Origin: Chryseobacterium sp. MFBS3-17
Lineage (GTDB): Bacteria > Bacteroidota > Bacteroidia > Flavobacteriales > Weeksellaceae
DNA: 64,000 nt
Assembly: GCF_020687745.1 (NCBI RefSeq)
Contig: NZ_JAJEWK010000006.1
Coordinates: 1-64,000, forward strand
Reading direction: 5' to 3'
The notes below the pieces were generated by a model. The model saw only the letters and a list, made by a program, of their open reading frames with translations. It did no database searches and was not told where the DNA came from. Below, piece after piece: positions 1-64,000 of this stretch. Position numbers and translations under genes: made by a program. Every line of letters starts with the position of its first letter. The stretch's first letter is position 1.

Positions 1-49
1 CCTTTAAAACACCTGCAATCTTTGCAGGACTGAATGTGCTCTTTTTCAT
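1..49 (-). CDS. IS3-family transposase OrfA, N-terminal fragment (runs off window)
   Basis: The minus strand from an ATG at 49 reads MKKSTFSPAKIAGVLK. This matches the usual opening of IS3-family OrfA proteins, which begin with a short Lys-rich stretch and the first helix of a helix-turn-helix that binds the element ends. Only 16 codons are present because the gene continues past the left edge. Its orientation, reading away from the inverted-repeat end at 119, is as expected for OrfA. OrfB would lie outside the window. Confidence 0.6.
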   Translation of the reverse strand, partial: MKKSTFSPAKIAGVLK

Positions 50-119
50 TGTCTTAATTACGATTTAAAGTTAATTAATTTTATACTTTTAAACCGTACT
101 GTTTTCGGGGGAGCTTACA
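1..119 (-). mobile_element. End of an IS3-family insertion sequence
   Basis: On the minus strand position 119 begins TGTAAGCTCCCC, a TG-starting GC-rich terminus of the kind seen at IS3-family ends, and about 70 bases further in lies the start of an OrfA-like reading frame. The boundary falls exactly where the interrupted primase gene loses homology, at codon 64. Only this end is in the window, so the other end, target duplication and full length cannot be seen. Confidence 0.65.
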
Positions 120-308
120 AAAACTTCGCCCTGTTCCAAAATCAAAAGCTCTATTTTTGACGAAATCCACCGAAAGACTCGGGGTTTTTTCTGTTCTGTC
201 CAAAGCAAAATAAAACGCCATTTTACCGTTTTCTTTCGCCGGAAACAATTGAAATGATTCCAAAACGATTTTGATGCTTATTTTTTCTTTGATTTTTTTA
301 CAATTCAT
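81..308 (-). pseudogene. CHC2 zinc-finger DNA primase, truncated by an IS
   Basis: Residues 1-63 look like the N-terminus of the CHC2-type primases carried by Bacteroidota mobile elements: a short helix, then a segment with FYFALDR, KTPSLSVD and FDFGTG. These primases lay down RNA primers for replication or conjugal transfer of the element. From codon 64 the frame is encoded by the IS end (first IS base at 119), giving a foreign tail CKLPRKQYGLKV before a stop. The Toprim catalytic domain is missing, so the product is almost certainly inactive. The remainder may lie beyond the IS, left of the window. Confidence 0.6.
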
Positions 309-441
309 TTTTTTTTCTTTTTAAAGCAACTATTTAATCCACATTTCCCTTTTAAACAAAAAAAAGCTTTTAATTACTTTTATAATACTTTTAGTTTTTC
401 GTTATATCGACTTCTGACAAGATATCAAGCGTCAATTTGAC

Positions 442-759
442 ATGAGCACAATTCCGAAAGCGGGATGAGTACAAATCCGAAATATAAATGAGTGCAAATC
501 CGAAAACTGACCAATTTCCGCATGAGCACAAATCCGAAGTCGTGTTTATTAGTTTGTACAAATCATGATGAATTTTTACTCTTATCCACAATTCTTTAAG
601 GTTATCCACATTTTAAAGTCTGTTTGAATTTTGGAATGAGTGCAATTCCGAAAATATGGTTACTAAATTTCGATTATTTAGCATTTTTAGCGGTAAATGA
701 GTCCAAATCCGAATTCGGAATGAGTGCAATTCCGAAAATAGTATGAGTGCAATTCCGAC
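442..759 (+). other. Iteron-type replication origin
   Basis: Eight copies of a 17-bp direct repeat, consensus ATGAGTGCAAATCCGAA, lie at 442, 465, 488, 522, 636, 697, 720 and 743. Within each cluster the start-to-start spacing is mostly 23 bp, about two helical turns, as for iterons bound by a Rep protein on one DNA face. Between the clusters are two perfect DnaA boxes (TTATCCACA at 582-590 and 602-610) in AT-rich DNA. The Rep gene begins on the minus strand and ends at 776, directly beside the array. This stretch (309-775) holds no convincing gene. Confidence 0.85.
582..610 (+). promoter_or_regulatory. Two DnaA boxes in the origin
   Basis: TTATCCACA, the strong DnaA-box consensus, occurs twice in the same orientation at 582-590 and 602-610, 20 bp apart, between the two iteron clusters. 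Host DnaA binding here would help Rep open the origin. Confidence 0.75.
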
Positions 760-775
760 TTGCTCAACTTTTTCT

Positions 776-1882
776 TTAGATAATTGAAGGAAAACCGTTC
801 GGTAAAATTTCTCCCATTTTTGTTTTTTGATATTGCTCTACTAAAATTTTTTGAATTTCTTTTAAGAATAATTCACCCTGATATTTTGTTGATTTAAGTT
901 CTCTTTTTCTATTGATCCGAATAAATTCTTTGAAAGCATTTTCGATCTTTTCTCTCGTTTGAGGAATGTTTTTGTACTGATAAACCAACTGAATCATTTC
1001 CTGTTCCTTTAGATTGTATCTCGACTTAAAGTAATTTAATCTTCGACTAATGTTTTTATCTTCATTACGACCTTTCGAGATTTGAAAATTTTCAAGCATT
1101 CCAATACTTTTAACGTTATACGGTCTGATAATAATCGTATCTTTTTTGCATTCAAAGTTGAAAGAAATGGTATTGAATTGATGAAGATTAGTTTGAACGG
1201 ATTTTAAAAATTTGAAACAAAAATCATTGGTAGTTTTATAATTCAAGCCAAATTTTTTATTTAAAGTTGAAAGTTTTAACGCTGTTCCCGTTTCAGGAAT
1301 TTTTGAAAGCCATATTGCAAAGATGATGTGCTTGTTATTACGGATATTGTACACCAAATTATAGAGCGCATAATTGTATTCCGGGATAACCATCAATTTT
1401 TTCAGCCAATAACTACTTATTAAAAACGAAGTGTATCCTCTTTGGTCATAGCTTGGTGTGGAAATAAGTCCGCCAAAAGTTTTTATTTCTTTTCCTTTTG
1501 AATTGACTGATTTATACCAACCCATTTTAAATTTAGCTAGAAATTCATACGCATCAATGACTTGTTTGGTAGAACCACTTGGCGAAATTTTGCTGTTTCG
1601 GATTTTGATTAAAGCAAAACTATTGTTCTCGGTCTCAAATTCTTCATCGAATAGGGAAAGTTGTTTGGGTCGGTCTTCAGGACGGAATTGCTCGTTGCTG
1701 ATAATTGAAATAATATTGAAAATCACTCGCAGTGCGTTAATCGGAATGTCGGCTGCTTCTTGATTTTCAAAAATAAAATCATCTACAAAATGATTTCCCA
1801 ATCGAATCTTGTCGAGGGACTTTTCATCATTGTTTTCAAATTTCTTTCTTATAAGTCGTAAGTCTTTATCAGAAATACCCAT
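776..1882 (-). CDS. Replication initiator protein (RepB/Rep_3-like)
   Basis: A 368-residue basic protein resembling theta-plasmid initiators with two winged-helix domains. Such proteins bind iterons as monomers, melt the origin and recruit host replication proteins. The N-terminal half has the pattern of the first winged helix (a hydrophobic IISIISNEQF stretch, then SLFDEEFE and FLAKFKMGWYKS). The middle (LSTLNKKFGLNYKTTNDFCFKFL) looks like the second DNA-binding wing, and the C-terminus is Lys/Glu-rich. The decisive context is the iteron array and DnaA boxes just after its 3' end. The length is typical for the family. The assignment to a precise Pfam family is inferred. Confidence 0.8.
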   Translation of the reverse strand: MGISDKDLRLIRKKFENNDEKSLDKIRLGNHFVDDFIFENQEAADIPINALRVIFNIISIISNEQFRPEDRPKQLSLFDEEFETENNSFALIKIRNSKISPSGSTKQVIDAYEFLAKFKMGWYKSVNSKGKEIKTFGGLISTPSYDQRGYTSFLISSYWLKKLMVIPEYNYALYNLVYNIRNNKHIIFAIWLSKIPETGTALKLSTLNKKFGLNYKTTNDFCFKFLKSVQTNLHQFNTISFNFECKKDTIIIRPYNVKSIGMLENFQISKGRNEDKNISRRLNYFKSRYNLKEQEMIQLVYQYKNIPQTREKIENAFKEFIRINRKRELKSTKYQGELFLKEIQKILVEQYQKTKMGEILPNGFPSII

Positions 1883-1930
1883 TTATCTTTTTCAGTTTTT
1901 TAAGTCAACTCTAGGAATTATTGATAAATT

Positions 1931-2140
1931 TCAATAGACTAATGTGATTTTTTCAGTTTCGAGAGGTTTATTACCATCGTTGGTATTGTAATATTTGAAA
2001 TCATTTTTATCTTCAAATCTAAAAACCCGCTTCTCAACTTTTCCAAAATTTGAAACCTTAATTTTTTGAATGCCTTGATATTCTGCAAGTTTTCCGTTAA
2101 TGCTCACTTTCTGTCCGATTTTTAAATCTGCTATTCTCAT
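1931..2140 (-). CDS. Small hypothetical protein of the integrated element
   Basis: A 69-residue protein starting MRIADLKIGQKVSINGKLAEYQG, which suggests a small beta-rich fold: the DLKIGQKV/INGKLAEYQGI pattern resembles an SH3- or KOW-like barrel. No catalytic motif is visible. It lies between the replication gene ending at 2193 and the Rep gene starting at 1882, on the same strand, with short gaps, so it is probably part of the replication module. I do not recognise a named family. Confidence 0.55.
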   Translation of the reverse strand: MRIADLKIGQKVSINGKLAEYQGIQKIKVSNFGKVEKRVFRFEDKNDFKYYNTNDGNKPLETEKITLVY

Positions 2141-2192
2141 TTTTGTTTAATTATTTGTATTCATTGTAATTAAAAAATGTTCTTAATCTTCA

Positions 2193-2885
2193 TTAAGCGA
2201 TCACTTGAGGTCGTTTAATACTTGGAATGGATTGGGTCAAGGTTTTGTTTTCATCATGATTTATTAGATAGGGTAGGATGCTTTTTAATATTGATTTCCA
2301 ATTGGAAATTGGTTTTCCTGATTTGTTTCTCCAATGATCTTTTAACCAACTCTCATATTTGGTTTTCAGTTGATTATCTAAACTTTTATTGTAAGAATCT
2401 AATGTTTTCGCATATTCTATGAAGTCGTTTAAAGAAGGTATATCATTATTTTTGACTGTAGATTTAGTTTTTCCTGAATTAAAAACTTTATTTTTTGATT
2501 TTGATTCATTTTCCCTAATTCTAATTGTTTTTTCTAGATCGTTCGATTTGCATTTAGAATTACGTTCAATAATTGTTTTTTCTTGTTTTTCAACTTCAAT
2601 TACTTTTAAAGGATAATGTAGAATCAACCGATAATAACATGGATAGCCACTTTTGGTTTCAAATTGAATTAATCCATAATTTCGAAGTTTTTCTTTGGTG
2701 GTTTTTACCGTTTTTCTAGTGACTCCTAAATTTTTACTTGTTACAATATCTGAAATTTTGAAATCGTAACGATTATTTTCATAACCTGTTTTCAAAAGAA
2801 ACAAATACATTGCAATAGCTGTAGAACCCAAATCATTATTTTGATTGAATTTCCAAAAGCGATCGATCAATTCAAGGTAATACAT
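2193..2885 (-). CDS. Winged-helix replication protein (phage/plasmid type)
   Basis: 230 residues. The N-terminal 90 residues form a helix-turn-helix: LGSTAIAMYLFLLKTG, then KISDIVTSKNLGVTRKTVKTTKEKLRNYGLI, then an IQFETKSG wing. A charged, Ser/Lys/Asn-rich linker of about 50 residues follows. The C-terminus (YESWLKDHWRNKSGKPISNWKSIL) is the tail shared by DnaD-like or phage O-like replication proteins of Bacteroidota elements. The domain order fits an origin-binding or helicase-loading protein. It is the last of three minus-strand genes; the upstream DUF3853 gene ends 3 bases before its start. Confidence 0.6.
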   Translation of the reverse strand: MYYLELIDRFWKFNQNNDLGSTAIAMYLFLLKTGYENNRYDFKISDIVTSKNLGVTRKTVKTTKEKLRNYGLIQFETKSGYPCYYRLILHYPLKVIEVEKQEKTIIERNSKCKSNDLEKTIRIRENESKSKNKVFNSGKTKSTVKNNDIPSLNDFIEYAKTLDSYNKSLDNQLKTKYESWLKDHWRNKSGKPISNWKSILKSILPYLINHDENKTLTQSIPSIKRPQVIA

Positions 2886-2888
2886 AGA

Positions 2889-3140
2889 TTACTTTTTACC
2901 GAAAAGCGTTAAAGCTCTCTTTATGTCAATAATGATAATATTACCATTTTGGATAATCGCTTTATCCAAAATACCGGATGATTTTATTTCAGACGCTTTA
3001 GATATCGAACAGCCCAAAATCTTAGCAAGTCCTTTTAATCCGTACTCGTACTTCTTATCTGAATTAACACTTTTTGAAACTTCTAAAAATTCTTCGACAG
3101 TTAATTTCCATAGCGGAGTTTTTGGGTCTATTGTTTTCAT
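2889..3140 (-). CDS. DUF3853 family protein, copy 2
   Basis: 83 residues with the family pattern: PLWKLTVEEFLE near the N-terminus, then YGLKGLAKILGCSISKASEIKSSG (a helix-turn-helix-like segment), then AIIQNGNIIIIDIKRALTLF. DUF3853 proteins are found on Bacteroidota conjugative and mobilizable elements next to replication genes; their role is not established, although the fold suggests a small excisionase-like DNA binder. It overlaps the upstream paralogue by 4 bases, so translation is probably coupled. It is clearly homologous to its neighbour, which points to tandem duplication. Confidence 0.7.
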   Translation of the reverse strand: MKTIDPKTPLWKLTVEEFLEVSKSVNSDKKYEYGLKGLAKILGCSISKASEIKSSGILDKAIIQNGNIIIIDIKRALTLFGKK

Positions 3141-3424
3141 TCACTGTCTTTTTTGAAAAGCTCTAGTGCTTTTTCGGCATCAACAATAATTTTTCGTCCA
3201 TTTTGAATAATAGCTTCATCAAAAATCCCTTTACTTTTAAGTTTTCCAGCGTGATTTTTTGAACATCCTAATAGTTTTGCTAATCCTAAGAGTCCGTAAA
3301 CATACTTGTCTCCAATCAAATTTTGAATGATTGGTTTTTCCTCAATATTTGGCTTTCTGGAATCTAAAATTTCTACAAATTCTCCGATGGTCAATTGCCA
3401 TATGGGTTTATTATAATCTTCCAT
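3137..3424 (-). CDS. DUF3853 family protein, copy 1
   Basis: 95 residues, with PIWQLTIGEFVEIL, YVYGLLGLAKLLGCSKNHAGKLKSKG and AIIQNGRKIIVDAEKALELF, the same three blocks as the downstream gene plus an insertion of about a dozen residues after the first. The helix-turn-helix-like central block suggests DNA binding, perhaps as an excisionase or copy-number regulator. It is the first gene of the minus-strand replication operon and faces the divergent XRE gene across a 134-bp intergenic region, where the two promoters appear to overlap. Confidence 0.7.
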   Translation of the reverse strand: MEDYNKPIWQLTIGEFVEILDSRKPNIEEKPIIQNLIGDKYVYGLLGLAKLLGCSKNHAGKLKSKGIFDEAIIQNGRKIIVDAEKALELFKKDSE

Positions 3425-3481
3425 TTTTCAATTTTTTTATTGAAATTTATTATTAAATGTGCTTATTTACATTTATTTTGC

Positions 3482-3502
3482 TACATTTGTATTGCAAATA
3501 TA
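3482..3502. promoter_or_regulatory. Face-to-face -7 promoter boxes between divergent genes
   Basis: TACATTTG on the plus strand (3482-3489) and its inverted partner CAAATATA (3495-3502, reading TATATTTG on the minus strand) both match the Bacteroidota -7 consensus TANNTTTG and are only 5 bp apart. The dyad ATTTG-N5-CAAAT lies inside them. One box would serve the XRE gene (3559, plus) and the other the DUF3853 operon (3424, minus). No good -33 box is seen for either, which suggests activator dependence or weak promoters. Confidence 0.45.
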
Positions 3503-3558
3503 GAATAAATATTGATAAAAATCTATGTTTTTAAATTGAAAAATTAATTTTTTTAGAT

Positions 3559-4005
3559 ATGACAATTACTGAAAGATTACAAATGTACATGACTCACAAA
3601 GGCTTAAACCCTAATAAAGTTACCGTTGAAGCTGGTTTGTCAGTCGGGTTGATTGGAAGAGCTCTCAAAAATAATTCTGGACTCAATTCAGATACTATTG
3701 AAAAAATTCTATATGCTTACGCCGATTTAAATCCGGAATGGTTTACTACTGAATCTGGCGAAATGCTAAAAACCAACAACCAAACAATTAATAACGGCGA
3801 TGGTAACAATGTCAATAGTAATATTAACGGTAATGTTGGTGGAAATGTAACCATATCCCATAGTGAGTTTTCTGGAATGATCGAGCTTCAAAAAGGTTAT
3901 CAAGAAATTCAGAAGGAATTGAATGAAAGACTTAGCATTAGCCAGGAGCAACTTACCGAAAGTATGAAACAGGTAACGATACTTGTAGAGCTTCTGAAGA
4001 AGTAA
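3559..4005 (+). CDS. XRE-family transcriptional regulator with Asn-rich linker
   Basis: 148 residues. Residues 1-65 are a lambda-repressor-like helix-turn-helix (TITERLQMYMTHKGLNPNKV, then TVEAGLSVGLIGRALKN, then DTIEKILYAYADLNPEWFTT) as in flavobacterial prophage and element repressors. Residues 74-100 are an Asn/Gly-rich low-complexity linker, and the C-terminal 45 residues form an amphipathic helix likely to be a coiled coil for dimerization. No peptidase domain is present, so it is not a self-cleaving CI repressor. It is divergent from the replication operon and upstream of the integrase, so it probably represses replication or excision. Confidence 0.75.
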   Translation: MTITERLQMYMTHKGLNPNKVTVEAGLSVGLIGRALKNNSGLNSDTIEKILYAYADLNPEWFTTESGEMLKTNNQTINNGDGNNVNSNINGNVGGNVTISHSEFSGMIELQKGYQEIQKELNERLSISQEQLTESMKQVTILVELLKK

Positions 4006-4098
4006 TACCAACGAACATAAAAAAATATTTTATCTCAGATACGCTGCTATCTGAAGGTAATTTCTATTGCTCTAATCAAAAACTTTAATTCTTATAAA

Positions 4099-5367
4099 TT
4101 GAATATTAAATACCATAGTCAGTTTCTTCTCGACAAAGAGAAAGGTAAGCATACCGCAAAAATTCGTTACCGAATCAAATGGGAAGGAAATGTAGTGGCG
4201 TTTAGTTTAGGATATAGAGTAGAAATTGAAAAGTGGAGTAGGGAGACCCAAAGATGTAAAGCCAATACTACCCACGGCACAAAGAAAGTTTCAGCAAGTT
4301 TAATCAACAGAAAGATCCAAAAATATGAAACCGCTTGTGAGAAAGTTTTTCAGAAATGTGAATTAGAAGGATTTATTCTTAGAGAAGATAATTTCAGAGA
4401 ACTTTTCAATGCGGAAATAGGTAATGCTCCTAAGAAAGAAATTAAAATTGAAAAATTGTTTTTTGATGTTTACGATGAATTTACAAAAGAAGAATCTGTA
4501 AGAAATCAATGGACAAAATCCACAGAAGGAAAGATGCAAACAATCAAAAAACATTTGACAAATTTCAATGCTGATGTAACTTTTGATTATTTTTCTGAAG
4601 AAGGACTTTTGAATTATCAATTATTCCTGCAAAACACTTTAAAATTCAAGAATTCTACAATTTTAAAGAATTTTTCTTTTCTGAAATGGTTTCTGAAATG
4701 GGCAACAAAGAAGAAATATAATAAAAATGACGCTTTTGTTACATTTAAACCAAGACTAAAAACTACTCAAAAAAAAATTATTTTTCTTACTCCTCTAGAG
4801 TTGAAAAAACTAAAAGAATTTAAAATTCCAAAACAGAAGAAATATCTAAATAGGGTAAGAGATGTATTTCTATTCCAATGTTTTACTGGTTTAAGATATT
4901 CTGATGTTGCAAACTTAAAAAAGAGTGATGTAAAAGATGGTTTTATAGAAATAACTACCGTTAAAACCTCTGATAGTTTAATTATCGAACTTAATAATCA
5001 TAGCAAAGCATTATTGAGGAAGTACGAAAAAGTTGAAGCATTAAATAATCAAGTGTTTCCTGTAATAACGAACCAGAAAATGAATGAATACTTAAAAGAA
5101 TTAGCGGAATTAGCAGAAATCGATGAACCCGTTCGTCAAACTTATTACAGAGGAAATCAAAGGATAGATGAAGTGACACCAAAGTACGCATTGCTTGGAA
5201 CTCATGCTGGAAGACGAACATTTATTTGTAATGCCCTTTCTTTAGGCATCGCTCCACAAGTAGTTATGAAATGGACTGGTCATAGTGATTACAAAGCCAT
5301 GAAACCTTACATTGACATTGCTGATGAAACAAAGATTAGTGCGATGGAGAAGTTTAATTTGTTATAA
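4099..5367 (+). CDS. Tyrosine recombinase (integrase)
   Basis: 422 residues with the Bacteroidota integrase layout: an N-terminal arm-binding domain (about 1-95), a SAM-like core-binding domain (about 105-215) and a C-terminal catalytic domain. Catalytic residues are visible: Arg266 in CFTGLRYSD, His369 and Arg372 in THAGRRTF, His395 in TGHSDY and the nucleophile Tyr404 in KPYIDI. It therefore looks active. The frame opens with TTG at 4099; no ATG lies just upstream, so the exact start is uncertain. As the last gene of the plasmid-like module it should drive integration and excision of the element. Confidence 0.9.
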   Translation: MNIKYHSQFLLDKEKGKHTAKIRYRIKWEGNVVAFSLGYRVEIEKWSRETQRCKANTTHGTKKVSASLINRKIQKYETACEKVFQKCELEGFILREDNFRELFNAEIGNAPKKEIKIEKLFFDVYDEFTKEESVRNQWTKSTEGKMQTIKKHLTNFNADVTFDYFSEEGLLNYQLFLQNTLKFKNSTILKNFSFLKWFLKWATKKKYNKNDAFVTFKPRLKTTQKKIIFLTPLELKKLKEFKIPKQKKYLNRVRDVFLFQCFTGLRYSDVANLKKSDVKDGFIEITTVKTSDSLIIELNNHSKALLRKYEKVEALNNQVFPVITNQKMNEYLKELAELAEIDEPVRQTYYRGNQRIDEVTPKYALLGTHAGRRTFICNALSLGIAPQVVMKWTGHSDYKAMKPYIDIADETKISAMEKFNLL

Positions 5368-5392
5368 AATATCGAAAGAAATCTTGCTAATT

Positions 5393-5737
5393 CTATACAA
5401 TCTCAGCTTCCAACTCAGGGTCATAATTAGGAAATTCAAAATCGACTAAAGGGTTATCATCGAGCCATCGGTATTGAATCCGCTTATTTAACATGATTGG
5501 CATTCTTTGTTTGGTGTTGTGGATTTCAGCCATTAATTCGTTGGCTTGAGTTGTAACAACAGTAACAGTATTAATTTCGTTTCCTGTTTCGGGGTCAGTC
5601 CAAACATTGTACAAACCGCCAATTGTTGAAATTGGTTGGTCTTTAACTTTTATTAAATATTGCTCTTTAGTCTTTCCTTTTTCGTCTAAATGTTTCCATT
5701 CGTGGAAGCCATTGGCAAAGATGAGATAATGATTAGA
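5393..5737 (-). pseudogene. SRAP (HMCES/YedK-like) peptidase, C-terminal remnant
   Basis: The minus strand encodes a clear C-terminal half of an SRAP protein, which crosslinks to abasic sites in single-stranded DNA: LIFANGFHEWK, TIGGLYNVW, TVTVVTTQANELMAEIHNTKQRMP with the conserved His, and WLDDNPL near the end. The N-terminal half, including the essential Cys2 and its DNA-binding residues, is missing. Upstream of about 5737 the frame encodes unrelated residues up to a fortuitous ATG at 5947. The gene has therefore been cut by a deletion or insertion at the edge of the integrated element and is unlikely to work. Confidence 0.7.
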
Positions 5738-5870
5738 AATTGAACACATACTAAACTTAATATTTTTAATGAGTGCTACAATGCTGACATAGCAAAGTCG
5801 AAAATTTATTAGTCGAACACAACTCGGAAACACATTCGCCGTGGCGAATATTAGCCAGGTAATGCTTTTG

Positions 5871-5982
5871 AATGGTGACATCGCATAATAAACGATGTAA
5901 TAGCTGGGACACGACTCGAATGTCTGGTCTTCAGCATTTGAGCCCAATATTGCATTCCTAATGGTGACATAAATGGTGACAT
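5871..5982 (+). repeat. Three copies of an 11-bp direct repeat
   Basis: AATGGTGACAT occurs at 5871-5881, 5960-5970 and 5972-5982, between the broken SRAP gene and the 3' end of the AlbA-type gene. They could be integrase arm-type sites or debris of an old insertion. No function can be assigned from sequence alone. Confidence 0.5.
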
Positions 5983-5983
5983 T

Positions 5984-7267
5984 TTACAATACTTTCCATT
6001 CACCGCTTCGATTGTTGCCAAGTCTTGTAATAATTTTATTTTCCTGTAAAATTTTCAGTGTTCTTTTTATAGTTCTGTCCGTAACAGTTAGTTCTTCGGC
6101 CATTTTTAAAGCAGTTATTTTACTGTTACTTTGAATTAATTCTAAAACCCTCTGTTCAACACTCACTTCCACAAAATTAAAAATCACATAAAAGCCGTTA
6201 TGGTCATATTTGAAAACCGGAACAGGAATTTTTGCGGCCTTCGCTTCATTCAGAATCTTAATCGTTCCGCGTCCCCATGATTCAATCAGTCCGACACGAA
6301 AAAATGCATTGGCAATGTCCGGATTGTATGGACGGGACGGGTGCTTTACTTTCAGTTTGGCCACAGTCCAGTCTTCCGGTAACTCTCCCTCATTCCAAAT
6401 AATCAATTTGTTATCATAAACGCTAATTTGAACAGGAATTCCGCTTGCGTAATCCTTGTGGACAATTGCATTCAAAACCGCTTCTCGAAGTGCAGCAGGT
6501 GGAACAGGAAAACTTTCTTTTCGTTGCAGTCCGTCATAGGTAATCTGTGCTTTTAGATATTTAGTTAAAAGCAAATCAATTACCTTTTCTGCCTGTTCCA
6601 ATAATCCACCTTTCACTTCATCCTGAAAAGCCAAATCATCATCGGTTCTGAAGAACCCAATTTTTGTGATCGCACCTGTAAAAAGTTTGTCCGGTTTGGG
6701 GTGAAAGAGCAGCACAGCAGCTTTCTTGAGATTTCCGTCCGGAGCAACAAGATTAAGTTTTTCCAGAAGATCTTCGGTTGAATCATCCTGAATGTTCTCA
6801 TCGAACCGTTCAGTTTCAGAAGCCCGTTCTTTGAACAGGTCAAAAGCCGCATCTGAAAGATCGGCCACCTTGGTGTAAGGTTCTGGTGTTCCGTCCCATT
6901 TCAAACCTTGCTTTTTTAGGAGAAACTTGTCCAGTGCAGAGCCTTTTAATTCCTGATTGGTGGCACCACTTCTGTAAAAATAGCTGCCCTTATAATTTAC
7001 AGGATACGGATAGGCATCGGTAATAATTTCAAGATAATCTTTTCCGGCTTCGGTCTTAATGTTTACATCCACCAAAACACCCAGAATGTCTTTCACTTTA
7101 TTAGGCAAATCTTCCGACAATTTTTTGGCATCACAAATACCTTTCACATGGCCTTTGTCATCAATACCGATAAACATTATTCCACCATTGGCGTTAGCAA
7201 AACCGCAAATCCATTTAATGTATTCGTCGCGCCAGTTTTCTTTAAATTCGGTATTCTGATTTTCCAT
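5984..7267 (-). CDS. AlbA/Schlafen-domain ATP-binding transcriptional regulator
   Basis: 427 residues from the ATG at 7267, chosen because homology starts at MENQNTEFKENW; an earlier ATG at 7309 adds an unlikely leader. Residues 5-120 form an AlbA_2 domain (TEFKENW, ICGFANANGGIMFIGIDDKG). Residues 270-370 form a GHKL-type ATPase domain (LREAVLNAIVHKDY, IWNEGELPEDW, IESWGRGT), and a C-terminal winged helix follows (ALKMAEELTVTDRTIKRTLKILQENKII). Such proteins are often near mobile elements and defence genes. It is divergent from the SIR2 operon with an 83-bp gap, so it may regulate that operon, but this is inference. Confidence 0.8.
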   Translation of the reverse strand: MENQNTEFKENWRDEYIKWICGFANANGGIMFIGIDDKGHVKGICDAKKLSEDLPNKVKDILGVLVDVNIKTEAGKDYLEIITDAYPYPVNYKGSYFYRSGATNQELKGSALDKFLLKKQGLKWDGTPEPYTKVADLSDAAFDLFKERASETERFDENIQDDSTEDLLEKLNLVAPDGNLKKAAVLLFHPKPDKLFTGAITKIGFFRTDDDLAFQDEVKGGLLEQAEKVIDLLLTKYLKAQITYDGLQRKESFPVPPAALREAVLNAIVHKDYASGIPVQISVYDNKLIIWNEGELPEDWTVAKLKVKHPSRPYNPDIANAFFRVGLIESWGRGTIKILNEAKAAKIPVPVFKYDHNGFYVIFNFVEVSVEQRVLELIQSNSKITALKMAEELTVTDRTIKRTLKILQENKIITRLGNNRSGEWKVL

Positions 7268-7325
7268 ATTCTGCAGTTTCACAAAAATAAGGATTTTACT
7301 TTTCCACAATGTTGCACGGTCACAT

Positions 7326-7333
7326 TAATTTTG
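7326..7333 (+). promoter_or_regulatory. Candidate -7 box for the SIR2 operon
   Basis: TAATTTTG at 7326-7333 fits TANNTTTG, 17 bases before the preferred SIR2 start at 7351. No perfect TTTG is found at the -33 position (TTTC at 7301-7304 is the nearest), so this is a tentative promoter. Confidence 0.35.
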
Positions 7334-7350
7334 GTTATTTTTATACGATA

Positions 7351-8634
7351 ATGATTAATGATATGATGAAACACGATCCTTCGGAGTATATAAGAGGAAT
7401 TCAGCAAATTTTGATTTCTGATAAAAAGAAAATAGGCTTTCTTTTTGGAGCAGGAAGTTCTTTAGCTAGGAAGAGTGATAATTCACTTACAGTTCCAGCG
7501 ATCGGTGCGATGACAAAAGAAATAGTAAAAGAAGCCGGCGAAAAACAAGCCAGTTATGGAATTGCACTAGAGCAAATAGAGGTTGAACTTGGCTCTGATA
7601 ATTTTAACATAGAAACACTGTTGTCAAAACTTGAATTAAAATTAGAAGTTATAGGTGATTCAACTTTAAATTCTTTGACAAAAGAAGATTTTCAAAACCT
7701 AATTCAATTCATTAAAAAATGTGTTCGAGAAAAAGTTAGTGTGCACCTTGAAAACGATAAAATTGTACATAAGGACATAGTTAAAGATTTAGTTCAGACT
7801 GATTTTGCAAATTGGATAGGGCAAGCGGAACGTAAGTACCCTATTGAAATTTTCACAACTAATTATGATTTTCTCTTTGAATTGGGTCTAGAATATAAAG
7901 AAGTTCCGTACTATGATGGTTTCTGCGGAAGTTTAAGAGCGTTTTTTAATCCTGAATCCGTTGAAGACTTTTCTTTCTTGTCAAAACAAACCAAGCTTTG
8001 GAAAATACATGGTTCTCTAGGATGGCACTATGACACTGATACTGAAAAAATTTTAAGAGTTAGCCCAGATGATGAAGATATCCTAATTTACCCTTCGACA
8101 TTAAAATATAAGGATTCTAAAAAACAACCATATGAGAGTTTATTAGATCGTTTATCAAATTTTATTAAGCAAGATGATTCCATTCTCATAACTTGTGGTT
8201 ATTCTTGGGGTGATGAACACATAAACTCAAGAATAGTTTCTGCACTAAAGACAAACACCACATCACATGTTATAGCACTTTATTATGATAGGTATGACAA
8301 AATTGATGAACAATCAAAAGTTGTAAAAATAGGATTTGATAATCCTAAAATCTCCATTTACGCTTCAAATAGTGCAGTAATTGGCTGTAATTTTGGTAAC
8401 TGGAAAATAAAAAGTGAACCTTCAAAAGAGGATTCGGTTAATATTGATTTGTATTTTGATGAAGATGGAGCCTTGGATGAAGATGCAATAAAAGGAACTG
8501 AAACAAAAGGAGAAGAAGATTGGAAAGGAACTGGGGAGTTTGTTTTGCCGGATTTTGGGAAGCTTGTCAAATTTCTCAATTCTATGGTAAATGAAAATGA
8601 AATCAAGAAAATTGGAGAAAATGTTAAGAAGTAG
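7351..8634 (+). CDS. SIR2-family NADase effector (Nezha-like defence)
   Basis: 427 residues from the ATG at 7351; a start at 7309 is possible but would add a leader overlapping the divergent gene's region. Residues 25-300 are a SIR2 domain: G33AGSS in FLFGAGSSLARK (NAD binding), Asn171 and Asp173 in TTNYDF, and the catalytic His220 in KIHGSLGW, followed by YPST and CGYSWGDEHI. Bacterial SIR2 domains of this kind usually hydrolyse NAD+ to stop phage growth. The next gene is a HerA ATPase overlapping by 14 bases, the known SIR2-HerA pair (Nezha). The C-terminal 130 residues are acidic and without a recognised domain. Confidence 0.88.
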   Translation: MINDMMKHDPSEYIRGIQQILISDKKKIGFLFGAGSSLARKSDNSLTVPAIGAMTKEIVKEAGEKQASYGIALEQIEVELGSDNFNIETLLSKLELKLEVIGDSTLNSLTKEDFQNLIQFIKKCVREKVSVHLENDKIVHKDIVKDLVQTDFANWIGQAERKYPIEIFTTNYDFLFELGLEYKEVPYYDGFCGSLRAFFNPESVEDFSFLSKQTKLWKIHGSLGWHYDTDTEKILRVSPDDEDILIYPSTLKYKDSKKQPYESLLDRLSNFIKQDDSILITCGYSWGDEHINSRIVSALKTNTTSHVIALYYDRYDKIDEQSKVVKIGFDNPKISIYASNSAVIGCNFGNWKIKSEPSKEDSVNIDLYFDEDGALDEDAIKGTETKGEEDWKGTGEFVLPDFGKLVKFLNSMVNENEIKKIGENVKK

Positions 8635-10405
8635 AATAACTGAAATTGGAGAAATAGATAGTATTAGCGGGAATAATATTTCAGTTAAACTTTTTGATAG
8701 CCTTAAATCTAATATGCCAATAATAGATGGTATTGTTTATAGAGTTGGACAAATTGGATCTTTTATTAGAATACCACTTGGTTATGCAAATCTTTATGGA
8801 ATTGTAACCCAGATAGGTTCAGCAGCTATACCCGAAAGTTTGAGGGAAGCTGTTGCAAAAGACTATGAAAATTTAAAGAATACTAGATGGATTAATATAG
8901 TTTTAGCGGGAGAGCAAGTTGGTCAAAGATTTGAAAGAGGAGTAACGCAGTATCCAACTACAGGAGATAAAGTGCATCTAGTTACAATCAATGACCTTGA
9001 TATAATATATGGCGGATATGAGGAATCTAATTCTATTTCGGTCGGAAATATTAGTGTTTCTGAAAGTTTAGATGCTAAAATTGATCTGGACAAATTACTA
9101 TCAAGACATTGTGCCATAGTTGGTTCAACAGGAAGTGGCAAATCAAATTCAGTATCAGTTTTGCTTCAATCTATTGCAAATAGAGATTTTCTTAGTTCTA
9201 GAATATTGGTAATTGATCCGCATGGTGAATATAATGATGCTTTGTCTAAGCATTCACACGTAATTGAGGTACATTCAGCAGATGATGCTAATAAATTGCA
9301 AATTCCTTTTTGGGCATTACCATTCAATGAGTTGATAAAAATATTCTCCGGAAACTTATCTGACCAAAATCGCGATTATATCAGAGAAAAAGTAGTAGAA
9401 GCGAAAATAACGAGTGCATTAAACAATAAAATTGAAGTTGCGAAGGAATCCATTACAGCTGATTCTCCGATACCTTTTAGTATAAAACGTCTGTGGTTTG
9501 AATTAACTGATTTTGAGAAGCAAACGTTTACAGACACAACCAGAACTACATTAAGTGCATTAATTGTTACTGGGGATGCTGAAAAGTTAATTTCCAACGA
9601 ATATACCCCCGCTGGAATGGGTAATAGTGCACCTTTTTTAAATCAAAAAGCTAAAGGTCTGTTGAGTTTTTTGGAAAGCATGCGAAATAAATTAAATGAT
9701 AGCAGTTACAGCTTTTTATTTTCTCCTGGAAAGTTTGCACCAGATTCTGAAGGTAAAATTGAAAGTGATTTAGATGATATGTTTTTAAAATGGCTTGGTA
9801 ACAAATTACCAATAACAATTTTAGATTTATCAGGAATACCCAGTGAAATAATGTCTTCTATTTCGGGGACACTTTTAAAAATTATTTATGATGGGTTATT
9901 TTGGGGTGTAAATACAAGTGTTGGGGGTAAAAATCAACCTTTATTAATTGTATTAGAGGAAGCACATAGTTATTTAAAAGCGGGTGAGCATTCAATCTCA
10001 TCAAGGACGGTTCAAATGATAGCTAAAGAAGGTCGCAAATATGGAGTAGGATTACTGCTTGTAACTCAAAGACCATCAGAATTAGATGAAACAGTATTAA
10101 GTCAGTGTGGAACTCTAATAGCTCTAAGAATGAACAATTCGAAAGATAGAGGACATATTCGATCAGCGGTTCAAGATGAACTACAAAGTATGGTAGATCT
10201 ATTACCTAGTTTAAGAACTGGTGAAGCGTTAATTTCGGGTGAGGCTGTGAAGATACCGTCACGAGTTAAGTTCTTTAAAATTGCTAACGCACCTAAAAGT
10301 TCTGATCCTAAAGCCTCAGAGAGGTGGTTAATGAATGTTGAGGATTCAGAAAATGAATATAAAAAATTATTAAAATCTTGGAGAAATAAAAATTATAAAA
10401 TATGA
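8621..10405 (+). CDS. HerA-type ATPase/helicase (Nezha-like defence)
   Basis: 594 residues from the ATG at 8621, which overlaps the SIR2 gene by 14 bases; an alternative in-frame start at 8591 exists. An N-terminal HAS-barrel-like domain (about 1-120) precedes a RecA-type core with Walker A GSTGSGKS (Lys174), VIDPHGEY and Walker B LLIVLEEAHS (Glu446-Glu447), then the HerA hallmarks IAKEGRKYGVGLLLVTQRP and SQCGTLIALR. HerA proteins form hexamers that translocate DNA. In SIR2-HerA systems the hexamer binds SIR2 and gates its NADase activity. The KTSC gene starts inside its stop codon (ATGA). Confidence 0.9.
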   Translation: MLRSRITEIGEIDSISGNNISVKLFDSLKSNMPIIDGIVYRVGQIGSFIRIPLGYANLYGIVTQIGSAAIPESLREAVAKDYENLKNTRWINIVLAGEQVGQRFERGVTQYPTTGDKVHLVTINDLDIIYGGYEESNSISVGNISVSESLDAKIDLDKLLSRHCAIVGSTGSGKSNSVSVLLQSIANRDFLSSRILVIDPHGEYNDALSKHSHVIEVHSADDANKLQIPFWALPFNELIKIFSGNLSDQNRDYIREKVVEAKITSALNNKIEVAKESITADSPIPFSIKRLWFELTDFEKQTFTDTTRTTLSALIVTGDAEKLISNEYTPAGMGNSAPFLNQKAKGLLSFLESMRNKLNDSSYSFLFSPGKFAPDSEGKIESDLDDMFLKWLGNKLPITILDLSGIPSEIMSSISGTLLKIIYDGLFWGVNTSVGGKNQPLLIVLEEAHSYLKAGEHSISSRTVQMIAKEGRKYGVGLLLVTQRPSELDETVLSQCGTLIALRMNNSKDRGHIRSAVQDELQSMVDLLPSLRTGEALISGEAVKIPSRVKFFKIANAPKSSDPKASERWLMNVEDSENEYKKLLKSWRNKNYKI

Positions 10406-10623
10406 ATTTACCAGAAATGACACAAGTTAGTTCTTCTAACATAGCAAGTATAGGTTACGATGAACAGAATCAAGAAGTTTATATAAGATTTCTGAATGGG
10501 AGTTTATATGTCTACAAAGGAGTTCCGCAACATGAGTATCAGAATTTGTTAGAAGCCCCTTCTCATGGATCTTATCTTAATAGAAATTTCAAAAACGTTT
10601 ATCCTTACGAAAGAATCGAATAA
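10402..10623 (+). CDS. KTSC domain protein
   Basis: 73 residues, almost entirely a KTSC domain: VSSSNIASIGYDEQNQEVYI, then FLNGSLYVYKGVP, then YQNLLEAPSHGSYLNRNFKN and a final YPYERIE. The domain is small, beta-rich and of unclear function; it was named after its occurrence at the C-terminus of some lysyl-tRNA synthetases. It overlaps HerA by 4 bases (ATGA) and is followed by the next gene after 2 bases, so it is translationally coupled in the defence operon. Whether it is part of the SIR2-HerA complex or a regulator cannot be told. Confidence 0.85.
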   Translation: MNLPEMTQVSSSNIASIGYDEQNQEVYIRFLNGSLYVYKGVPQHEYQNLLEAPSHGSYLNRNFKNVYPYERIE

Positions 10624-10625
10624 TC

Positions 10626-11651
10626 GTGTTAAATTTAAACCAACAACTCAACCGAGTTGAAATAAAAGAATTCGAAATTGAAAACCAAATCGTTTTCAAT
10701 TACTTCGATAATCTTCCGGTAGCAGAGAGAGATGAAAAACTACTTCGTGCAATTTACATTGGTGTTCTGGCGATGATGGAAGACCGTATTTCTGCTTTTC
10801 TTTCAAAAACCAATAACGAGCTCGGAACCGAACTCGAAAGTCTGAAAATGATCTTCGAGATGAAAAAGGAACTGTTTTATAAATCAACAATCAAAGGTGC
10901 TTTGGCGGAAGATGAAGTGGCGCAATATCTGAATGAGTTTTTCCAAAATAAAAAACTGAAAGATCGCGCTTATTTAACCGGTAATTCTGCAGGTAATCTT
11001 GCTAAAAACAAAACAGGAGATATTCTTTGTGAAATTAATGGAGATCCAAATCAAAGAATTGCAATTGAATGTAAATTCGATAAGAGCATTAAGTTTGGGG
11101 AGATTGAAAACAAAGATATTTTCACAAGAAAATCAGATACAGCATGGAGTCAGTTGATTGAAGCTCAGGCAAACCGCGGAACCAATACTGCAATTATCGT
11201 TTTTGATATCTCCCTTATTGACAATTCAATCTTAAAGAATTTTGACAATGTAGGTTATATTCCGGAGGTTGGATTTGTAGCAGTTATCAATTCGCAGTCA
11301 GGAGACTATTCTAATCTTAGTATTGCTTATATGTTGGCTCGCGATATTATTCTGAATGCAAAACAAGTTGATCTGAATAAAGATATTCTTTCAATGATTG
11401 TGAATCGGATCATCAAAGATATTGATCAAATTATGCTGATTCGAAACCTCGTTCACAGCAATATTGAAAACAATAAATCAATTCTGAAACAGCTTGAAAA
11501 ATCAATGCTGTTAATGGAATTCAATCAGGAATATTTATTAAAATTTTTAAAAGATGGAAACTTAACAAAAGAAGATTTGCTTGAGTTTTATTCAGGCGAA
11601 GAAGTTAAAGACCGCTATAAACTGATTGAAAAAGAAATAAGTTCACTGTAA
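10626..11651 (+). CDS. Putative PD-(D/E)XK nuclease-fold protein
   Basis: 341 residues with a GTG start 2 bases after the KTSC stop codon. After a helical N-terminus (1-85) comes a restriction-nuclease-like core: Glu95 in ALAEDEVAQYL, Asp132 in TGDILCEI, then IAIECKF with Glu148 and Lys150. This is the E...D...ExK spacing of PD-(D/E)XK enzymes such as Mrr/RmuC-like nucleases. Helices fill the C-terminal 110 residues. I do not recognise a named family. It sits 6 bases before the type IIG gene, so it may be a companion nuclease or a DNA-processing partner of SIR2-HerA. Confidence 0.6.
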   Translation: MLNLNQQLNRVEIKEFEIENQIVFNYFDNLPVAERDEKLLRAIYIGVLAMMEDRISAFLSKTNNELGTELESLKMIFEMKKELFYKSTIKGALAEDEVAQYLNEFFQNKKLKDRAYLTGNSAGNLAKNKTGDILCEINGDPNQRIAIECKFDKSIKFGEIENKDIFTRKSDTAWSQLIEAQANRGTNTAIIVFDISLIDNSILKNFDNVGYIPEVGFVAVINSQSGDYSNLSIAYMLARDIILNAKQVDLNKDILSMIVNRIIKDIDQIMLIRNLVHSNIENNKSILKQLEKSMLLMEFNQEYLLKFLKDGNLTKEDLLEFYSGEEVKDRYKLIEKEISSL

Positions 11652-11657
11652 TCCTCT

Positions 11658-14600
11658 ATGTCAAAATCCCACCTTTCACCACGCCAGTCCCTCAATAAAT
11701 CATTTCTAAAACTAAAGCCGAACCGTAAGGAAATTGAAAACTTCAAAAGTAGGTTTATTACGCTTGTGGAGGGAATTAATGAAAAAGAATCTGAAGAATT
11801 TCAGAAGAATCTTATTTCCGATTTTCTGAAGAACATTGGCTTTGCACCCGATTATTATATCAACACCAAAGGCAGAAACGATTTGGTTATTCACAACGAC
11901 AAGGCGCATTCCTGTTCTGTTGGGGTGATTATTGAGACAAAACAGTCTGGGAATAATGCTGAAATGATCAATTCAAAAAAACTGAATTCAAAAGCACTTC
12001 AGGAACTGTTGCTGTATTATCTGAGAGAGCGGATTACGCACAAAAATTTGGAAGTAAAACATTTGGTTGCGACCAATGTTTACGAATGGTTCATTTTCGA
12101 TGCAAACATTTTTGAAAACTGCTTTGCAAAGGACAAGGTACTGATTAAGAAATTTGAGGATTTTGAAAGTAAAAGACTTTCAGGAAACAAAACCGATTTT
12201 TTCTATTCCGAAATTGCGAAACCTGCTATTGATGCCGTAATTGAAAGTTTGGAATACACCCATTTCAACCTGAAAGATTTTGAAAAATTTGTCCGAAACG
12301 ACAGCAAGAAAGACGATAACAACCTAATTGCACTTTTCAAAATATTATCGCCACAACATTTGCTGAAACTTCCGTTTATCAATGACAGTAACACGCTCGA
12401 CAAAAGTTTCTATAACGAATTACTGCATATTATCGGACTTGTTGAAACCAAGGATGGCGGAAAAAGATTAATCGAACGAAATAAACCTGCACAAAGAAAC
12501 TCGGGATCTTTGCTCGAAGATACCATAATTCAACTCGATACGTTAGACAAAGTAAATCGTGTGAAGAAATCGTTTCTGTATGGCGAAACTACGGACGAAA
12601 AACTCTTCAATATTGCGTTGGAACTCAATATCACCTGGATTAACCGTGTTCTCTTTCTGAAGTTATTGGAAGGCCAATTAATCAATTATCACGGAGGTGA
12701 TAAATCCTATTCCTTTCTGAATTTTGATAAACTGCGTCAGTATGATGATCTCAACACTTTGTTCTTTCAGGTTTTAGCCAAAAAGTTTGTGGATCGCAAT
12801 TCTGATGTCAGAAAAGCATTTGAAAAAGTTCCTTATCTGAACAGTTCCTTGTTCGAACCGACCGAATTGGAACATACCACTTTAATGATGAGCAATCTTC
12901 GGGATGATAAAAAAATTCCGTTGTTGGCAAATACCGTTTTGAAAGATGGACAAGGCAAAAAGAGAATAGGAGAATTGAATACTTTGCAATATTTATTCGA
13001 ATTTTTGGATGCTTATGATTTTGCAAGTGAAGGAACGGAAGAAATTCAGGAAGAAAATAAAACCATTATCAACGCTTCTGTTTTAGGACTAATTTTCGAA
13101 AAAATCAATGGATATAAGGATGGGAGTTTCTACACACCGGGTTCTATCACAATGTATATGAGCCGTGAAGTATTGCGGAAAGCGGTAATTGAAAAATTCA
13201 ACAGTTTAAAAGATTGGAACTGTCAGGATTTTACCCAACTCTATAACAAAATTGAGGATGTAAAAGAAGCCAATGAGATTGTAAATTCAGTCAAAATTTG
13301 TGATCCTGCAGTTGGTTCCGGCCACTTTTTAGTTTCTGTTCTGAACGAGATGATTTCCATTAAAAATGATCTTGGAATTTTGGTTGATAAAAAAGGGCAA
13401 AAATTTAGAGATTGTAATGTGGAAGTTGAAAGTGATGAAATTGTTATTACTGATACCAATACAAGCGAACTGTTCAGGTATAATCCTAAAAACAAAGAGA
13501 GCCAGCGCGTTCAGGAAACCCTTTTTCACGAGAAACAGACCATTATTGAAAACTGTCTTTTTGGTGTCGACTTAAACCCGAATTCCGTTAAAATATGTCG
13601 CCTACGTTTGTGGATTGAATTGTTGAAAAATGCCTACTATAAATCCGAAACCGAACTGGAAACTTTACCGAATATTGATATCAATATCAAAAACGGAAAC
13701 TCGCTTATTAGTCGTTTTCCTTTAGACAGCGATTTGAAATCAGCGTTCAAGAAATCGAAAGTTACGGTAGAAGATTACAAAAACGCAGTGCGCGATTATA
13801 AAGAAGCAGAGAGCAAGGAGAAGAAAAGAAGTCTTGAAGAATTTTTGGTTGCTCTGAAAAATGATTTCAGAACTGAAATCAGCAGAAACAGCAAAGAGAT
13901 GAAAAATCTCAATCTGTTGCGCGGAGAGTACTTTACAAAATATGGTAGCGAACAACTTTTCGGTGAGGAATTAACCAAAGCACAGCAAAAAGACAAGAAA
14001 GACCTTGAAAATAAAATTCAGAAAATTGAAGATGTTATTGAGGAAGTAAAAGGCAATAAGATTTATGAAAACGCTTTCGAATGGTGCTTCGAGTTTCCGG
14101 AAGTGCTGGATGATGAAGGCAACTTTATTGGCTTTGATGTGATTATTGGGAATCCGCCGTATATCCAGTTGCAGAAAATGGGTGCAGAAAGTGATGCTTT
14201 AGAAAAAGTGGGTTTTAAAACTTACGCCAAAACCGGAGATATTTACAGTTTGTTTTATGAGCAGGGACACAATATTCTGCGAGAAAATGGTCTGCTGATG
14301 TTTATTACTTCCAACAAATGGATGCGGGCAAACTATGGCGAAAGTCTTCGTCGTTTCTTTGTGGAGCAAACCAATCCGTTAACTCTAATTGATTTTTCCG
14401 GAAATCAGATTTTTGATACAGCAACCGTGGATACCAACATTCTGATGTTTGCAAAGCAAAAAAATGAGTTCAAAACACAGGCTTGCATTATCAAAGAAAA
14501 GCTGTTAAATAATTTGAGCGTTTTTGTTAGTCAGAACTCTGTTTTTTCAGATTTCAGAAATTCTGAGAGTTGGGTGATTCTGTCAACCATTGAAAGACAA

Positions 14601-15380
14601 ATCAAAGACAAAATTGAGAAAGTTGGTAAGCCGTTGAAGGATTGGGATATTTCAATTAATTATGGTATAAAAACAGGATTTAATGACGCATTTATTATCA
14701 GTGGTGAAAAGCGAAAAGAACTCATTGAGCAGGATCCTAAAAGTGAAGAAATTATACGACCGATTCTGAGGGGGCGTGATATCAAGCGTTATTCGTATGA
14801 TTTTGCTGATTTGTATATTATCACAACCTTTCCCAGTTTAAAGATTGATATTGAACAGTATCCTGCGGTTAAGGATCATTTATTAAGCTTTGGCTATGAC
14901 CGTCTGAAACAAACGGGTGATACTGGCGCAAGGAAAAAGACTAATAATCAATGGTTTGAAACACAGGATTCGATAAGTTATTGGGACGATTTTTATAAGC
15001 AGAAAATTGTTTGGGGAAATTTAAACTTAAATGCTTCTTTTGCTTTTGCACCTGAGGGTTTTTTCATTAATGCACCGAGTCCATTGATCGTTTCAAGTAG
15101 TCCTTTTTTATTGGCTTATCTTAATTCTAAAATAGCTGATTACTATATCAGAAGTCTTGGCGTAACACGTAATGGAGGTTACTTTGAATATAAACCGATG
15201 TTTGTTGAGCAATTACCGATACCAAAAGAAATTGAAAATCAAAATTTAAGCAAAGATTTTGCAGAGCTTATAGCAAATAAAAACAATGAATTTGAAAATA
15301 ATATTGATAATATTTTCTATAAAATTTTTGGGTTATCAGAAATGGAAATAAATTTTTTAGAAATAAATCTAGCTAACTAA
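11658..15380 (+). CDS. Type IIG restriction-methylation enzyme, phase-variable C-terminus
   Basis: 1240 residues combining nuclease, N6-adenine methyltransferase and target recognition. The N-terminal nuclease has Asp75 (GRNDLVI) and Glu93-Thr-Lys95 (VIIETKQ). Methyltransferase motif I is D549PAVGSGHF and catalytic motif IV is N832PPY. The C-terminal target-recognition domain (from about 953) has GKPLKDWDI, RPILRGRDIKRY and DFYKQKIV. The segment encoding residues 953-961 is one arm (14515-14539) of a 25-bp perfect inverted repeat whose partner opens an inverted homologous cassette at 16256. Inversion would swap residues 954-1240 for an alternative end in frame, changing the recognised DNA sequence. 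It is the last gene of the SIR2-HerA operon. Confidence 0.9.
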   Translation: MSKSHLSPRQSLNKSFLKLKPNRKEIENFKSRFITLVEGINEKESEEFQKNLISDFLKNIGFAPDYYINTKGRNDLVIHNDKAHSCSVGVIIETKQSGNNAEMINSKKLNSKALQELLLYYLRERITHKNLEVKHLVATNVYEWFIFDANIFENCFAKDKVLIKKFEDFESKRLSGNKTDFFYSEIAKPAIDAVIESLEYTHFNLKDFEKFVRNDSKKDDNNLIALFKILSPQHLLKLPFINDSNTLDKSFYNELLHIIGLVETKDGGKRLIERNKPAQRNSGSLLEDTIIQLDTLDKVNRVKKSFLYGETTDEKLFNIALELNITWINRVLFLKLLEGQLINYHGGDKSYSFLNFDKLRQYDDLNTLFFQVLAKKFVDRNSDVRKAFEKVPYLNSSLFEPTELEHTTLMMSNLRDDKKIPLLANTVLKDGQGKKRIGELNTLQYLFEFLDAYDFASEGTEEIQEENKTIINASVLGLIFEKINGYKDGSFYTPGSITMYMSREVLRKAVIEKFNSLKDWNCQDFTQLYNKIEDVKEANEIVNSVKICDPAVGSGHFLVSVLNEMISIKNDLGILVDKKGQKFRDCNVEVESDEIVITDTNTSELFRYNPKNKESQRVQETLFHEKQTIIENCLFGVDLNPNSVKICRLRLWIELLKNAYYKSETELETLPNIDINIKNGNSLISRFPLDSDLKSAFKKSKVTVEDYKNAVRDYKEAESKEKKRSLEEFLVALKNDFRTEISRNSKEMKNLNLLRGEYFTKYGSEQLFGEELTKAQQKDKKDLENKIQKIEDVIEEVKGNKIYENAFEWCFEFPEVLDDEGNFIGFDVIIGNPPYIQLQKMGAESDALEKVGFKTYAKTGDIYSLFYEQGHNILRENGLLMFITSNKWMRANYGESLRRFFVEQTNPLTLIDFSGNQIFDTATVDTNILMFAKQKNEFKTQACIIKEKLLNNLSVFVSQNSVFSDFRNSESWVILSTIERQIKDKIEKVGKPLKDWDISINYGIKTGFNDAFIISGEKRKELIEQDPKSEEIIRPILRGRDIKRYSYDFADLYIITTFPSLKIDIEQYPAVKDHLLSFGYDRLKQTGDTGARKKTNNQWFETQDSISYWDDFYKQKIVWGNLNLNASFAFAPEGFFINAPSPLIVSSSPFLLAYLNSKIADYYIRSLGVTRNGGYFEYKPMFVEQLPIPKEIENQNLSKDFAELIANKNNEFENNIDNIFYKIFGLSEMEINFLEINLAN
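14515..14539 (+). repeat. Left inverted repeat of the invertible specificity segment
   Basis: 25 bp starting TGAGCGTTTTTGTTAG and ending CAGAACTC, exactly complementary to 16231-16255. Identity stops on both sides, marking it as a recombination site rather than simple homology. It encodes residues SVFVSQN in both cassettes in the same frame. Confidence 0.9.
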
Positions 15381-16256
15381 ATTCAAAATGTTATCGACAG
15401 ATCTTTCAATTTCGTCAATTTCTTCCTTATTAAAACCATAAAGAGAATAGACAAAATTATCCACCTCTGAGATATTACAATTATCTTGCGAAAATGAAAT
15501 CTCCATAGTTTCATTTTTTTGCGGAAAAGGTAAATTTTGAAAATAATCGGTAAAAACCTTGAAGCCTGTTTGATCAAATGAGTAAATATAATATCTAAAA
15601 AGATAGCCGCAAAGAGTAGAATTTAATAATAGCCAAAGATATTCAAGATCCTTTCCTACAATAAAATAACAATCATTTCCAAAGAAAAAATTATTATCAT
15701 TGTCCAGTGTAAAACGAGGGAAATTTATTGAATTACTTTTTGCAATTCTCATAATTCCAGGATAAACAATTTTCTGCTTATAAAAATCGTCCATATATGC
15801 ACAGTTCCGAAGATTGTAAGGGGTATCGCCTTTGTCAGAACGTTTCTCTAACTGAGGATAGAAAGAATCCAAATGTTTTTTAACTGCAGGATAATCCTCG
15901 ATATTTACAGGCTTTATCCCTTTTTCCTTAATTCCATTGTGTGTATTAATTAACCATAAATCAGCGAAATCATATCCGTATCTTTTAATGTCCCTGCCAC
16001 GTAAAATCGGTCGTATTATTTCGGCGGATTTTGGATCTTCCGCAATCAATTGGTCTTTCTTTTTTCCGTCTATAATAAATGCTTCGTTATAGCCAGTAAG
16101 AATTCCCCTGTAAATATTAATATCCCAATCTTTCAAAGGTTTCCCAACCGCTTCTATTTTTCGCTTAATACTTTGCTCAATGGGACTTAAAATCACCCAA
16201 CTTTCGCTGTTTGAAAAATTACAATTTTCTGAGTTCTGACTAACAAAAACGCTCAT
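15369..16256 (-). CDS. Silent alternative target-recognition cassette of the type IIG enzyme
   Basis: 295 residues homologous along their length to residues 954-1240 of the adjacent type IIG enzyme. SVFVSQN, SESWVILS, GKPLKDWDI, IIRPILRGRDIKRY, DFADL and DFYKQKIV are shared, while the middle (about residues 105-215) and the tail differ, as expected for a different DNA specificity. It has no nuclease or methyltransferase domain. The opening ATG is formed by the A just outside the inverted repeat. In the present orientation it is probably silent, though translation as a free specificity fragment cannot be excluded. Confidence 0.85.
   Translation of the reverse strand: MSVFVSQNSENCNFSNSESWVILSPIEQSIKRKIEAVGKPLKDWDINIYRGILTGYNEAFIIDGKKKDQLIAEDPKSAEIIRPILRGRDIKRYGYDFADLWLINTHNGIKEKGIKPVNIEDYPAVKKHLDSFYPQLEKRSDKGDTPYNLRNCAYMDDFYKQKIVYPGIMRIAKSNSINFPRFTLDNDNNFFFGNDCYFIVGKDLEYLWLLLNSTLCGYLFRYYIYSFDQTGFKVFTDYFQNLPFPQKNETMEISFSQDNCNISEVDNFVYSLYGFNKEEIDEIERSVDNILNLVS
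16231..16255 (-). repeat. Right inverted repeat of the invertible specificity segment
   Basis: Exact reverse complement of 14515-14539 over 25 bp, at the first codons of the silent cassette. The base outside it (A on the minus strand) differs from the left copy, fixing the repeat edge. Confidence 0.9.
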
Positions 16257-16338
16257 TTTCCTTGTTATAAAAATAGCTTAGTTTTATTTTATATCGTTTT
16301 GGTTTAATTTAAACACTTAAATTTAAAAAAATTAAACT

Positions 16339-16935
16339 ATGATTTACGGTTACATTAGAGTCAGCACCGACAAACAGACAGTAGAAAACCAACGGTACGA
16401 AATCAACCAGTTTTGCGAACGAAGTATTGTGGTGGTAGATAAATGGTTGGAAGAAACCATTTCCGGTTCAAAAAAACTCGAAGAAAGAAAACTTGGCAAA
16501 CTCCTAAAAAAAATGAAAAAAGGCGATGTCCTAATCTGTTCTGAACTTTCCCGTCTTGGCAGAAATTTGTTAATGATTATGGGAATCCTCAACGAATGTA
16601 TGAACCGCGATATTCAAGTTTGGACCATTAAAGACAATTACCGCTTGGGAAGCGATATCAATTCAAAAGTTCTGGCTTTTGCTTTTGGTTTGTCGGCAGA
16701 AATAGAACGCAACCTGATTTCACAAAGAACAAAAGAAGCACTCGCCAGAAAGAAAGCAGAAGGCGTTATTCTAGGTCGCCCAAAAGGCAGAAAATCTGCC
16801 AAAACAAAACTCACCGGTCAGGAAAAGAGAATCAAAGAACTTCTGGATAAAAAAGTTTCTTATTCCGCAATCGGCAGAATTCTGAATGTCCATAGATTGA
16901 CGGTTTCGGCTTTTGTAAAGGAGAAAATGAATTAA
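16339..16935 (+). CDS. Serine recombinase (DNA invertase, Pin/Hin-like)
   Basis: 198 residues, the usual size of small serine invertases and resolvases. The N-terminal catalytic domain starts IYGYIRVSTDKQ with nucleophile Ser9, followed by SELSRLGRN (conserved arginines) and the long dimer helix AFGLSAEIERNLISQRTKEAL. After GRPKGRKS, the C-terminal helix-turn-helix (SYSAIGRILNVHRLTVSAFVKE) binds the crossover sites. Its position 84 bp outside a 25-bp inverted repeat enclosing two alternative specificity cassettes makes it the likely recombinase for that switch. No enhancer (Fis-like) site was identified. Confidence 0.9.
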   Translation: MIYGYIRVSTDKQTVENQRYEINQFCERSIVVVDKWLEETISGSKKLEERKLGKLLKKMKKGDVLICSELSRLGRNLLMIMGILNECMNRDIQVWTIKDNYRLGSDINSKVLAFAFGLSAEIERNLISQRTKEALARKKAEGVILGRPKGRKSAKTKLTGQEKRIKELLDKKVSYSAIGRILNVHRLTVSAFVKEKMN

Positions 16936-16969
16936 TTCGCTAAATTTGATCTAACAAAACTAATTTGAT

Positions 16970-17305
16970 ATGAAAAATTACGAGATAGAAGGATTTAGGT
17001 ATGAGAATTTCTTAAACAGGTTTTACAAATTTGACCTCAGACTTAAACGCCCTCATAAAAGTGAATTTATTCAATTAATTGAATTTGAAAACTCAGACCA
17101 ATCTACTTTTGATTCCAAAATGAATGAAATCAAAGACAGATTAAACAAAGCATTAAATATTTTTGAAGAAAAGGAGATTTTAAAAACAAAAAGCTCTTCG
17201 AATTTAACACCCGTTCTTTTTGCAATGGTTGGTAATGCAAAAACAGTTGGAGATCTTAAGAAGTTTCTTGAATTTGCTCTCGATCAAACTGCGGATTATA
17301 AATAA
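16970..17305 (+). CDS. Small hypothetical protein upstream of the Septu-like genes
   Basis: 111 residues, no signal peptide or membrane segment, charged and mostly helical by eye (FDSKMNEIKDRLNKALNIFEEKEIL). I do not recognise it. It lies 34 bases after the invertase and 12 bases before the PtuA-like ATPase on the same strand, so it may be the first gene of the Septu-like operon and could be an accessory or antitoxin-like component. This role is only inferred from position. Confidence 0.6.
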   Translation: MKNYEIEGFRYENFLNRFYKFDLRLKRPHKSEFIQLIEFENSDQSTFDSKMNEIKDRLNKALNIFEEKEILKTKSSSNLTPVLFAMVGNAKTVGDLKKFLEFALDQTADYK

Positions 17306-17317
17306 TGCTTAATTTAT

Positions 17318-19372
17318 ATGAGTTTCAAATTAATAGCTATCCGGCCAGGTAACGAATGCAGTAATAGATTTTTGAAAAATCTGATACCAAACCAAATTTA
17401 TCAGTTTTATAATAATTATGAGTTCTTATTATCAGAAGAATACGAAGGTAATCGAGCTGTAAAATCTATAATCCTAAAAGACGAATTTAAAAATTTTTTT
17501 AATATTGATGGGAAATCAACAGAAGTAAACATTTCAGCAATAGTAGGTAAAAATGGTAGCGGAAAGAGTTCATTGCTTGAATTACTATATGCTTCATGTT
17601 ATGTTATTGCTTCCCGCAAAGAAATTTTATATGGCGTCGGTAAAATATTGCGTAAGTTTAGGTTGAACGATCAAAGAATGTCAGATAATGATGTTAGATA
17701 TTTAAATGAGATCCAAGGTGTTTTTCGAGATTTGGATGTGCAGATTTTTTATTCGTTGGATGATAAAATTTTTATGCTCGAAATTAATCAAGATTACATA
17801 ACCCATAAAATTTTGGATGGTAAAGACGAGAATTTTGATGAAGACGGAATTTTTAAAAATGAAAATCAGACATCAGAGTTTGAAAGATATGTGTTTAATA
17901 AATTGTTTTTCTATACAATTTCGATAAATTATTCCCTATATGGCTTAAATGAAAATTTCATGGGAAGTTGGGTAAAAGATCTATTTCATAAGAATGACGG
18001 TTATCAGACACCTCTCGTTGTCAATCCATTTCGCGAAGAAGGAAATATTGATGTAAATAATGAACTACATTTAGCACAAACAAGGCTTATGTCCAATCTT
18101 TTGGATAATCCTTTTATTGTTAACAGGAAGAAAGTTTCCGAAATTATCTTTGAATTAGACATTGATGGTCAAAATTTGGAAAATACTGACCAATTTGAAA
18201 GTGACTTTACAAATTTTAAAGAAGCGTTTGGATTTTCGAGTGAAAACTTTGTTACAAACGTCTACAATGGAATCTTCAGGGGAAGAAATCTTAGGCCAGT
18301 GTTAATTACTAGACAAAATAATGTGTATTTTGAAATTATTTCGAAGTATATTTTTCGAAAGCTTTTAAAAATTTCGAGAAATTACAAGGAATATAACGGC
18401 TTCGTATCTAGTTCAAGTAGAATTCAATTTTTTAAGTTTATACTTTTTTTGAATAGCGACCGAAGTCATATAACTTTAAAATTAAGACAAGTATTAAATA
18501 TTTTACGGTTTAATATTTTGCACGAAGATGATGGACATAGTTGGATTGCGGAAGAAGATTATTATAAAAAAACATTTAATAAATATTATCGTATTTCTTT
18601 AGAAATCCTTTTAGAGAAATTAATAAGTTTATCTGAGAATCATCCAGAGTTTGATATTGAAGAATTACTGCCAATTGGTTTTTTTGTACCGCATATTTTA
18701 GTTCAAAATACAGATCATCCAGAATCCTTATCTAATATTGATGAACTTAGTTCAGGCGAGCAGCACTACATTCACACATTACATGCTATTTTTTATCATA
18801 TAAAAAACCTTAATTCTGTTTTTTATTCGTCCGCTGATAAAATAAAATACCAATACATCAATATTGTTCTTGATGAAATAGAACTCTTCTTTCACCCTGA
18901 ATTTCAGAGAAAATTCATTTCAGATTTACTCGACGGTTTTGCAAAAATTAACATTGGTAATATACGAGGGGTTAATATTTTACTTGCAACACATTCAAGT
19001 TTCATACTTTCAGACATTCCTCATACTAACATTCTAAAAATGGATGAAGGAGCACAACAATTCTATAATGAAGATGACAAAACCTTTGGGGCAAATATCC
19101 ATGAACTATTAGACAATGATTTTTTCTTAAAGGATGGATTTATGGGAGAATTTGCTAAGAAAAAAATAAAAAATTTATCAGAGTTTTTAACGAGAAAAGA
19201 GATTCGGACAGATAAATGGAATAAAGAAAACTCTTTGAAATTTATTGAATTAATAGGTGAACCTCTTTTGAGAATGACAATGAAAGAATTATATTTCAAA
19301 AAATACAAGAATCAAATTGATTTAGAAATTGAAAAATTAATGAAAATAAAAGAGAATAATGGTTTCGATTAA
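17318..19372 (+). CDS. PtuA-like AAA/ABC-type ATPase (Septu-like defence)
   Basis: 684 residues of the RecF/SMC-like ATPase class. Walker A is G77KNGSGKSS, the ABC signature is L477SSGEQ, Walker B is VLDEIELFFHPE with Asp519-Glu520, and the switch His is H559 in LLATHSSFIL. A long alpha-helical insertion (about 180-460) lies between Walker A and the signature. There is no Toprim nuclease domain, unlike OLD proteins. The next gene, overlapping by 14 bases, encodes an HNH nuclease; an ATPase of this type followed by an HNH protein is the PtuA-PtuB (Septu) arrangement. No reverse transcriptase is nearby, so it is not a retron-borne copy. Confidence 0.8.
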   Translation: MSFKLIAIRPGNECSNRFLKNLIPNQIYQFYNNYEFLLSEEYEGNRAVKSIILKDEFKNFFNIDGKSTEVNISAIVGKNGSGKSSLLELLYASCYVIASRKEILYGVGKILRKFRLNDQRMSDNDVRYLNEIQGVFRDLDVQIFYSLDDKIFMLEINQDYITHKILDGKDENFDEDGIFKNENQTSEFERYVFNKLFFYTISINYSLYGLNENFMGSWVKDLFHKNDGYQTPLVVNPFREEGNIDVNNELHLAQTRLMSNLLDNPFIVNRKKVSEIIFELDIDGQNLENTDQFESDFTNFKEAFGFSSENFVTNVYNGIFRGRNLRPVLITRQNNVYFEIISKYIFRKLLKISRNYKEYNGFVSSSSRIQFFKFILFLNSDRSHITLKLRQVLNILRFNILHEDDGHSWIAEEDYYKKTFNKYYRISLEILLEKLISLSENHPEFDIEELLPIGFFVPHILVQNTDHPESLSNIDELSSGEQHYIHTLHAIFYHIKNLNSVFYSSADKIKYQYINIVLDEIELFFHPEFQRKFISDLLDGFAKINIGNIRGVNILLATHSSFILSDIPHTNILKMDEGAQQFYNEDDKTFGANIHELLDNDFFLKDGFMGEFAKKKIKNLSEFLTRKEIRTDKWNKENSLKFIELIGEPLLRMTMKELYFKKYKNQIDLEIEKLMKIKENNGFD

Positions 19373-20285
19373 TACACATAAGGTAGCAGCTATTTTCCTA
19401 AAATATCAACAGGAAATAGATCAATACCATAAAAATGCTTATAAAAAGTTACTACAATTCAAGAAAACGAATCGTTTAAAAAATTCTGCAAATAAATTTT
19501 TAGTAAAGATTATTTTTCAGTTTTCAAATAGAAATTTTTTTACAGTTGATAATAGAGAATATGACAATTTAGTAAAAGAGATTGGTGCTGTCCCAAAATT
19601 AAAAAAAAAATTTTACGGTAAACAAAAGCAAACATATTTAAAAGATGAAATTCTAAACATTTTGAATTACAAAGCAAGAAGAGGGGATTTTTTCCCCAAG
19701 TGTTTTCAAATTCTTGAAATTAAGTCTTGCGTTTATTGTAATTCACAATTAACTATTTCTGTTGAAAAAGAAGATAGTGGTATTTCAGCAAAATTTCAAT
19801 TAGACCATTATTATCCAAAAGATCAATATCCTTACTTGTCTGTTGCACTGCTAAATCTGTACCCTGTTTGTGCGGCATGCAATCTTAGCAAATCAAACAA
19901 CATTGTTAATTTTATTTTATATGATGATAATTTTTCTAATAATTTCAAATTTGAAATTGATAAGAAAACCTTGTCAGATTTCATTCTTGACAGAAAAACT
20001 GACGTGATTGTTAATTTTAAAGGTGATGAACTGTTTGAAAAACAGTTTAATATCAATGCAATATATAAAACACAGTCAGATATTACCGAAGAGTTAATCA
20101 CCAAAAGTTTAATTTACAGTGCATCATATAGAAGGAAATTAATCGAAAATTTTAGTATTAACAAAATAAATGATTCATTGATAAATAGATTTATTTTGGG
20201 CAATTATTCTGAGCCAAATGAAGTTCATAAAAGACCTATGGCTAAGTTTATGCAGGATATTGGTAGAGATATTGGGCTTGTTTAA
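19359..20285 (+). CDS. PtuB-like HNH endonuclease (Septu-like defence)
   Basis: 308 residues. The HNH core is clear: zinc-binding C124-x2-C127 (CVYC), the catalytic motif LDHYYPKDQYP with Asp149-His150, then C171-x2-C174 followed by Asn175 (VCAACNLSKSNN). The N-terminal 100 residues are basic and helical, and the C-terminus contains a conserved-looking YRRKLIENF segment. In Septu, PtuB is the DNA-cutting effector controlled by the PtuA ATPase. The start at 19359 lies inside the ATPase gene, indicating coupled translation. Somewhat longer than many PtuB proteins, so a related HNH effector is possible. Confidence 0.8.
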   Translation: MVSINTHKVAAIFLKYQQEIDQYHKNAYKKLLQFKKTNRLKNSANKFLVKIIFQFSNRNFFTVDNREYDNLVKEIGAVPKLKKKFYGKQKQTYLKDEILNILNYKARRGDFFPKCFQILEIKSCVYCNSQLTISVEKEDSGISAKFQLDHYYPKDQYPYLSVALLNLYPVCAACNLSKSNNIVNFILYDDNFSNNFKFEIDKKTLSDFILDRKTDVIVNFKGDELFEKQFNINAIYKTQSDITEELITKSLIYSASYRRKLIENFSINKINDSLINRFILGNYSEPNEVHKRPMAKFMQDIGRDIGLV

Positions 20286-20323
20286 ATCCCCCCGCTTTAC
20301 CATAGCAAGTTGCATAATGAACA

Positions 20324-20470
20324 TTATGTATCTATAATTCTTTTAGAAACTAAATCAACAAGTGCTAGATGAACCTTAGGGGCACGAGTCTTTAGAAATT
20401 TGTTGATATCGGTTCGTCCCAAATTATATACCACATAATTTATATGGGAAGGAATAAAGCGCAGTCGATA
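20324..20470 (-). pseudogene. Unidentified coding relic
   Basis: On the minus strand a 48-codon open stretch ending in TAA at 20324 encodes a protein-like sequence containing RFIPSHINYVVYNLGRTDI and KFLKTRAPKVHLALVDLVS. It has a natural residue composition but no start codon and a stop just upstream. It looks like the C-terminus of a decayed island gene. I do not recognise the family. Confidence 0.3.
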
Positions 20471-20747
20471 TTAAGATCGTATCTTACTTATTTACCGACT
20501 ATCTTGCCAGATAAATTAAGGTGTTTAATATAGATAGTAACGAAACGATTGAAAATATATTTGATCAAGATTAAGGAGATGAAAGTTTCAAAAACGGAAT
20601 TTTTAAAGATTAAATATATTTCGACTTAATATAAAAAAATTGACTTAAATTTTTAATTTTTTACAATATGCTATGCGCAACAAATACCGTTTTTCAATTG
20701 ATCTTGCTTACGAAAAATAAATTGAAAATATTTCTATCCCCCAATAA

Positions 20748-20775
20748 TAGTCCCCGAATTAAAAATCAGGGACTA
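20748..20775 (+). repeat. Hairpin TAGTCCC...GGGACTA
   Basis: A 7-bp perfect inverted repeat with a 14-nt loop in the AT-rich intergenic region. There is no U-tract directly after it, so it is not a standard terminator; it may be an old recombination or regulatory dyad. Confidence 0.35.
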
Positions 20776-20887
20776 AAATGAGGATTATTTAATAATGTTT
20801 GTTGTTATTTAAAAGTTTTATGTTTTAGATAAATAATTGAAAAACAACTTATTATTTATTTATAGTTTCTTATTGTTTTTTTGATTT

Positions 20888-20906
20888 AATCCCTCTTTCT
20901 CCGCCA
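20888..20906 (+). other. tRNA-Ser 3'-end fragment, probable attachment site
   Basis: AATCCCTCTTTCTCCGCCA matches the end of many bacterial tRNA-Ser genes: T-loop/T-stem 3' side (AATCCCTC), acceptor 3' strand (TTTCTCC), discriminator G and CCA. Upstream bases do not form a tRNA body. Tyrosine-integrase elements commonly recreate a tRNA 3' end at one junction, and a terminator directly follows, as expected downstream of the original tRNA gene. Confidence 0.55.
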
Positions 20907-20910
20907 CCAA

Positions 20911-20937
20911 AAGGTCTTCACACGAAGGCCTTTTTTT
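20911..20937 (+). terminator. Rho-independent terminator after the tRNA-Ser fragment
   Basis: AAGGTCTTC-acac-GAAGGCCTT followed by a run of seven Ts. One G-T pair in a 9-bp stem. Confidence 0.8.
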
Positions 20938-21025
20938 GTTCATTTTTGTAAGGCGCCTTTTCCTTAAAATCCGTTAATTCATATTGGGGTAATATTCTGT
21001 TCATCATAAGTTTATCTGTGAAGGC

Positions 21026-21033
21026 TAAATTTG
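21026..21033 (+). promoter_or_regulatory. Candidate -7 box for pstS
   Basis: TAAATTTG matches TANNTTTG exactly. It ends 4 bases before the GTG at 21038, so the pst transcript may be nearly leaderless. No clear -33 TTTG is present. Confidence 0.4.
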
Positions 21034-21037
21034 ATTG

Positions 21038-21889
21038 GTGAAAAAATTGAAAGTTATCCTTTATACCATAATGCCGGCCCTGTGGCTTTTCTCATGTGCT
21101 GATAAGCAGAATGCCATGAAGATTAAGGGCTCGGATACCGAAGTAAACCTGGCTGTAGAACTTGCGGAAGCCTTTTATGCGGGAAATGAGGCCTATAGCC
21201 TCGCTATTTCCGGTGGTGGCTCGGGACTGGGTATTGCCTCATTGTACAACGGTCAGGCAGATATCGCCAACTCCTCGCGTCCGCTTACGGATGACGAACT
21301 CTTCCTCTTTAAAGAGAAAGGAATTGAACTGATTACTCATGTATTTGCTGAAGATGCAACAGCCATTGTGGTGCATCCGGACAGCCCGCTGGATGAAATT
21401 GATACAGAAACACTGGGCAAAATTCTCAGCGGGGAAACGGATAACTGGAAAACACTTACCGGAGCAGACCTTCCGGTTAATATTTACGGCCGTCAAAGCA
21501 ATTCCGGTACGCATTCCTTTATCCGGAAAAAACTCGACATTAAATTTTCGCCGAAAGCAAAAGAAATGAATGGTAATGCCCAGATTATGGAAGGGATCAA
21601 AGCAGATCCGTCCGGAATTGGATACGTGGGTGCCGGCTATCTTCTGTCCGAAGATCAGCAAAACCTAAAAGTGAAGGCATTGAAAATCAAAGAAACCGGC
21701 GCAGCTACGGTCGTGTCACCTTTGGATCATGAGGCCATAAAAGCGAAAGCTTATTTTTTTCAGAGACCGTTGTTTCAGTTTATTCCGGTGCATTCCTGGG
21801 AGAAAGTGAAGCCTTTTATTGACTTTGAAAAAACGCCTCAGGGGCAGGACCTGATCCGGAAATCCGGTTATTACGTGGTAGAGGAATAG
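21038..21889 (+). CDS. pstS: Phosphate ABC transporter substrate-binding lipoprotein
   Basis: 283 residues from the GTG at 21038 (a TTG at 21035 is also in frame). The N-terminus MKKLKVILYTIMPALWLFSC is a lipoprotein signal with lipobox LFSC (Cys20). PBP-like phosphate-binding segments follow: IKGSDTEVNLAVELAEAF, ISGGGSGLGIASLYNGQADIANSSRPL and the typical GRQSNSGTHSFIR. The protein captures phosphate in the periplasm for the PstCAB transporter encoded directly downstream. It is the first gene of a pstSCAB operon; no phoU follows. Confidence 0.9.
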   Translation: MKKLKVILYTIMPALWLFSCADKQNAMKIKGSDTEVNLAVELAEAFYAGNEAYSLAISGGGSGLGIASLYNGQADIANSSRPLTDDELFLFKEKGIELITHVFAEDATAIVVHPDSPLDEIDTETLGKILSGETDNWKTLTGADLPVNIYGRQSNSGTHSFIRKKLDIKFSPKAKEMNGNAQIMEGIKADPSGIGYVGAGYLLSEDQQNLKVKALKIKETGAATVVSPLDHEAIKAKAYFFQRPLFQFIPVHSWEKVKPFIDFEKTPQGQDLIRKSGYYVVEE

Positions 21890-21918
21890 CTGATGCTGTT
21901 GAAAGAAAAAGAAAGAAC

Positions 21919-22806
21919 ATGAGTATAACAAAACGCAGAGAATATACCGATACGGTGCTGAAATGGATTTTCCGCATTACAGGATTACTGGTCATTGCGG
22001 TACTGGCAGGTATTTTCCTGATGCTGATTTATAATTCTGTGGCATTCTTCGGACATTTTTCACCCCTGGATTTTATCTCTGGCTTGCAGTGGAATCCGTC
22101 TTATGAGCAATATGGAATTTTGCCGCTGGTGGTGAGTACCACGCTGGTCACCTTTGGCGCCATGCTTATTGCAATTCCTCTTGGAGTAGGCACCGCCACG
22201 TTCCTGTCCGAGTATTGCCCGCCCAGGCTGAAAGCCATCCTGAAGCCGGCCATAGAAATGCTTGCTGCCGTTCCTTCGGTGGCCATCGGTTTTCTGGGAA
22301 TTGTGTTGCTGGGTCCCGGTATTGCAGATGTTTCCAGCCAGAGCAATGGCCTTAATGCTATTAATGGAGCTGTTCTGCTGGCCATTATGGCTTTGCCTAC
22401 CATTATCACTGTAAGTGAAGATGCCATCAGTGCTGTGCCGCATACCTACCGTGAGGCAAGTCTTGGAATTGGTGCAGACCGCTGGGAAACTGTGCGCAAA
22501 GTGGTGCTTCCTGCTGCAGCGCCGGGCATTATTGCTGCAATTATGCTGGGAGTAGGCAGGGCTATCGGTGAAACCATGACGGTGCTGATGGCCACCGGAA
22601 ATGCAGCGGCGTTCCCCGGCGGGTTTTTTGACAGTGTGCGCACCATTACCGCTACCATTGCCATTGAAATGGGCGAAGTTCCGTACAATACCGCCCATTA
22701 CTACGCTTTGTACGCTATAGCAGCAGTGTTGTTTTTCATGACGCTGGCCGTCAATATGCTGGGTGAATATTTTGTAAACCGATTCCGTAAATTCCACGCA
22801 CTATGA
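21919..22806 (+). CDS. pstC: Phosphate ABC transporter permease PstC
   Basis: 295 residues with six membrane segments (first at about 20-45) and the permease EAA loop (REASLGIGADRWETVRKVVLPAAAPGI, read in parts around residues 175-200). AIGETMTVLMATGN is the typical PstC segment after the loop. It forms the membrane channel with PstA. The start is 30 bases after pstS, and its stop overlaps the pstA start by 4 bases (ATGA), so the two are translationally coupled. Confidence 0.92.
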   Translation: MSITKRREYTDTVLKWIFRITGLLVIAVLAGIFLMLIYNSVAFFGHFSPLDFISGLQWNPSYEQYGILPLVVSTTLVTFGAMLIAIPLGVGTATFLSEYCPPRLKAILKPAIEMLAAVPSVAIGFLGIVLLGPGIADVSSQSNGLNAINGAVLLAIMALPTIITVSEDAISAVPHTYREASLGIGADRWETVRKVVLPAAAPGIIAAIMLGVGRAIGETMTVLMATGNAAAFPGGFFDSVRTITATIAIEMGEVPYNTAHYYALYAIAAVLFFMTLAVNMLGEYFVNRFRKFHAL

Positions 22807-23637
22807 GAAAACTGAACGGATTTTTTGAATGGTTCATCCTGCTCACCTGCACCGGGATTGTATTGCTGTTTTTGGGGGTTATTATTTTTGATATTGTCTT
22901 TAAAGGCTGGGATGCGCTCAGTTGGGAATTTCTGAGCCAGTCTCCCCGGAAGGCAATGACCGAAGGTGGTATTTTACCTGCAATATTGGGAACCGTAATG
23001 CTCACGCTGCTTACCGCATTATTTTGTATTCCGTTCGGAGTGGCCTGTGCAGTATACCTGAATGAATATGCAAAGGAAAATCTCCTCACCAAGACCATCC
23101 GGGCTTCTATCAGGAATCTGTCCGGCGTGCCGTCTATTATTTATGGATTATTTGGCCTGGCCTTGTTTGTTCAGGGAATGAATCTGGGCACTTCCATGAT
23201 TTCGGCCAGTCTTACTCTGGGTCTGCTATCTCTTCCGTACATCATTACCACCACAGAAGAAGCACTGCGCAGAATTCCCAATTCTACCCGCGAGGCGGCA
23301 TTGGCAGTAGGTGCCACACAATTTGAGAGCATTAAAGATGTTGTACTGCCTTCCGCCTTACCCGGTATTCTTACCGGAGTAGTCCTCACGCTCTCCCGGG
23401 CTGCCGGGGAAACGGCACCCATCCTCTTTACCGGTGTGGCGTTTTTCATTACCGGAAATTCAGGCCACCTCAATCAGGAATTTATGGCACTGCCGTATCA
23501 TCTGTATATGCTTTCTACCCAGCATCAGGCTATAGAACAGGTGCGGCCATTGGCCTACGCTACTGCGCTTGTGCTCATTATGGTGGTTTTCCTGTTGAGT
23601 CTCACCGCATTTTACATCCGTTACAAATATTCAAAAA

Positions 23638-23648
<11 letters not shown>
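22803..23648 (+). CDS. pstA: Phosphate ABC transporter permease PstA
   Basis: 281 residues with six predicted membrane helices. PstA marks include LSGVPSIIYGLFGLALF, the EAA loop (STREAALAVGATQFESIKDVV) and SRAAGETAPILFTGVAFF. It pairs with PstC to form the phosphate channel. It overlaps pstC by 4 bases and pstB by 11 bases, so the operon order is S-C-A-B with coupled translation. Confidence 0.92.
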
Positions 23649-24394
<746 letters not shown>

Positions 24395-24396
<2 letters not shown>

Positions 24397-24418
24397 TAAA
24401 AACCTGATTGTTTTTATC
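24395..24418 (+). terminator. AT-rich hairpin at the end of pstB
   Basis: GATAAAAAC-ctgatt-GTTTTTATC is a 9-bp perfect stem overlapping the pstB stop codon. The stem is weak and the T-run is within the arm, so termination would be partial. Confidence 0.4.
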
Positions 24419-24459
24419 TAAATTCCCGATTGGTTCGGTTGGTTCTGAACTATTTTTCT

Positions 24460-24467
24460 TATTTTTG
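24460..24467 (+). promoter_or_regulatory. -7 box of the efflux operon
   Basis: TATTTTTG, a perfect TANNTTTG, 21 bases before the regulator's ATG at 24489. The -33 region is only a loose match (TTGG near 24440). Confidence 0.45.
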
Positions 24468-24488
24468 TGGTTCGAAATTAAGAGAGCT

Positions 24489-24932
24489 ATGAGTACACCA
24501 TTGAATATTCGCGAAGACATTTTTCAGGATCTGGTGTCTTTCTCTGCTCAGATCTTTAATCTTCCGCCACTTTCTTCCAAAATATATGCCTATCTGGTCT
24601 TTGATTTTGACCGGAATGGAATCAGTTTTGATGATCTGGTAGAAGTATTTTGTGCCAGTAAAAGTTCAATATCCTCCAATGTCAATTTGCTTCTGAGCCG
24701 GAAGCTGATTCGGGATTTCAGCAAGATTAACGAACGGAAACGCCTTTTTGTGATCAACGAAATTTTTCAGCGGTTACGTTTTGAGCAAATCATAGACAAA
24801 TTGGAGAGAGAGGTGCAGATTCTGGATAAACTGAAGGATTTTCATGGAAAACCGGATGAGAAACTGGAAATTTACAGAGAACTTTTAGCCAACAATATTA
24901 CCAATATAAAACAATCATTAAGCAAACTATAA
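24489..24932 (+). CDS. GbsR/MarR-like transcriptional regulator of an efflux operon
   Basis: 147 residues from the ATG at 24489, preferred because an upstream TTG frame crosses the promoter. It has a winged-helix domain: PPLSSKIYAYLVFD, then ISFDDLVEVFCASKSSISSNVNLLLSRKLIRDF, with an RKRLFVIN wing, followed by a C-terminal coiled-coil dimerization helix. This pattern fits GbsR-like regulators of the MarR superfamily. It is the first gene of the RND efflux operon, 1 base before the adaptor gene, so it likely controls the pump, perhaps in response to its substrates. Confidence 0.8.
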   Translation: MSTPLNIREDIFQDLVSFSAQIFNLPPLSSKIYAYLVFDFDRNGISFDDLVEVFCASKSSISSNVNLLLSRKLIRDFSKINERKRLFVINEIFQRLRFEQIIDKLEREVQILDKLKDFHGKPDEKLEIYRELLANNITNIKQSLSKL

Positions 24933-24933
24933 A

Positions 24934-26163
24934 ATGCAAAAAAGAATATTCCTAAGTACACTGGCTGCCATAGCTATGGTTGCATGCAAGAAGACAGACG
25001 GCGCACCGCCGCAAGGCCCGAAAGCAGTTACTACCGTACAGGTAGAGCAGAGAACGGTGACCGGATTTTCTGAATTTCCGGCATCCATTCAGGGAAAGGT
25101 GAATAATGAAGTACGTGCCAAAATTCAGGGCTATATAACACAGGTGCTCATAGACGAAGGACAGTATGTCACGAAAGGGCAACCGCTTTTTCGTCTGGAA
25201 ACCAATACGCTGAATCAGTCTGCCAATGCTGCCAGTGCTGGAATAGGAGCGGCGCGCAGTAATGTTACCGCAGCAGAGGCCAGTGTAAAAGCGGCTCAGT
25301 CTGCCGTAAATGCTGCTCAGGTGGAAGTGGATAAACTGCGCCCCCTAGTAGAGAAAAACATCATCAGTAATGTGCAGCTGCAAACCGCTCAGGCTAATCT
25401 GAGCCGCGCTCAGGCACAATTGCAGCAGGCTGTAGCAGCCAAACAGCAGGCTGCTGCCGGGGTTTCTCAGGCGCAGGCCAATTACCAGGGTGTTCAGGAA
25501 AACATCAACTATTCCATCATCCGGGCTCCGATTTCCGGTGTGGTGGGCAAAATCAATATGAGAAACGGAAGTCTGGTAGGTCCCGGTGATCCTACACCCA
25601 TTACCACCGTTTCGGATACCAGTTCGCTGTTTGCTTATTTCTCAATGAACGAAAGAGAATATCTGGACTTTCTGAAAAATTCTGAAGGCGCCACACTTCA
25701 GGAAAAATTACGCAACCTGCCGCTGGTAGAACTGAAACTTGCCAACGGAGACCTGTATTCTGAGAAAGGAAAAATTGAAGCAGTGACCGGCCAGATAGAT
25801 CCGGCTACGGGAAGCATCCAGTTCCGTGTTTCTCTTCCGAATCCCAATAAAATACTGAGTAACGGAAACAGCGGGGTCATCCGCGTTCCGAAAACGTATG
25901 ATCATGCACTGGTGGTGCCGGAAAGTGCCACTTACGAGCAGCAAGGTCTGGTATATGTGTACAAAGTGGTGCAGGATACGGCGAAGAATGCCATGATCAC
26001 CGTAGAAGACCGGGTAAGTAATATGGTCGTGATTAAAGACGGAGCAGCCAAAGGGGAAACCGTGGTGGCCGAAGGCGTGGGAACCCTGAGACCGGGTACC
26101 GCCGTAAAGCCTCAGCCGGGGAAATTTGATGATATTGTGAACGCCATAAAGCCCATATTTTAA
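24934..26163 (+). CDS. RND efflux adaptor (membrane fusion protein, AcrA-like)
   Basis: 409 residues. The N-terminus MQKRIFLSTLAAIAMVAC is a lipoprotein signal (Cys18). Then come a biotinyl-lipoyl half (VLIDEGQYVTKGQPLFRLE), a long Ala/Gln-rich alpha-hairpin (about 90-195), the second lipoyl half (APISGVVGKI), and beta-barrel and membrane-proximal domains ending in GTAVKPQPGK. The adaptor links the inner-membrane pump to the outer-membrane channel. The pump gene follows after 9 bases. Confidence 0.92.
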   Translation: MQKRIFLSTLAAIAMVACKKTDGAPPQGPKAVTTVQVEQRTVTGFSEFPASIQGKVNNEVRAKIQGYITQVLIDEGQYVTKGQPLFRLETNTLNQSANAASAGIGAARSNVTAAEASVKAAQSAVNAAQVEVDKLRPLVEKNIISNVQLQTAQANLSRAQAQLQQAVAAKQQAAAGVSQAQANYQGVQENINYSIIRAPISGVVGKINMRNGSLVGPGDPTPITTVSDTSSLFAYFSMNEREYLDFLKNSEGATLQEKLRNLPLVELKLANGDLYSEKGKIEAVTGQIDPATGSIQFRVSLPNPNKILSNGNSGVIRVPKTYDHALVVPESATYEQQGLVYVYKVVQDTAKNAMITVEDRVSNMVVIKDGAAKGETVVAEGVGTLRPGTAVKPQPGKFDDIVNAIKPIF

Positions 26164-26172
26164 AACTGAAGT

Positions 26173-29100
26173 ATGATTAAAAAATTCATTAACAGACCGG
26201 TACTGTCTACCGTAATTTCCATTCTGATAGTCATTCTGGGAATACTGGGGCTTGTGGCTCTGCCGGTCACACAGTATCCGGATATTGCGCCGCCTACGGT
26301 GCGGATTTCGGCCAACTATACCGGTGCCAATGCGCAAACCGTGATGAACAGTGTCATTATCCCGATAGAAGAACAGGTAAACGGGGTAGAAGGAATGGAC
26401 TATATCTCTTCCTCTGCCGGGAATAACGGATCTGCTTCTATTCAGGTGTTCTTTAAACAAGGGGTGAATCCTGATATTGCTGCGGTAATGGTACAAAACC
26501 AGGTGCAGCGGGCAATGCCGTTGCTTCCTGCAGAAGTAACGCGCTCCGGTGTGCAGGTAAATAAGCAGCAAACCAGCGCCCTGATGTTTCTTTCCTTTTA
26601 TACAGATAATCCTGATCTAGATGAAGTATGGCTGCAGAATTATATGAACATCAACATCATTCCGGCGCTGAAAAGGGTAAACGGAGTAGGTGATGCCAGT
26701 GCCTTCGGCGGGAAAACCTATTCCATGCGGATCTGGCTTGATCCTGCAAAAATGGCAGCCTATGGACTGGAACCAGGCCAGGTTTCTGAAGCCATCAATG
26801 AACAGTCGCGTGAAGCAGCAGCAGGATCTCTGGGTGAAAACAGCGGAAGTTCTTTTCAGTATGTGATTACCTATAAAGGAAAGCATGACGAGGTAGCAGA
26901 ATACGAGAACATCGTCATCAGAGCACTCGGAAATGGTGAATATTTACTGCTGAAAGATATTGCTGATATCAAACTGGATGCATTGTCCTATACGGGAATC
27001 GGGGAAAATAACGGAAGACGGGCTGTGAGTATGGGGATTTTCCAGACTCCGGGTTCCAATGCTCAGGACATCATTAACGAAATCAAAGCTTTCCTGAAAG
27101 AAACCGAAAAAACGCTGCCGGAAGGCATAGGATACAGCATTAACTTTGATACCAACGATTTCCTGGAAGCATCGATTGCCAAAGTAATTACCACGCTGAT
27201 AGAAGCATTTATCCTGGTTTTCCTGGTGGTATTTATTTTCCTTCAGGATTTCAGGTCTACGCTCATTCCCTCTATTGCGGTTCCGGTTTCCATTATTGGT
27301 ACCTTCTTTTTCCTGAATCTGCTGGGCTATTCACTGAACCTCCTTACGCTGTTTGCACTGGTACTGGCCATTGGTATTGTGGTAGATGATGCCATTGTAG
27401 TGGTAGAAGCAGTGCACGCCAAAATGGAACAGGGAATGACTGATGCCAAAAAAGCTACCGTAGCGGCCATGGACGAGATTACCGGTGCCATTATATCCAT
27501 TACTCTGGTGATGGCGGCTGTATTTATTCCGGTTACTTTTCTTCAGGGTCCTACAGGAGTATTTTATCAGCAGTTCGGGATTACACTCATTATTGCCATC
27601 CTGATTTCTGCCGTCAACGCGCTTACGCTGAGTCCGGTACTTTGTTCCTTGCTGCTGAAACCGCAGGGACATCATACCAAGGCGTATGCTGATCAGAATT
27701 TGATGCAGAAGTTCTTTACCAAATTCAACACCGGATTCCGGGCAGCCACAGAGCGCTATGGACGTTCGTTTGCCTTTTTGTTGAGACATAAGTGGGCCAC
27801 GGTACTTATTTTCGTGGCCGGCGGACTTACTTTCTGGTGGGCCAACTCTACCATGCCTACAGGATTCATTCCCAAAGAAGACCGTGGTATTATCTTTACC
27901 GATATTCAGCTTCCACCGGGAGCCTCCATGGAGCGAACCTATAATGTACTGAAAGATTTACAGGAGGAAGCCAGAAAGATTCCGGGGGTGCTGAACGTGA
28001 CCTTCACCGCCAGCCGGGGATTCATGTCGGGGCAGGGCCCGAATGTGGGGCAGGCTTTTGTAAGACTGAAACCGTTTGATGAACGGGGTAAGCATGATGA
28101 CCAGAGTGTGGATGCCATTACCAAAAAACTGTTTGGCATTGCATCCAAATTTCCGGATGCCAAAATTGTGTTTTTCTCGCCACCCAGCGTGCCGGGATTC
28201 GGTCAGAGTGATGGTTTCTCTGCTGTATTGCTGGATAAATCCGGCGGAGAACTTACCGAACTGAACCAGGTGACTCAGAATTTCATCGGGCAGCTGATGC
28301 AGAGACCGGAGATTCAGTTTGCATCCACATCGTTTAATACCAACTATCCGCAGTACCAGATGGTGATTAATGTGCCCCGGGCCAAGGAAAGTGGTGTGTC
28401 GGTTAACAGTATTCTGAGTGTTATGCAGGGCTATATCGGCGGTATTTATTCTTCAGATTTCACTAAGTATGGCAAGCAGTTCCGGGTGATGATTCAGGCA
28501 CTGCCGGATAACCGTAAAGATATCACCAGTCTGAACGGACTGTATGTGAAAACCAGCAGTGGTGCTATGGCGCCAATTTCACAGTTCCTCACCCTGGAGC
28601 GTACATTTGGTCCTCAGTCCATAGAGCGATATAACCTCTTTACATCGGTCAGTATTTCCGGATCCAGTAATCCCGGATATTCTACCGGGGACGCCATCAA
28701 AGCCATTCAGGAAACTGCGGCAAATATGCCGGGCGATTATGATGTAGAGTTCACGGGACTTACCAAAGAAGAAATGGCAGCGGGTTCACAGACCTATTAT
28801 ATCTTCCTGCTGAGTTTCCTCTTCGTGTACTTTATCCTTGCGGCACAGTACGAAAGTTATGTACTGCCTTTTGCAGTGATTCTCTCACTTCCGCTGGGGG
28901 TAGTTGGTGCATTTTTCGGACAGAGAATATTCGGTTTAGAGAATAATATTTATTTCCAGATTGCCATCATCATGCTCATTGGACTCCTGGCCAAGAATGC
29001 AATTCTGATTGTGGAATTTGCCATTCAGCGCCGCATGCACGGTGAAACACTGGCCATGTCTGCTATTAATGCAGCCAAAGCCAGACTGAGACCGATTCTG

Positions 29101-29319
29101 ATGACCTCATTTGCTTTTATCTTTGGGATGATTCCGCTGGTATTTGCTACCGGAATTGGTTCTGTAGGAAACCGCTCCATAGGAACGGGTGCGGCTATGG
29201 GTCTGCTCATTGGTACCTTCTTCGGATTACTTGCCATCCCGGTATTGTACGTGATTTTCCAGGCGATTCAGGAAAAAATCTCACCCATTAAAGGGGAAAA
29301 AGTAAATCTGAGTGAATAA
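26173..29319 (+). CDS. RND multidrug efflux pump, AcrB-like (HAE1)
   Basis: 1048 residues, the usual HAE1 length. The first helix begins FINRPVLSTVISILIVILG. The proton-relay aspartates lie in IGIVVDDAIVVVEAVHAKM (TM4), with a further Lys in the TM10 LLAKNAILIVEFA segment. Twelve membrane helices and two large periplasmic loops are present. It uses the proton gradient to expel hydrophobic drugs through the downstream channel. It sits in a regulator-adaptor-pump-channel operon. Confidence 0.95.
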   Translation: MIKKFINRPVLSTVISILIVILGILGLVALPVTQYPDIAPPTVRISANYTGANAQTVMNSVIIPIEEQVNGVEGMDYISSSAGNNGSASIQVFFKQGVNPDIAAVMVQNQVQRAMPLLPAEVTRSGVQVNKQQTSALMFLSFYTDNPDLDEVWLQNYMNINIIPALKRVNGVGDASAFGGKTYSMRIWLDPAKMAAYGLEPGQVSEAINEQSREAAAGSLGENSGSSFQYVITYKGKHDEVAEYENIVIRALGNGEYLLLKDIADIKLDALSYTGIGENNGRRAVSMGIFQTPGSNAQDIINEIKAFLKETEKTLPEGIGYSINFDTNDFLEASIAKVITTLIEAFILVFLVVFIFLQDFRSTLIPSIAVPVSIIGTFFFLNLLGYSLNLLTLFALVLAIGIVVDDAIVVVEAVHAKMEQGMTDAKKATVAAMDEITGAIISITLVMAAVFIPVTFLQGPTGVFYQQFGITLIIAILISAVNALTLSPVLCSLLLKPQGHHTKAYADQNLMQKFFTKFNTGFRAATERYGRSFAFLLRHKWATVLIFVAGGLTFWWANSTMPTGFIPKEDRGIIFTDIQLPPGASMERTYNVLKDLQEEARKIPGVLNVTFTASRGFMSGQGPNVGQAFVRLKPFDERGKHDDQSVDAITKKLFGIASKFPDAKIVFFSPPSVPGFGQSDGFSAVLLDKSGGELTELNQVTQNFIGQLMQRPEIQFASTSFNTNYPQYQMVINVPRAKESGVSVNSILSVMQGYIGGIYSSDFTKYGKQFRVMIQALPDNRKDITSLNGLYVKTSSGAMAPISQFLTLERTFGPQSIERYNLFTSVSISGSSNPGYSTGDAIKAIQETAANMPGDYDVEFTGLTKEEMAAGSQTYYIFLLSFLFVYFILAAQYESYVLPFAVILSLPLGVVGAFFGQRIFGLENNIYFQIAIIMLIGLLAKNAILIVEFAIQRRMHGETLAMSAINAAKARLRPILMTSFAFIFGMIPLVFATGIGSVGNRSIGTGAAMGLLIGTFFGLLAIPVLYVIFQAIQEKISPIKGEKVNLSE

Positions 29320-29370
29320 AATACGGGTGAAGGGTTCTTCACCTGTTATTTGCTTTTAAATTTTAAGTAC

Positions 29371-30774
29371 ATGAAAAACAGTTCTTTAATCAAAAATATC
29401 GCTATTTCTGCTACCGCCCTGGTATTGCTTCAGTCCTGTGTGGCCAGGCAGCCCTTCGATGAGAAGCAGATCGCCATTAACGAAAATCTGTACCGTACAG
29501 ATTATATTGCTGCAGACAGCTCCAGCATTGCAACCGTTTCCTGGCGTAATATTTTCACGGATCCCATATTACAAGGTCACATTGAAACCGGACTGAACAA
29601 TAATCTGGACATCAGAATTGCGGTTCAGAATATTGTAGCCGCAGAAGCTTATCTGAAGCAAAAAAAGGCCGCTTATCTGCCTACGCTTTCAGTAGGTCCC
29701 AATTATACTTTTCAGACGCCGTCTCTCAATACGGTACTCAGCAATGAGCGGGTGTATAACCATCTGTTCGATCTGGGGGCTGATCTGAGTTGGGACATCG
29801 ACATCTGGGGAAAGATGAAGGCAGAAGAGAAAGCCCAGCTGGCCCAGTATCTGGCGACCAATGCTGCACACAAGTCCGTTAAATCTGACCTGGTAGCGGC
29901 TATTGCCACTACTTATTATCAGATTATGACGCTGGATGAGCAAAAGAAAATCATAGGCGAAACCATTACCCTTAGAAAATCCAATCTGGAAACCACCCGC
30001 GCCCTGAAATCTGCCGGAACCCTTACCGAAGTGGCTGTTCAGCAGAGTGAAGCACTGGTTTTTAATGCCGAAGCATTGCTGGTGGATGTAGAGGTACAGA
30101 TTGAATTGCTGGAAAATACCATGAGTTTCCTGCTGGGGCAGCCTTCACAGATTATTGCCAGAAGTACTGCCGAGCAGCAGATACTTCCGGGAGATTTTGC
30201 ACTGGGGTATTCTGCAAGTCTTCTGGCCAACAGAGCCGATGTCACAGAAGCAGAACTCAGACTGCGTTCAGCATTTGAACTGACCAATGCCGCCAGAGCA
30301 CAGTTTTACCCGTCCCTGCGCATTACCGGCAGTGGCGGACTGCAAGCAACAGATATTGATCAGCTGTTCAGTGTCAATTCGCTGTTTGCTACGGTAATTG
30401 GCAGTCTGGTACAGCCCATTCTAAATAAAAGACAGATCAGAACCAATTATGAAGTGACCCTGGCCAATCAGCAGATTGCGTATCTCAATTTTCGCAAAAC
30501 CATGCTGAATGCCGGCAGGGAAGTAGCTGACGCGCTGAAAGTTTATAACGCACAGGATCGTTTTATCAGCCTGAAACAACAGGAACTTCAGGCGTATCAG
30601 AAGTCGGTGAGTGATTCTCAGGAACTGGTGAACTATGGTTTGGCCAATTATCTGGAGGTGATTAATGCCAGTGTGAGCGCACTGAATGCTGAACTCAATA
30701 TTTCCAATGCCAAATTTGCCAAAATGAAAGCCGGGGTAGAGTTGTACCGGGCACTGGGAGGTGGCTGGAGATAA
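29371..30774 (+). CDS. Outer membrane efflux channel lipoprotein (NodT/OprM family)
   Basis: 467 residues from the ATG at 29371 (a TTG at 29350 would extend it without a signal peptide). The signal MKNSSLIKNIAISATALVLL is followed by lipobox QSC (Cys23). Two TolC-type repeats are seen: WRNIFTDPILQGHIETGLNNN, DLGADLSWDIDIWGK, RADVTEAELRLRSA and RAQFYPSLRITGSGGL, the usual OprM-family landmarks. It forms a trimeric channel in the outer membrane for the pump encoded 51 bases upstream. Confidence 0.93.
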   Translation: MKNSSLIKNIAISATALVLLQSCVARQPFDEKQIAINENLYRTDYIAADSSSIATVSWRNIFTDPILQGHIETGLNNNLDIRIAVQNIVAAEAYLKQKKAAYLPTLSVGPNYTFQTPSLNTVLSNERVYNHLFDLGADLSWDIDIWGKMKAEEKAQLAQYLATNAAHKSVKSDLVAAIATTYYQIMTLDEQKKIIGETITLRKSNLETTRALKSAGTLTEVAVQQSEALVFNAEALLVDVEVQIELLENTMSFLLGQPSQIIARSTAEQQILPGDFALGYSASLLANRADVTEAELRLRSAFELTNAARAQFYPSLRITGSGGLQATDIDQLFSVNSLFATVIGSLVQPILNKRQIRTNYEVTLANQQIAYLNFRKTMLNAGREVADALKVYNAQDRFISLKQQELQAYQKSVSDSQELVNYGLANYLEVINASVSALNAELNISNAKFAKMKAGVELYRALGGGWR

Positions 30775-30801
30775 TATTGTATCTTTACTGAAATTTCAAC
30801 C

Positions 30802-31392
30802 ATGGATACCATCAACCATTATTTGTCTGAAGTCTTTGAACTGCCCATGCAGGAGGTAGCCCTGTGCAATAGTTTTTACACCGAAAAAACACTTAAAAAA
30901 GGGGAATATCTGTTGCAGGTTGGAGAGGTGTGCAAATCCACCTTCTTTGTAGAAGAAGGTCTGCTGCGCATGTACTCCATAGACAAAAATGGTAAAGAGC
31001 ACATCATACAATTTGCGCCGGAAAAATGGCTGATGAGTGACCGCAGTTCGCTCTATTTCAGTGAGAAATCCAATTATTTCATTGATGCGGTTGAGGATTC
31101 CAAAGTGCTGATGCTGACTCCTGATTTCTTCATGAATCTCAACGAGCAGTTCCCCGGAACCATTGCGCATAATGATCTTTTGCTGCAGAAACATATCCGG
31201 AACCTCCAGAACCGGGTCAATTCACTGCTGGGCGATACTGCGCAGGAACGCTATCTGGATTTCATTAAAATGTATCCCGACCTTATGCTTCGTGTACCGC
31301 AATGGATGGTGGCTTCCTACCTGGGCATTACCCCGGAAAGTCTGAGCCGTGTGCGCAAGGAACTGGCGAAAAACAATTTTAGACCTTCATAG
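30802..31392 (+). CDS. Crp/Fnr-family transcriptional regulator
   Basis: 196 residues. A cyclic-nucleotide-binding-like beta barrel occupies residues 20-115 (LKKGEYLLQVGEVCKSTFFVEEGLLRMY, read in parts; ENGKEHI-like and WLMSDRSSLYF), then the dimer helix and a C-terminal winged helix (RVPQWMVASYLGITPESLSRVRKELA). The cAMP-contacting residues of true CRP are not evident, as in many Bacteroidota members. It starts 27 bases after the efflux channel and could be co-transcribed, but the target is unknown. Confidence 0.85.
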   Translation: MDTINHYLSEVFELPMQEVALCNSFYTEKTLKKGEYLLQVGEVCKSTFFVEEGLLRMYSIDKNGKEHIIQFAPEKWLMSDRSSLYFSEKSNYFIDAVEDSKVLMLTPDFFMNLNEQFPGTIAHNDLLLQKHIRNLQNRVNSLLGDTAQERYLDFIKMYPDLMLRVPQWMVASYLGITPESLSRVRKELAKNNFRPS

Positions 31393-31407
31393 AAATTCAT
31401 TTCATAC

Positions 31408-31438
31408 ACGGATTTTACGAAAGCAGAATCCGTTTTTT
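31408..31438 (+). terminator. Terminator after the Crp-like gene
   Basis: ACGGATT and AATCCGT arms with a 12-nt loop, followed by TTTTTT. Confidence 0.75.
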
Positions 31439-31511
31439 GTTGGTGTATTTTGAAAGTAGTTTCAGTAGCATTGATTGTATTGTTCTAATCATGTTTCAGC
31501 CATTACCATAA

Positions 31512-31539
31512 AAAAAGGAACCCATTACTGAGTTCCTTT
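31512..31539 (-). terminator. Terminator of rpoD
   Basis: AAAGGAAC (31514-31521) and GTTCCTTT (31532-31539) form an 8-bp perfect stem with a 10-nt loop. A run of As lies on the left, giving a U-tract on the minus strand. Confidence 0.75.
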
Positions 31540-31558
31540 GAAAATCTAACTAAAAAAA

Positions 31559-32425
31559 TTATTTCCCGAGATAGGATTTTAAAATCTTGCTTCGGGTGTT
31601 GTGTTTCAGTCGCTTGATGGCTTTTTCCTTGATCTGGCGCACTCTTTCGCGAGTCAGGTCAAAGGTTTCACCGATTTCCTCCAGGGTCATCGGGTGTTTA
31701 CCGTTCAGGCCGAAATACAGGCGCACCAAATCTGCCTCGCGTGGAGTCAGTGTTTGGAGGGCACGTTCAATTTCAATCTGCAGTGATTCCAGCATCAGGT
31801 CTTTGTCCGGACTTGGAGATTCACCGGAGCGCAGTACATCATAAAGATTAGAATCTTCTCCTTCTACCAGCGGCGCATCCATAGATAGGTGGCGGCCGGA
31901 GTTTTTCATGGATTCTTTGATGTCTTCTTCGCTCATGTCCAGCACTTCTGCCAGTTCTTCCGGAGACGGTGGTCTTTCATTTTCCTGCTCCAGGTGTGCA
32001 TACGCCTTGTTGATTTTGTTGATGGAGCCAATTTTGTTCAGCGGCAGCCTTACAATTCTGGATTGCTCTGCCAGTGCCTGCAAAATAGACTGGCGAATCC
32101 ACCATACTGCATAGGAGATGAATTTGAAACCTCTGGTTTCGTCATATCTTTTTGCGGCTTTCATCAGACCCAGGTTTCCTTCATTAATTAAATCCGGAAG
32201 AGAAAGTCCCTGGTTTTGGTACTGTTTGGATACGGATACCACGAAACGCAGATTGGCTTTAATGAGTTTTTCCAGTGCGGCTCTGTCACCTGCCCGGATC
32301 TTTTGTGCCAGCTCTACCTCTTCGTCTGCGGTAATGAGTTCCACTTTACCAATTTCCTGAAGATACTTGTCTAGTGACGCAGTTTCCCTGTTGGTAACCT
32401 GCTTTGTAATTTTTAACTGTCTCAT
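31559..32425 (-). CDS. rpoD: Primary RNA polymerase sigma factor
   Basis: 288 residues from the ATG at 32425, chosen because conserved sequence starts MRQLKITKQ; upstream codons are in-frame leader. It has a short region 1.2 ([14 protein letters not shown]), region 2 ([51 protein letters not shown]), region 3 and region 4 ([32 protein letters not shown]). The lack of region 1.1 is normal for Bacteroidota, whose primary sigma recognises TTTG/TANNTTTG promoters as seen throughout this window. Confidence 0.93.
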
Positions 32426-32798
32426 GTACAAAAAACCAGCCCGTTTTGTATGGGCTACAATTATATATACGCAGCCGAAACCCAAAAGGTTACAAATGTT
32501 TGAGAATTAAGTATTCGCCAGGCTGTTTACCTTTTTTTTTAAGGTATTCATGTGGAATTTTGAATGAAAGAAATAATAGGTAGCGTCCAGACCACCGTGG
32601 TTTCCCTCTGCACTCGTCACCTAGCCCTGGGCGCTGCGGTTACCCCGCACGCTGCAGTCTGTGGTTGAAACCATGGACTGCAGCGGAGGAGTAGAAGCGG
32701 AGCACAGGTTCCCGGCTCCCCGGAAATATTTTATTCCTTCAGATTTTTGTCATTCCTTAAATTCTTCCTACCTTTAAAGTCCTATCAAAAAATGAAAT
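32426..32798. other. Intergenic region between rpoD and the lysine operon
   Basis: Divergent promoter region of 373 bases. It carries the rpoD leader and, at 32623-32708, a GC-rich repeat element described separately. No gene is seen. The last 60 bases before 32799 are AT-rich and probably hold the promoter of the aldehyde dehydrogenase gene. Confidence 0.6.
32623..32708 (+). repeat. Intergenic hairpin repeat, copy 1
   Basis: A 29-bp left box beginning AGCCCTGGGCGCTGCGG and ending TACCCCGCACG, then a 32-nt palindrome (CTGCAGTC...GACTGCAG around TGGTTgaAACCA), then a 25-bp right box beginning CGGAGGAGTAGAAGCGGAG. The copy at 46514-46595 shares 23 of 29 and 20 of 25 bases of the boxes but has an unrelated palindrome. 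The element lies between divergent genes. Confidence 0.75.
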
Positions 32799-34349
32799 AT
32801 GGCAAAAAAATCAAACGATTTCGGAATCGAAAAAACATTAAAAAATTTAGGAATCAGCAAGGAAAACAAAGGCGTTTCCGGTGGCGGTAAATACTATGGC
32901 AGCGGAGAAGTGATTGAGAGCTATTCGCCCACAGACGGCCAGTTGATTGCCAAAATAAAATCCGGAAACAAAAAAGATTACAATAAAATTATAGAAAAAG
33001 CGCAGTCTGCATTCCTGGAATTCCGATTAATGCCGGCGCCAAAACGGGGTGAACTGGTACGGCAATTCGGCCAGAAACTGAGAGAGAAAAAGAACGACCT
33101 GGGCAAACTGGTTTCCTATGAAATGGGCAAATCTCTGCAGGAAGGTCTGGGTGAGGTACAGGAAATGATAGACATCTGCGATTTTGCAGTAGGTCTTTCC
33201 CGCCAGTTGCACGGGTACACCATGCATTCTGAACGTGCATTGCACCGTATGTATGAACAATACCACCCGCTGGGAATTGTAGGCGTGATTTCTGCGTTTA
33301 ATTTCCCTGTTGCCGTGTGGTCCTGGAATACGGCACTTTCCTGGATCTGTGGAAATGTGACCGTATGGAAGCCGTCTGAGAAAGTAGGTTTATGTGCAAT
33401 TGCCTGCCAGAATATCATTGCCGAAGTACTGAAAGAAAACAGCATGCCCGAGGGTATTTCTTCCATGATTGTGGGAGACCATACCGTGGGCGAAGCGCTG
33501 GTAGAGGATAAGCGGGTATCTCTGGTATCTTTCACCGGCTCTACCAGAGTAGGACGTAAAGTAGGAACAAAAGTGGCAGAGCGTTTCGGGAAATCCATTC
33601 TGGAACTCGGCGGAAACAATGCCATCATCATCACAGAAAATGCAGATCTGGATATGGCCGTCATCGGTGCGGTCTTTGGTGCGGTGGGAACGGCCGGACA
33701 AAGATGTACCTCTACCAGAAGACTGATTATTCATGAGTCTGTATATGAAGAGGTGAAAAACCGTCTGGTAAAAGCATACGGACAGTTGAAAATAGGAAAT
33801 CCGCTGGATGAAAAGAACCATGTGGGGCCGCTGATTGACAAAGATGCGGTGAAGGAATATCAGGCTTCCATTGAAAAATGTAAAGCAGAAGGCGGAAGAT
33901 TCGCGGTAGAAGGCGGCGTGCTGAAGGGCAAGAATTATGCTTCCGGATGCTACGTGAAGCCTTGTATAGCCGAGGTGGAGAATTCTTATGATATTGTTCA
34001 GCATGAAACCTTCGCTCCGATTCTTTATCTCATTAAATACAATACGCTGGACGAGGCTGTAGCGCTGCAGAATGATGTTCCGCAGGGACTGAGTTCCGCG
34101 ATTATGACCCAGAATCTGCGCGAAGCAGAACTGTTCCTCTCTCATGCAGGCTCAGATTGTGGTATTGCCAATGTAAACATCGGGACTTCCGGTGCAGAAA
34201 TCGGTGGTGCGTTCGGCGGAGAGAAGGAAACCGGCGGTGGCAGGGAATCCGGCTCTGATGTGTGGAAATACTATATGAGAAGACAAACAAATACCATCAA
34301 CTATTCCACCACACTGCCACTGGCGCAGGGAATTAAATTTGATTTGTAG
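32799..34349 (+). CDS. Aminoadipate-semialdehyde dehydrogenase (ALDH7-like)
   Basis: 516 residues of the aldehyde dehydrogenase family, closest by eye to ALDH7/antiquitin: [27 protein letters not shown], the general-base Glu in LELGGNNA and the catalytic Cys in [12 protein letters not shown], then [20 protein letters not shown] near the C-terminus. It oxidises 2-aminoadipate 6-semialdehyde to 2-aminoadipate with NAD(P)+. The next gene, 36 bases on, is lysine 6-transaminase, which makes that semialdehyde, so substrate choice is supported by context. Confidence 0.85.
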
Positions 34350-34385
34350 AATATCAACAAAAACCATAAACATTTATATTATAAT

Positions 34386-35714
34386 ATGAACGATACAGTA
34401 GCGCAACCCACTATGAATAAAGTAAAGCAGGTTTTGTCCAGACATATGCTGGCAGATGGATTTGATTTTGTAATGGATATTGATAAGTCCCATGGATCCT
34501 ATATCCATGACCAGGTTTCCGGAAATGAAATTCTGGACATGTTTTCCATGTTTGCTTCTGCTTCCATTGGCTATAACCATCCGTATCTGATGAAACACGC
34601 CGACTGGCTGGGGAAAATGGCGGTGAATAAGCCTACTTTGGCAGATGTCTATTCGCAGGAATTTGCAGATTTCATGGAAGTGTTCAGCAGGGTCGTGATC
34701 CCGGAGGAGTTGCAGTATTGCTTTTTCATAGAAGGAGGAACCATGGCGGTAGAAAATGCCATGAAAGCTTGTTTCGACTGGAAGACGCGCAAAAATTTTG
34801 AGAAAGAACTGGATCTGGAAGCAGATATCTGCATCCATTTCCGCCAGGCATTCCACGGGCGAAGCGGCTATACGCTGAGTCTGACCAATACCTCGGACCC
34901 AAGGAAATACCAGTATTTCCCGAAGTTTGACTGGCCCAGGATTCTGAATCCGCACCTTACGTTCCCCGTGACGGAGGAGAATCTTCAGGAAACCATTAAG
35001 AATGAAAATCTGGCACTGGTTCAGATTCAGGAGGCTATTCTGACCAATCCGGACCGTGTGGCGTGCATCATCATAGAACCGATTCAGGCAGAGGGTGGTG
35101 ACCATCATTTCCGGGATGAATTCTTCGTAGGCCTGCGCAAAATCTGTGATGAAAATGAAGTACTGCTTATATTTGACGAAGTGCAGACCGGCATCGGAAT
35201 TACCGGTAAAATGTGGGCTTTCCAACATTTTTCTGTACGTCCGGATGTGATTTCATTCGGGAAGAAAACCCAGGTATGCGGTATTTTGGCCAATAAAGAA
35301 AAGTTTGATGAAGTTCCGCAGAATGTTTTCCGGGAAAGTTCCAGAATCAATTCGACCTTTGGTGGTAATTTTGTAGATATGATGCGCCTGAAACTCATTC
35401 TGGAAGTTATTGAAAATGAGAATCTGGTAGAAAACGCAAGGGTAGTGGGCGATTACCTGCTGAACGGACTGCAGGAGTTGGCGCGTAAATACCCGGAAGT
35501 TTTGTCCAATCCGCGGGGCCGAGGACTGATGTGCGCTGTGGATTTGCCGGATGGAGCGCAGCGTGACGCAGCACAGGCGGCGTTGTATCGTGAAAATGTA
35601 CTGATTCTGATTTGCGGAGACCGCTCACTCAGGTTCAGACCGCATCTGAACGTGACTCAGGAAGAAATTCAACTGGCTCTGAATAAGCTGGAGCAAATTG
35701 TTCAGAAAGGATAA
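34386..35714 (+). CDS. lat: L-lysine 6-transaminase
   Basis: 442 residues, a class III PLP aminotransferase. FFIEGGTMAVENAMKACFDWK, HGRSGYTLSLTNT, IIIEPIQAEGGDHHFR, LIFDEVQTGIGITGKMWAFQH and the PLP-binding Lys in SFGKKTQVCGI are in order. The YFPKFDWPRI segment is typical of lysine 6-aminotransferases. It transfers the epsilon-amino group of lysine to 2-oxoglutarate. With the upstream dehydrogenase it forms a two-gene lysine-to-aminoadipate operon, ended by a strong terminator. Confidence 0.88.
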   Translation: MNDTVAQPTMNKVKQVLSRHMLADGFDFVMDIDKSHGSYIHDQVSGNEILDMFSMFASASIGYNHPYLMKHADWLGKMAVNKPTLADVYSQEFADFMEVFSRVVIPEELQYCFFIEGGTMAVENAMKACFDWKTRKNFEKELDLEADICIHFRQAFHGRSGYTLSLTNTSDPRKYQYFPKFDWPRILNPHLTFPVTEENLQETIKNENLALVQIQEAILTNPDRVACIIIEPIQAEGGDHHFRDEFFVGLRKICDENEVLLIFDEVQTGIGITGKMWAFQHFSVRPDVISFGKKTQVCGILANKEKFDEVPQNVFRESSRINSTFGGNFVDMMRLKLILEVIENENLVENARVVGDYLLNGLQELARKYPEVLSNPRGRGLMCAVDLPDGAQRDAAQAALYRENVLILICGDRSLRFRPHLNVTQEEIQLALNKLEQIVQKG

Positions 35715-35721
35715 TTTAGAC

Positions 35722-35752
35722 AAAGACCGGAGGATTTTCCGGTCTTTTTTTT
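35722..35752 (+). terminator. Terminator of the lysine operon
   Basis: AAGACCGGA...TCCGGTCTT with eight Ts, a strong rho-independent terminator. Confidence 0.88.
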
Positions 35753-35918
35753 GGTTCGCAGTATGTTTTTCGTTTGCAGCATTGCGGTTTTTATTGCAAA
35801 ATTTTCACTTTGTTTTTATATAATTTTTAATGCTTTTTGTTGTGTTTTATTTATCATAAACCAAAGAATCGGTTTCAAAATGAATCACATATTGTTAAAA
35901 AATAATTAAAATTAAATC

Positions 35919-35949
35919 TTTCTGCTCTCAGATAAAAAAGCTATTTTTG
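35919..35949 (+). promoter_or_regulatory. typA promoter
   Basis: TATTTTTG (-7, 35942-35949) with TTTC at 35919-35922, spacer 19 bp, close to the TTTG-N19-TANNTTTG consensus. The predicted leader before the ATG at 35968 is about 14 bases. Confidence 0.6.
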
Positions 35950-35967
35950 CGCCGTCAAAAAAAGTTT

Positions 35968-37773
35968 ATGCAAAATATTAGAAATATTGCAATTATTGCA
36001 CACGTTGACCACGGTAAAACTACTTTGGTAGACAAAATTATTCACGCTACCAATATCTTCAGAGAGAATCAGGAGTCCGGCGAGCTGATCATGGACAATA
36101 ATGATCTGGAGCGGGAGCGTGGAATTACCATTCTTTCAAAAAACATCTCGGTGACCTACAAGGATACCAAGATTAATGTAATTGATACCCCCGGTCACGC
36201 CGATTTCGGTGGTGAAGTAGAGCGGGTTCTGAAAATGGCTGACGGGGTAATCCTGCTGGTGGATGCCTTTGAAGGCCCCATGCCACAAACCCGTTTCGTT
36301 TTGCACAAAGCACTGGAACTGGGTCTGAAACCCATTGTGGTCATTAATAAAGTAGACAAGGAAAACTGCCGTCCGGAGGAAGTTCATGATCATGTTTTTG
36401 ATTTGTTCTTTAACCTGGATGCGACCGAAGAGCAACTGGATTTCCCAACGTTCTACGGATCATCCAAGCAAGGCTGGTTCAATACTTCCCTGGAACCTGC
36501 AGACAGTATTCTGCCACTGCTGGACGGAATTTTGAAATACGTTCCGGAACCAAAAGTAGAGCAAGGCTCCCTGCAAATGCAGATTACTTCCCTGGATTTT
36601 TCATCGTTCCTGGGCAGAATTGCCATTGGTAAAGTAACCAGAGGAACCCTTTCTGAATCACAGTGGATTGGTCTGGCACAGGAAGACGGCAAAATCATCA
36701 AAGGAAAAGTAAAAGAGCTGTATGTTTTTGAAGGGCTTGGCAAGAAGAAAGTTCAGGAAGTTCATGCCGGCGATATCTGTGCTGTGGTAGGATTTGATGC
36801 GTTCCAGATTGGCGATACTTTTGTGGATCTGGAAAATCCGGAGCCATTGTCCCGTCTGGCGATCGATGAGCCTACGCTGAACATGACCTTCTCCATCAAC
36901 AATTCACCGTTTTTTGGTAAAGACGGAAAATATGTTACCTCTAATCACCTGAAAGACCGTCTGGAAAAAGAGCTGGAAAAAAACCTGGCACTGCGGGTAC
37001 AGCCCACAGATGAAGCCAATACCTTCCTGGTATTCGGTCGCGGGATTCTGCACCTTTCAGTTCTGATTGAAACCATGAGAAGAGAAGGATATGAAATGAC
37101 CATCGGGCAGCCTCAGGTTATTTTCCGCGAAATTGACGGGGAGAAGCACGAGCCATACGAATCCATGGTGGTAGATGTGCCTGAAGAATTTGCGTCAAAG
37201 GTTATTGACCTGGCTACCCAAAGAAAAGGAGACCTGCACATTATGGAAACCAAGGGAGAAATGCAGCATCTGGAGTTTGAAATACCATCCAGAGGACTTA
37301 TTGGTCTTCGGTCTCAGATGCTTACAGCTACAGCCGGTGAAGCCATTATGGCGCACCGTTTCAGTGAGTACAAGCCATTCAAAGGTGCTATTCCGGGAAG
37401 AACAAATGGGGTGCTAATAAGCAAAAATCAGGGTCCGGCTACGGAATATTCCATTGCCAAACTTCAGGATCGTGGTAAGTTTTTTGTAGATCCGGGAGAG
37501 GAAATCTATGCCGGAATGATTATTGGCGAACAAAATAAGCCCGGTGATCTGGTGGTAAATATTGTGGAAGCCAAGCAGCTGAACAACATGCGCGCCGCCG
37601 GGAAGGACAAAGACGGCAGCATTGCTCCGAAAACATTGTTCTCACTGGAAGAATGTATGGAGTACATTCAGGGAGATGAAGCCATTGAGGTTACGCCGAA
37701 TTTCATCCGTATGAGAAAGAAAATTCTTTCGGAAGAAGAAAGAAAAAGAGTGGAAAGAACTGCTAAAGCTTAA
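35968..37773 (+). CDS. typA: Translational GTPase TypA/BipA
   Basis: 601 residues from the ATG at 35968; an earlier TTG overlaps the promoter. G-domain motifs: [12 protein letters not shown] (G1), RGITI (G2), [12 protein letters not shown] (G3), NKVD (G4). EF-G-like domains III and V follow, and the BipA-specific C-terminus ([16 protein letters not shown], then [14 protein letters not shown]) completes it. TypA binds ribosomes and assists subunit biogenesis and growth under stress. Single-gene unit with its own promoter and terminator. Confidence 0.95.
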
Positions 37774-37797
37774 ATTTTAAGCTTTCTTATTCATATG

Positions 37798-37835
37798 AAG
37801 CCGTCCCGATATCTGAATTCGGGACGGCTTTTTTT
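37798..37835 (+). terminator. Terminator of typA
   Basis: AAGCCGTCCCGA...TCGGGACGGCTT, a 12-bp perfect stem with a 9-nt loop and T-run. Confidence 0.9.
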
Positions 37836-37883
37836 ATATACTGAAAATCAAGAATTGAGAAATTTTCCGGCACTTTTTTTACT

Positions 37884-39104
37884 TTACAGCACCTTCATAC
37901 ATTCTTTGGTTCTTTTGTGGGTGAATTTTTTGTATAAATCTCTCTTTTTGGGCAAAGCTTGTACTTTATTTAATCCATATTGAGCATCAATAGCTTCAGA
38001 TTCTGCGGTGGCATCTGCACTATCACCGAGCTGGGTTTCTAAGCACTCTTTTTTGCGTTTATCGAGTTCCGTGGTGCTTTGTTTATTCATCCTGTCGATT
38101 AATTTGCATAAGCGAAGCTCGGTCTCCAAACGATTTTGAATCAGTCCTCTGGTGGGGTCCTGCATGGCTGCCATTGCATTTTTTACTTTTGAATCATTCA
38201 GCATGTTGCCTCTGGTGGTTTTACTGAGCAGGTCTTGCTGTTCCGTTAGCATCCGTTTTTTTTCAACAGCAATCTCATGTTCAATGCGGGAGCATTCGCT
38301 TTCCTTTATTTTCGCAGGTTTGTTCTGTTCTTTCTCTATTTCTTCGCCGGCTTTGGTATAAAATTCTCCTTCAGCAGATTGAAAATCAGCAAGATTTAAA
38401 GATATATTCACTTCTTTCCATTTTACGGCGACAAAAGAATTTCCTGTGGCCGGCTTCATTTCTGTAACCATATAGATCGCTCTGTCTGTTTTTAGATATC
38501 CAATTCCCGAATAGCCGGTCATTTTGCTCACCTTTAGTTTTTCTGCCGGCGGATAGCCGCAAAACAGGAAAGTTGGTGATTCGCTGCTGCCTGCTTTGTA
38601 TTTGTACGCCACAAAATTTTGTGGAAGCGTTCTCAAGTTACCCGAATGCTTAAAAATCCAATAGTTACTGGCGGGAATCATAGGGGTATAGTTTGCTATT
38701 TCGGTATTCATAGTTGTGTACTTCTTTTCTAAAACGCCTTTTTTTAATCGGTTATAAAAAGATAGTACCAAACCTTTCGGACTCATGTAGGTGAGTTTGA
38801 AATCTTTACTGTCGATGTCAAAATTTTCATTTCTCAAAGTTGCCCGTTTTTCAGTTCGGGTAGCGATGGCTCCTGTGGTTGTATTGATGTATAAGTAAAT
38901 TTCTACAGGTTGGTCTTTAATGGTAGTGTTGATGAGGACAAATTTGTCGAAGCGAATGATTCCGCCCAGAGTTTCTTCGCCGGAATAGCCTCTTTCTAAA
39001 TAGGGCACATCTAACAAGTTGGTTAGTTCCCGCGGGATATTTGGTCTTTGCCCGAAAAAATAGGTTGTGGAAAAAACAGATAATAGTATGAAGAAAGTTT
39101 TCAT
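37884..39104 (-). CDS. Exported hypothetical protein
   Basis: 406 residues with a signal peptide (MKTFFILLSVFSTTYFFGQ, cleavage near residue 19). The N-terminal two thirds look beta-rich; the last 140 residues are charged and helical with Glu/Lys-rich segments and three cysteines. No known domain is recognised. It starts 3 bases after the ancestral stop codon of the OmpA-family pseudogene, so the two were one operon. Such pairs occur in flavobacteria, suggesting a periplasmic or outer-membrane-associated role. Confidence 0.7.
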   Translation of the reverse strand: MKTFFILLSVFSTTYFFGQRPNIPRELTNLLDVPYLERGYSGEETLGGIIRFDKFVLINTTIKDQPVEIYLYINTTTGAIATRTEKRATLRNENFDIDSKDFKLTYMSPKGLVLSFYNRLKKGVLEKKYTTMNTEIANYTPMIPASNYWIFKHSGNLRTLPQNFVAYKYKAGSSESPTFLFCGYPPAEKLKVSKMTGYSGIGYLKTDRAIYMVTEMKPATGNSFVAVKWKEVNISLNLADFQSAEGEFYTKAGEEIEKEQNKPAKIKESECSRIEHEIAVEKKRMLTEQQDLLSKTTRGNMLNDSKVKNAMAAMQDPTRGLIQNRLETELRLCKLIDRMNKQSTTELDKRKKECLETQLGDSADATAESEAIDAQYGLNKVQALPKKRDLYKKFTHKRTKECMKVL

Positions 39105-39107
39105 GGC

Positions 39108-40342
39108 TTACCATTTTACAAATTCTACCGGGCGATTTTTGGCTTTTCCTTCATTAGACGAATTGCCGGAAATGGGCTATGATTCACCCATTCCAACAGT
39201 TGTCATCCGGTGTGCAGCAATAGAAAATTTATTCTGCAGGTAATTTTTTACTGCAATCGCTCTTTTTTCGGAAAGGATTTGATTGGCTTTGTCTTCTCCG
39301 TCGGCATCGGTATGGCCAATGATTTTAATTTTCATGGATGTCTTTTGTTGCAAAGTTTCACCAATTTCATTTAAGAGGGTGTAGGAAGAAGTTTTGATGA
39401 TATCGTTATTCACATCAAACAAAATATCATTGGTAGTAAATTTGCCTTCTTTCTTCAACTGTTTGGCAACCGAACTTCTTGCATCGTTAGTTGCTTCTGT
39501 GATGCGTACATTGCCTACCAAAACGCCTTGTTCACTTGCAGGAATGGTGTACACATTGGTAATGAAAAAATTATTTCTCATTCCCGAAGTTAAAGCTCTG
39601 GGCAAATCGATGAGTTTTTCTCCGTCAAAATATACCCGGATTCTGCTTCCGTTTATTGCCATGGCTACATGCAAAACTTCGTTTTCGTACTGGGTAAGCG
39701 GAAAATTATTTTTGTTGCCGATTAAATCCCGCAAGCCATATTCCACAGCCTGTTCGTTTCGCTCATCGTAGTGATCAATCATGACATAGAATTTCTCTTT
39801 GTAGTACAAATCTTCTTTCAGGATATTTTTTACAGGAGTTAAACCGAATTCAATTCTTGGGGTTCTTCCGGCTCCTGAATTTTGAAGAAAAAGATCGAAT
39901 TCAATGGTGCAATTTTCGGGTAAAGTTTTGCCGGTTTCCGGAGCAACTACAGAATTGTGCGTAATGCTGAACCATTTTCCGCCAAGTCCGTTAATGGTAG
40001 TAACAGCACCGCTTCCGGTGGTATTCCAATGGGCAGGAAAATCGCCGGGACCGTCTTTGGAAAAATCATCGTCAAAAATAATTTTTTGATCCTGCAATAA
40101 AGTCGCTCGTAGTTTTAGCGGCACTTTTTTTATGGGTTGCAGGACTGCCACTTTTAGCTGAAGTTATTTCTGTTCTGTTTCTTTTTTCCACTCAGAATGC
40201 CTTCTATGGCTTCATCCGTCTTTTGTTCTGCTTTTTGCTCTATTTTTCTTTGTGCGGCGTCCTTTATTCTGTCTAAAATCTGTGCATGAGAAACGCCAAA
40301 TGTAAAGACTAAAATAATGAGATTGGTTTTACCAAATTGCAT
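39108..40342 (-). pseudogene. OmpA-family cell-wall-binding protein, broken in two places
   Basis: Three pieces of one gene lie in order on the minus strand. Codons 1-62 from 40342 give a signal peptide (LIILVFTFGVSHAQ) and the charged ILDRIKDAAQRKIEQKAEQK segment, ending at TAA (40154-40156). The next frame (from 40151, 324 codons) gives IIFDDDFSKDGPGDFPAHWN and an OmpA-C domain (IKIIGHTDADGEDKANQILS), ending at TAG (39177-39179). In the same frame beyond the TAG lies the typical OmpA-C end (PISGNSSNEGKAKNRPVEFV) with a TAA at 39108-39110. So one frameshift and one nonsense codon have disabled it, unless they are sequencing errors. Confidence 0.75.
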
Positions 40343-40580
40343 GGTGAAAAATTCGGTAATTAAATATAAAATAAAAATTACAGATAGCCAATGCCTCTGT
40401 TAAATATTTATATTTACTTAAGTAATCTGACTTATTTAATGCGTTTTCCTATAACTTAAATCTTTCAAGTTGTGATTTTGATATCCACCCTTCGTAAAGC
40501 TTTTGTGAAACTATATTTAATACCAAATACGCAGGCATTTCACGAACACATGTTCAGGTCTTTAAAATCTGTTAAAATGT

Positions 40581-40610
40581 TTTGTCGGTGTATTATTTCT
40601 GTTATTTTTG
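40581..40610 (+). promoter_or_regulatory. Promoter of the YngK-like lipoprotein gene
   Basis: TTTG (40581-40584), 18-bp spacer, TATTTTTG (40603-40610), an almost ideal Bacteroidota promoter. The ATG at 40616 would lie within a few bases of the transcript start. Confidence 0.7.
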
Positions 40611-40615
40611 TCCTT

Positions 40616-42184
40616 ATGACAAAATATTCACTGAAAGCCACGCCATTGCTTGTGTTGATGATGATTATCGGGGCGTGCTCCTCACAGGAAAAGCCCTTGA
40701 AAAGCCCCATAAAACCAAAGGTTCAGACCGTAACCGTTGAACCCGAAACGGCAGCGTCGCCTGCTGCACCACGGTTGCAACTTCCGGCGGTAAACCGGGA
40801 ATTCCGCGGTGCGTGGATTGCCACGGTGGCAAATATCAACTGGCCTACCAGAAATAACCTTTCCACAGAGCAACAAAAAGCGGAAGCCATCCGCCAGCTG
40901 GATTTGCTGAAAGATCTTCATTTCAATGCAGTAATTTTTCAGGCCAGACCTGCTGCAGATGCTTTCTATCAGAGTGAACTGGAGCCGTGGTCCTATTTCC
41001 TGACCGGCCAGGCCGGGCGGGCACCGCAACCTTTTTATGATCCGCTGGAATTCTGGATTACCGAAGCCCATAAAAGAGGTATGGAGCTTCACGTATGGCT
41101 GAATCCATACCGTGCTCACCATACCACCGGCGGCGCGCTCAATAGTTCTTCTATGGTGCGCAGAATGCCTGCCGAGATTGTGAAACTGCGGAACGGAACG
41201 TATTGGTATGATCCGTCTAATCCCAAAACTCAGGATCATGTGTCTGCGGTGGTGCGGGATCTGGTGAAAAGATATGATCTGGATGGGGTGCATTTTGATG
41301 ATTATTTTTATCCCTACCGGGAGTACAACGGCGGGCGAGATTTTCCGGATAATGAAACCTGGAACGCATATATAAATTCCGGAGGAACGCTGAGCAGGGC
41401 AGACTGGCGCCGGGGAAATGTAAATAGATTTATCAAAAGAATATATGAGGAAATCCGTGCCGAAAAAAGCCATGTGAAGTTCGGGATTTCCCCGTTCGGC
41501 ATCTGGAAATCTGGTTTTCCGGAAGATGTTTCCGGTACCTCACAGTACGATGAGCTCTTTGCAGATGCCCGTTTATGGCTGAATGAAGGCTGGGTAGATT
41601 ACTTTGCCCCGCAGCTGTACTGGCGGGAAGAAGGCCCGCAGCGGTTTTCGTCATTGCTGAAATGGTGGGAGATGGAAAATACCAAAAAAAGGCATCTCTG
41701 GCCCGGACTGAATACCGTGGGGGTAAAAGATGTGCCGGACCGGCCTGCTGAAATTCTGAAGCAGATATCCCTCTCGAGAAATATTCTGCAGGACAGTGAC
41801 GGTGAAATTCATTACAGCATTGCCGGACTTCTGAACAGTCCGCAGATGCAGTCTGCGCTGAAAAACGGTCCATACCGGGAAAAAGCACTGGTGCCTGCCA
41901 GTCCGTGGATGCCTGCAGTGCCGGTAGCAAAACCATCCTTGCAGGTGAAGCATGCTGCAGATCATTATACGGTTCATTGGCAATCCAAAAAGCCGGAACA
42001 GGTCTTCCGCTGGGTTCTGTATGCACGGTATGGAAATACATGGGAAACAGAAATATTGGAAAAAATTCAGGAAGTTCCCCCGCTGGCCGCTGTGAAGCAT
42101 GGTCAAAAACTGAATACCGTAGCGCTGAAAGCTGTGGACCGGCTGGGGAATGAAAGTGACTACGATTCCAAGGAAATTCGCTAA
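40616..42184 (+). CDS. YngK-like family 10 glycosyl hydrolase-like lipoprotein
   Basis: 522 residues from the ATG at 40616, just after the promoter. The signal MTKYSLKATPLLVLMMIIGAC carries lipobox IGAC, followed by a Pro-rich linker. The catalytic-like barrel (about 75-400) has REFRGAWIATVANINWP, FNAVIFQARPAADAFY, ELHVWLNPYRAHH, YDLDGVHFDDYFYPY and KFGISPFGIW, the landmarks of GHL10/DUF187 proteins. A C-terminal Fn3-like domain follows. Related proteins act on peptidoglycan or other surface glycans; the substrate here is unknown. Confidence 0.85.
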   Translation: MTKYSLKATPLLVLMMIIGACSSQEKPLKSPIKPKVQTVTVEPETAASPAAPRLQLPAVNREFRGAWIATVANINWPTRNNLSTEQQKAEAIRQLDLLKDLHFNAVIFQARPAADAFYQSELEPWSYFLTGQAGRAPQPFYDPLEFWITEAHKRGMELHVWLNPYRAHHTTGGALNSSSMVRRMPAEIVKLRNGTYWYDPSNPKTQDHVSAVVRDLVKRYDLDGVHFDDYFYPYREYNGGRDFPDNETWNAYINSGGTLSRADWRRGNVNRFIKRIYEEIRAEKSHVKFGISPFGIWKSGFPEDVSGTSQYDELFADARLWLNEGWVDYFAPQLYWREEGPQRFSSLLKWWEMENTKKRHLWPGLNTVGVKDVPDRPAEILKQISLSRNILQDSDGEIHYSIAGLLNSPQMQSALKNGPYREKALVPASPWMPAVPVAKPSLQVKHAADHYTVHWQSKKPEQVFRWVLYARYGNTWETEILEKIQEVPPLAAVKHGQKLNTVALKAVDRLGNESDYDSKEIR

Positions 42185-42199
42185 AAATTGGACACGAAA

Positions 42200-42967
42200 A
42201 TGGATCTTGATTTCATTAAAAATTATCTGGAGGAAAAAGCAGACCTGTATAACCGGCCGGAGTTTATAGAACACGATCCCATACAGATTCCGCACCGTTT
42301 TTCTGCTGATGAAGACCGGGAAATAGCCGGTTTTCTGGCTGCAACCATTGCCTGGGGCAACCGCAAAAGTATTCTGAATTCTGCCAATAAAATGCTGGAA
42401 AGAATGGACGATGCGCCCTTTGATTTTGTGATGAATTTTGAGGAAAAAGATGGCGGAGCTTTCAGCGGACAAAGCATTCACCGGACTTTTAACGGTGAAG
42501 ATTTTGTGTTTTTTCTGAAAAACCTGCAGCGGTTGTACCGCACGCATGGCAGTTTAGAGCCTTTATTCAGATTAGAACCGGGTGAATCCAACTTTTATCA
42601 CAGTCTGGAGCGCTTCCGGACTGCATTTCTGGGTGGTGTGCCGCACCGTGCGCATAAGCATGTGAGTTCCACTTACAAAAATTCATCGGCCAAGAGGCTT
42701 ATGATGTATCTGCGGTGGATGGTACGCAGGGATAACCGGAAAGTAGATTTTGGCATCTGGCATCAGCTGGATCAGCGTTATCTGTCCGTACCGCTGGATG
42801 TGCATACCGGCAATATTTCCCGTCAGTTGGGTCTGGTTTCCAGAAAGCAGAATGACTGGAAAACGGTAGCAGAGCTGGACGAAGTGCTGCGTCGTTTTAA
42901 TGCAGAAGACCCTGCCCGTTATGATTTTGCACTGTTCGGTGTGGGGGTAAGCGGAGAAATACTTTAA
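42200..42967 (+). CDS. TIGR02757 family protein
   Basis: 255 residues from the ATG at 42200 (a TTG at 42188 is also in frame). It has the Bacteroidota TIGR02757 pattern: HRFSADEDREIAGFLAATIAWGNR, SAKRLMMYLRWMVR, VPLDVHTGNISRQLGL and YDFALFGVGVS at the end. The last blocks resemble HhH-GPD-type folds, so DNA binding is possible, but no activity is known. It follows the YngK-like gene after 15 bases, probably co-transcribed. Confidence 0.85.
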   Translation: MDLDFIKNYLEEKADLYNRPEFIEHDPIQIPHRFSADEDREIAGFLAATIAWGNRKSILNSANKMLERMDDAPFDFVMNFEEKDGGAFSGQSIHRTFNGEDFVFFLKNLQRLYRTHGSLEPLFRLEPGESNFYHSLERFRTAFLGGVPHRAHKHVSSTYKNSSAKRLMMYLRWMVRRDNRKVDFGIWHQLDQRYLSVPLDVHTGNISRQLGLVSRKQNDWKTVAELDEVLRRFNAEDPARYDFALFGVGVSGEIL

Positions 42968-42991
42968 CTTTAAGGACTCAAAAGATTCAAT

Positions 42992-43534
42992 ATGAAAGTG
43001 ACCAGAGAAAACGCAGAGCGCCTGAGTGTGCTGGAGAAAATTGCCAACGGAATTATGTGGTGGGTAGGTTCGGTGCCGTCTCTGGTGGTGCATACCGTGT
43101 TGTTTCTCACGGCGTTTCTGCTGCCGGCATTCGGATTGGTGAATTTTGATAAAATGCTGCTTACCCTGACCACAATTCTGTCGCTGGAAGCCATTTATCT
43201 CGCTATATTTATCCAGATGTCCGTCAATAAAAGTTCAGAGCATATAGAAGTGCTTCGGGAAGATGTGACCGAAATTCAGGAGGATATAGAGGATATTCAG
43301 GAAGATATTGAAGAGATTTCCGAAGATATAGAAGACATCAGTGATGATATAGATGAAATTCAGGAAGATATAGAAGATATTGCCGAAGATGATGAGGAAG
43401 AAGATCCTACAGAGCGTGCCAAAAATGTCATGCTGAAAAGCAATGTCTCTACCAATAAATCTGCTATAAAATCATTGAGGGATAAGATTCAGGAGCTGGA
43501 AAATCAGATTGAAAACCTCAGAAGTGAAGAATAA
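42992..43534 (+). CDS. DUF1003-like membrane protein with acidic heptad repeats
   Basis: 180 residues. Two membrane helices (about 30-50 and 58-80; SLVVHTVLFLTAFLLPAFGL and LTLTTILSLEAIYLAIFIQM) resemble DUF1003 or low-affinity iron permease-like proteins. Residues 97-131 are five near-identical acidic heptads of the form EDIEDIQ with Ile at positions 3 and 6, followed by more acidic residues, and a second coiled coil closes the protein (IKSLRDKIQELENQIENL). The encoding DNA (43280-43384) has a 21-bp periodicity. Likely a self-associating inner-membrane protein; function unknown. Confidence 0.65.
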   Translation: MKVTRENAERLSVLEKIANGIMWWVGSVPSLVVHTVLFLTAFLLPAFGLVNFDKMLLTLTTILSLEAIYLAIFIQMSVNKSSEHIEVLREDVTEIQEDIEDIQEDIEEISEDIEDISDDIDEIQEDIEDIAEDDEEEDPTERAKNVMLKSNVSTNKSAIKSLRDKIQELENQIENLRSEE

Positions 43535-43642
43535 TTCATTATTTATTGCATAGTAAATTCCATTATTTCAATGGTTTATACTTTTGTTGTAACATGGCGA
43601 AAATTTAACGTGTTTTTGTTGCTGTTTCAGCAGAAATAGTTC

Positions 43643-43650
43643 TATATTTG
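43643..43650 (+). promoter_or_regulatory. Candidate -7 box of the T9SS-secreted protein gene
   Basis: TATATTTG, a perfect TANNTTTG, 17 bases before the ATG at 43667. The nearest TTTG (43615-43618) is 24 bp away, so spacing is long. Confidence 0.45.
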
Positions 43651-43666
43651 TTTAAAACTTCGTAAA

Positions 43667-46297
43667 ATGCTAAATTATCGATTGAAAAACTACTTAAGTA
43701 TTACCATTGTTTCCTTTTTTGTTCTGTTTTCGGGCTACTCCTCATCGCAGGAGAGGAAGCCGGCGAAGAAAGAGATTCCTCCGATGGCAAAGGCTGGAGA
43801 TTATATAGATGTTAATGTTCCGCCATATCCGGAATCCAACTTTACACCGACACAATTAGTGACGGATGTACTGATTGGTTCCTCTACAGTTTGCGGAACT
43901 CCCAATGTTTCCAATGTAAGTATATCACCTAATCAACCGGTTTCTGATAATAACAGATTCTGGGGATATTTTAATAAAGGTACTTCCAACTTTCCGTTTG
44001 ATGCAGGAATTGTGTTAACTACCGGATATGCAAGAAAGGCGGGGAATGTTGCAGAAAGTTCTATGAATGATGATAATGGAGGAGGAAGTGATGCAGACCT
44101 TGTAGCAGCAGTTAATCCGTCATCATCAGTTAATGATGCCGGAATTTTGGAGTTTGATTTTGTTCCGTCGAGTACCCAGATGAAGTTTAATTTTATTTTT
44201 GCTTCTGAGGAGTATACCGGCTCTTTTCCATGCCCGCCTTCAAGTTTTGATGATGCATTTGCGCTTTTATTAAAGCCAAATCTGCCGGGTGCCGTGTACC
44301 AGAATCTTGCGGTATTACCTGGTGGAGCTGGTCCTGTTTCTGTTACTAATATTTTACCAGCTTCATTTAGTTGTGGCCCCATTAATGCTCAGTATTTTGG
44401 ATCATTACAACCCAATGCAACCAATTATAATGGGATAACTATGCCTCTTACTGCGCAGGCTGATGTAATACCGGGACAATCTTACCACATAAAAATGGTA
44501 ATTGCTGACGTTCGCGATGGTATATATGATTCTGCCGTATTTCTGGAAGCAGGCTCTTTTGACATCGGTGTTCAGATTCTGGATCCGGCAGGGGTTGCCC
44601 TGCCACCGGAAATTGAAATGTGTGACAACACCCCTACGCCCCTTGCGGCTTCTGTGCAGGTTGCCGGTGCTCTGTATCAGTGGTATCTGGGCAATAATCC
44701 GATACCCGGAGCCACCAATGCGGTATATGTAGCCACACAGCCGGGGGTATATTCCGTGGAAGTGTATATACCGGGAAATAACTGTCCGGGAGAAGCGTCC
44801 ATCACCATTCTGGGCGGTACATCTGCTACGGTGCAGGATGTGACGCTGACACAGTGCTACGGTCCAAGTAACGTATTGTTCAACCTGCTTCTCACCCAGC
44901 CGCACATCAGTACTACACCGGGGGTGACCTATACTTTCTATGAAAATCTGGCTGATGCACAGGCACAGAACAGCAACTATATTACCAATCCTACTGCATA
45001 TTCCAGTCCGGGAAATCAGACCGTATATGCACTCGTAATGTCCACATTCTGTCCGGCCATTGCAGAGGTAGAGTTGGTGAAAGCAGAACAAATAGTGGTT
45101 GATATTGCCCAACCTGGAGCGATCAACTGTACCGATCCGCAGATTACACTCAATGCGCTGGCATCTGTTTACCCTGCAGGATCCGTATTCAGTTGGGTGG
45201 CCACTAACGGAGGATATATTTTCTCTGGTGCCGATACGCTTACACCTGTAATTGCATCCGGAGGAACCTATACGCTCACCATTACCAAAGCCTATCAGCC
45301 CGGTGATGTTGTCTGTTCAGTCTCCGGCAGTGTGACGGTTTCCGAAAGCTTTACGCCGCCGTCTGTAACGGTAATGGCTTCAGACACCCTGGTTTGCCAG
45401 GGCGAACCGGTAACCCTTACCGCATCCGGTGGAGTTTCCTACGTATGGAGTCACAGTGCAGATCCTACCGATACCATAACGGTGTTCCCTACTCAAACAA
45501 CTACCTATACCGTGTATTCTATCGGGGTTAACGGTTGCCAGTCTACCAATCCGGCCAGCATTACCGTAACGGTGATTCCTGCTATATCGTCTCCATTGCA
45601 GGCCGTTTCCGGCCAGATTTGTGTGGGCGACAGTATTACGCTGGATGCCGGTGCCGGACCGAACTATACCTACACATGGTATGATCCGGATGATGCAATC
45701 ATCGGAACTGCCCAAACCATAACCGTAGATCAGACCGGTATCTATACCGTGGTGATTGATAATGGCGAATGTTCTGCAACCTTTACCACCTCTGTAATAG
45801 AGGCGCAGGTTCCGCAGATTATCAATGCCATATTCCAGACCAATACCCTGACGCTGGTGGCGAGTAATCCAAGCAACGGACCACTGGAATATTCCATAGA
45901 CAATGGCTTCACATGGCAGGATTCCAATATCTTTACCAATGTGGCTGCCAATGTGACCCTGACCATTCAGGTGCGGGTGAAACATACGTCCTGTGTGGGA
46001 ACGCTGATTTATTTCACACTCCATATTCAGAATGTGATTACGCCAAATGGTGACGGTGTGAATGACGTGCTTGATCTGAGTGGCATCAGCAGATATGATG
46101 ATTTCGCAGCCACTATCTTTGACCGTTACGGTAAAGAATTGTGGAGAGCATCCAGAGAACAGGCGGTGTGGGATGGACGAGCACAAGGCAGAAGTATTCC
46201 TACTTCCACGTACTGGTATCAGATACAGTATGAAGATCCGGCAAGTAAGACTCTGGTACAGAAATCCGGCTGGATCATGTTGAAAAACAGAGAGTAA
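43667..46297 (+). CDS. Choice-of-anchor L adhesin-like protein, T9SS type B secreted
   Basis: 876 residues. A signal peptide (LSITIVSFFVLFSGYSSSQ) precedes a choice-of-anchor L domain (about 60-295: QLVTDVLIGSS, FDAGIVLTTGYA, ILEFDFVP, FNFIFASEEY, DDAFALLL). Several Ig-like or PKD-like segments follow. The end is a type B sorting domain, ITPNGDGVNDVLDLSGI, then IFDRYGKELWR, YWYQIQYED and GWIMLKN, which directs export by the type IX secretion system. Probably a cell-surface or released adhesin. Single gene with its own terminator. Confidence 0.9.
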   Translation: MLNYRLKNYLSITIVSFFVLFSGYSSSQERKPAKKEIPPMAKAGDYIDVNVPPYPESNFTPTQLVTDVLIGSSTVCGTPNVSNVSISPNQPVSDNNRFWGYFNKGTSNFPFDAGIVLTTGYARKAGNVAESSMNDDNGGGSDADLVAAVNPSSSVNDAGILEFDFVPSSTQMKFNFIFASEEYTGSFPCPPSSFDDAFALLLKPNLPGAVYQNLAVLPGGAGPVSVTNILPASFSCGPINAQYFGSLQPNATNYNGITMPLTAQADVIPGQSYHIKMVIADVRDGIYDSAVFLEAGSFDIGVQILDPAGVALPPEIEMCDNTPTPLAASVQVAGALYQWYLGNNPIPGATNAVYVATQPGVYSVEVYIPGNNCPGEASITILGGTSATVQDVTLTQCYGPSNVLFNLLLTQPHISTTPGVTYTFYENLADAQAQNSNYITNPTAYSSPGNQTVYALVMSTFCPAIAEVELVKAEQIVVDIAQPGAINCTDPQITLNALASVYPAGSVFSWVATNGGYIFSGADTLTPVIASGGTYTLTITKAYQPGDVVCSVSGSVTVSESFTPPSVTVMASDTLVCQGEPVTLTASGGVSYVWSHSADPTDTITVFPTQTTTYTVYSIGVNGCQSTNPASITVTVIPAISSPLQAVSGQICVGDSITLDAGAGPNYTYTWYDPDDAIIGTAQTITVDQTGIYTVVIDNGECSATFTTSVIEAQVPQIINAIFQTNTLTLVASNPSNGPLEYSIDNGFTWQDSNIFTNVAANVTLTIQVRVKHTSCVGTLIYFTLHIQNVITPNGDGVNDVLDLSGISRYDDFAATIFDRYGKELWRASREQAVWDGRAQGRSIPTSTYWYQIQYEDPASKTLVQKSGWIMLKNRE

Positions 46298-46317
46298 ATA
46301 CAGAAAATATAATCATT

Positions 46318-46344
46318 AACCCTTCAGCGATGGAGGGTTTTTTT
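46318..46344 (+). terminator. Terminator of the T9SS-secreted protein gene
   Basis: AACCCT...AGGGTT with a 10-nt loop, followed by a T-run. Confidence 0.8.
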
Positions 46345-46513
46345 GTGGGCAATGATGACCGCATTAGTGGAAGTGATTTTCACCATCCGGGAAAAGTTCT
46401 TGAAATGGATTTTGCAAAAAGGTGAAGAACAATAAACAGTAGGGGGAAACTCAATTGTAGTCTCCGGATCGACAAAGGTTTCGAGCCACAGAAGAAGTGT
46501 CAAACCTCAACAT

Positions 46514-46595
46514 AGCCCCGATCGCAGTGGCTACCCCGCACGGATTCCCGCGGTTTTAACCGCGGGAATCCGGAGGAGTAATAGCGGAGAGCGGG
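46514..46595 (+). repeat. Intergenic hairpin repeat, copy 2
   Basis: Left box AGCCCCGATCGCAGTGG...TACCCCGCACG, then a perfect palindrome at 46543-46570 (GATTCCCGCGGTT-tt-AACCGCGGGAATC), then right box CGGAGGAGTAATAGCGGAG. Boxes match copy 1 at 32623; the palindrome does not, except for the central GGTT..AACC. It lies between convergent genes. Confidence 0.75.
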
Positions 46596-46639
46596 AGAGA
46601 CCAGTGAGCGGAACCCTGAAACGTGCTGCTCCTTAAAAA

Positions 46640-47410
46640 TCAAAGCGCAGCCGCCCACTCACACGTAAATGAGATGAAGTCCTGTACAGAGAGTTCCTCC
46701 GCACGTTTGTCCAGGAAAGGATGGCCAGAAAGTACCGCCGGAATCCCGAGTGTTTTCAGTGCATTGGAAAGTTTTTTCCTTCTTTGATTGAATCCCGCCT
46801 TGACAATTTTTTCAAACAGTTTCTCATGTCCTTCCAGACCTGCTTTTACATTCCTGCTGAGCCGTATGACCCCTGATTTTACCTTCGGTGGCGGATTGAA
46901 TACATTTTCATGTACCGTGAAAAGATACGTGACATCGTAATACGCCTGAACCAGTACCGAGAGTATGCCGTAACTTTTGGTCCGCGGTACAGCGGCCGTA
47001 CGTTCTGCTACTTCCTTCTGAAACATGCCCACCATCTCCGGAATGATCTCTTTATAATCCAAAATTTTAAACAAAATCTGGGAGGAGATGTTATACGGAA
47101 AGTTACCAATGACCGCTATTTCGCCATCACCGACAAAGGAAAAATCGGTTTTCAGGAAATCGCCCGTGAAGGTCTTGTCTGTAATCTGACTGTAATGATC
47201 TTTCAGATACTGAATGGATTCGGCATCTATTTCTGCCAGATACAGAGTTATATCCTGCTCCAGCAGGTATTTGGTAAGCACGCCCATGCCCGGGCCCACT
47301 TCTATAACAGACCGGTACCCCGTATTGCTGAGGCCTTCTACAATTTTTCGGGCGATATTCTCGTCGGTGAGGAAATGCTGACCGAGATGTTTTTTGGCTT
47401 TCACGCTCAT
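46640..47410 (-). CDS. ksgA: 16S rRNA dimethyladenosine transferase KsgA
   Basis: 256 residues. KKHLGQHFLTDENIARKIV at the N-terminus, SAM-binding IEVGPGMGVLTKYLLE, LAEIDAESI, and the catalytic NFPYNISSQILFKIL (NFPY in place of the enterobacterial NLPY, as usual in Bacteroidota). The C-terminal domain has FNPPPKVKSGVIRL and FNQRRKKLSNAL. It dimethylates two adjacent adenines near the 3' end of 16S rRNA during small-subunit maturation. Convergent with the T9SS gene and divergent from ftsX. Confidence 0.95.
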   Translation of the reverse strand: MSVKAKKHLGQHFLTDENIARKIVEGLSNTGYRSVIEVGPGMGVLTKYLLEQDITLYLAEIDAESIQYLKDHYSQITDKTFTGDFLKTDFSFVGDGEIAVIGNFPYNISSQILFKILDYKEIIPEMVGMFQKEVAERTAAVPRTKSYGILSVLVQAYYDVTYLFTVHENVFNPPPKVKSGVIRLSRNVKAGLEGHEKLFEKIVKAGFNQRRKKLSNALKTLGIPAVLSGHPFLDKRAEELSVQDFISFTCEWAAAL

Positions 47411-47575
47411 AACAAAAGAATTCTGATTCTGAAATTCGGGAAAATCCGGTGACGGGTTGGTGCCGCTGTCTGACGCTTTTATCAGCGGATGTTTAAGTTT
47501 TTTTTAACACCGAAAATCTTTATTTTACGGCAAATTACGGAAGTTTTTTTCTATTTTAGCCAAAAATTTTGATTA

Positions 47576-48472
47576 ATGGCAAGAACAGTGGAAGATTTTA
47601 ATCGCAGAAGGCTTAGATCGAGCAATATAACGGTGGTCATCAGTATCGCCCTGGTACTCTTTCTGGTTGGGCTTTCCGGTTTGATTTTAATCAATGCGCA
47701 GAAGTATTCGGACTATTTGAAAGAACAACTGGTGGTGAACGCTTATTTCGATCAGGATTATAACCCGAAAGATTCAGCAAAAATAGCCGGTCAGGAACTG
47801 AATGCAGTGGAAAAAATAAAGCAACTGACCCCGGTGAAGAAAGCAACGTATATCAGCCGCGACCAGGCTTCCAAAGAAGCCCGCACCAGTCTGGGAATTG
47901 ATACCGAAAAGCTTTTTGACGCCCATATTTTCCCCTCTTCCGTAGAAATTGCATTGAAAGCTGATTTTATGGATTCTGTAAAAGTGAATGACGCCATTAA
48001 ACAAATCGCTGCCGTTCCCGGAATTGTAGAGGTGAAAAATAATTCAGAATCACAGCAGATCTATGAAAACCTCAATACCATTCTGAGATGGATTCTGGGC
48101 TTCTCCGTCCTGTTCCTGATTCTCGCCTTTGTACTCATCAACAACTCTATCCGTCTAAAGATTTTCTCTAAACGTTTCATCATCAAGACCATGCAGCTGG
48201 TAGGTGCCAGACGCAGATTTATCCTCATGCCTTTTATTAAGGAAGCGGTTATTCTGGGAGTATTGGGTGCCCTGCTGGGAATCATTGCCCTTTTCGGCGT
48301 GTGGTACTATTTTACAGAAACCATTCAGACCCCGTTTGTGCAGGATACGAACCAGTATATTTTACTGGTGGCGGGCATTGCCCTGGCCGGGATTTTAATT
48401 ACAGTCTTCAGTACCATAGTGGCTACCTGGAGATTCCTGAGATCTAACATAGACGATTTATACTACTCGTAA
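47576..48472 (+). CDS. ftsX: Cell division protein FtsX
   Basis: 298 residues, with an N-terminal cytoplasmic segment (EDFNRRRLRSSNITVVISIA), a first membrane helix at about 20-42, a periplasmic domain, and three C-terminal helices of the FtsX/MacB permease fold (IRLKIFSKRFIIKTMQLVGA, FILMPFIKEAVILGVLGALLG read in parts). FtsX, with FtsE, controls peptidoglycan hydrolases at division. ftsE is not adjacent, as is common in Bacteroidota. The DUF3098 gene starts 2 bases after its stop. Confidence 0.9.
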   Translation: MARTVEDFNRRRLRSSNITVVISIALVLFLVGLSGLILINAQKYSDYLKEQLVVNAYFDQDYNPKDSAKIAGQELNAVEKIKQLTPVKKATYISRDQASKEARTSLGIDTEKLFDAHIFPSSVEIALKADFMDSVKVNDAIKQIAAVPGIVEVKNNSESQQIYENLNTILRWILGFSVLFLILAFVLINNSIRLKIFSKRFIIKTMQLVGARRRFILMPFIKEAVILGVLGALLGIIALFGVWYYFTETIQTPFVQDTNQYILLVAGIALAGILITVFSTIVATWRFLRSNIDDLYYS

Positions 48473-48474
48473 TC

Positions 48475-48777
48475 ATGGCGAATAAAAAACATCAGTTCTC
48501 GGCCGATGATATTGGCAAAAAAGATGCGGTAACTTCTCAGAATAAAGGATTCTACTTTGGTCGCGAGAATTATAAGTTCATGCTCATCGGGCTTGCATTT
48601 ATTGCAGTGGGATTTCTGCTCATGATGGGACCGGATGCCAATACGGTAAACGGGAAATATGATCCTAATGTCTGGAATGACGGGATTTTTTCCATACGCC
48701 GCATCAGGATTGCCCCGCTGCTCATCATTCTGGGTTTTGCCATCGAGGTGTATGCCATTCTGAAGAGAAATAAATAA
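48475..48777 (+). CDS. DUF3098 membrane protein
   Basis: 100 residues with two membrane helices (about 35-53, FMLIGLAFIAVGFLLMMG, and 77-95, APLLIILGFAIEVYAIL) and the family signature FGRENYKFMLIG and FSIRRIRIAPLL. DUF3098 proteins are encoded between ftsX and uppP in many Bacteroidota; the function is unknown, though context suggests the cell envelope. Confidence 0.9.
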   Translation: MANKKHQFSADDIGKKDAVTSQNKGFYFGRENYKFMLIGLAFIAVGFLLMMGPDANTVNGKYDPNVWNDGIFSIRRIRIAPLLIILGFAIEVYAILKRNK

Positions 48778-48791
48778 TATAAACACGTTTC

Positions 48792-48859
48792 AACTTTGTC
48801 AAAGTTGATCTTTAACGCGTGAGAACTTCTATCGCGGTAAACTTTGACAAAGTTTTTTT
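48792..48859 (+). terminator. Long-stem terminator after DUF3098
   Basis: AACTTTGTCAAAGTT (48792-48806) and its exact complement AACTTTGACAAAGTT (48840-48854) form a 15-bp stem with a 33-nt loop and run into seven Ts. Each arm is itself nearly palindromic. The uppP gene starts 10 bases later, so this may also be an attenuator. Confidence 0.7.
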
Positions 48860-48868
48860 ACCACACTT

Positions 48869-49684
48869 ATGGACTTAATCAAAGCAATCATCATTGCCAT
48901 CATAGAGGGTTTGACGGAATATTTGCCCGTGTCATCTACCGCACATATGATCTTTACCAGTTCCATTTTTGGGATTCAGGAGGATGAATTTGTAAAAATG
49001 TTTCAGGTTTCCATTCAGTTCGGAGCTATTCTGGCGGTGGTGTATCTGTACTGGAAGAAGTTTTTTGATTTCAGCAATCTCAAATTTTATTTTAAACTGG
49101 CCGTGGCCATCATTCCGGCACTCATCCTGGGATATATTTTTGATGATAAGATAGAAGCTGTACTAGGAGATCCTGTGCCTATTGCTATTGTACTGGTGCT
49201 GGGCGGTATTGTGCTTCTGTTTATCGACCGGATTTTTAAGGTACACACCATTGATGACGAAAAAGATATTTCCTATAAAAAAGCATTTACCATTGGGATC
49301 TGGCAGTGTCTGGCCATGATGCCGGGCATGAGCCGCAGTGCCGCATCTATCATCGGAGGGATGCAGCAGAATCTGACGCGCCGGGCAGCGGCAGAATTTT
49401 CGTTTTTTCTGGCGGTACCTACCATGCTGGCGGTTACGGTGTATTCTGTCTTCGTGAAAGGCTGGGGACCGGAGGGTGCGCAGCAGAAGGGTTACGAAAT
49501 GATTCTGGCTTCGCAGGACAATATGATCAGCTTTGCGGTAGGAAACGTGGTCGCTTTTGTAGTGGCGGTGATTGCCATCAAGTTTTTCATTGGCGTGCTT
49601 ACCAAATACGGCTTCAAGCCCTGGGGCTGGTACAGAATCGTCGTTGGGATTGTATTGCTGATTTATTTTACACAGTTTAAATAA
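48869..49684 (+). CDS. uppP: Undecaprenyl-diphosphate phosphatase
   Basis: 271 residues, eight membrane helices. The two active-site motifs are intact: EGLTEYLPVSSTAHM and PGMSRSAASIIGGM. It recycles the C55 lipid carrier of peptidoglycan synthesis by dephosphorylating undecaprenyl diphosphate. Lies in the conserved ftsX-DUF3098-uppP-truB order. Confidence 0.95.
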   Translation: MDLIKAIIIAIIEGLTEYLPVSSTAHMIFTSSIFGIQEDEFVKMFQVSIQFGAILAVVYLYWKKFFDFSNLKFYFKLAVAIIPALILGYIFDDKIEAVLGDPVPIAIVLVLGGIVLLFIDRIFKVHTIDDEKDISYKKAFTIGIWQCLAMMPGMSRSAASIIGGMQQNLTRRAAAEFSFFLAVPTMLAVTVYSVFVKGWGPEGAQQKGYEMILASQDNMISFAVGNVVAFVVAVIAIKFFIGVLTKYGFKPWGWYRIVVGIVLLIYFTQFK

Positions 49685-49689
49685 TTTTA

Positions 49690-49785
49690 TTTTGGGCAGC
49701 TTTTCCGCCTTCCACTCCCAATCTTTTGCTCGTCCTGCGTCCTCACAAAAGGATTTCCGCTCAAGTCGGGCTGCGGGTTTCAGCA
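49690..49785 (+). repeat. Intergenic hairpin element between uppP and truB
   Basis: A GC-rich stretch with complementary ATCTTTTG (about 49721-49728) and CAAAAGGAT (about 49746-49754) around a variable-looking loop, flanked by GGGCAGCTTTTCCGC and CCGCTCAAGTCGGGCTGCGG. It resembles dispersed elements of this bacterial group, but only one copy is in the window. Confidence 0.35.
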
Positions 49786-49801
49786 TCAAAGACTATTAAA
49801 A

Positions 49802-50515
49802 ATGACAGAGACAGATTTCTTAGAAGGTCAGATTCTTCTGGTTGACAAGCCACTGGACTGGACTTCCTTTCAGGCGGTAAATAAACTCAAGTATAAACTT
49901 AAAAGAGAATTCCCTGAACTGCCGAAAAAATTCAAAATAGGCCACGCCGGAACTTTGGATCCGCGCGCTACGGGTCTGCTTATTGTCTGTACCGGCAAAT
50001 TCACCAAGAGAATCCCGGAAATTCAGGACGCTCCCAAGGAATACATCACCGAAATCAAAATCGGAGTGCAGACCGAATCTTATGATACCGAAAAACCTGA
50101 AATTCTGCATCAGGATTATGCTCACCTCACACCGGATATCATTCGGGAAACATTGCTGAAATTTGTAGGGGAGATCAATCAGAAGCCGCCGGTTTTCTCA
50201 GCCATAAAAATAGAGGGCAGCCGGGCGTATGATTTAGCCAGAAAAGGGCAGGCAGTGGAAATGAAATCCCGGAAAACGACCATTAATTATATCGAAAATG
50301 TAGAAATAGATCTGCCTTTTGTGCGTTTTACGGTAGGCTGTTCCAAGGGAACCTACATTCGCAGTCTGGCTCACGATATCGGCCAGGAATTGGGCGTAGG
50401 TGCCTATCTCACTGCCTTGCGCCGTACCAAAATCGGAACCTATCGCATAGAAGACGCTTCCACGAAGTACCTGGATGATGATTTCCGTTTTTCAGATATT
50501 GATAATTTTGACTAA
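49802..50515 (+). CDS. truB: tRNA pseudouridine-55 synthase
   Basis: 237 residues. VDKPLDWTSFQAVNKLK, the catalytic Asp in IGHAGTLDPRATGLL, then QKPPVFSAIKIEGSRAYDLAR and KGTYIRSLAHDIG are all TruB motifs. It makes pseudouridine 55 in the T-loop of tRNAs. The PUA domain of longer TruB proteins is absent or short, common in Bacteroidota. rluF follows after 20 bases. Confidence 0.95.
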   Translation: MTETDFLEGQILLVDKPLDWTSFQAVNKLKYKLKREFPELPKKFKIGHAGTLDPRATGLLIVCTGKFTKRIPEIQDAPKEYITEIKIGVQTESYDTEKPEILHQDYAHLTPDIIRETLLKFVGEINQKPPVFSAIKIEGSRAYDLARKGQAVEMKSRKTTINYIENVEIDLPFVRFTVGCSKGTYIRSLAHDIGQELGVGAYLTALRRTKIGTYRIEDASTKYLDDDFRFSDIDNFD

Positions 50516-50535
50516 ATTGAAGTTTTATTTTGTTC

Positions 50536-51258
50536 ATGGAAAAAACCCGCATCAATAAGTATCTGTCAGAATCAGGGTATTGTTCGCGCCGGGAGGCAGA
50601 CCGGCTGCTGGAGCAGGGAAGAATTACAGTCAACGGAGGGGTGCCGGAACTGGGCACTAAGGTTTCAGATGAAGATGAAATCCGGGTAGATGGCGCATCC
50701 ATCCGGAAAACTGAGGAAGAGCATGTGTACATTATGCTTAATAAGCCCATCGGCATTGTATGTACCACAGATCAGAAGCGCGAGAAAAATAATATCGTGG
50801 ATTTCATCAACCATCCCAAGCGTATTTTCCCGGTCGGCAGGCTGGACAAACCCAGCGAAGGTCTTATTTTGCTCACGTCAGACGGTGATATTGTGAACAA
50901 AATTCTTCGTGCCAGAAACAATCACGAGAAAGAGTATATTGTACGGGTAGACAAGCCCATTACACCACAGTTTCTTCATAAGATGCGTAATGGCATTCCC
51001 ATTCTGGGCACGGTGACCAATAAATGTGAGGTAGAGCAGATAGACACCCTCACATTCCGGATTATTCTGACTCAGGGACTGAACCGTCAGATCCGCCGCA
51101 TGTGCGAATATGTAGGGTACGAGGTGAAGAAACTGAAACGAATCCGCATTATGAACATCAAACTGGATGTGCCTCTGGGGAAATGGCGGGATCTCACTGC
51201 ATCTGAAATGTCGGACCTGCGTTTGCTTTTGGATGATTCACAGAAAACCCACGACTGA
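50536..51258 (+). CDS. rluF: 23S rRNA pseudouridine-2604 synthase (RluF-like)
   Basis: 240 residues from the ATG at 50536. An S4 RNA-binding domain ([29 protein letters not shown]) leads to an RsuA-type synthase domain with [13 protein letters not shown], catalytic Asp in [18 protein letters not shown], and [19 protein letters not shown]. By length and the HEKEYIV run it is closer to RluF than RluB/RsuA; exact target inferred. Co-directional with truB. Confidence 0.85.
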
Positions 51259-51269
51259 AGTCGTGGGTT
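51246..51269. terminator. Hairpin between rluF and the HhH protein gene
   Basis: AACCCACGAC-tgaa-GTCGTGGGTT, a 10-bp perfect stem overlapping the rluF stop. No U-tract follows on the plus strand. It lies between convergent genes. Confidence 0.5.
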
Positions 51270-51290
51270 CGGCATTGTTAATATGAGGAT

Positions 51291-52664
51291 TTACCTGAGG
51301 TAAAGTTTCATTTTTGCTTCATATTCCGGCTTAACTTTGATCAGTTTCCAGATTTTCTTTTCGTCATCCGGATGGCTCAGACGCCAGTACACAATTTTAT
51401 CTGCAGAGTATTTGAAGTAGGGGTGGGTTTTCAGCCAGCTTTCGGGGGCATCCAGCAAAGTATATTTTTCCACCTGGGCGGTGTTCAGTAGGGCAGTAGC
51501 TACAAGTTGTTCTGCCAGTGTGCGGTCTATATCATAGCTCTCAAAAATCTGCTGCGCGTTTACAAAGCCACCGAGTTTTTTGCGGAATGCGATGAAGTTT
51601 TTGGCGGCACGGCTGTCAAAACCGAATTCAGTGAGTTGATCATAAGTGATTTGGTTGAGATCGGTTTGGCTGAAATCGGTTTGCTCCGCAGAGGATTTGG
51701 GTGCCGGTAAGGCGGGTGTTTCCACAGCAGGGTGGTTGTTTTCGGGGTTGAGAATCAGATAAGGCGCCAGCCTTTTGAACTGATCTTCGGAAACTACGAA
51801 GCAGTTTTTCAGATCGTCAGCTGTTTTAAAACTGCCTTTCAGGATTTTATTTTTATAATTCATAATGACCGCCGCTTGTTTTTCAGAAAAACCAAGGGCT
51901 TTCCACCCTTCAGCGTCCAGGATGTTGGGGTCAAAGGGTTTTAGCTGCACTGCTTGCTTTGCTTGTTTTATATGGTTTACGTCAAATTCTTTTTGTCCCG
52001 GATTCGCAGGGCTGGTTTCGGGTAAAAGCAGATAAGGAGCGAGTTTCCGGTAATTTTCTTCACTGATGATGAAGCAGTCTCTGAATTTTTCTTTACTTAA
52101 AAAGCTGCCGCCAAGGTATTGCCGGTATTTTACGATGGCTGCAGCTTGTCTGGCACTGAACCCTATGTTTTCCCATTGTGCAGAACTGTACGTATCGGGA
52201 TTGAATTTCCCCGGAATTGTAAGCTCCTTTCTGGCATGGTTCACAGATCCCCTTTTGGTATAATTTGATCCATGGTTATTAGATTCTACCTCTTTTTCCG
52301 GTAACAGTAAATAGGGTGCCAGGGCATTGTATTTTTCTTCGGATACGGCGTAGCATTTCTGAAACTGCGCTTTGGAAGTAAATGCCCCGCCTACCACTTC
52401 CTTATACTTTAGGATGGTGGAGGCTTGCTTTTCGGTGAAACCGATGTTCATCCATTGTTTTTTGTCAAAATCATTCGGGTCAAATTCCATTAAGGCAATG
52501 GATTGTCCGTCTTTCATTTCTTCAAAAACAACATCCTGCATAACAGGAACATCTGCTGCACCGGTTTTACTGTAAAAAAAGATTCCGGTGAATGTGATCA
52601 CTGCCAGAAAACCAAGCAGGATGACCTGCTTTTTTTCCACTGAGAATTGTAGGGTAGTGCTCAT
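51291..52664 (-). CDS. Membrane-anchored protein with four helix-hairpin-helix-like repeats
   Basis: 457 residues. A membrane helix (about 13-31, VILLGFLAVITFTGIFFY) anchors a long extracytoplasmic region. Three clear repeats of about 62 residues follow the scheme FDPN...W..IGF...QA..I..YK...GG.F.....F..C..VSE....LAPYLLLP, starting near 60, 153 and 242. A fourth, more divergent repeat starts near 340 (DLNQITYDQLTEFGFDSRAA). Each is a ComEA-like helix-hairpin-helix pair. ComEA binds DNA at the cell surface during uptake, but this array architecture is unproven. A MerR-type gene is upstream on the same strand. Confidence 0.75.
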   Translation of the reverse strand: MSTTLQFSVEKKQVILLGFLAVITFTGIFFYSKTGAADVPVMQDVVFEEMKDGQSIALMEFDPNDFDKKQWMNIGFTEKQASTILKYKEVVGGAFTSKAQFQKCYAVSEEKYNALAPYLLLPEKEVESNNHGSNYTKRGSVNHARKELTIPGKFNPDTYSSAQWENIGFSARQAAAIVKYRQYLGGSFLSKEKFRDCFIISEENYRKLAPYLLLPETSPANPGQKEFDVNHIKQAKQAVQLKPFDPNILDAEGWKALGFSEKQAAVIMNYKNKILKGSFKTADDLKNCFVVSEDQFKRLAPYLILNPENNHPAVETPALPAPKSSAEQTDFSQTDLNQITYDQLTEFGFDSRAAKNFIAFRKKLGGFVNAQQIFESYDIDRTLAEQLVATALLNTAQVEKYTLLDAPESWLKTHPYFKYSADKIVYWRLSHPDDEKKIWKLIKVKPEYEAKMKLYLR

Positions 52665-52757
52665 AATTAAATTTCTTTGTACAAATTTAACAGCACTTAT
52701 AGTCTACTTTTTAAGGGAAATCCCCGTTTCCGATACAGGAAAATCACCCTTTTTTTT

Positions 52758-53099
52758 CTATTCTGGTTTTTCTGTGAGCGATTCTTTAAGTTTCTGTAAT
52801 TCAGCCTTTACGAACTCCAGCCGGTCTATAATAGAGATGGTTTCAGAGATTTTACTGTTGGTGGTGAGCGCAATTCGGGCACCATCCAGCGTATAGCCTT
52901 TTTCTTTTACCAGATGGTAAATAATTTTCAGATTGCCCACATCTTCCGGTGTAAAATAGCGGTTTCCTTTCTTGTTTTTTTTGGGCCGCAGAATTGGAAA
53001 TTCCTGTTCCCAATAGCGAATCAGCGAGGTGTTGACATTAAATGCCTTGGCAACTTCGCCTATTGAATAATACAGTTTGTCCGGTAAATTGAGTTTCAT
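52758..53099 (-). CDS. MerR-family transcriptional regulator
   Basis: 113 residues. A MerR winged helix occupies residues 8-80: YYSIGEVAKAFNVNTSLIRYWEQEFPIL, KGNRYFTPEDVGNLKIIYHLV and KGYTLDGARIAL, followed by a short dimerization helix. There is no metal-binding cysteine or effector domain, so the signal is unknown. It lies 93 bases upstream of the helix-hairpin-helix protein gene on the same strand. Confidence 0.9.
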   Translation of the reverse strand: MKLNLPDKLYYSIGEVAKAFNVNTSLIRYWEQEFPILRPKKNKKGNRYFTPEDVGNLKIIYHLVKEKGYTLDGARIALTTNSKISETISIIDRLEFVKAELQKLKESLTEKPE

Positions 53100-53226
53100 T
53101 GTGAAGAATCAGATTTTCAAAGATAATTATTTTTAATTCTTTTCCGCAAATCCGCATCAGGAATGGTTTGCACTTTCCGGTTTGCAGGATTTTTGCACTT
53201 GTTTGCGGAATCATAAAACGGAAGCA

Positions 53227-54048
53227 ATGAGATTGATAAAAGGAACATTAAAACGATTGTCAGACCGGTTCAGTTTTACGGAGGGGCCTGCCGCAGATTC
53301 TGCCGGAAACGTGTACTTCAGTGATCAGCCGGAAGATCTAATTTACCGCTGGGACTGGAAATCCGGAAATATTGATCTTGTGACGGATAAATCCGGACGT
53401 GCAAACGGGTTGTGCTTCAACGCACACGGGGAGCTACTCTGTTGTGCCGATGAGTCCGGGGAAATCAGGAAAGTTTTGCCCGATGGCAATATGGAGGTTC
53501 TGGTTGCCGGACCTGCCGGTAAAAGGTTTAATGGACCTAATGACCTCTGGGCAGACGGTTCAGGCGGAGTTTATTTTACAGATCCGTTCTACGACCGGAC
53601 CTACTGGAATTGTGATGCAGATTTTGTTCCGGAAAGAAATCTGTATTATCTGGACAAAAATGGTAAACTCTGCACATTGGAAGCATTTCAGCAGCCCAAT
53701 GGAATTACCGGGAGCACTCTCTTAAAGAAACTATTTGTGTCTGATATTGATGCCGGCCAAACCTGGGTGTACGACATCGCCGGGGTAGGCCATCTTGCAA
53801 AAAAGAAACTGTTTTGCAATTTCGGATCAGACGGAATGACGCTGGACAGTGAAGAAAATCTGTATCTTACCGGTGATGGCGTCACCATCTTTAATAAATG
53901 GGGCGAAAAAATTGAAACCATAGCTGTTCCGGAAGACTGGACGGGCAATCTTACCTTCGGAGGTCCGGATTTTTCCACGATTTTTATTACGGCATCCCGG
54001 TCCGTGTTTACACTGGAGATGAATGTCCGGGGTATGCAACAGCGCTAA
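53227..54048 (+). CDS. SMP-30/gluconolactonase-like beta-propeller protein
   Basis: 273 residues from the ATG at 53227; homology starts at the FSFTEGPAADSAGNVYFSD strand, and upstream codons lie in the promoter. Propeller blades carry RANGLCFNAHGELLCC, RFNGPNDLWADGSGGVYFTDP, QQPNGITGS and DGMTLDSEENLYLTG, with metal-binding Glu, Asn and Asp residues at the family positions. Family members hydrolyse sugar lactones or organophosphates. No signal peptide, so cytoplasmic. The last 4 bases overlap the convergent DbpA-like gene. Confidence 0.85.
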   Translation: MRLIKGTLKRLSDRFSFTEGPAADSAGNVYFSDQPEDLIYRWDWKSGNIDLVTDKSGRANGLCFNAHGELLCCADESGEIRKVLPDGNMEVLVAGPAGKRFNGPNDLWADGSGGVYFTDPFYDRTYWNCDADFVPERNLYYLDKNGKLCTLEAFQQPNGITGSTLLKKLFVSDIDAGQTWVYDIAGVGHLAKKKLFCNFGSDGMTLDSEENLYLTGDGVTIFNKWGEKIETIAVPEDWTGNLTFGGPDFSTIFITASRSVFTLEMNVRGMQQR

Positions 54049-55355
54049 TAGGCAATTTCAATTTTCACCTTTTTGCCCTTTAACTTTTCTGCAGTCAGGT
54101 TTTTCAGCAGCTGCACGGTTTTTTTACGGTTCACGGCCACATAGGCGGTGGTGTCTTTTACTTCTATAAGGCCAATGTCCTCTTTTTCCAGTCCGCCTTT
54201 CTTAATCAGATAGCCTACAATGTCTACCTTATTTACCTTATCCTTTTTGCCGGCACTGATGTACAGCGTCTGGTTCGGAGTCCGCTCTGGCACCGTGGTG
54301 AAACCGGTAACATCCTCAGTGGGTGTTTTTTTTGAGTCGATGAAAGGGAAATGTTCTTCTTCGGTCATGATGAGATAGGCATAGCCTTTGGCTTTCATTC
54401 TAGCGGTTCTGCCATTCCGGTGAATGAACGCATCCTCTTTGGGTGGCAGTTGGTAGTGCACGATGGATTCTACCTCGGGAATGTCCAGTCCGCGGGCTGC
54501 AAGATCAGTGGTAATCAGTATCCGGGCAGAATCATTCCGGAATTTCAGCAGGGCACGCTCCCGTTCATCCTGTTCCATTCCTCCGTGGAAAGTTTCGCAG
54601 GCAATCTTTTTGCCCTTCAGTAATTCAGAAATTCTGCCGGCCGCATCACGGTGATTACAGAAAATAAGGGTTCTTTTGTTTCCGATTTTACAAATGAGCT
54701 GAAAAAGCGTATCCAGTTTTTCTTCGGGCGTTGTCAGCACTTTTCTGAACTGAATATCGGGTTTGTCTTCCCCAGTTTTCAGGAAACTGACGATTTTTTC
54801 CTGTTGCAGGCCGGTGAATGGCGGTATTTCTTCCATGGCTGTGGCAGAGGTCAGTATCCGCTGTTGCAGATTCGGAAAAGAGCTGATGATGAATTCCATA
54901 TCTTCCTGAAAGCCCAGCTCCAGTGCTTTGTCAAATTCATCCAGAACCAGCGTGCTGATGCTTTGCGGATCAAAATTTGCGTTTCGAAGGTGGTAGGCCA
55001 CTCTTCCGGGCGTGCCGATGAGGACTGCGGGGGCCTCCTTCAGATTGTTGACTTCAATTTTTTTGTCGTGTCCGCCATAGCAAACGGTGACTTTAAAATC
55101 GGTCCCCATTTTTTTGAAAACCTGCTCGGTTTGCAGCGCCAGTTCGCGGGCCGGAACCAGAACAACGGCCTGGATGCCGGTGGCAGCTGGGTTCAGATTC
55201 CGAAGCACCGGAAACAGAAAAGCCAGGGTTTTCCCCGATCCGGTGGGCGACAGGAGCACCATGTCTGTATGGTTTTCAGAGGCTGTGAAGGCAGATTTCT
55301 GCATCTGATTCAACTCCTGAATCTGAAGTTTATCAAGAAAAGGCTGTATTTGCAT
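54045..55355 (-). CDS. DEAD-box RNA helicase, DbpA-like, with a DEFD motif
   Basis: 436 residues. The helicase core has a Q-motif region (IQELNQMQKSAF), motif I SPTGSGKTLAFLFP, Ia VPARELALQ, motif II written DEFD (LVLDEFDKALELGF) instead of DEAD, motif III TSAT, and motif VI HRNGRTARM. Residues 365-436 form a DbpA-type RNA-binding domain (KVNKVDIVGYLIKKGGLEKEDIG, KGKKVKIEIAY). DbpA acts in 50S subunit assembly by binding 23S rRNA hairpin 92. DEFD keeps the catalytic Asp-Glu, so ATPase activity is likely retained. Confidence 0.88.
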   Translation of the reverse strand: MQIQPFLDKLQIQELNQMQKSAFTASENHTDMVLLSPTGSGKTLAFLFPVLRNLNPAATGIQAVVLVPARELALQTEQVFKKMGTDFKVTVCYGGHDKKIEVNNLKEAPAVLIGTPGRVAYHLRNANFDPQSISTLVLDEFDKALELGFQEDMEFIISSFPNLQQRILTSATAMEEIPPFTGLQQEKIVSFLKTGEDKPDIQFRKVLTTPEEKLDTLFQLICKIGNKRTLIFCNHRDAAGRISELLKGKKIACETFHGGMEQDERERALLKFRNDSARILITTDLAARGLDIPEVESIVHYQLPPKEDAFIHRNGRTARMKAKGYAYLIMTEEEHFPFIDSKKTPTEDVTGFTTVPERTPNQTLYISAGKKDKVNKVDIVGYLIKKGGLEKEDIGLIEVKDTTAYVAVNRKKTVQLLKNLTAEKLKGKKVKIEIAY

Positions 55356-55485
55356 GGCGCAAATTTACGGGAAAGTATCGGTTTTGGCTGCCTTGCCGGG
55401 TTTCAACTTTGCGAAACCTGCATCAATGCTTTTATTTTTAGCCCAAAATTTAGAAATAATTAGGTCAGGATATCAAATATTTCCT

Positions 55486-55493
55486 TAAATTTG
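55486..55493 (+). promoter_or_regulatory. -7 box of rpsA
   Basis: TAAATTTG, a perfect TANNTTTG, 120 bases before the chosen ATG at 55613, leaving a long leader that could carry ribosomal-protein autoregulation. No strong -33 box is seen. Confidence 0.5.
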
Positions 55494-55612
55494 CACCACT
55501 TTTGTGGAAACCCTTTGGCGAAGTTAAAACATTAACAATTAACATCTTCCGTATTTTTCATCTGTCCACAGTAAGCCGGGGAATGAAAATGAAGGAATAC
55601 AAATTTTTTATT

Positions 55613-57394
55613 ATGTCTGAAATTAAAGACGAGGTTCTGATGAACCAAAACGTAGCACCTGAACAATTTGACTGGGATTCTTTCGAGTCCGGACTGGATG
55701 CTGATGCAAGAAAAGAAAAAAGTGACCTGGAGGAAATCTACAAAGGATCACTGACCAATCTTGCTGATAATGATGTGCTTACCGGAAAAGTGGTTAGACT
55801 TACCGACAAAGAAGCCATTGTAGACATCAACTTCAAATCTGAAGGTGTGATTTCTCTGAACGAATTCCGTTACAACCAGGGTCTGCAGGTAGGAGACGAG
55901 GTTGAAGTAATGGTAGACAGAAGAGAAGACAAAACAGGTCAGTTACAACTTTCTCACAAAAAAGCCAGAACACTGAAGGCGTGGGATAAAGTAAATGAAC
56001 TGCACGAAACCGGAGAAATTGTAAATGGTTACGTGAAATCAAGAACTAAAGGAGGTATGATTGTAGACATACACGGTATTGAAGCATTCCTTCCTGGTTC
56101 TCAGATCGATGTGAAGCCTATCAAAGATTACGATCAGTACGTAGGAAAAACCATGGAGTTCAAAGTGGTTAAAATTAACCCTGAGTTCAAAAACGTGGTG
56201 GTTTCTCACAAAGCGCTTATCGAAGCAGATCTTGAAGGTCAGAAAAAAGAAATCATCGCTCAGCTTGAAAAAGGACAGGTTCTGGAAGGAACTGTTAAAA
56301 ATATTACTTCTTACGGAGTATTCATCGACCTTGGCGGCGTAGACGGACTGATCCACATTACCGATCTTTCCTGGAGCAGAGTAAACCACCCATCCGAAAT
56401 CCTGGAAGACGGACAAACAGTGAAAGTGGTAATTCTGGATTTCGACGACGAGAAAACAAGAATCCAACTGGGTATGAAGCAGCTTGAACCACATCCGTGG
56501 GATGCACTGTCTGCTGATATGAAAGTGGGTGACAAAGTGAAAGGAAAAGTAGTTGTTCTGGCTGACTATGGTGCATTTGTAGAAATTGCTCCTGGTGTAG
56601 AAGGTCTGATCCACGTTTCTGAAATGTCCTGGTCTACTCACCTGAGATCTGCCGGAGATTTTGTGAAAGTAGGAGATGAAGTAGAAGCAGAAGTACTGAC
56701 TCTGGACAGAGAAGACAGAAAAATCTCTCTGGGCATCAAGCAATTGTCTAAAGATCCATGGGAAAATATCGAAGCGAAGTATCCTGTAGGTTCTCAGCAT
56801 GTAGGAACCGTAAGAAACTTCACCAACTTCGGTGTATTCGTAGAGCTGGAAGAGGGAATTGACGGTCTGATCTACATCTCTGACCTTTCCTGGACCAAGA
56901 AAATCAAACATCCGTCTGAGTTCTGCGCAGTAGGAGATAAATTAGATGTAGTGGTACTGGAACTGGATACTGCTTCCAGAAGACTTTCTTTGGGTCACAA
57001 ACAACTTCAGGAAAATCCATGGGATAAATTTGAATCCAAATATGCCGAAGGAACCGTACATGACGGTAAAGCTACAGATGTATTCGATAAAGGAGCTCAG
57101 GTTCAGTTCGAAGATGCTGAAGTAGAAGCCTTCTGCCCGTCCAGACTTCTGGAAAAAGAAGATGGTACCAAAATCAAAAAAGGTGAAGAAGCACAATTCA
57201 AAGTAATTGAATTCAACAAAGAATTCAAGAGAGTGGTGGTTTCACACACCGGTATCTTCAGAGAAGAAGAAAAGAGAAATGTAAGAGAAGCAAGCTCCAA
57301 GCCTGCCGTTACATCTTCAGGTGAAGAGAGATCTACACTGGGAGATATTGACGCTCTTGCAGAACTGAAAAAGAGAATGGAAGGAGGTGAGTAA
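55613..57394 (+). CDS. rpsA: 30S ribosomal protein S1
   Basis: 593 residues from the ATG at 55613, where the conserved acidic N-terminus begins (MSEIKDEVLMNQNV). At least five S1 RNA-binding domains follow: VLTGKVVRLTDKEAIVDINF, INGYV-like GEIVNGYVKSRTKGGMIVDI, LEGTVKNITSYGVFIDLGG, VKGKVVVLADYGAFVEI and HVGTVRNFTNFGVFVELEE, with a more divergent last one. S1 unfolds and recruits mRNA to the 30S subunit. Preceded by a 120-base leader and ended by a terminator. Confidence 0.92.
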   Translation: MSEIKDEVLMNQNVAPEQFDWDSFESGLDADARKEKSDLEEIYKGSLTNLADNDVLTGKVVRLTDKEAIVDINFKSEGVISLNEFRYNQGLQVGDEVEVMVDRREDKTGQLQLSHKKARTLKAWDKVNELHETGEIVNGYVKSRTKGGMIVDIHGIEAFLPGSQIDVKPIKDYDQYVGKTMEFKVVKINPEFKNVVVSHKALIEADLEGQKKEIIAQLEKGQVLEGTVKNITSYGVFIDLGGVDGLIHITDLSWSRVNHPSEILEDGQTVKVVILDFDDEKTRIQLGMKQLEPHPWDALSADMKVGDKVKGKVVVLADYGAFVEIAPGVEGLIHVSEMSWSTHLRSAGDFVKVGDEVEAEVLTLDREDRKISLGIKQLSKDPWENIEAKYPVGSQHVGTVRNFTNFGVFVELEEGIDGLIYISDLSWTKKIKHPSEFCAVGDKLDVVVLELDTASRRLSLGHKQLQENPWDKFESKYAEGTVHDGKATDVFDKGAQVQFEDAEVEAFCPSRLLEKEDGTKIKKGEEAQFKVIEFNKEFKRVVVSHTGIFREEEKRNVREASSKPAVTSSGEERSTLGDIDALAELKKRMEGGE

Positions 57395-57419
57395 TCACTG
57401 AATCCGTTACTGAATAAAG

Positions 57420-57444
57420 CCACTTCGAAAGAAGTGGTTTTTTT
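57420..57444 (+). terminator. Terminator of rpsA
   Basis: CCACTTC-gaaa-GAAGTGG with seven Ts; the loop is a stable GNRA tetraloop. Confidence 0.88.
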
Positions 57445-57484
57445 ATGTTTACATCCATGACTCTGAGCTTTTTTTAATATTTTG

Positions 57485-57492
57485 TAAATTTG
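57485..57492 (+). promoter_or_regulatory. -7 box of the DUF3078 gene
   Basis: TAAATTTG, a perfect match, 27 bases before the ATG at 57519. Confidence 0.5.
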
Positions 57493-57518
57493 CATCCTCA
57501 TTAAAAATTTAAACTTTT

Positions 57519-58427
57519 ATGAAAAAATTATTAGGGTTCGCTGTTCTTTTTTGTGGCATGGCAGCGGCGCAGGAAGTACAGGAACCGGTACAGGATTCAC
57601 TGAAAAGCTGGTCTGTAGAAGGACAACACACGCTCATGCTGAACCAGGCAGCTTTCTCTAACTGGGTAGGCGGTGGTGCCAATAACATCGGGTGGATTGC
57701 CGGGGTCAATTATAACCTGACCTATGAGCAGGACAAAGATCTTTGGGAGAATATTGTAATTTTGGGCTACGGGCAGAATGATACCAAAGGAATCGGCAGC
57801 AGAAAAACCCAGGACGTTATCAACCTTTCTACCAACTACGGACGTAAAATCGTCGACAACTGGTACGCATCTGCCGGTGCAAGCCTGCTTACCCAGTTCG
57901 GGCCGGGTTACGAAGATGGTAACAATCCGGAAGCGGCCAAAATTTCCAACTTTATGGCACCGGGTTATGTAAATCTGGGAGTCGGTTTTACCTACAGGCC
58001 TAATGATAATTTCACCATGACCCTGCGCCCGGCCAATGCCCGCTGGACTTTTGTGCTGGATGATGATTTGCAGTATGCCGGAAATTACGGCCTGAAAAAT
58101 GACGGTGATTCCTCACTCTTTCAGTTTGGTTTTCTGGGTACCGCACAATATAAAGTGCAGCTTATGGAAAATATCTCCCTCGTGAATACGGCTTCTGTCT
58201 TTTCCAATTACCTGGAACATCCCGAACGGCTGGTGTTGTCTTACGGCGGTGTGCTGAACATGAAAATCAACAAATACATCTCTTCTGTAGTGACTGTAGA
58301 TCTGGTGTATGATCATAATCAGATTCAGAAAACCCAGTTGAAACAGACCCTGGGTGTCGGTTTTGCATATAATTTAGAGAACGGTAAAAAACGATCAGAG
58401 AATAAAGATCATCAAAGCTGGAAATAG
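57519..58427 (+). CDS. DUF3078 outer-membrane protein
   Basis: 302 residues with a signal peptide (MKKLLGFAVLFCGMAAAQ). The mature protein alternates aromatic and polar residues as in outer-membrane beta barrels: SWSVEGQHTLMLNQAAFSNW, VGGGANNIGWIAGVNYNL, VINLSTNYGRKI, YASAGASLLTQFG and VTVDLVYDHNQIQ near the end. DUF3078 is a Bacteroidota family of unknown function. Its own promoter and terminator indicate a single-gene unit. Confidence 0.88.
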   Translation: MKKLLGFAVLFCGMAAAQEVQEPVQDSLKSWSVEGQHTLMLNQAAFSNWVGGGANNIGWIAGVNYNLTYEQDKDLWENIVILGYGQNDTKGIGSRKTQDVINLSTNYGRKIVDNWYASAGASLLTQFGPGYEDGNNPEAAKISNFMAPGYVNLGVGFTYRPNDNFTMTLRPANARWTFVLDDDLQYAGNYGLKNDGDSSLFQFGFLGTAQYKVQLMENISLVNTASVFSNYLEHPERLVLSYGGVLNMKINKYISSVVTVDLVYDHNQIQKTQLKQTLGVGFAYNLENGKKRSENKDHQSWK

Positions 58428-58444
58428 AAATTTCCACCTCATGA

Positions 58445-58470
58445 AACTCCTGCCTGGTGCGGGAGTTTTT
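58445..58470 (+). terminator. Terminator after the DUF3078 gene
   Basis: AACTCC...GGGAGTT hairpin followed by Ts. Confidence 0.7.
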
Positions 58471-58608
58471 TATAATGATTGTTTTTATGTCTTATGACAA
58501 GAATAATATTGAGAGAAAGTTTTAACTTTGATTGAGTAAAACATTTGGAGTGTACCGTATGGCGCTTCATCTGCATCATATTATAATGTATAACCAAAAT
58601 AATCTGTT

Positions 58609-59043
58609 ATGAAATTAAACCCTTATCTGAATTTTGACGGAAACTGCGAAGAAGCTTTTAATCATTATAAAAATGTTTTCCGCACCGGATTTGCCGGCAA
58701 TGGCGTGATGAAATTTTCTGATGTCCCCGGAGAAGGCATGCCTCCCATGTCTGATGACATAAAAAACCGTGTGATGCATGTAAGCATACAGCTCGGAGAC
58801 CAGATGCTGATGGGTTCTGATACCATGCCGGGTATGGGCAAACCGTTCTCTTCCGGAATCAATAACTACATCAGTGTGCATCCGGATTCACGGGAAGAAG
58901 CAGACCGCATCTTTGCAGAGCTTTCTGAAGGCGGTGAGGTGGAAATGCCGATGGAAGATCAGTTCTGGGGAGATTATTTCGGCAGCCTGATCGATCGGTT
59001 CGGCACGCCGTGGATGATTAACTTTAATGAAGCCTACAACTAA
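58609..59043 (+). CDS. VOC-family (PhnB/glyoxalase-like) protein
   Basis: 144 residues. LNPYLNFDGNCEEAFNHYKN at the N-terminus, VMHVSIQLGDQMLMGSD in the middle and FGTPWMINF near the end are typical of PhnB-type vicinal-oxygen-chelate proteins. Paired beta-alpha-beta units form a small dimer. Enzymatic activity is unknown, and the metal ligands of true glyoxalases are not complete by eye. Shares a bidirectional terminator with rplS. Confidence 0.85.
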   Translation: MKLNPYLNFDGNCEEAFNHYKNVFRTGFAGNGVMKFSDVPGEGMPPMSDDIKNRVMHVSIQLGDQMLMGSDTMPGMGKPFSSGINNYISVHPDSREEADRIFAELSEGGEVEMPMEDQFWGDYFGSLIDRFGTPWMINFNEAYN

Positions 59044-59060
59044 CTTCATTCCTTTAAAGC

Positions 59061-59097
59061 AAAAACCCATCAGAATAATTTTCCTGATGGGTTTTTT
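59061..59097. terminator. Bidirectional terminator between the VOC gene and rplS
   Basis: AACCCATCAG...CTGATGGGTT with a 10-nt loop, five As on the left and six Ts on the right, so it can stop transcripts from both sides. Confidence 0.88.
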
Positions 59098-59113
59098 ATG
59101 GTTGTTGTCTGAA

Positions 59114-59467
59114 TTACTTTTTGTAAGCAGCGTCTTTAATTCTCGCTTTTTTACCTCTCAGGTTTCTGAAGTAGTAGATTCTTGCTCTTCTTACTCTACC
59201 TCTTCTGTCTACTTCAATTTTTTGAAGTGCAGGCATGTTGATTGGGAAAACTCTTTCTACTCCTACATCACCACTCATTTTTCTGATGGTGAAAGTTTTG
59301 GTAGCACCGGTTCCTCTCAGTTGGATTACCACACCTTTGAAGAACTGAGTTCTGGTTTTGTTTCCTTCTTTAATTTCTGTGTAAACGGTGATGGTGTCAC
59401 CCGCTTTGAATTCAGGGAATTCTTTTTTAGCAATGTACTTATCCTGTACGTACTTTAATAAATCCAT
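59114..59467 (-). CDS. rplS: 50S ribosomal protein L19
   Basis: 117 residues, full-length. FKAGDTITVYTEIKEGNKTRTQFFKG, read in parts, then TFTIRKMSGDVGVERVFPIN and GRVRRARIYYFRNLRGKKARI are the L19 blocks. It lies at the 30S-50S interface. A well-formed promoter (59539-59569) precedes it on the minus strand. Confidence 0.96.
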   Translation of the reverse strand: MDLLKYVQDKYIAKKEFPEFKAGDTITVYTEIKEGNKTRTQFFKGVVIQLRGTGATKTFTIRKMSGDVGVERVFPINMPALQKIEVDRRGRVRRARIYYFRNLRGKKARIKDAAYKK

Positions 59468-59773
59468 TTTTGTAATAAAAATTTGTTGTCAAGCTAAGCA
59501 ACATTCACGTCCTTCGTCAGAGGTTGGTTAACAGGTTGCAAAAATACTACATTTTTTCTATACTGCAAATGTTTTATGCTTTATATTTTACTGTTTTTAA
59601 ACCGGTTAAAATAAACAAGGAGCCAAAGCTACGGGCGCATATAAATTGTTACAACAGAGGTGGGGAATTCAGATAAATTGCCGTATTTTTATCAGCAGAA
59701 AACGCCACGGCGGTTTCCGGATCGGTTTTTACACTGGACGGAGGCTGGATTGCGCAATAAATCTAAAAGAATT
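59468..59773. other. Divergent intergenic region between rplS and the CoA-transferase genes
   Basis: 306 bases holding the rplS promoter and leader and the upstream region of the CoA-transferase pair. No gene or RNA is seen; an open frame from 59660 runs into the transferase gene but has no family support. Confidence 0.6.
59539..59569 (-). promoter_or_regulatory. rplS promoter
   Basis: On the minus strand TTTG (59566-59569), a 19-bp spacer and TATTTTTG (59539-59546), a perfect TTTG-N19-TANNTTTG promoter. The transcript would have a leader of about 65 bases. Confidence 0.75.
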
Positions 59774-60475
59774 ATGATAGACAAAAGAGTGAATAATGCC
59801 AAAGAAGCCATTGCTGGTATTACAGACGGTATGACGGTGATGCTGGGCGGTTTCGGACTGTGCGGAATCCCCGAGAATTGCATCAGTGCCCTGGTAGATA
59901 GCGATGTGAAAAACCTGACCTGTATTTCCAATAATGCCGGCGTAGATGATTTCGGATTGGGCTTGTTGCTTCAGAAAAGACAGATTAAAAAAATGATATC
60001 CTCCTACGTAGGAGAAAATGCAGAGTTCGAAAGACAAATGCTCTCCGGCGAACTGGAAGTAGAGCTCACGCCGCAGGGAACACTGGCCGAAAAGTGCAGG
60101 GCAGCACAAGCGGGTATTCCCGCATTTTATACCCCCGCAGGCTACGGTACCGAAGTGGCAGAAGGGAAGGAGGTGAAAGAATTCAACGGTAAAATGCATA
60201 TACTGGAGCACGCTTTTCAGGCAGATTATTCCATCGTAAAGGCCTGGAAAGGAGATCATGCCGGTAACCTTATTTTCAAAGGAACCGCCAGAAATATGAA
60301 TGCGCCCATGACGGGAGCCGCCAAAATTACCATTGCCGAAGTGGAAGAACTGGTAGAGCCTGGCGAACTGGACCCCAATGAAATCCATATTCCGGGAATC
60401 ATGGTGCAGCGGATTTTTCAGGGTGAGAAATTTGAAAAGAGAATTGAACAGAGAACCGTTAGAAAAAGAAATTAA
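59774..60475 (+). CDS. 3-oxoacid CoA-transferase subunit A
   Basis: 233 residues from the ATG at 59774. [19 protein letters not shown] at the N-terminus, [34 protein letters not shown] and FYTPAGYGT are class I CoA-transferase alpha-subunit motifs. With subunit B, 2 bases downstream, it moves CoA between succinyl-CoA and acetoacetate or similar 3-oxoacids. The substrate is not fixed by sequence alone. Confidence 0.92.
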
Positions 60476-60477
60476 TC

Positions 60478-61134
60478 ATGGCATTGAATAAAGAACAGAT
60501 AGCACAAAGAATATCCAGAGAACTGAAAGATGGTTACTACGTAAACCTCGGAATCGGGATCCCGACACTGGTGGCCAATTATGTGCCGGAGGATATTTCC
60601 GTAGAATTTCAAAGTGAAAACGGCGTGCTGGGCATGGGCCCGTTTCCGTATGAAGGTGAAGAAGACGCAGACCTGATCAACGCCGGTAAACAAACCATTA
60701 CCACTCTGCCGGGTGCTTCTTTTTTTGATTCGGCATTCAGTTTCGGGATGATCCGGGCGCAGAAGGTAGATTTAACCATCCTTGGTGCCATGGAAGTCGC
60801 TGAAAACGGGGATATTGCTAACTGGAAAATTCCGGGGAAAATGGTGAAAGGAATGGGCGGCGCTATGGATCTGGTAGCCTCGGCCGAAAATATCATTGTC
60901 GCCATGATGCATGTGAACAAAGCCGGCGAAAGTAAAATCCTGAAAAAATGTACGCTTCCGCTTACCGGCGTAGGTTGTGTGAAAAAGGTAGTGACGGAAC
61001 TTGCCGTCATGGACGTAACACCTCAGGGCTTCAAGCTGCTGGAGCGTGCTCCGGGGGTTTCTGTGGAAGACATCATTAAAGCTACAGAAGCAGAGCTGAT
61101 TATTGAAGGAGACATTCCGGAGATGCAGTTCTGA
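60478..61134 (+). CDS. 3-oxoacid CoA-transferase subunit B
   Basis: 218 residues. VNLGIGIPTLVANYVP, the catalytic Glu in QSENGVLGMGPFP, DSAFSFGMIRAQKVDLTILGA, read in parts, and GKMVKGMGGAMDLVASA are beta-subunit landmarks. The conserved Glu forms a covalent CoA thioester during transfer. The gene starts 2 bases after subunit A. Confidence 0.93.
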   Translation: MALNKEQIAQRISRELKDGYYVNLGIGIPTLVANYVPEDISVEFQSENGVLGMGPFPYEGEEDADLINAGKQTITTLPGASFFDSAFSFGMIRAQKVDLTILGAMEVAENGDIANWKIPGKMVKGMGGAMDLVASAENIIVAMMHVNKAGESKILKKCTLPLTGVGCVKKVVTELAVMDVTPQGFKLLERAPGVSVEDIIKATEAELIIEGDIPEMQF

Positions 61135-61153
61135 ACGTAGAATACCAGTCATT

Positions 61154-61516
61154 ATGGCTAAATATAAACTTCAGCAGTATCCTTTTGTGGTACCCACGGA
61201 GGATGGCAAAATCATCAGGGAAATCTGGGGGCACTCTACGGGGCACCCCGGCATTTCCATTGCACACATGCACGCGCCACCCGGGTGGAGCGAACCGCAT
61301 CAAACCCCGGAGTTTGATGAATTCACCTACATCCTGAAAGGGAAAAAGCAATTCGAAATCGATGGTGAAACGGTGATTCTGGAAGCAGGCCAGAGTATTC
61401 TCATAGAAAAAACCGCTCGCGTACGCTACAGCAATCCTTTTGCGGAACCTTGCGACTATCTGGCCATCTGCCTTCCGGCCTTTTCCATGGATCTGGTGCA
61501 CCGGGAACCGGAATGA
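61154..61516 (+). CDS. Cupin-domain protein
   Basis: 120 residues from the ATG at 61154. ISIAHMHAPPGWSEPHQTPEFDEFTYILKG, read in parts, is cupin motif 1 with His and Glu metal ligands, and GQSILIEKTARVRYSNP is motif 2, though the usual motif-2 His is not evident. A single small beta barrel. It begins 19 bases after the CoA-transferase pair and is probably in the same operon; its substrate is unknown. Confidence 0.85.
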   Translation: MAKYKLQQYPFVVPTEDGKIIREIWGHSTGHPGISIAHMHAPPGWSEPHQTPEFDEFTYILKGKKQFEIDGETVILEAGQSILIEKTARVRYSNPFAEPCDYLAICLPAFSMDLVHREPE

Positions 61517-61606
61517 TTCGATTAAGCCTAATTCAGCACCGTTTTCAAAGTTCTTATAATAAAAATTCACGGAGCTCGGAATGGATCACCGGATTCTGTG
61601 TGCCGG

Positions 61607-62371
61607 TTAAATGTCCAGTTCTGCCATCACCGGGCAATGGTCAGAGTGAACCACCTCTTTCAGAATGACCGCACGTCTCAACTGATCTTTTAGCGGGTAT
61701 GAAACGAAATTATAATCCAGTCGCCAGCCTTTGTTGCGTGCTCTGGAGTTCTGCCGGTAGCTCCACCAGGAATAATTATCGGGCTGGTCGTTAAAAAATC
61801 TGAAACTGTCTATCAGTTCGCATTCATCTATGAATCTGGACAGCCATTCTCTCTCCACAGGCAAAAATCCGGATACATTTTTCAGGCCTTCAGGATTGTG
61901 GATGTCAATGGGTTTGTGACAAATGTTAAAATCTCCTGAGATCAACAAATTAGGAATGGTTTTGCGCAGTTCCTTGATGTATTCCAGAAAATCCTCACAA
62001 AATTGCAGTTTGAAATCCAGCCGGTCTATGTTGGATGCAGAAGGCACATACACCGAAATCACCGAATACCCTTCAAAATCTGCACGGATAATGCGTCCTT
62101 CGTGGTCGTATTGTTCGATGCCACAACCGTAAATCACTTGTTTAGGTTCAATTTTGGAAGCAATGCCCACCCCGCTGTAGCCTTTGCGCACCGCCGAATG
62201 CCAGTAACTGTGGTACCCCAGTTTTTCAAAACTTTCAATATCAATCTGGTCATTTCCTGCCTTGCTTTCCTGTATGCAGATGATATCGGGATCAGCCACT
62301 TTCAGCCAGCCGGTAAAATCTTTGGTAAATGCCGCACGGATTCCGTTTACATTATAGGAGATAAGTTTCAT
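61607..62371 (-). CDS. xthA: Exodeoxyribonuclease III
   Basis: 254 residues from the ATG at 62371, where MKLISYNVNGIRAAF begins. AP-endonuclease motifs are complete: DIICIQESKA, GYHSYW, SGDFNICHKPIDIHNP, WWSYR, RLDYNF and the terminal SDHCPVMAELDI. It cuts DNA at abasic sites and removes 3' nucleotides. Single gene on the minus strand. Confidence 0.95.
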   Translation of the reverse strand: MKLISYNVNGIRAAFTKDFTGWLKVADPDIICIQESKAGNDQIDIESFEKLGYHSYWHSAVRKGYSGVGIASKIEPKQVIYGCGIEQYDHEGRIIRADFEGYSVISVYVPSASNIDRLDFKLQFCEDFLEYIKELRKTIPNLLISGDFNICHKPIDIHNPEGLKNVSGFLPVEREWLSRFIDECELIDSFRFFNDQPDNYSWWSYRQNSRARNKGWRLDYNFVSYPLKDQLRRAVILKEVVHSDHCPVMAELDI

Positions 62372-62412
62372 GGTACAAAAATACAAAACAGTTTTGGGGA
62401 AACAGAAAGCAC

Positions 62413-62679
62413 TTGTTATTAGGATTAGAAAGAACGAGTAGAAGGGTAAGTCTTGAAATGGGGACACTTATCAATAAGCCATTAAAATGGAGATCATTGC
62501 TTGATATTCATAGTATGTTGAATGATAAGAAGTATAACATTTTTATTTTTCAAGATGAGTTGGATTCAAAACTTGAAAAAGGCAATTATGTTTTAATTTC
62601 TGAAGAAAGAATTCCATGGGCTTGGGCAAAAAACTTTAATGATCCAAGGCAGAAATACTATAAATTTATTATTAAATGA
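62413..62679 (+). pseudogene. SdpA-like protein, C-terminal remnant
   Basis: An open frame of 88 codons without a convincing start; sense begins around NKPLKWRSLLDIH. The end, KGNYVLISEERIPWAWAKNF, resembles the WAW-containing C-terminus of SdpA-type proteins, which help make sporulation-delaying-protein-like toxins. About half of the usual length is missing. It overlaps the next (SdpB-like) gene by 4 bases (ATGA), supporting an sdpAB order. Low-GC sequence unlike the preceding core genes. Confidence 0.45.
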
Positions 62680-63512
62680 AAGTCATCATCAATCCTTATA
62701 ATATATGTCGATCAATGCTGGCTGTTGGAACTTTACTAACTTTAGTATCTAATTCCGAATAAGTATTATTTGGTAATCAATCTCCGGTTGGTAATTTAGG
62801 ATTAATAGAGTATACGTTGTTTGCAATTTTTAACAATTTTATTGCGAAATTAGTGGCTATTATTGGATTGATATTCGTTATTTCTGGCATATATCCAAAA
62901 TTCACTGGAATTATTCATGCATATATTACATATAGTTTCCTTTCTTATTGTGATGTAATTGATGGAGGAGACCATTTAGCTTCTAATTTGACCTTACTAT
63001 TAATTCCAATAACTTTGCTTGATAATAGTAAAAATCATTGGTTGAAAAATGGATTACTATATAGAAAAAACTACTATTTAAAATTAATTCAAAAAACTTT
63101 TTATACGTTAATTCATATACAGGTTTGTAGCGTTTATTTGCACGCTTTTGTAGGTAAACTTTTTATTGATGAATGGTTGAATGGTACTGCAGCTTATTAT
63201 TGGTTAACAAATAAATATTTTGGAGTTCATGTTATGTTTACTGACCTGACAGTAAAAATTTTATCAAACGAGTTCGTAACAACATTTGTTACCTGGGGTA
63301 CATTATTACTAGAGTTTGCATTAGCTTCATTCATTTTTGTAAGTAGGAAGAGTTTGAAACGTAGATTTTTGCTGTTTATCATTGCCATATTATTTCATTT
63401 CTGTATTTTCATTTTTCATGGATTAGCTTCTTTCTTCATGGTTATGTTTGCAGCTGCTACAATATATCTGATTCCTAAAAATATAAATTATCAAGTCAAT
63501 TTTAAATCATGA
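62676..63512 (+). pseudogene. SdpB/HTTM-family membrane protein with an internal stop
   Basis: From the ATG at 62676 the frame reads MKVIINPYNICRSMLAVGTL and then LTLVSNSE, hits TAA at 62760-62762 (codon 29), and continues in the same frame with VLFGNQSPVGNL into a long membrane protein (from 62817, 231 codons). The joined product has about six membrane helices and SdpB/HTTM features (LARSLLA-like start, DGGDHLASNL, CSVYLHAFVGKLF). SdpB-type proteins process Sdp toxins. A single nonsense codon appears to inactivate it, although a downstream TTG start could give a shortened protein. Confidence 0.6.
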
Positions 63513-63847
63513 CAGAATCTCTTCAAAATATCCTGATTTTAGATGCAACGATATTTGCAGTGGTGGTTTTCTTCTATTTTTATAAATCGCCCGAAATTAA
63601 TTTTATGATTGGATACAGGACTAAAAGGTCTATGAAGAATCAAAGAAATTGGGAATATGCTCAAAAGAATTTCTTCCAAAAATGGTTATTGGTGATACCG
63701 GTAATGCTGTTTACGCAAATCCCTGTTTTTTTCGGATATGATTCAGAACGGATATTGGAATTATCTTTTTTTGAATTCCTGATTATCTCGGTGTATGCCA
63801 TAATAGATACGGAAAGGAATTTAAAGAAGATGGACAGTAACCATTAA
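63509..63847 (+). CDS. SdpI-family membrane protein
   Basis: 112 residues with membrane segments at about 8-25, 62-78 and 84-101. The central block, NFMIGYRTKRSMKNQRNWEYAQK, is the SdpI signature. In Bacillus SdpI confers immunity to the Sdp toxin and acts as a signal receptor; in other bacteria SdpI-type proteins have broader envelope roles. It overlaps the SdpB-like gene by 4 bases and is apparently intact. Confidence 0.75.
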   Translation: MTESLQNILILDATIFAVVVFFYFYKSPEINFMIGYRTKRSMKNQRNWEYAQKNFFQKWLLVIPVMLFTQIPVFFGYDSERILELSFFEFLIISVYAIIDTERNLKKMDSNH

Positions 63848-63867
63848 TAAATTCAAATAAGTAAGAA

Positions 63868-64000
63868 TTACTTGTTCAGATACGGATTGTCATCCCGGTC
63901 GTGCGTTACCCAGGTCAGGCGGGAAGTGTCATAGCCTGCGTCCTGCGCTATTCTCAGATAGTTGGTTTTTACCGCTTCGGGAATGGTGGTACTGCGGGAC
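63868..64000 (-). CDS. Unidentified protein, C-terminal fragment (runs off window)
   Basis: On the minus strand, 43 codons to a TAA at 63868-63870 read ...TTIPEAVKTNYLRIAQDAGY, then TSRLTWVTHDRDDNPYLNK. Codon use is GC-richer than the Sdp remnant and like the core genome, so it is probably a real gene. The family is not recognised from this fragment. Confidence 0.55.
   Translation of the reverse strand, partial: SRSTTIPEAVKTNYLRIAQDAGYDTSRLTWVTHDRDDNPYLNK

Follow-up and report, generated by a model that had tools for sequence, protein, structure and literature searches.

A candidate three-site shuffler of a type IIG-like restriction-modification gene beside an Mpi-family serine invertase in Chryseobacterium

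While inverting specificity genes are known from type I restriction systems, an example being hsdS of SpnIII in Streptococcus pneumoniae (PMC4190663, PMC4948785; surveyed in PMC7394358), our search of an open-access library found no description of an invertible specificity domain in a type IIG or other one-polypeptide enzyme. The locus considered here, from a 64-kb stretch of Chryseobacterium DNA that we refer to as the window, raises the question of whether such a domain exists, as a type IIG-like gene is followed by an inverted second copy of its recognition end and by a serine invertase gene. Here, we argue for a nested three-site shuffler of the specificity domain, driven by the adjacent Mpi-family invertase, a reading to which we give a probability of about 0.6. 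That the locus is a working inversion system of either kind, three-site or two-state, is highly probable, since the chances of these two readings add together.

The enzyme is a single polypeptide (Table 1) in which DUF7149 and DUF7814 are followed by an Eco57I/N6 methylase core, containing the motifs DPAVGSGHF and NPPY, and by TaqI_C at the 3' end. Methylase and recognition domain (TRD) lie in one chain, as in type IIG enzymes (Eco57I, N6_Mtase and TaqI_C in the 1240-aa frame), and the PADLOC model REase_MTase_IIG matches the protein over its whole length (E 1.1e-280). No nuclease Pfam match was found in the 1240-aa protein; a D...ETK motif read in its N-terminal DUF7149/DUF7814 part points to a putative PD-(D/E)xK nuclease, and the enzyme presumably cuts DNA. 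An AlphaFold model covering residues 480-1240 is good in its methylase core, and its nearest folds include CamA, BrxX and MmeI; much of the recognition end has a pLDDT below 50, for which reason the recombination sites cannot be placed on a reliable fold.

Table 1. Features of the locus, in positions of the window.
Feature	Position	Strand	Basis or remark
Type IIG-like restriction-modification polypeptide, 1240 aa	11658..15380	+	Pfam, PADLOC
Live recognition cassette, blocks 1, 2 and 3 bounded by three sites	14515..15380	+	
IR1 arm in live gene, candidate outer recombination site	14515..14539	+	codons of LSVFVSQNS
Middle site arm, live gene, 12 bp exact, ATACGACCGATT	14754..14765	+	codons of IRPI, within RPILRGRD
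Inner site arm, live gene, 29 bp exact	14984..15012	+	codons of WDDFYKQKIVW
Silent inverted recognition cassette, 295-aa open frame, TaqI_C only	15369..16256	-	
Inner site arm, silent cassette	15764..15792	-	
Middle site arm, silent cassette	16005..16016	-	
IR1 arm, start of silent cassette	16231..16255	-	
Spacer between IR1 and invertase gene	16256..16338	.	83 bp
Serine invertase, 198 aa, Mpi family	16339..16935	+	NF009949

The enzyme resembles PglX of BREX systems in being a related adenine methylase with a TRD in the same chain, and there is mention of inverted copies of pglX, together with recombinases, in BREX loci. Membership of PglX was nevertheless rejected, the protein scoring 88 bits against a PglX cut-off of 500, and no BREX genes stand beside the locus, its neighbours being SIR2, HerA and PDC-M62A/B. 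Upstream of the restriction enzyme, at 7309-10405, a SIR2-domain gene overlaps a HerA helicase gene, which is the make-up of the SIR2-HerA anti-phage system; downstream, at 17318-20285, an AAA ATPase gene and a partner match the PADLOC candidate system PDC-M62A/B, and the two pairs form a defence island.

The live gene and the silent cassette are convergent and overlap by 12 bp, the two cassettes sharing 41% amino-acid identity and a Pfam TaqI_C match in each, and the frames of the enzyme, the silent cassette and the invertase are all intact. The outermost inverted repeat, IR1 (TGAGCGTTTTTGTTAGTCAGAACTC in the live gene), is perfect over 25 bp, its second arm being the exact reverse complement of the first, and both copies encode SVFVSQN in the same frame; inverting the segment between them in silico gives an open 1247-aa enzyme that ends in the other cassette. 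An earlier note on this DNA had already described the repeat, with these coordinates and this identity, its shared frame, the pair of convergent homologous cassettes and the in-frame fusion, and in all of this it was right. It had described a module with one repeat, whereas there are three nested site pairs, the 29-bp inner repeat having been overlooked; the intact, linked invertase gene that it placed 84 bp outside lies 83 bp away. IR1 and the nested 29-bp repeat are the only two exact inverted repeats of at least 20 bp in the window, the middle repeat being exact over 12 bp only, and IR1 was absent from the rest of the 2.64-Mb genome in a search that allowed up to two mismatches. Homologous live and silent cassettes, inverted relative to each other and with inverted repeats in frame, are the arrangement of an inversion system, and when all eight combinations of the three inversions were simulated, the enzyme and silent frames stayed open throughout, with eight distinct recognition ends and enzyme lengths of 1238-1249 aa.

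We propose that the invertase encoded beside the silent cassette recombines pairs of short inverted sites within coding sequence. Inversion at the outer sites (SVFVSQN codons) would swap the whole recognition end; at the middle sites (RPILRGRD codons) it would swap blocks 2 and 3, and at the inner sites (WDDFYKQK codons) the last block alone. Such nested inversions would give eight in-frame recognition ends, the silent cassette serving as a store of unused blocks, and the cells of a clone would differ in the sequence that they methylate and restrict. The window's locus is known from a single assembly, in one orientation; flipping within this strain, and a change of specificity and methylation on inversion, are predictions from the sequence. 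The earlier claim of a segment that switches type IIG specificity stands in so far as there is an invertible cassette, a linked invertase and exchange between live and silent copies in related loci, while the label 'complete phase-variation module' may prove apt.

The invertase scores 342 bits against the NF009949 cut-off of 272 (NCBIfam), and, of proteins with a solved structure, those closest to it in sequence are DNA invertases (4m6f, 3uj3) and gamma-delta resolvase. Across 16 aligned loci IR1 occupies a common position, and in essentially all of them its arms match within the locus over about 17 bp, with a sequence that varies from locus to locus (GAGCGTTTTTGTTAG, GAGCGATTATTTTAG, GAGCATTTATTTTG) and with no match between arms in the flanks outside. 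Read by eye, the spacers of relatives contain motifs such as CTGTCTAAAATAAAC that repeat, in reverse complement, the half of IR1 on the cassette side (TTATTTTAGACAG). As to the crossover dinucleotide, the covarying arms and an aberrant junction described below (L069) give conflicting answers. The invertase would probably act at all three site pairs.

The module is real and widespread. Among 35 relatives of the enzyme, drawn like all our searches from one genome per species, five have the inverted cassette, in each case with a closely related invertase in the same place and orientation; the remaining homologues have neither cassette nor invertase within the available sequence, which for some ends at a contig edge. 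Two of the five loci sit in Chloroflexi and Bacteroidetes metagenome bins, downstream of helicase genes, and share only about 30% identity with the window's enzyme in the enzyme body. A search with the invertase found it in 37 of 320 genomes of the family, and about 24 loci with sufficient sequence have both a live cassette and an inverted one, though loci that are related do not count as independent samples; in an order-wide search of 396 genomes at 1e-60, only one genome outside the family matched. The layout of cassette and invertase is also present on Lactococcus plasmids, 3' of a helicase gene. The silent cassette of six loci has the middle site as its starting point, adjoining the invertase, and that of class-2 loci is without block 1.

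Several loci depart from this plan. On two Lactococcus plasmids (L109 and L110), close relatives of the plasmid module have neither invertase nor silent cassette adjacent and are apparently fixed. Another methylase gene, in L099 (bases 3292-8422), has an inverted repeat at NPPY, perfect over 63 bp, which a relative of the invertase adjoins; the silent part is 394 aa and comprises half of the catalytic domain and the recognition end. An insert of about 1 kb splits the inverted cassette between block 1 and block 2 in L075 and L077. In a degraded relative, L069 (genome G275, bases 2071-5700), an enzyme body with 96.6% identity to that of the window is fused in reverse, at residue 162, to the spacer of the invertase, where TTTGAG meets GATTTT in a site-like sequence, and at the inner site it runs out into unrelated DNA; the whole has the look of an aberrant inversion that used a chance site inside the body. 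In L081 (G220) the usual invertase spacer leads into a collagen-like repeat coding sequence (GGAGCGACTGGCGCAACAGG), with no recognition cassette, which is possibly another aberrant or retargeted inversion.

Codon choice bears on whether the internal sites are conserved as DNA. Of 47 cassettes, 42 have CGA for the middle-site Arg, although CGA makes up 12.7% of Arg codons in these loci, and each of the next two Args of the motif is CGA in 1/46. At the inner site Glu is GAG in 25/25 and Asp is GAC in 18/18, each against a background of about 24%. Counting each distinct DNA motif once leaves 35/40 for CGA, 17/17 for GAG and 15/15 for GAC, and the codon statistics are strong enough to survive the relatedness of the loci. 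Such near-fixed codons, set against background, indicate constraint on the DNA and not on the protein alone. The C/G variant that sets apart inner-site GAC and GAG agrees between arms in 19/19 loci, which is weaker evidence as several of these are near-identical (L078-L080, L087/L088); both kinds occur in genome G215, each at one locus (L094, L091).

The most direct view of past rearrangement comes from locus pairs with nearly identical bodies, whose live and silent cassettes we compared in 60-bp steps, the percentages depending on the pairwise alignments. The three blocks keep or change position independently. Between the window and L068, block 1 is in place (87/98%), block 2 is swapped both ways (98/92% against 61/60%) and block 3 is unrelated. 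L080 differs from L083 by a swap of block 2 alone (97/91%), from L086 by a swap of block 1 (90/91%) with block 2 kept and block 3 swapped in one direction (92%), and from L004 by a swap of blocks 2 and 3. In the Lactococcus plasmids pUCCL629A and pJM1F, the silent blocks 1 and 2 of one are the live blocks 1 and 2 of the other (99.2% over 496 bp one way, 85% in return), with colinear flanks. Both arrangements therefore occur in nature, in close loci and in the two plasmids; as the swaps are between species or plasmids, they show past exchange and not its rate. A segmentation blind to the sites put most breakpoints at 233-251 (middle site 242) and 463-494 (inner site 463-469), with a minority at 191, 395-417, 517-540, 579 and 656. 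The swaps are mostly reciprocal, the exceptions being L080/L086 in block 3 and L106/L107 (85% one way), and incomplete reciprocity is expected if divergence or conversion followed the exchange. Reciprocal exchange between fixed flanks is what inversion predicts, whereas conversion would homogenise the copies and import would not be reciprocal.

How far these swaps are the work of the invertase at all three sites is where the alternatives divide. It is possible, though we hold it to be a good deal less probable, that the invertase acts at IR1 only, giving a two-state switch, and that blocks are swapped at the internal motifs by occasional homologous recombination. IR1 adjoins the invertase and has the clearest matching of arms within loci, and the peptides encoded at the internal sites are conserved, as are the stretches in which recombination tracts tend to stop. 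Against the three-site reading stand the breakpoints that lie outside the sites, the position of others in conserved peptide motifs, where ordinary homologous recombination could act, and the short exact stretch of the window's middle repeat. Homology alone, however, would not demand near-fixed codons at the internal sites, which are found in Lactococcus too, and in the six loci whose silent cassette starts from the middle site beside it, the invertase apparently uses that site. The reciprocal swap of block 2 alone between L080 and L083 likewise points to internal inversions. Horizontal transfer followed by homologous recombination between the cassettes of different strains, with the invertase a passenger and no programmed inversion, would explain the frequent lack of any relationship between the block 3 sequences of close loci, something that requires an outside source, and body identity across species shows that the locus does move horizontally. 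We consider this explanation unlikely, as reciprocal swaps with unchanged flanks are predicted by inversion and not by import, and as nearly all loci that have an inverted cassette also have the invertase, in the same place and orientation, while in the available sequence none was seen next to type IIG homologues that have no such cassette.

Two further explanations concern the silent cassette itself. It might be the relic of a dead duplication, rearrangement having ceased in this strain, and some relatives are indeed degraded, L069 being without its first 161 residues and L083 having broken frames; the window's frames and three site pairs are all intact, however, and its nearest relative, L068, differs by a clean exchange of block 2, which makes a relic improbable. 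Least probable of all, and to our minds barely credible, is that the cassette is translated on its own, as a recognition subunit that acts in trans. The window's copy has an ATG after AAGGAAA and an intact frame, yet in other loci the start codon gives way to AAGGAGCG, TTCAGCG, AACGAGCG or CCAGCG, and class-2 cassettes have no block 1 whatever. Because the start codon varies among loci, separate translation was rejected as a general feature.

The three-site shuffler that we favour shares with SpnIII-type hsdS loci the inverted live and silent recognition sequences, the several inverted repeats inside the recognition gene, the linked recombinase and the several specificities per locus. While hsdS inversion shuffles a separate S subunit with two TRDs, the shuffled part here would be the 3' end of one polypeptide for restriction and methylation, a single TaqI_C-type domain split in blocks, and the linked recombinase belongs to the Mpi family of serine invertases. 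Domain movement in S genes of Helicobacter pylori, including a type IIG S subunit (PMC3077401), likewise changes the position of recognition-domain sequences by recombination at repeats, but there TRD1 and TRD2 of a separate S gene exchange through flanking repeats, and no linked invertase or silent inverted cassette is described. Phase-variable type IIG enzymes are known from Campylobacter jejuni (Anjum 2016, cited in PMC5903667). As with those enzymes, variation here is predicted to alter methylation. The Campylobacter enzyme, however, reportedly switches on and off at a simple repeat, with no inversion of the recognition domain. Mpi itself is the master invertase of Bacteroides fragilis (Coyne 2003, cited in PMC5903667). 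The window's invertase falls in the same family by the NCBIfam cut-off. Mpi acts globally on promoters of surface loci, whereas the repeat here is confined to one locus in the genome and lies inside coding sequence.

Taking these lines together, we lean, with slightly less assurance than for the shuffler itself, towards a wider picture in which one invertase and three separately paired sites that double as peptide motifs make an eight-state gene, and in which the module has spread as a unit to helicase-linked methylases, as in the metagenome bins and Lactococcus plasmids. As one recognition domain would set both cutting and protection, a domain swap would change both together, and such a joint change avoids the mismatch that blocks the free evolution of ordinary type II systems. 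The loci would also amount to a natural library of interchangeable sub-domain blocks, their joints marked by conserved sites that show where domains re-join, which would be useful for reading and engineering DNA specificity. With this finding, Weeksellaceae and lactococcal plasmids gain a family of predicted epigenetic switches, in which, if the reading is true, one gene could yield up to eight enzymes with different targets.
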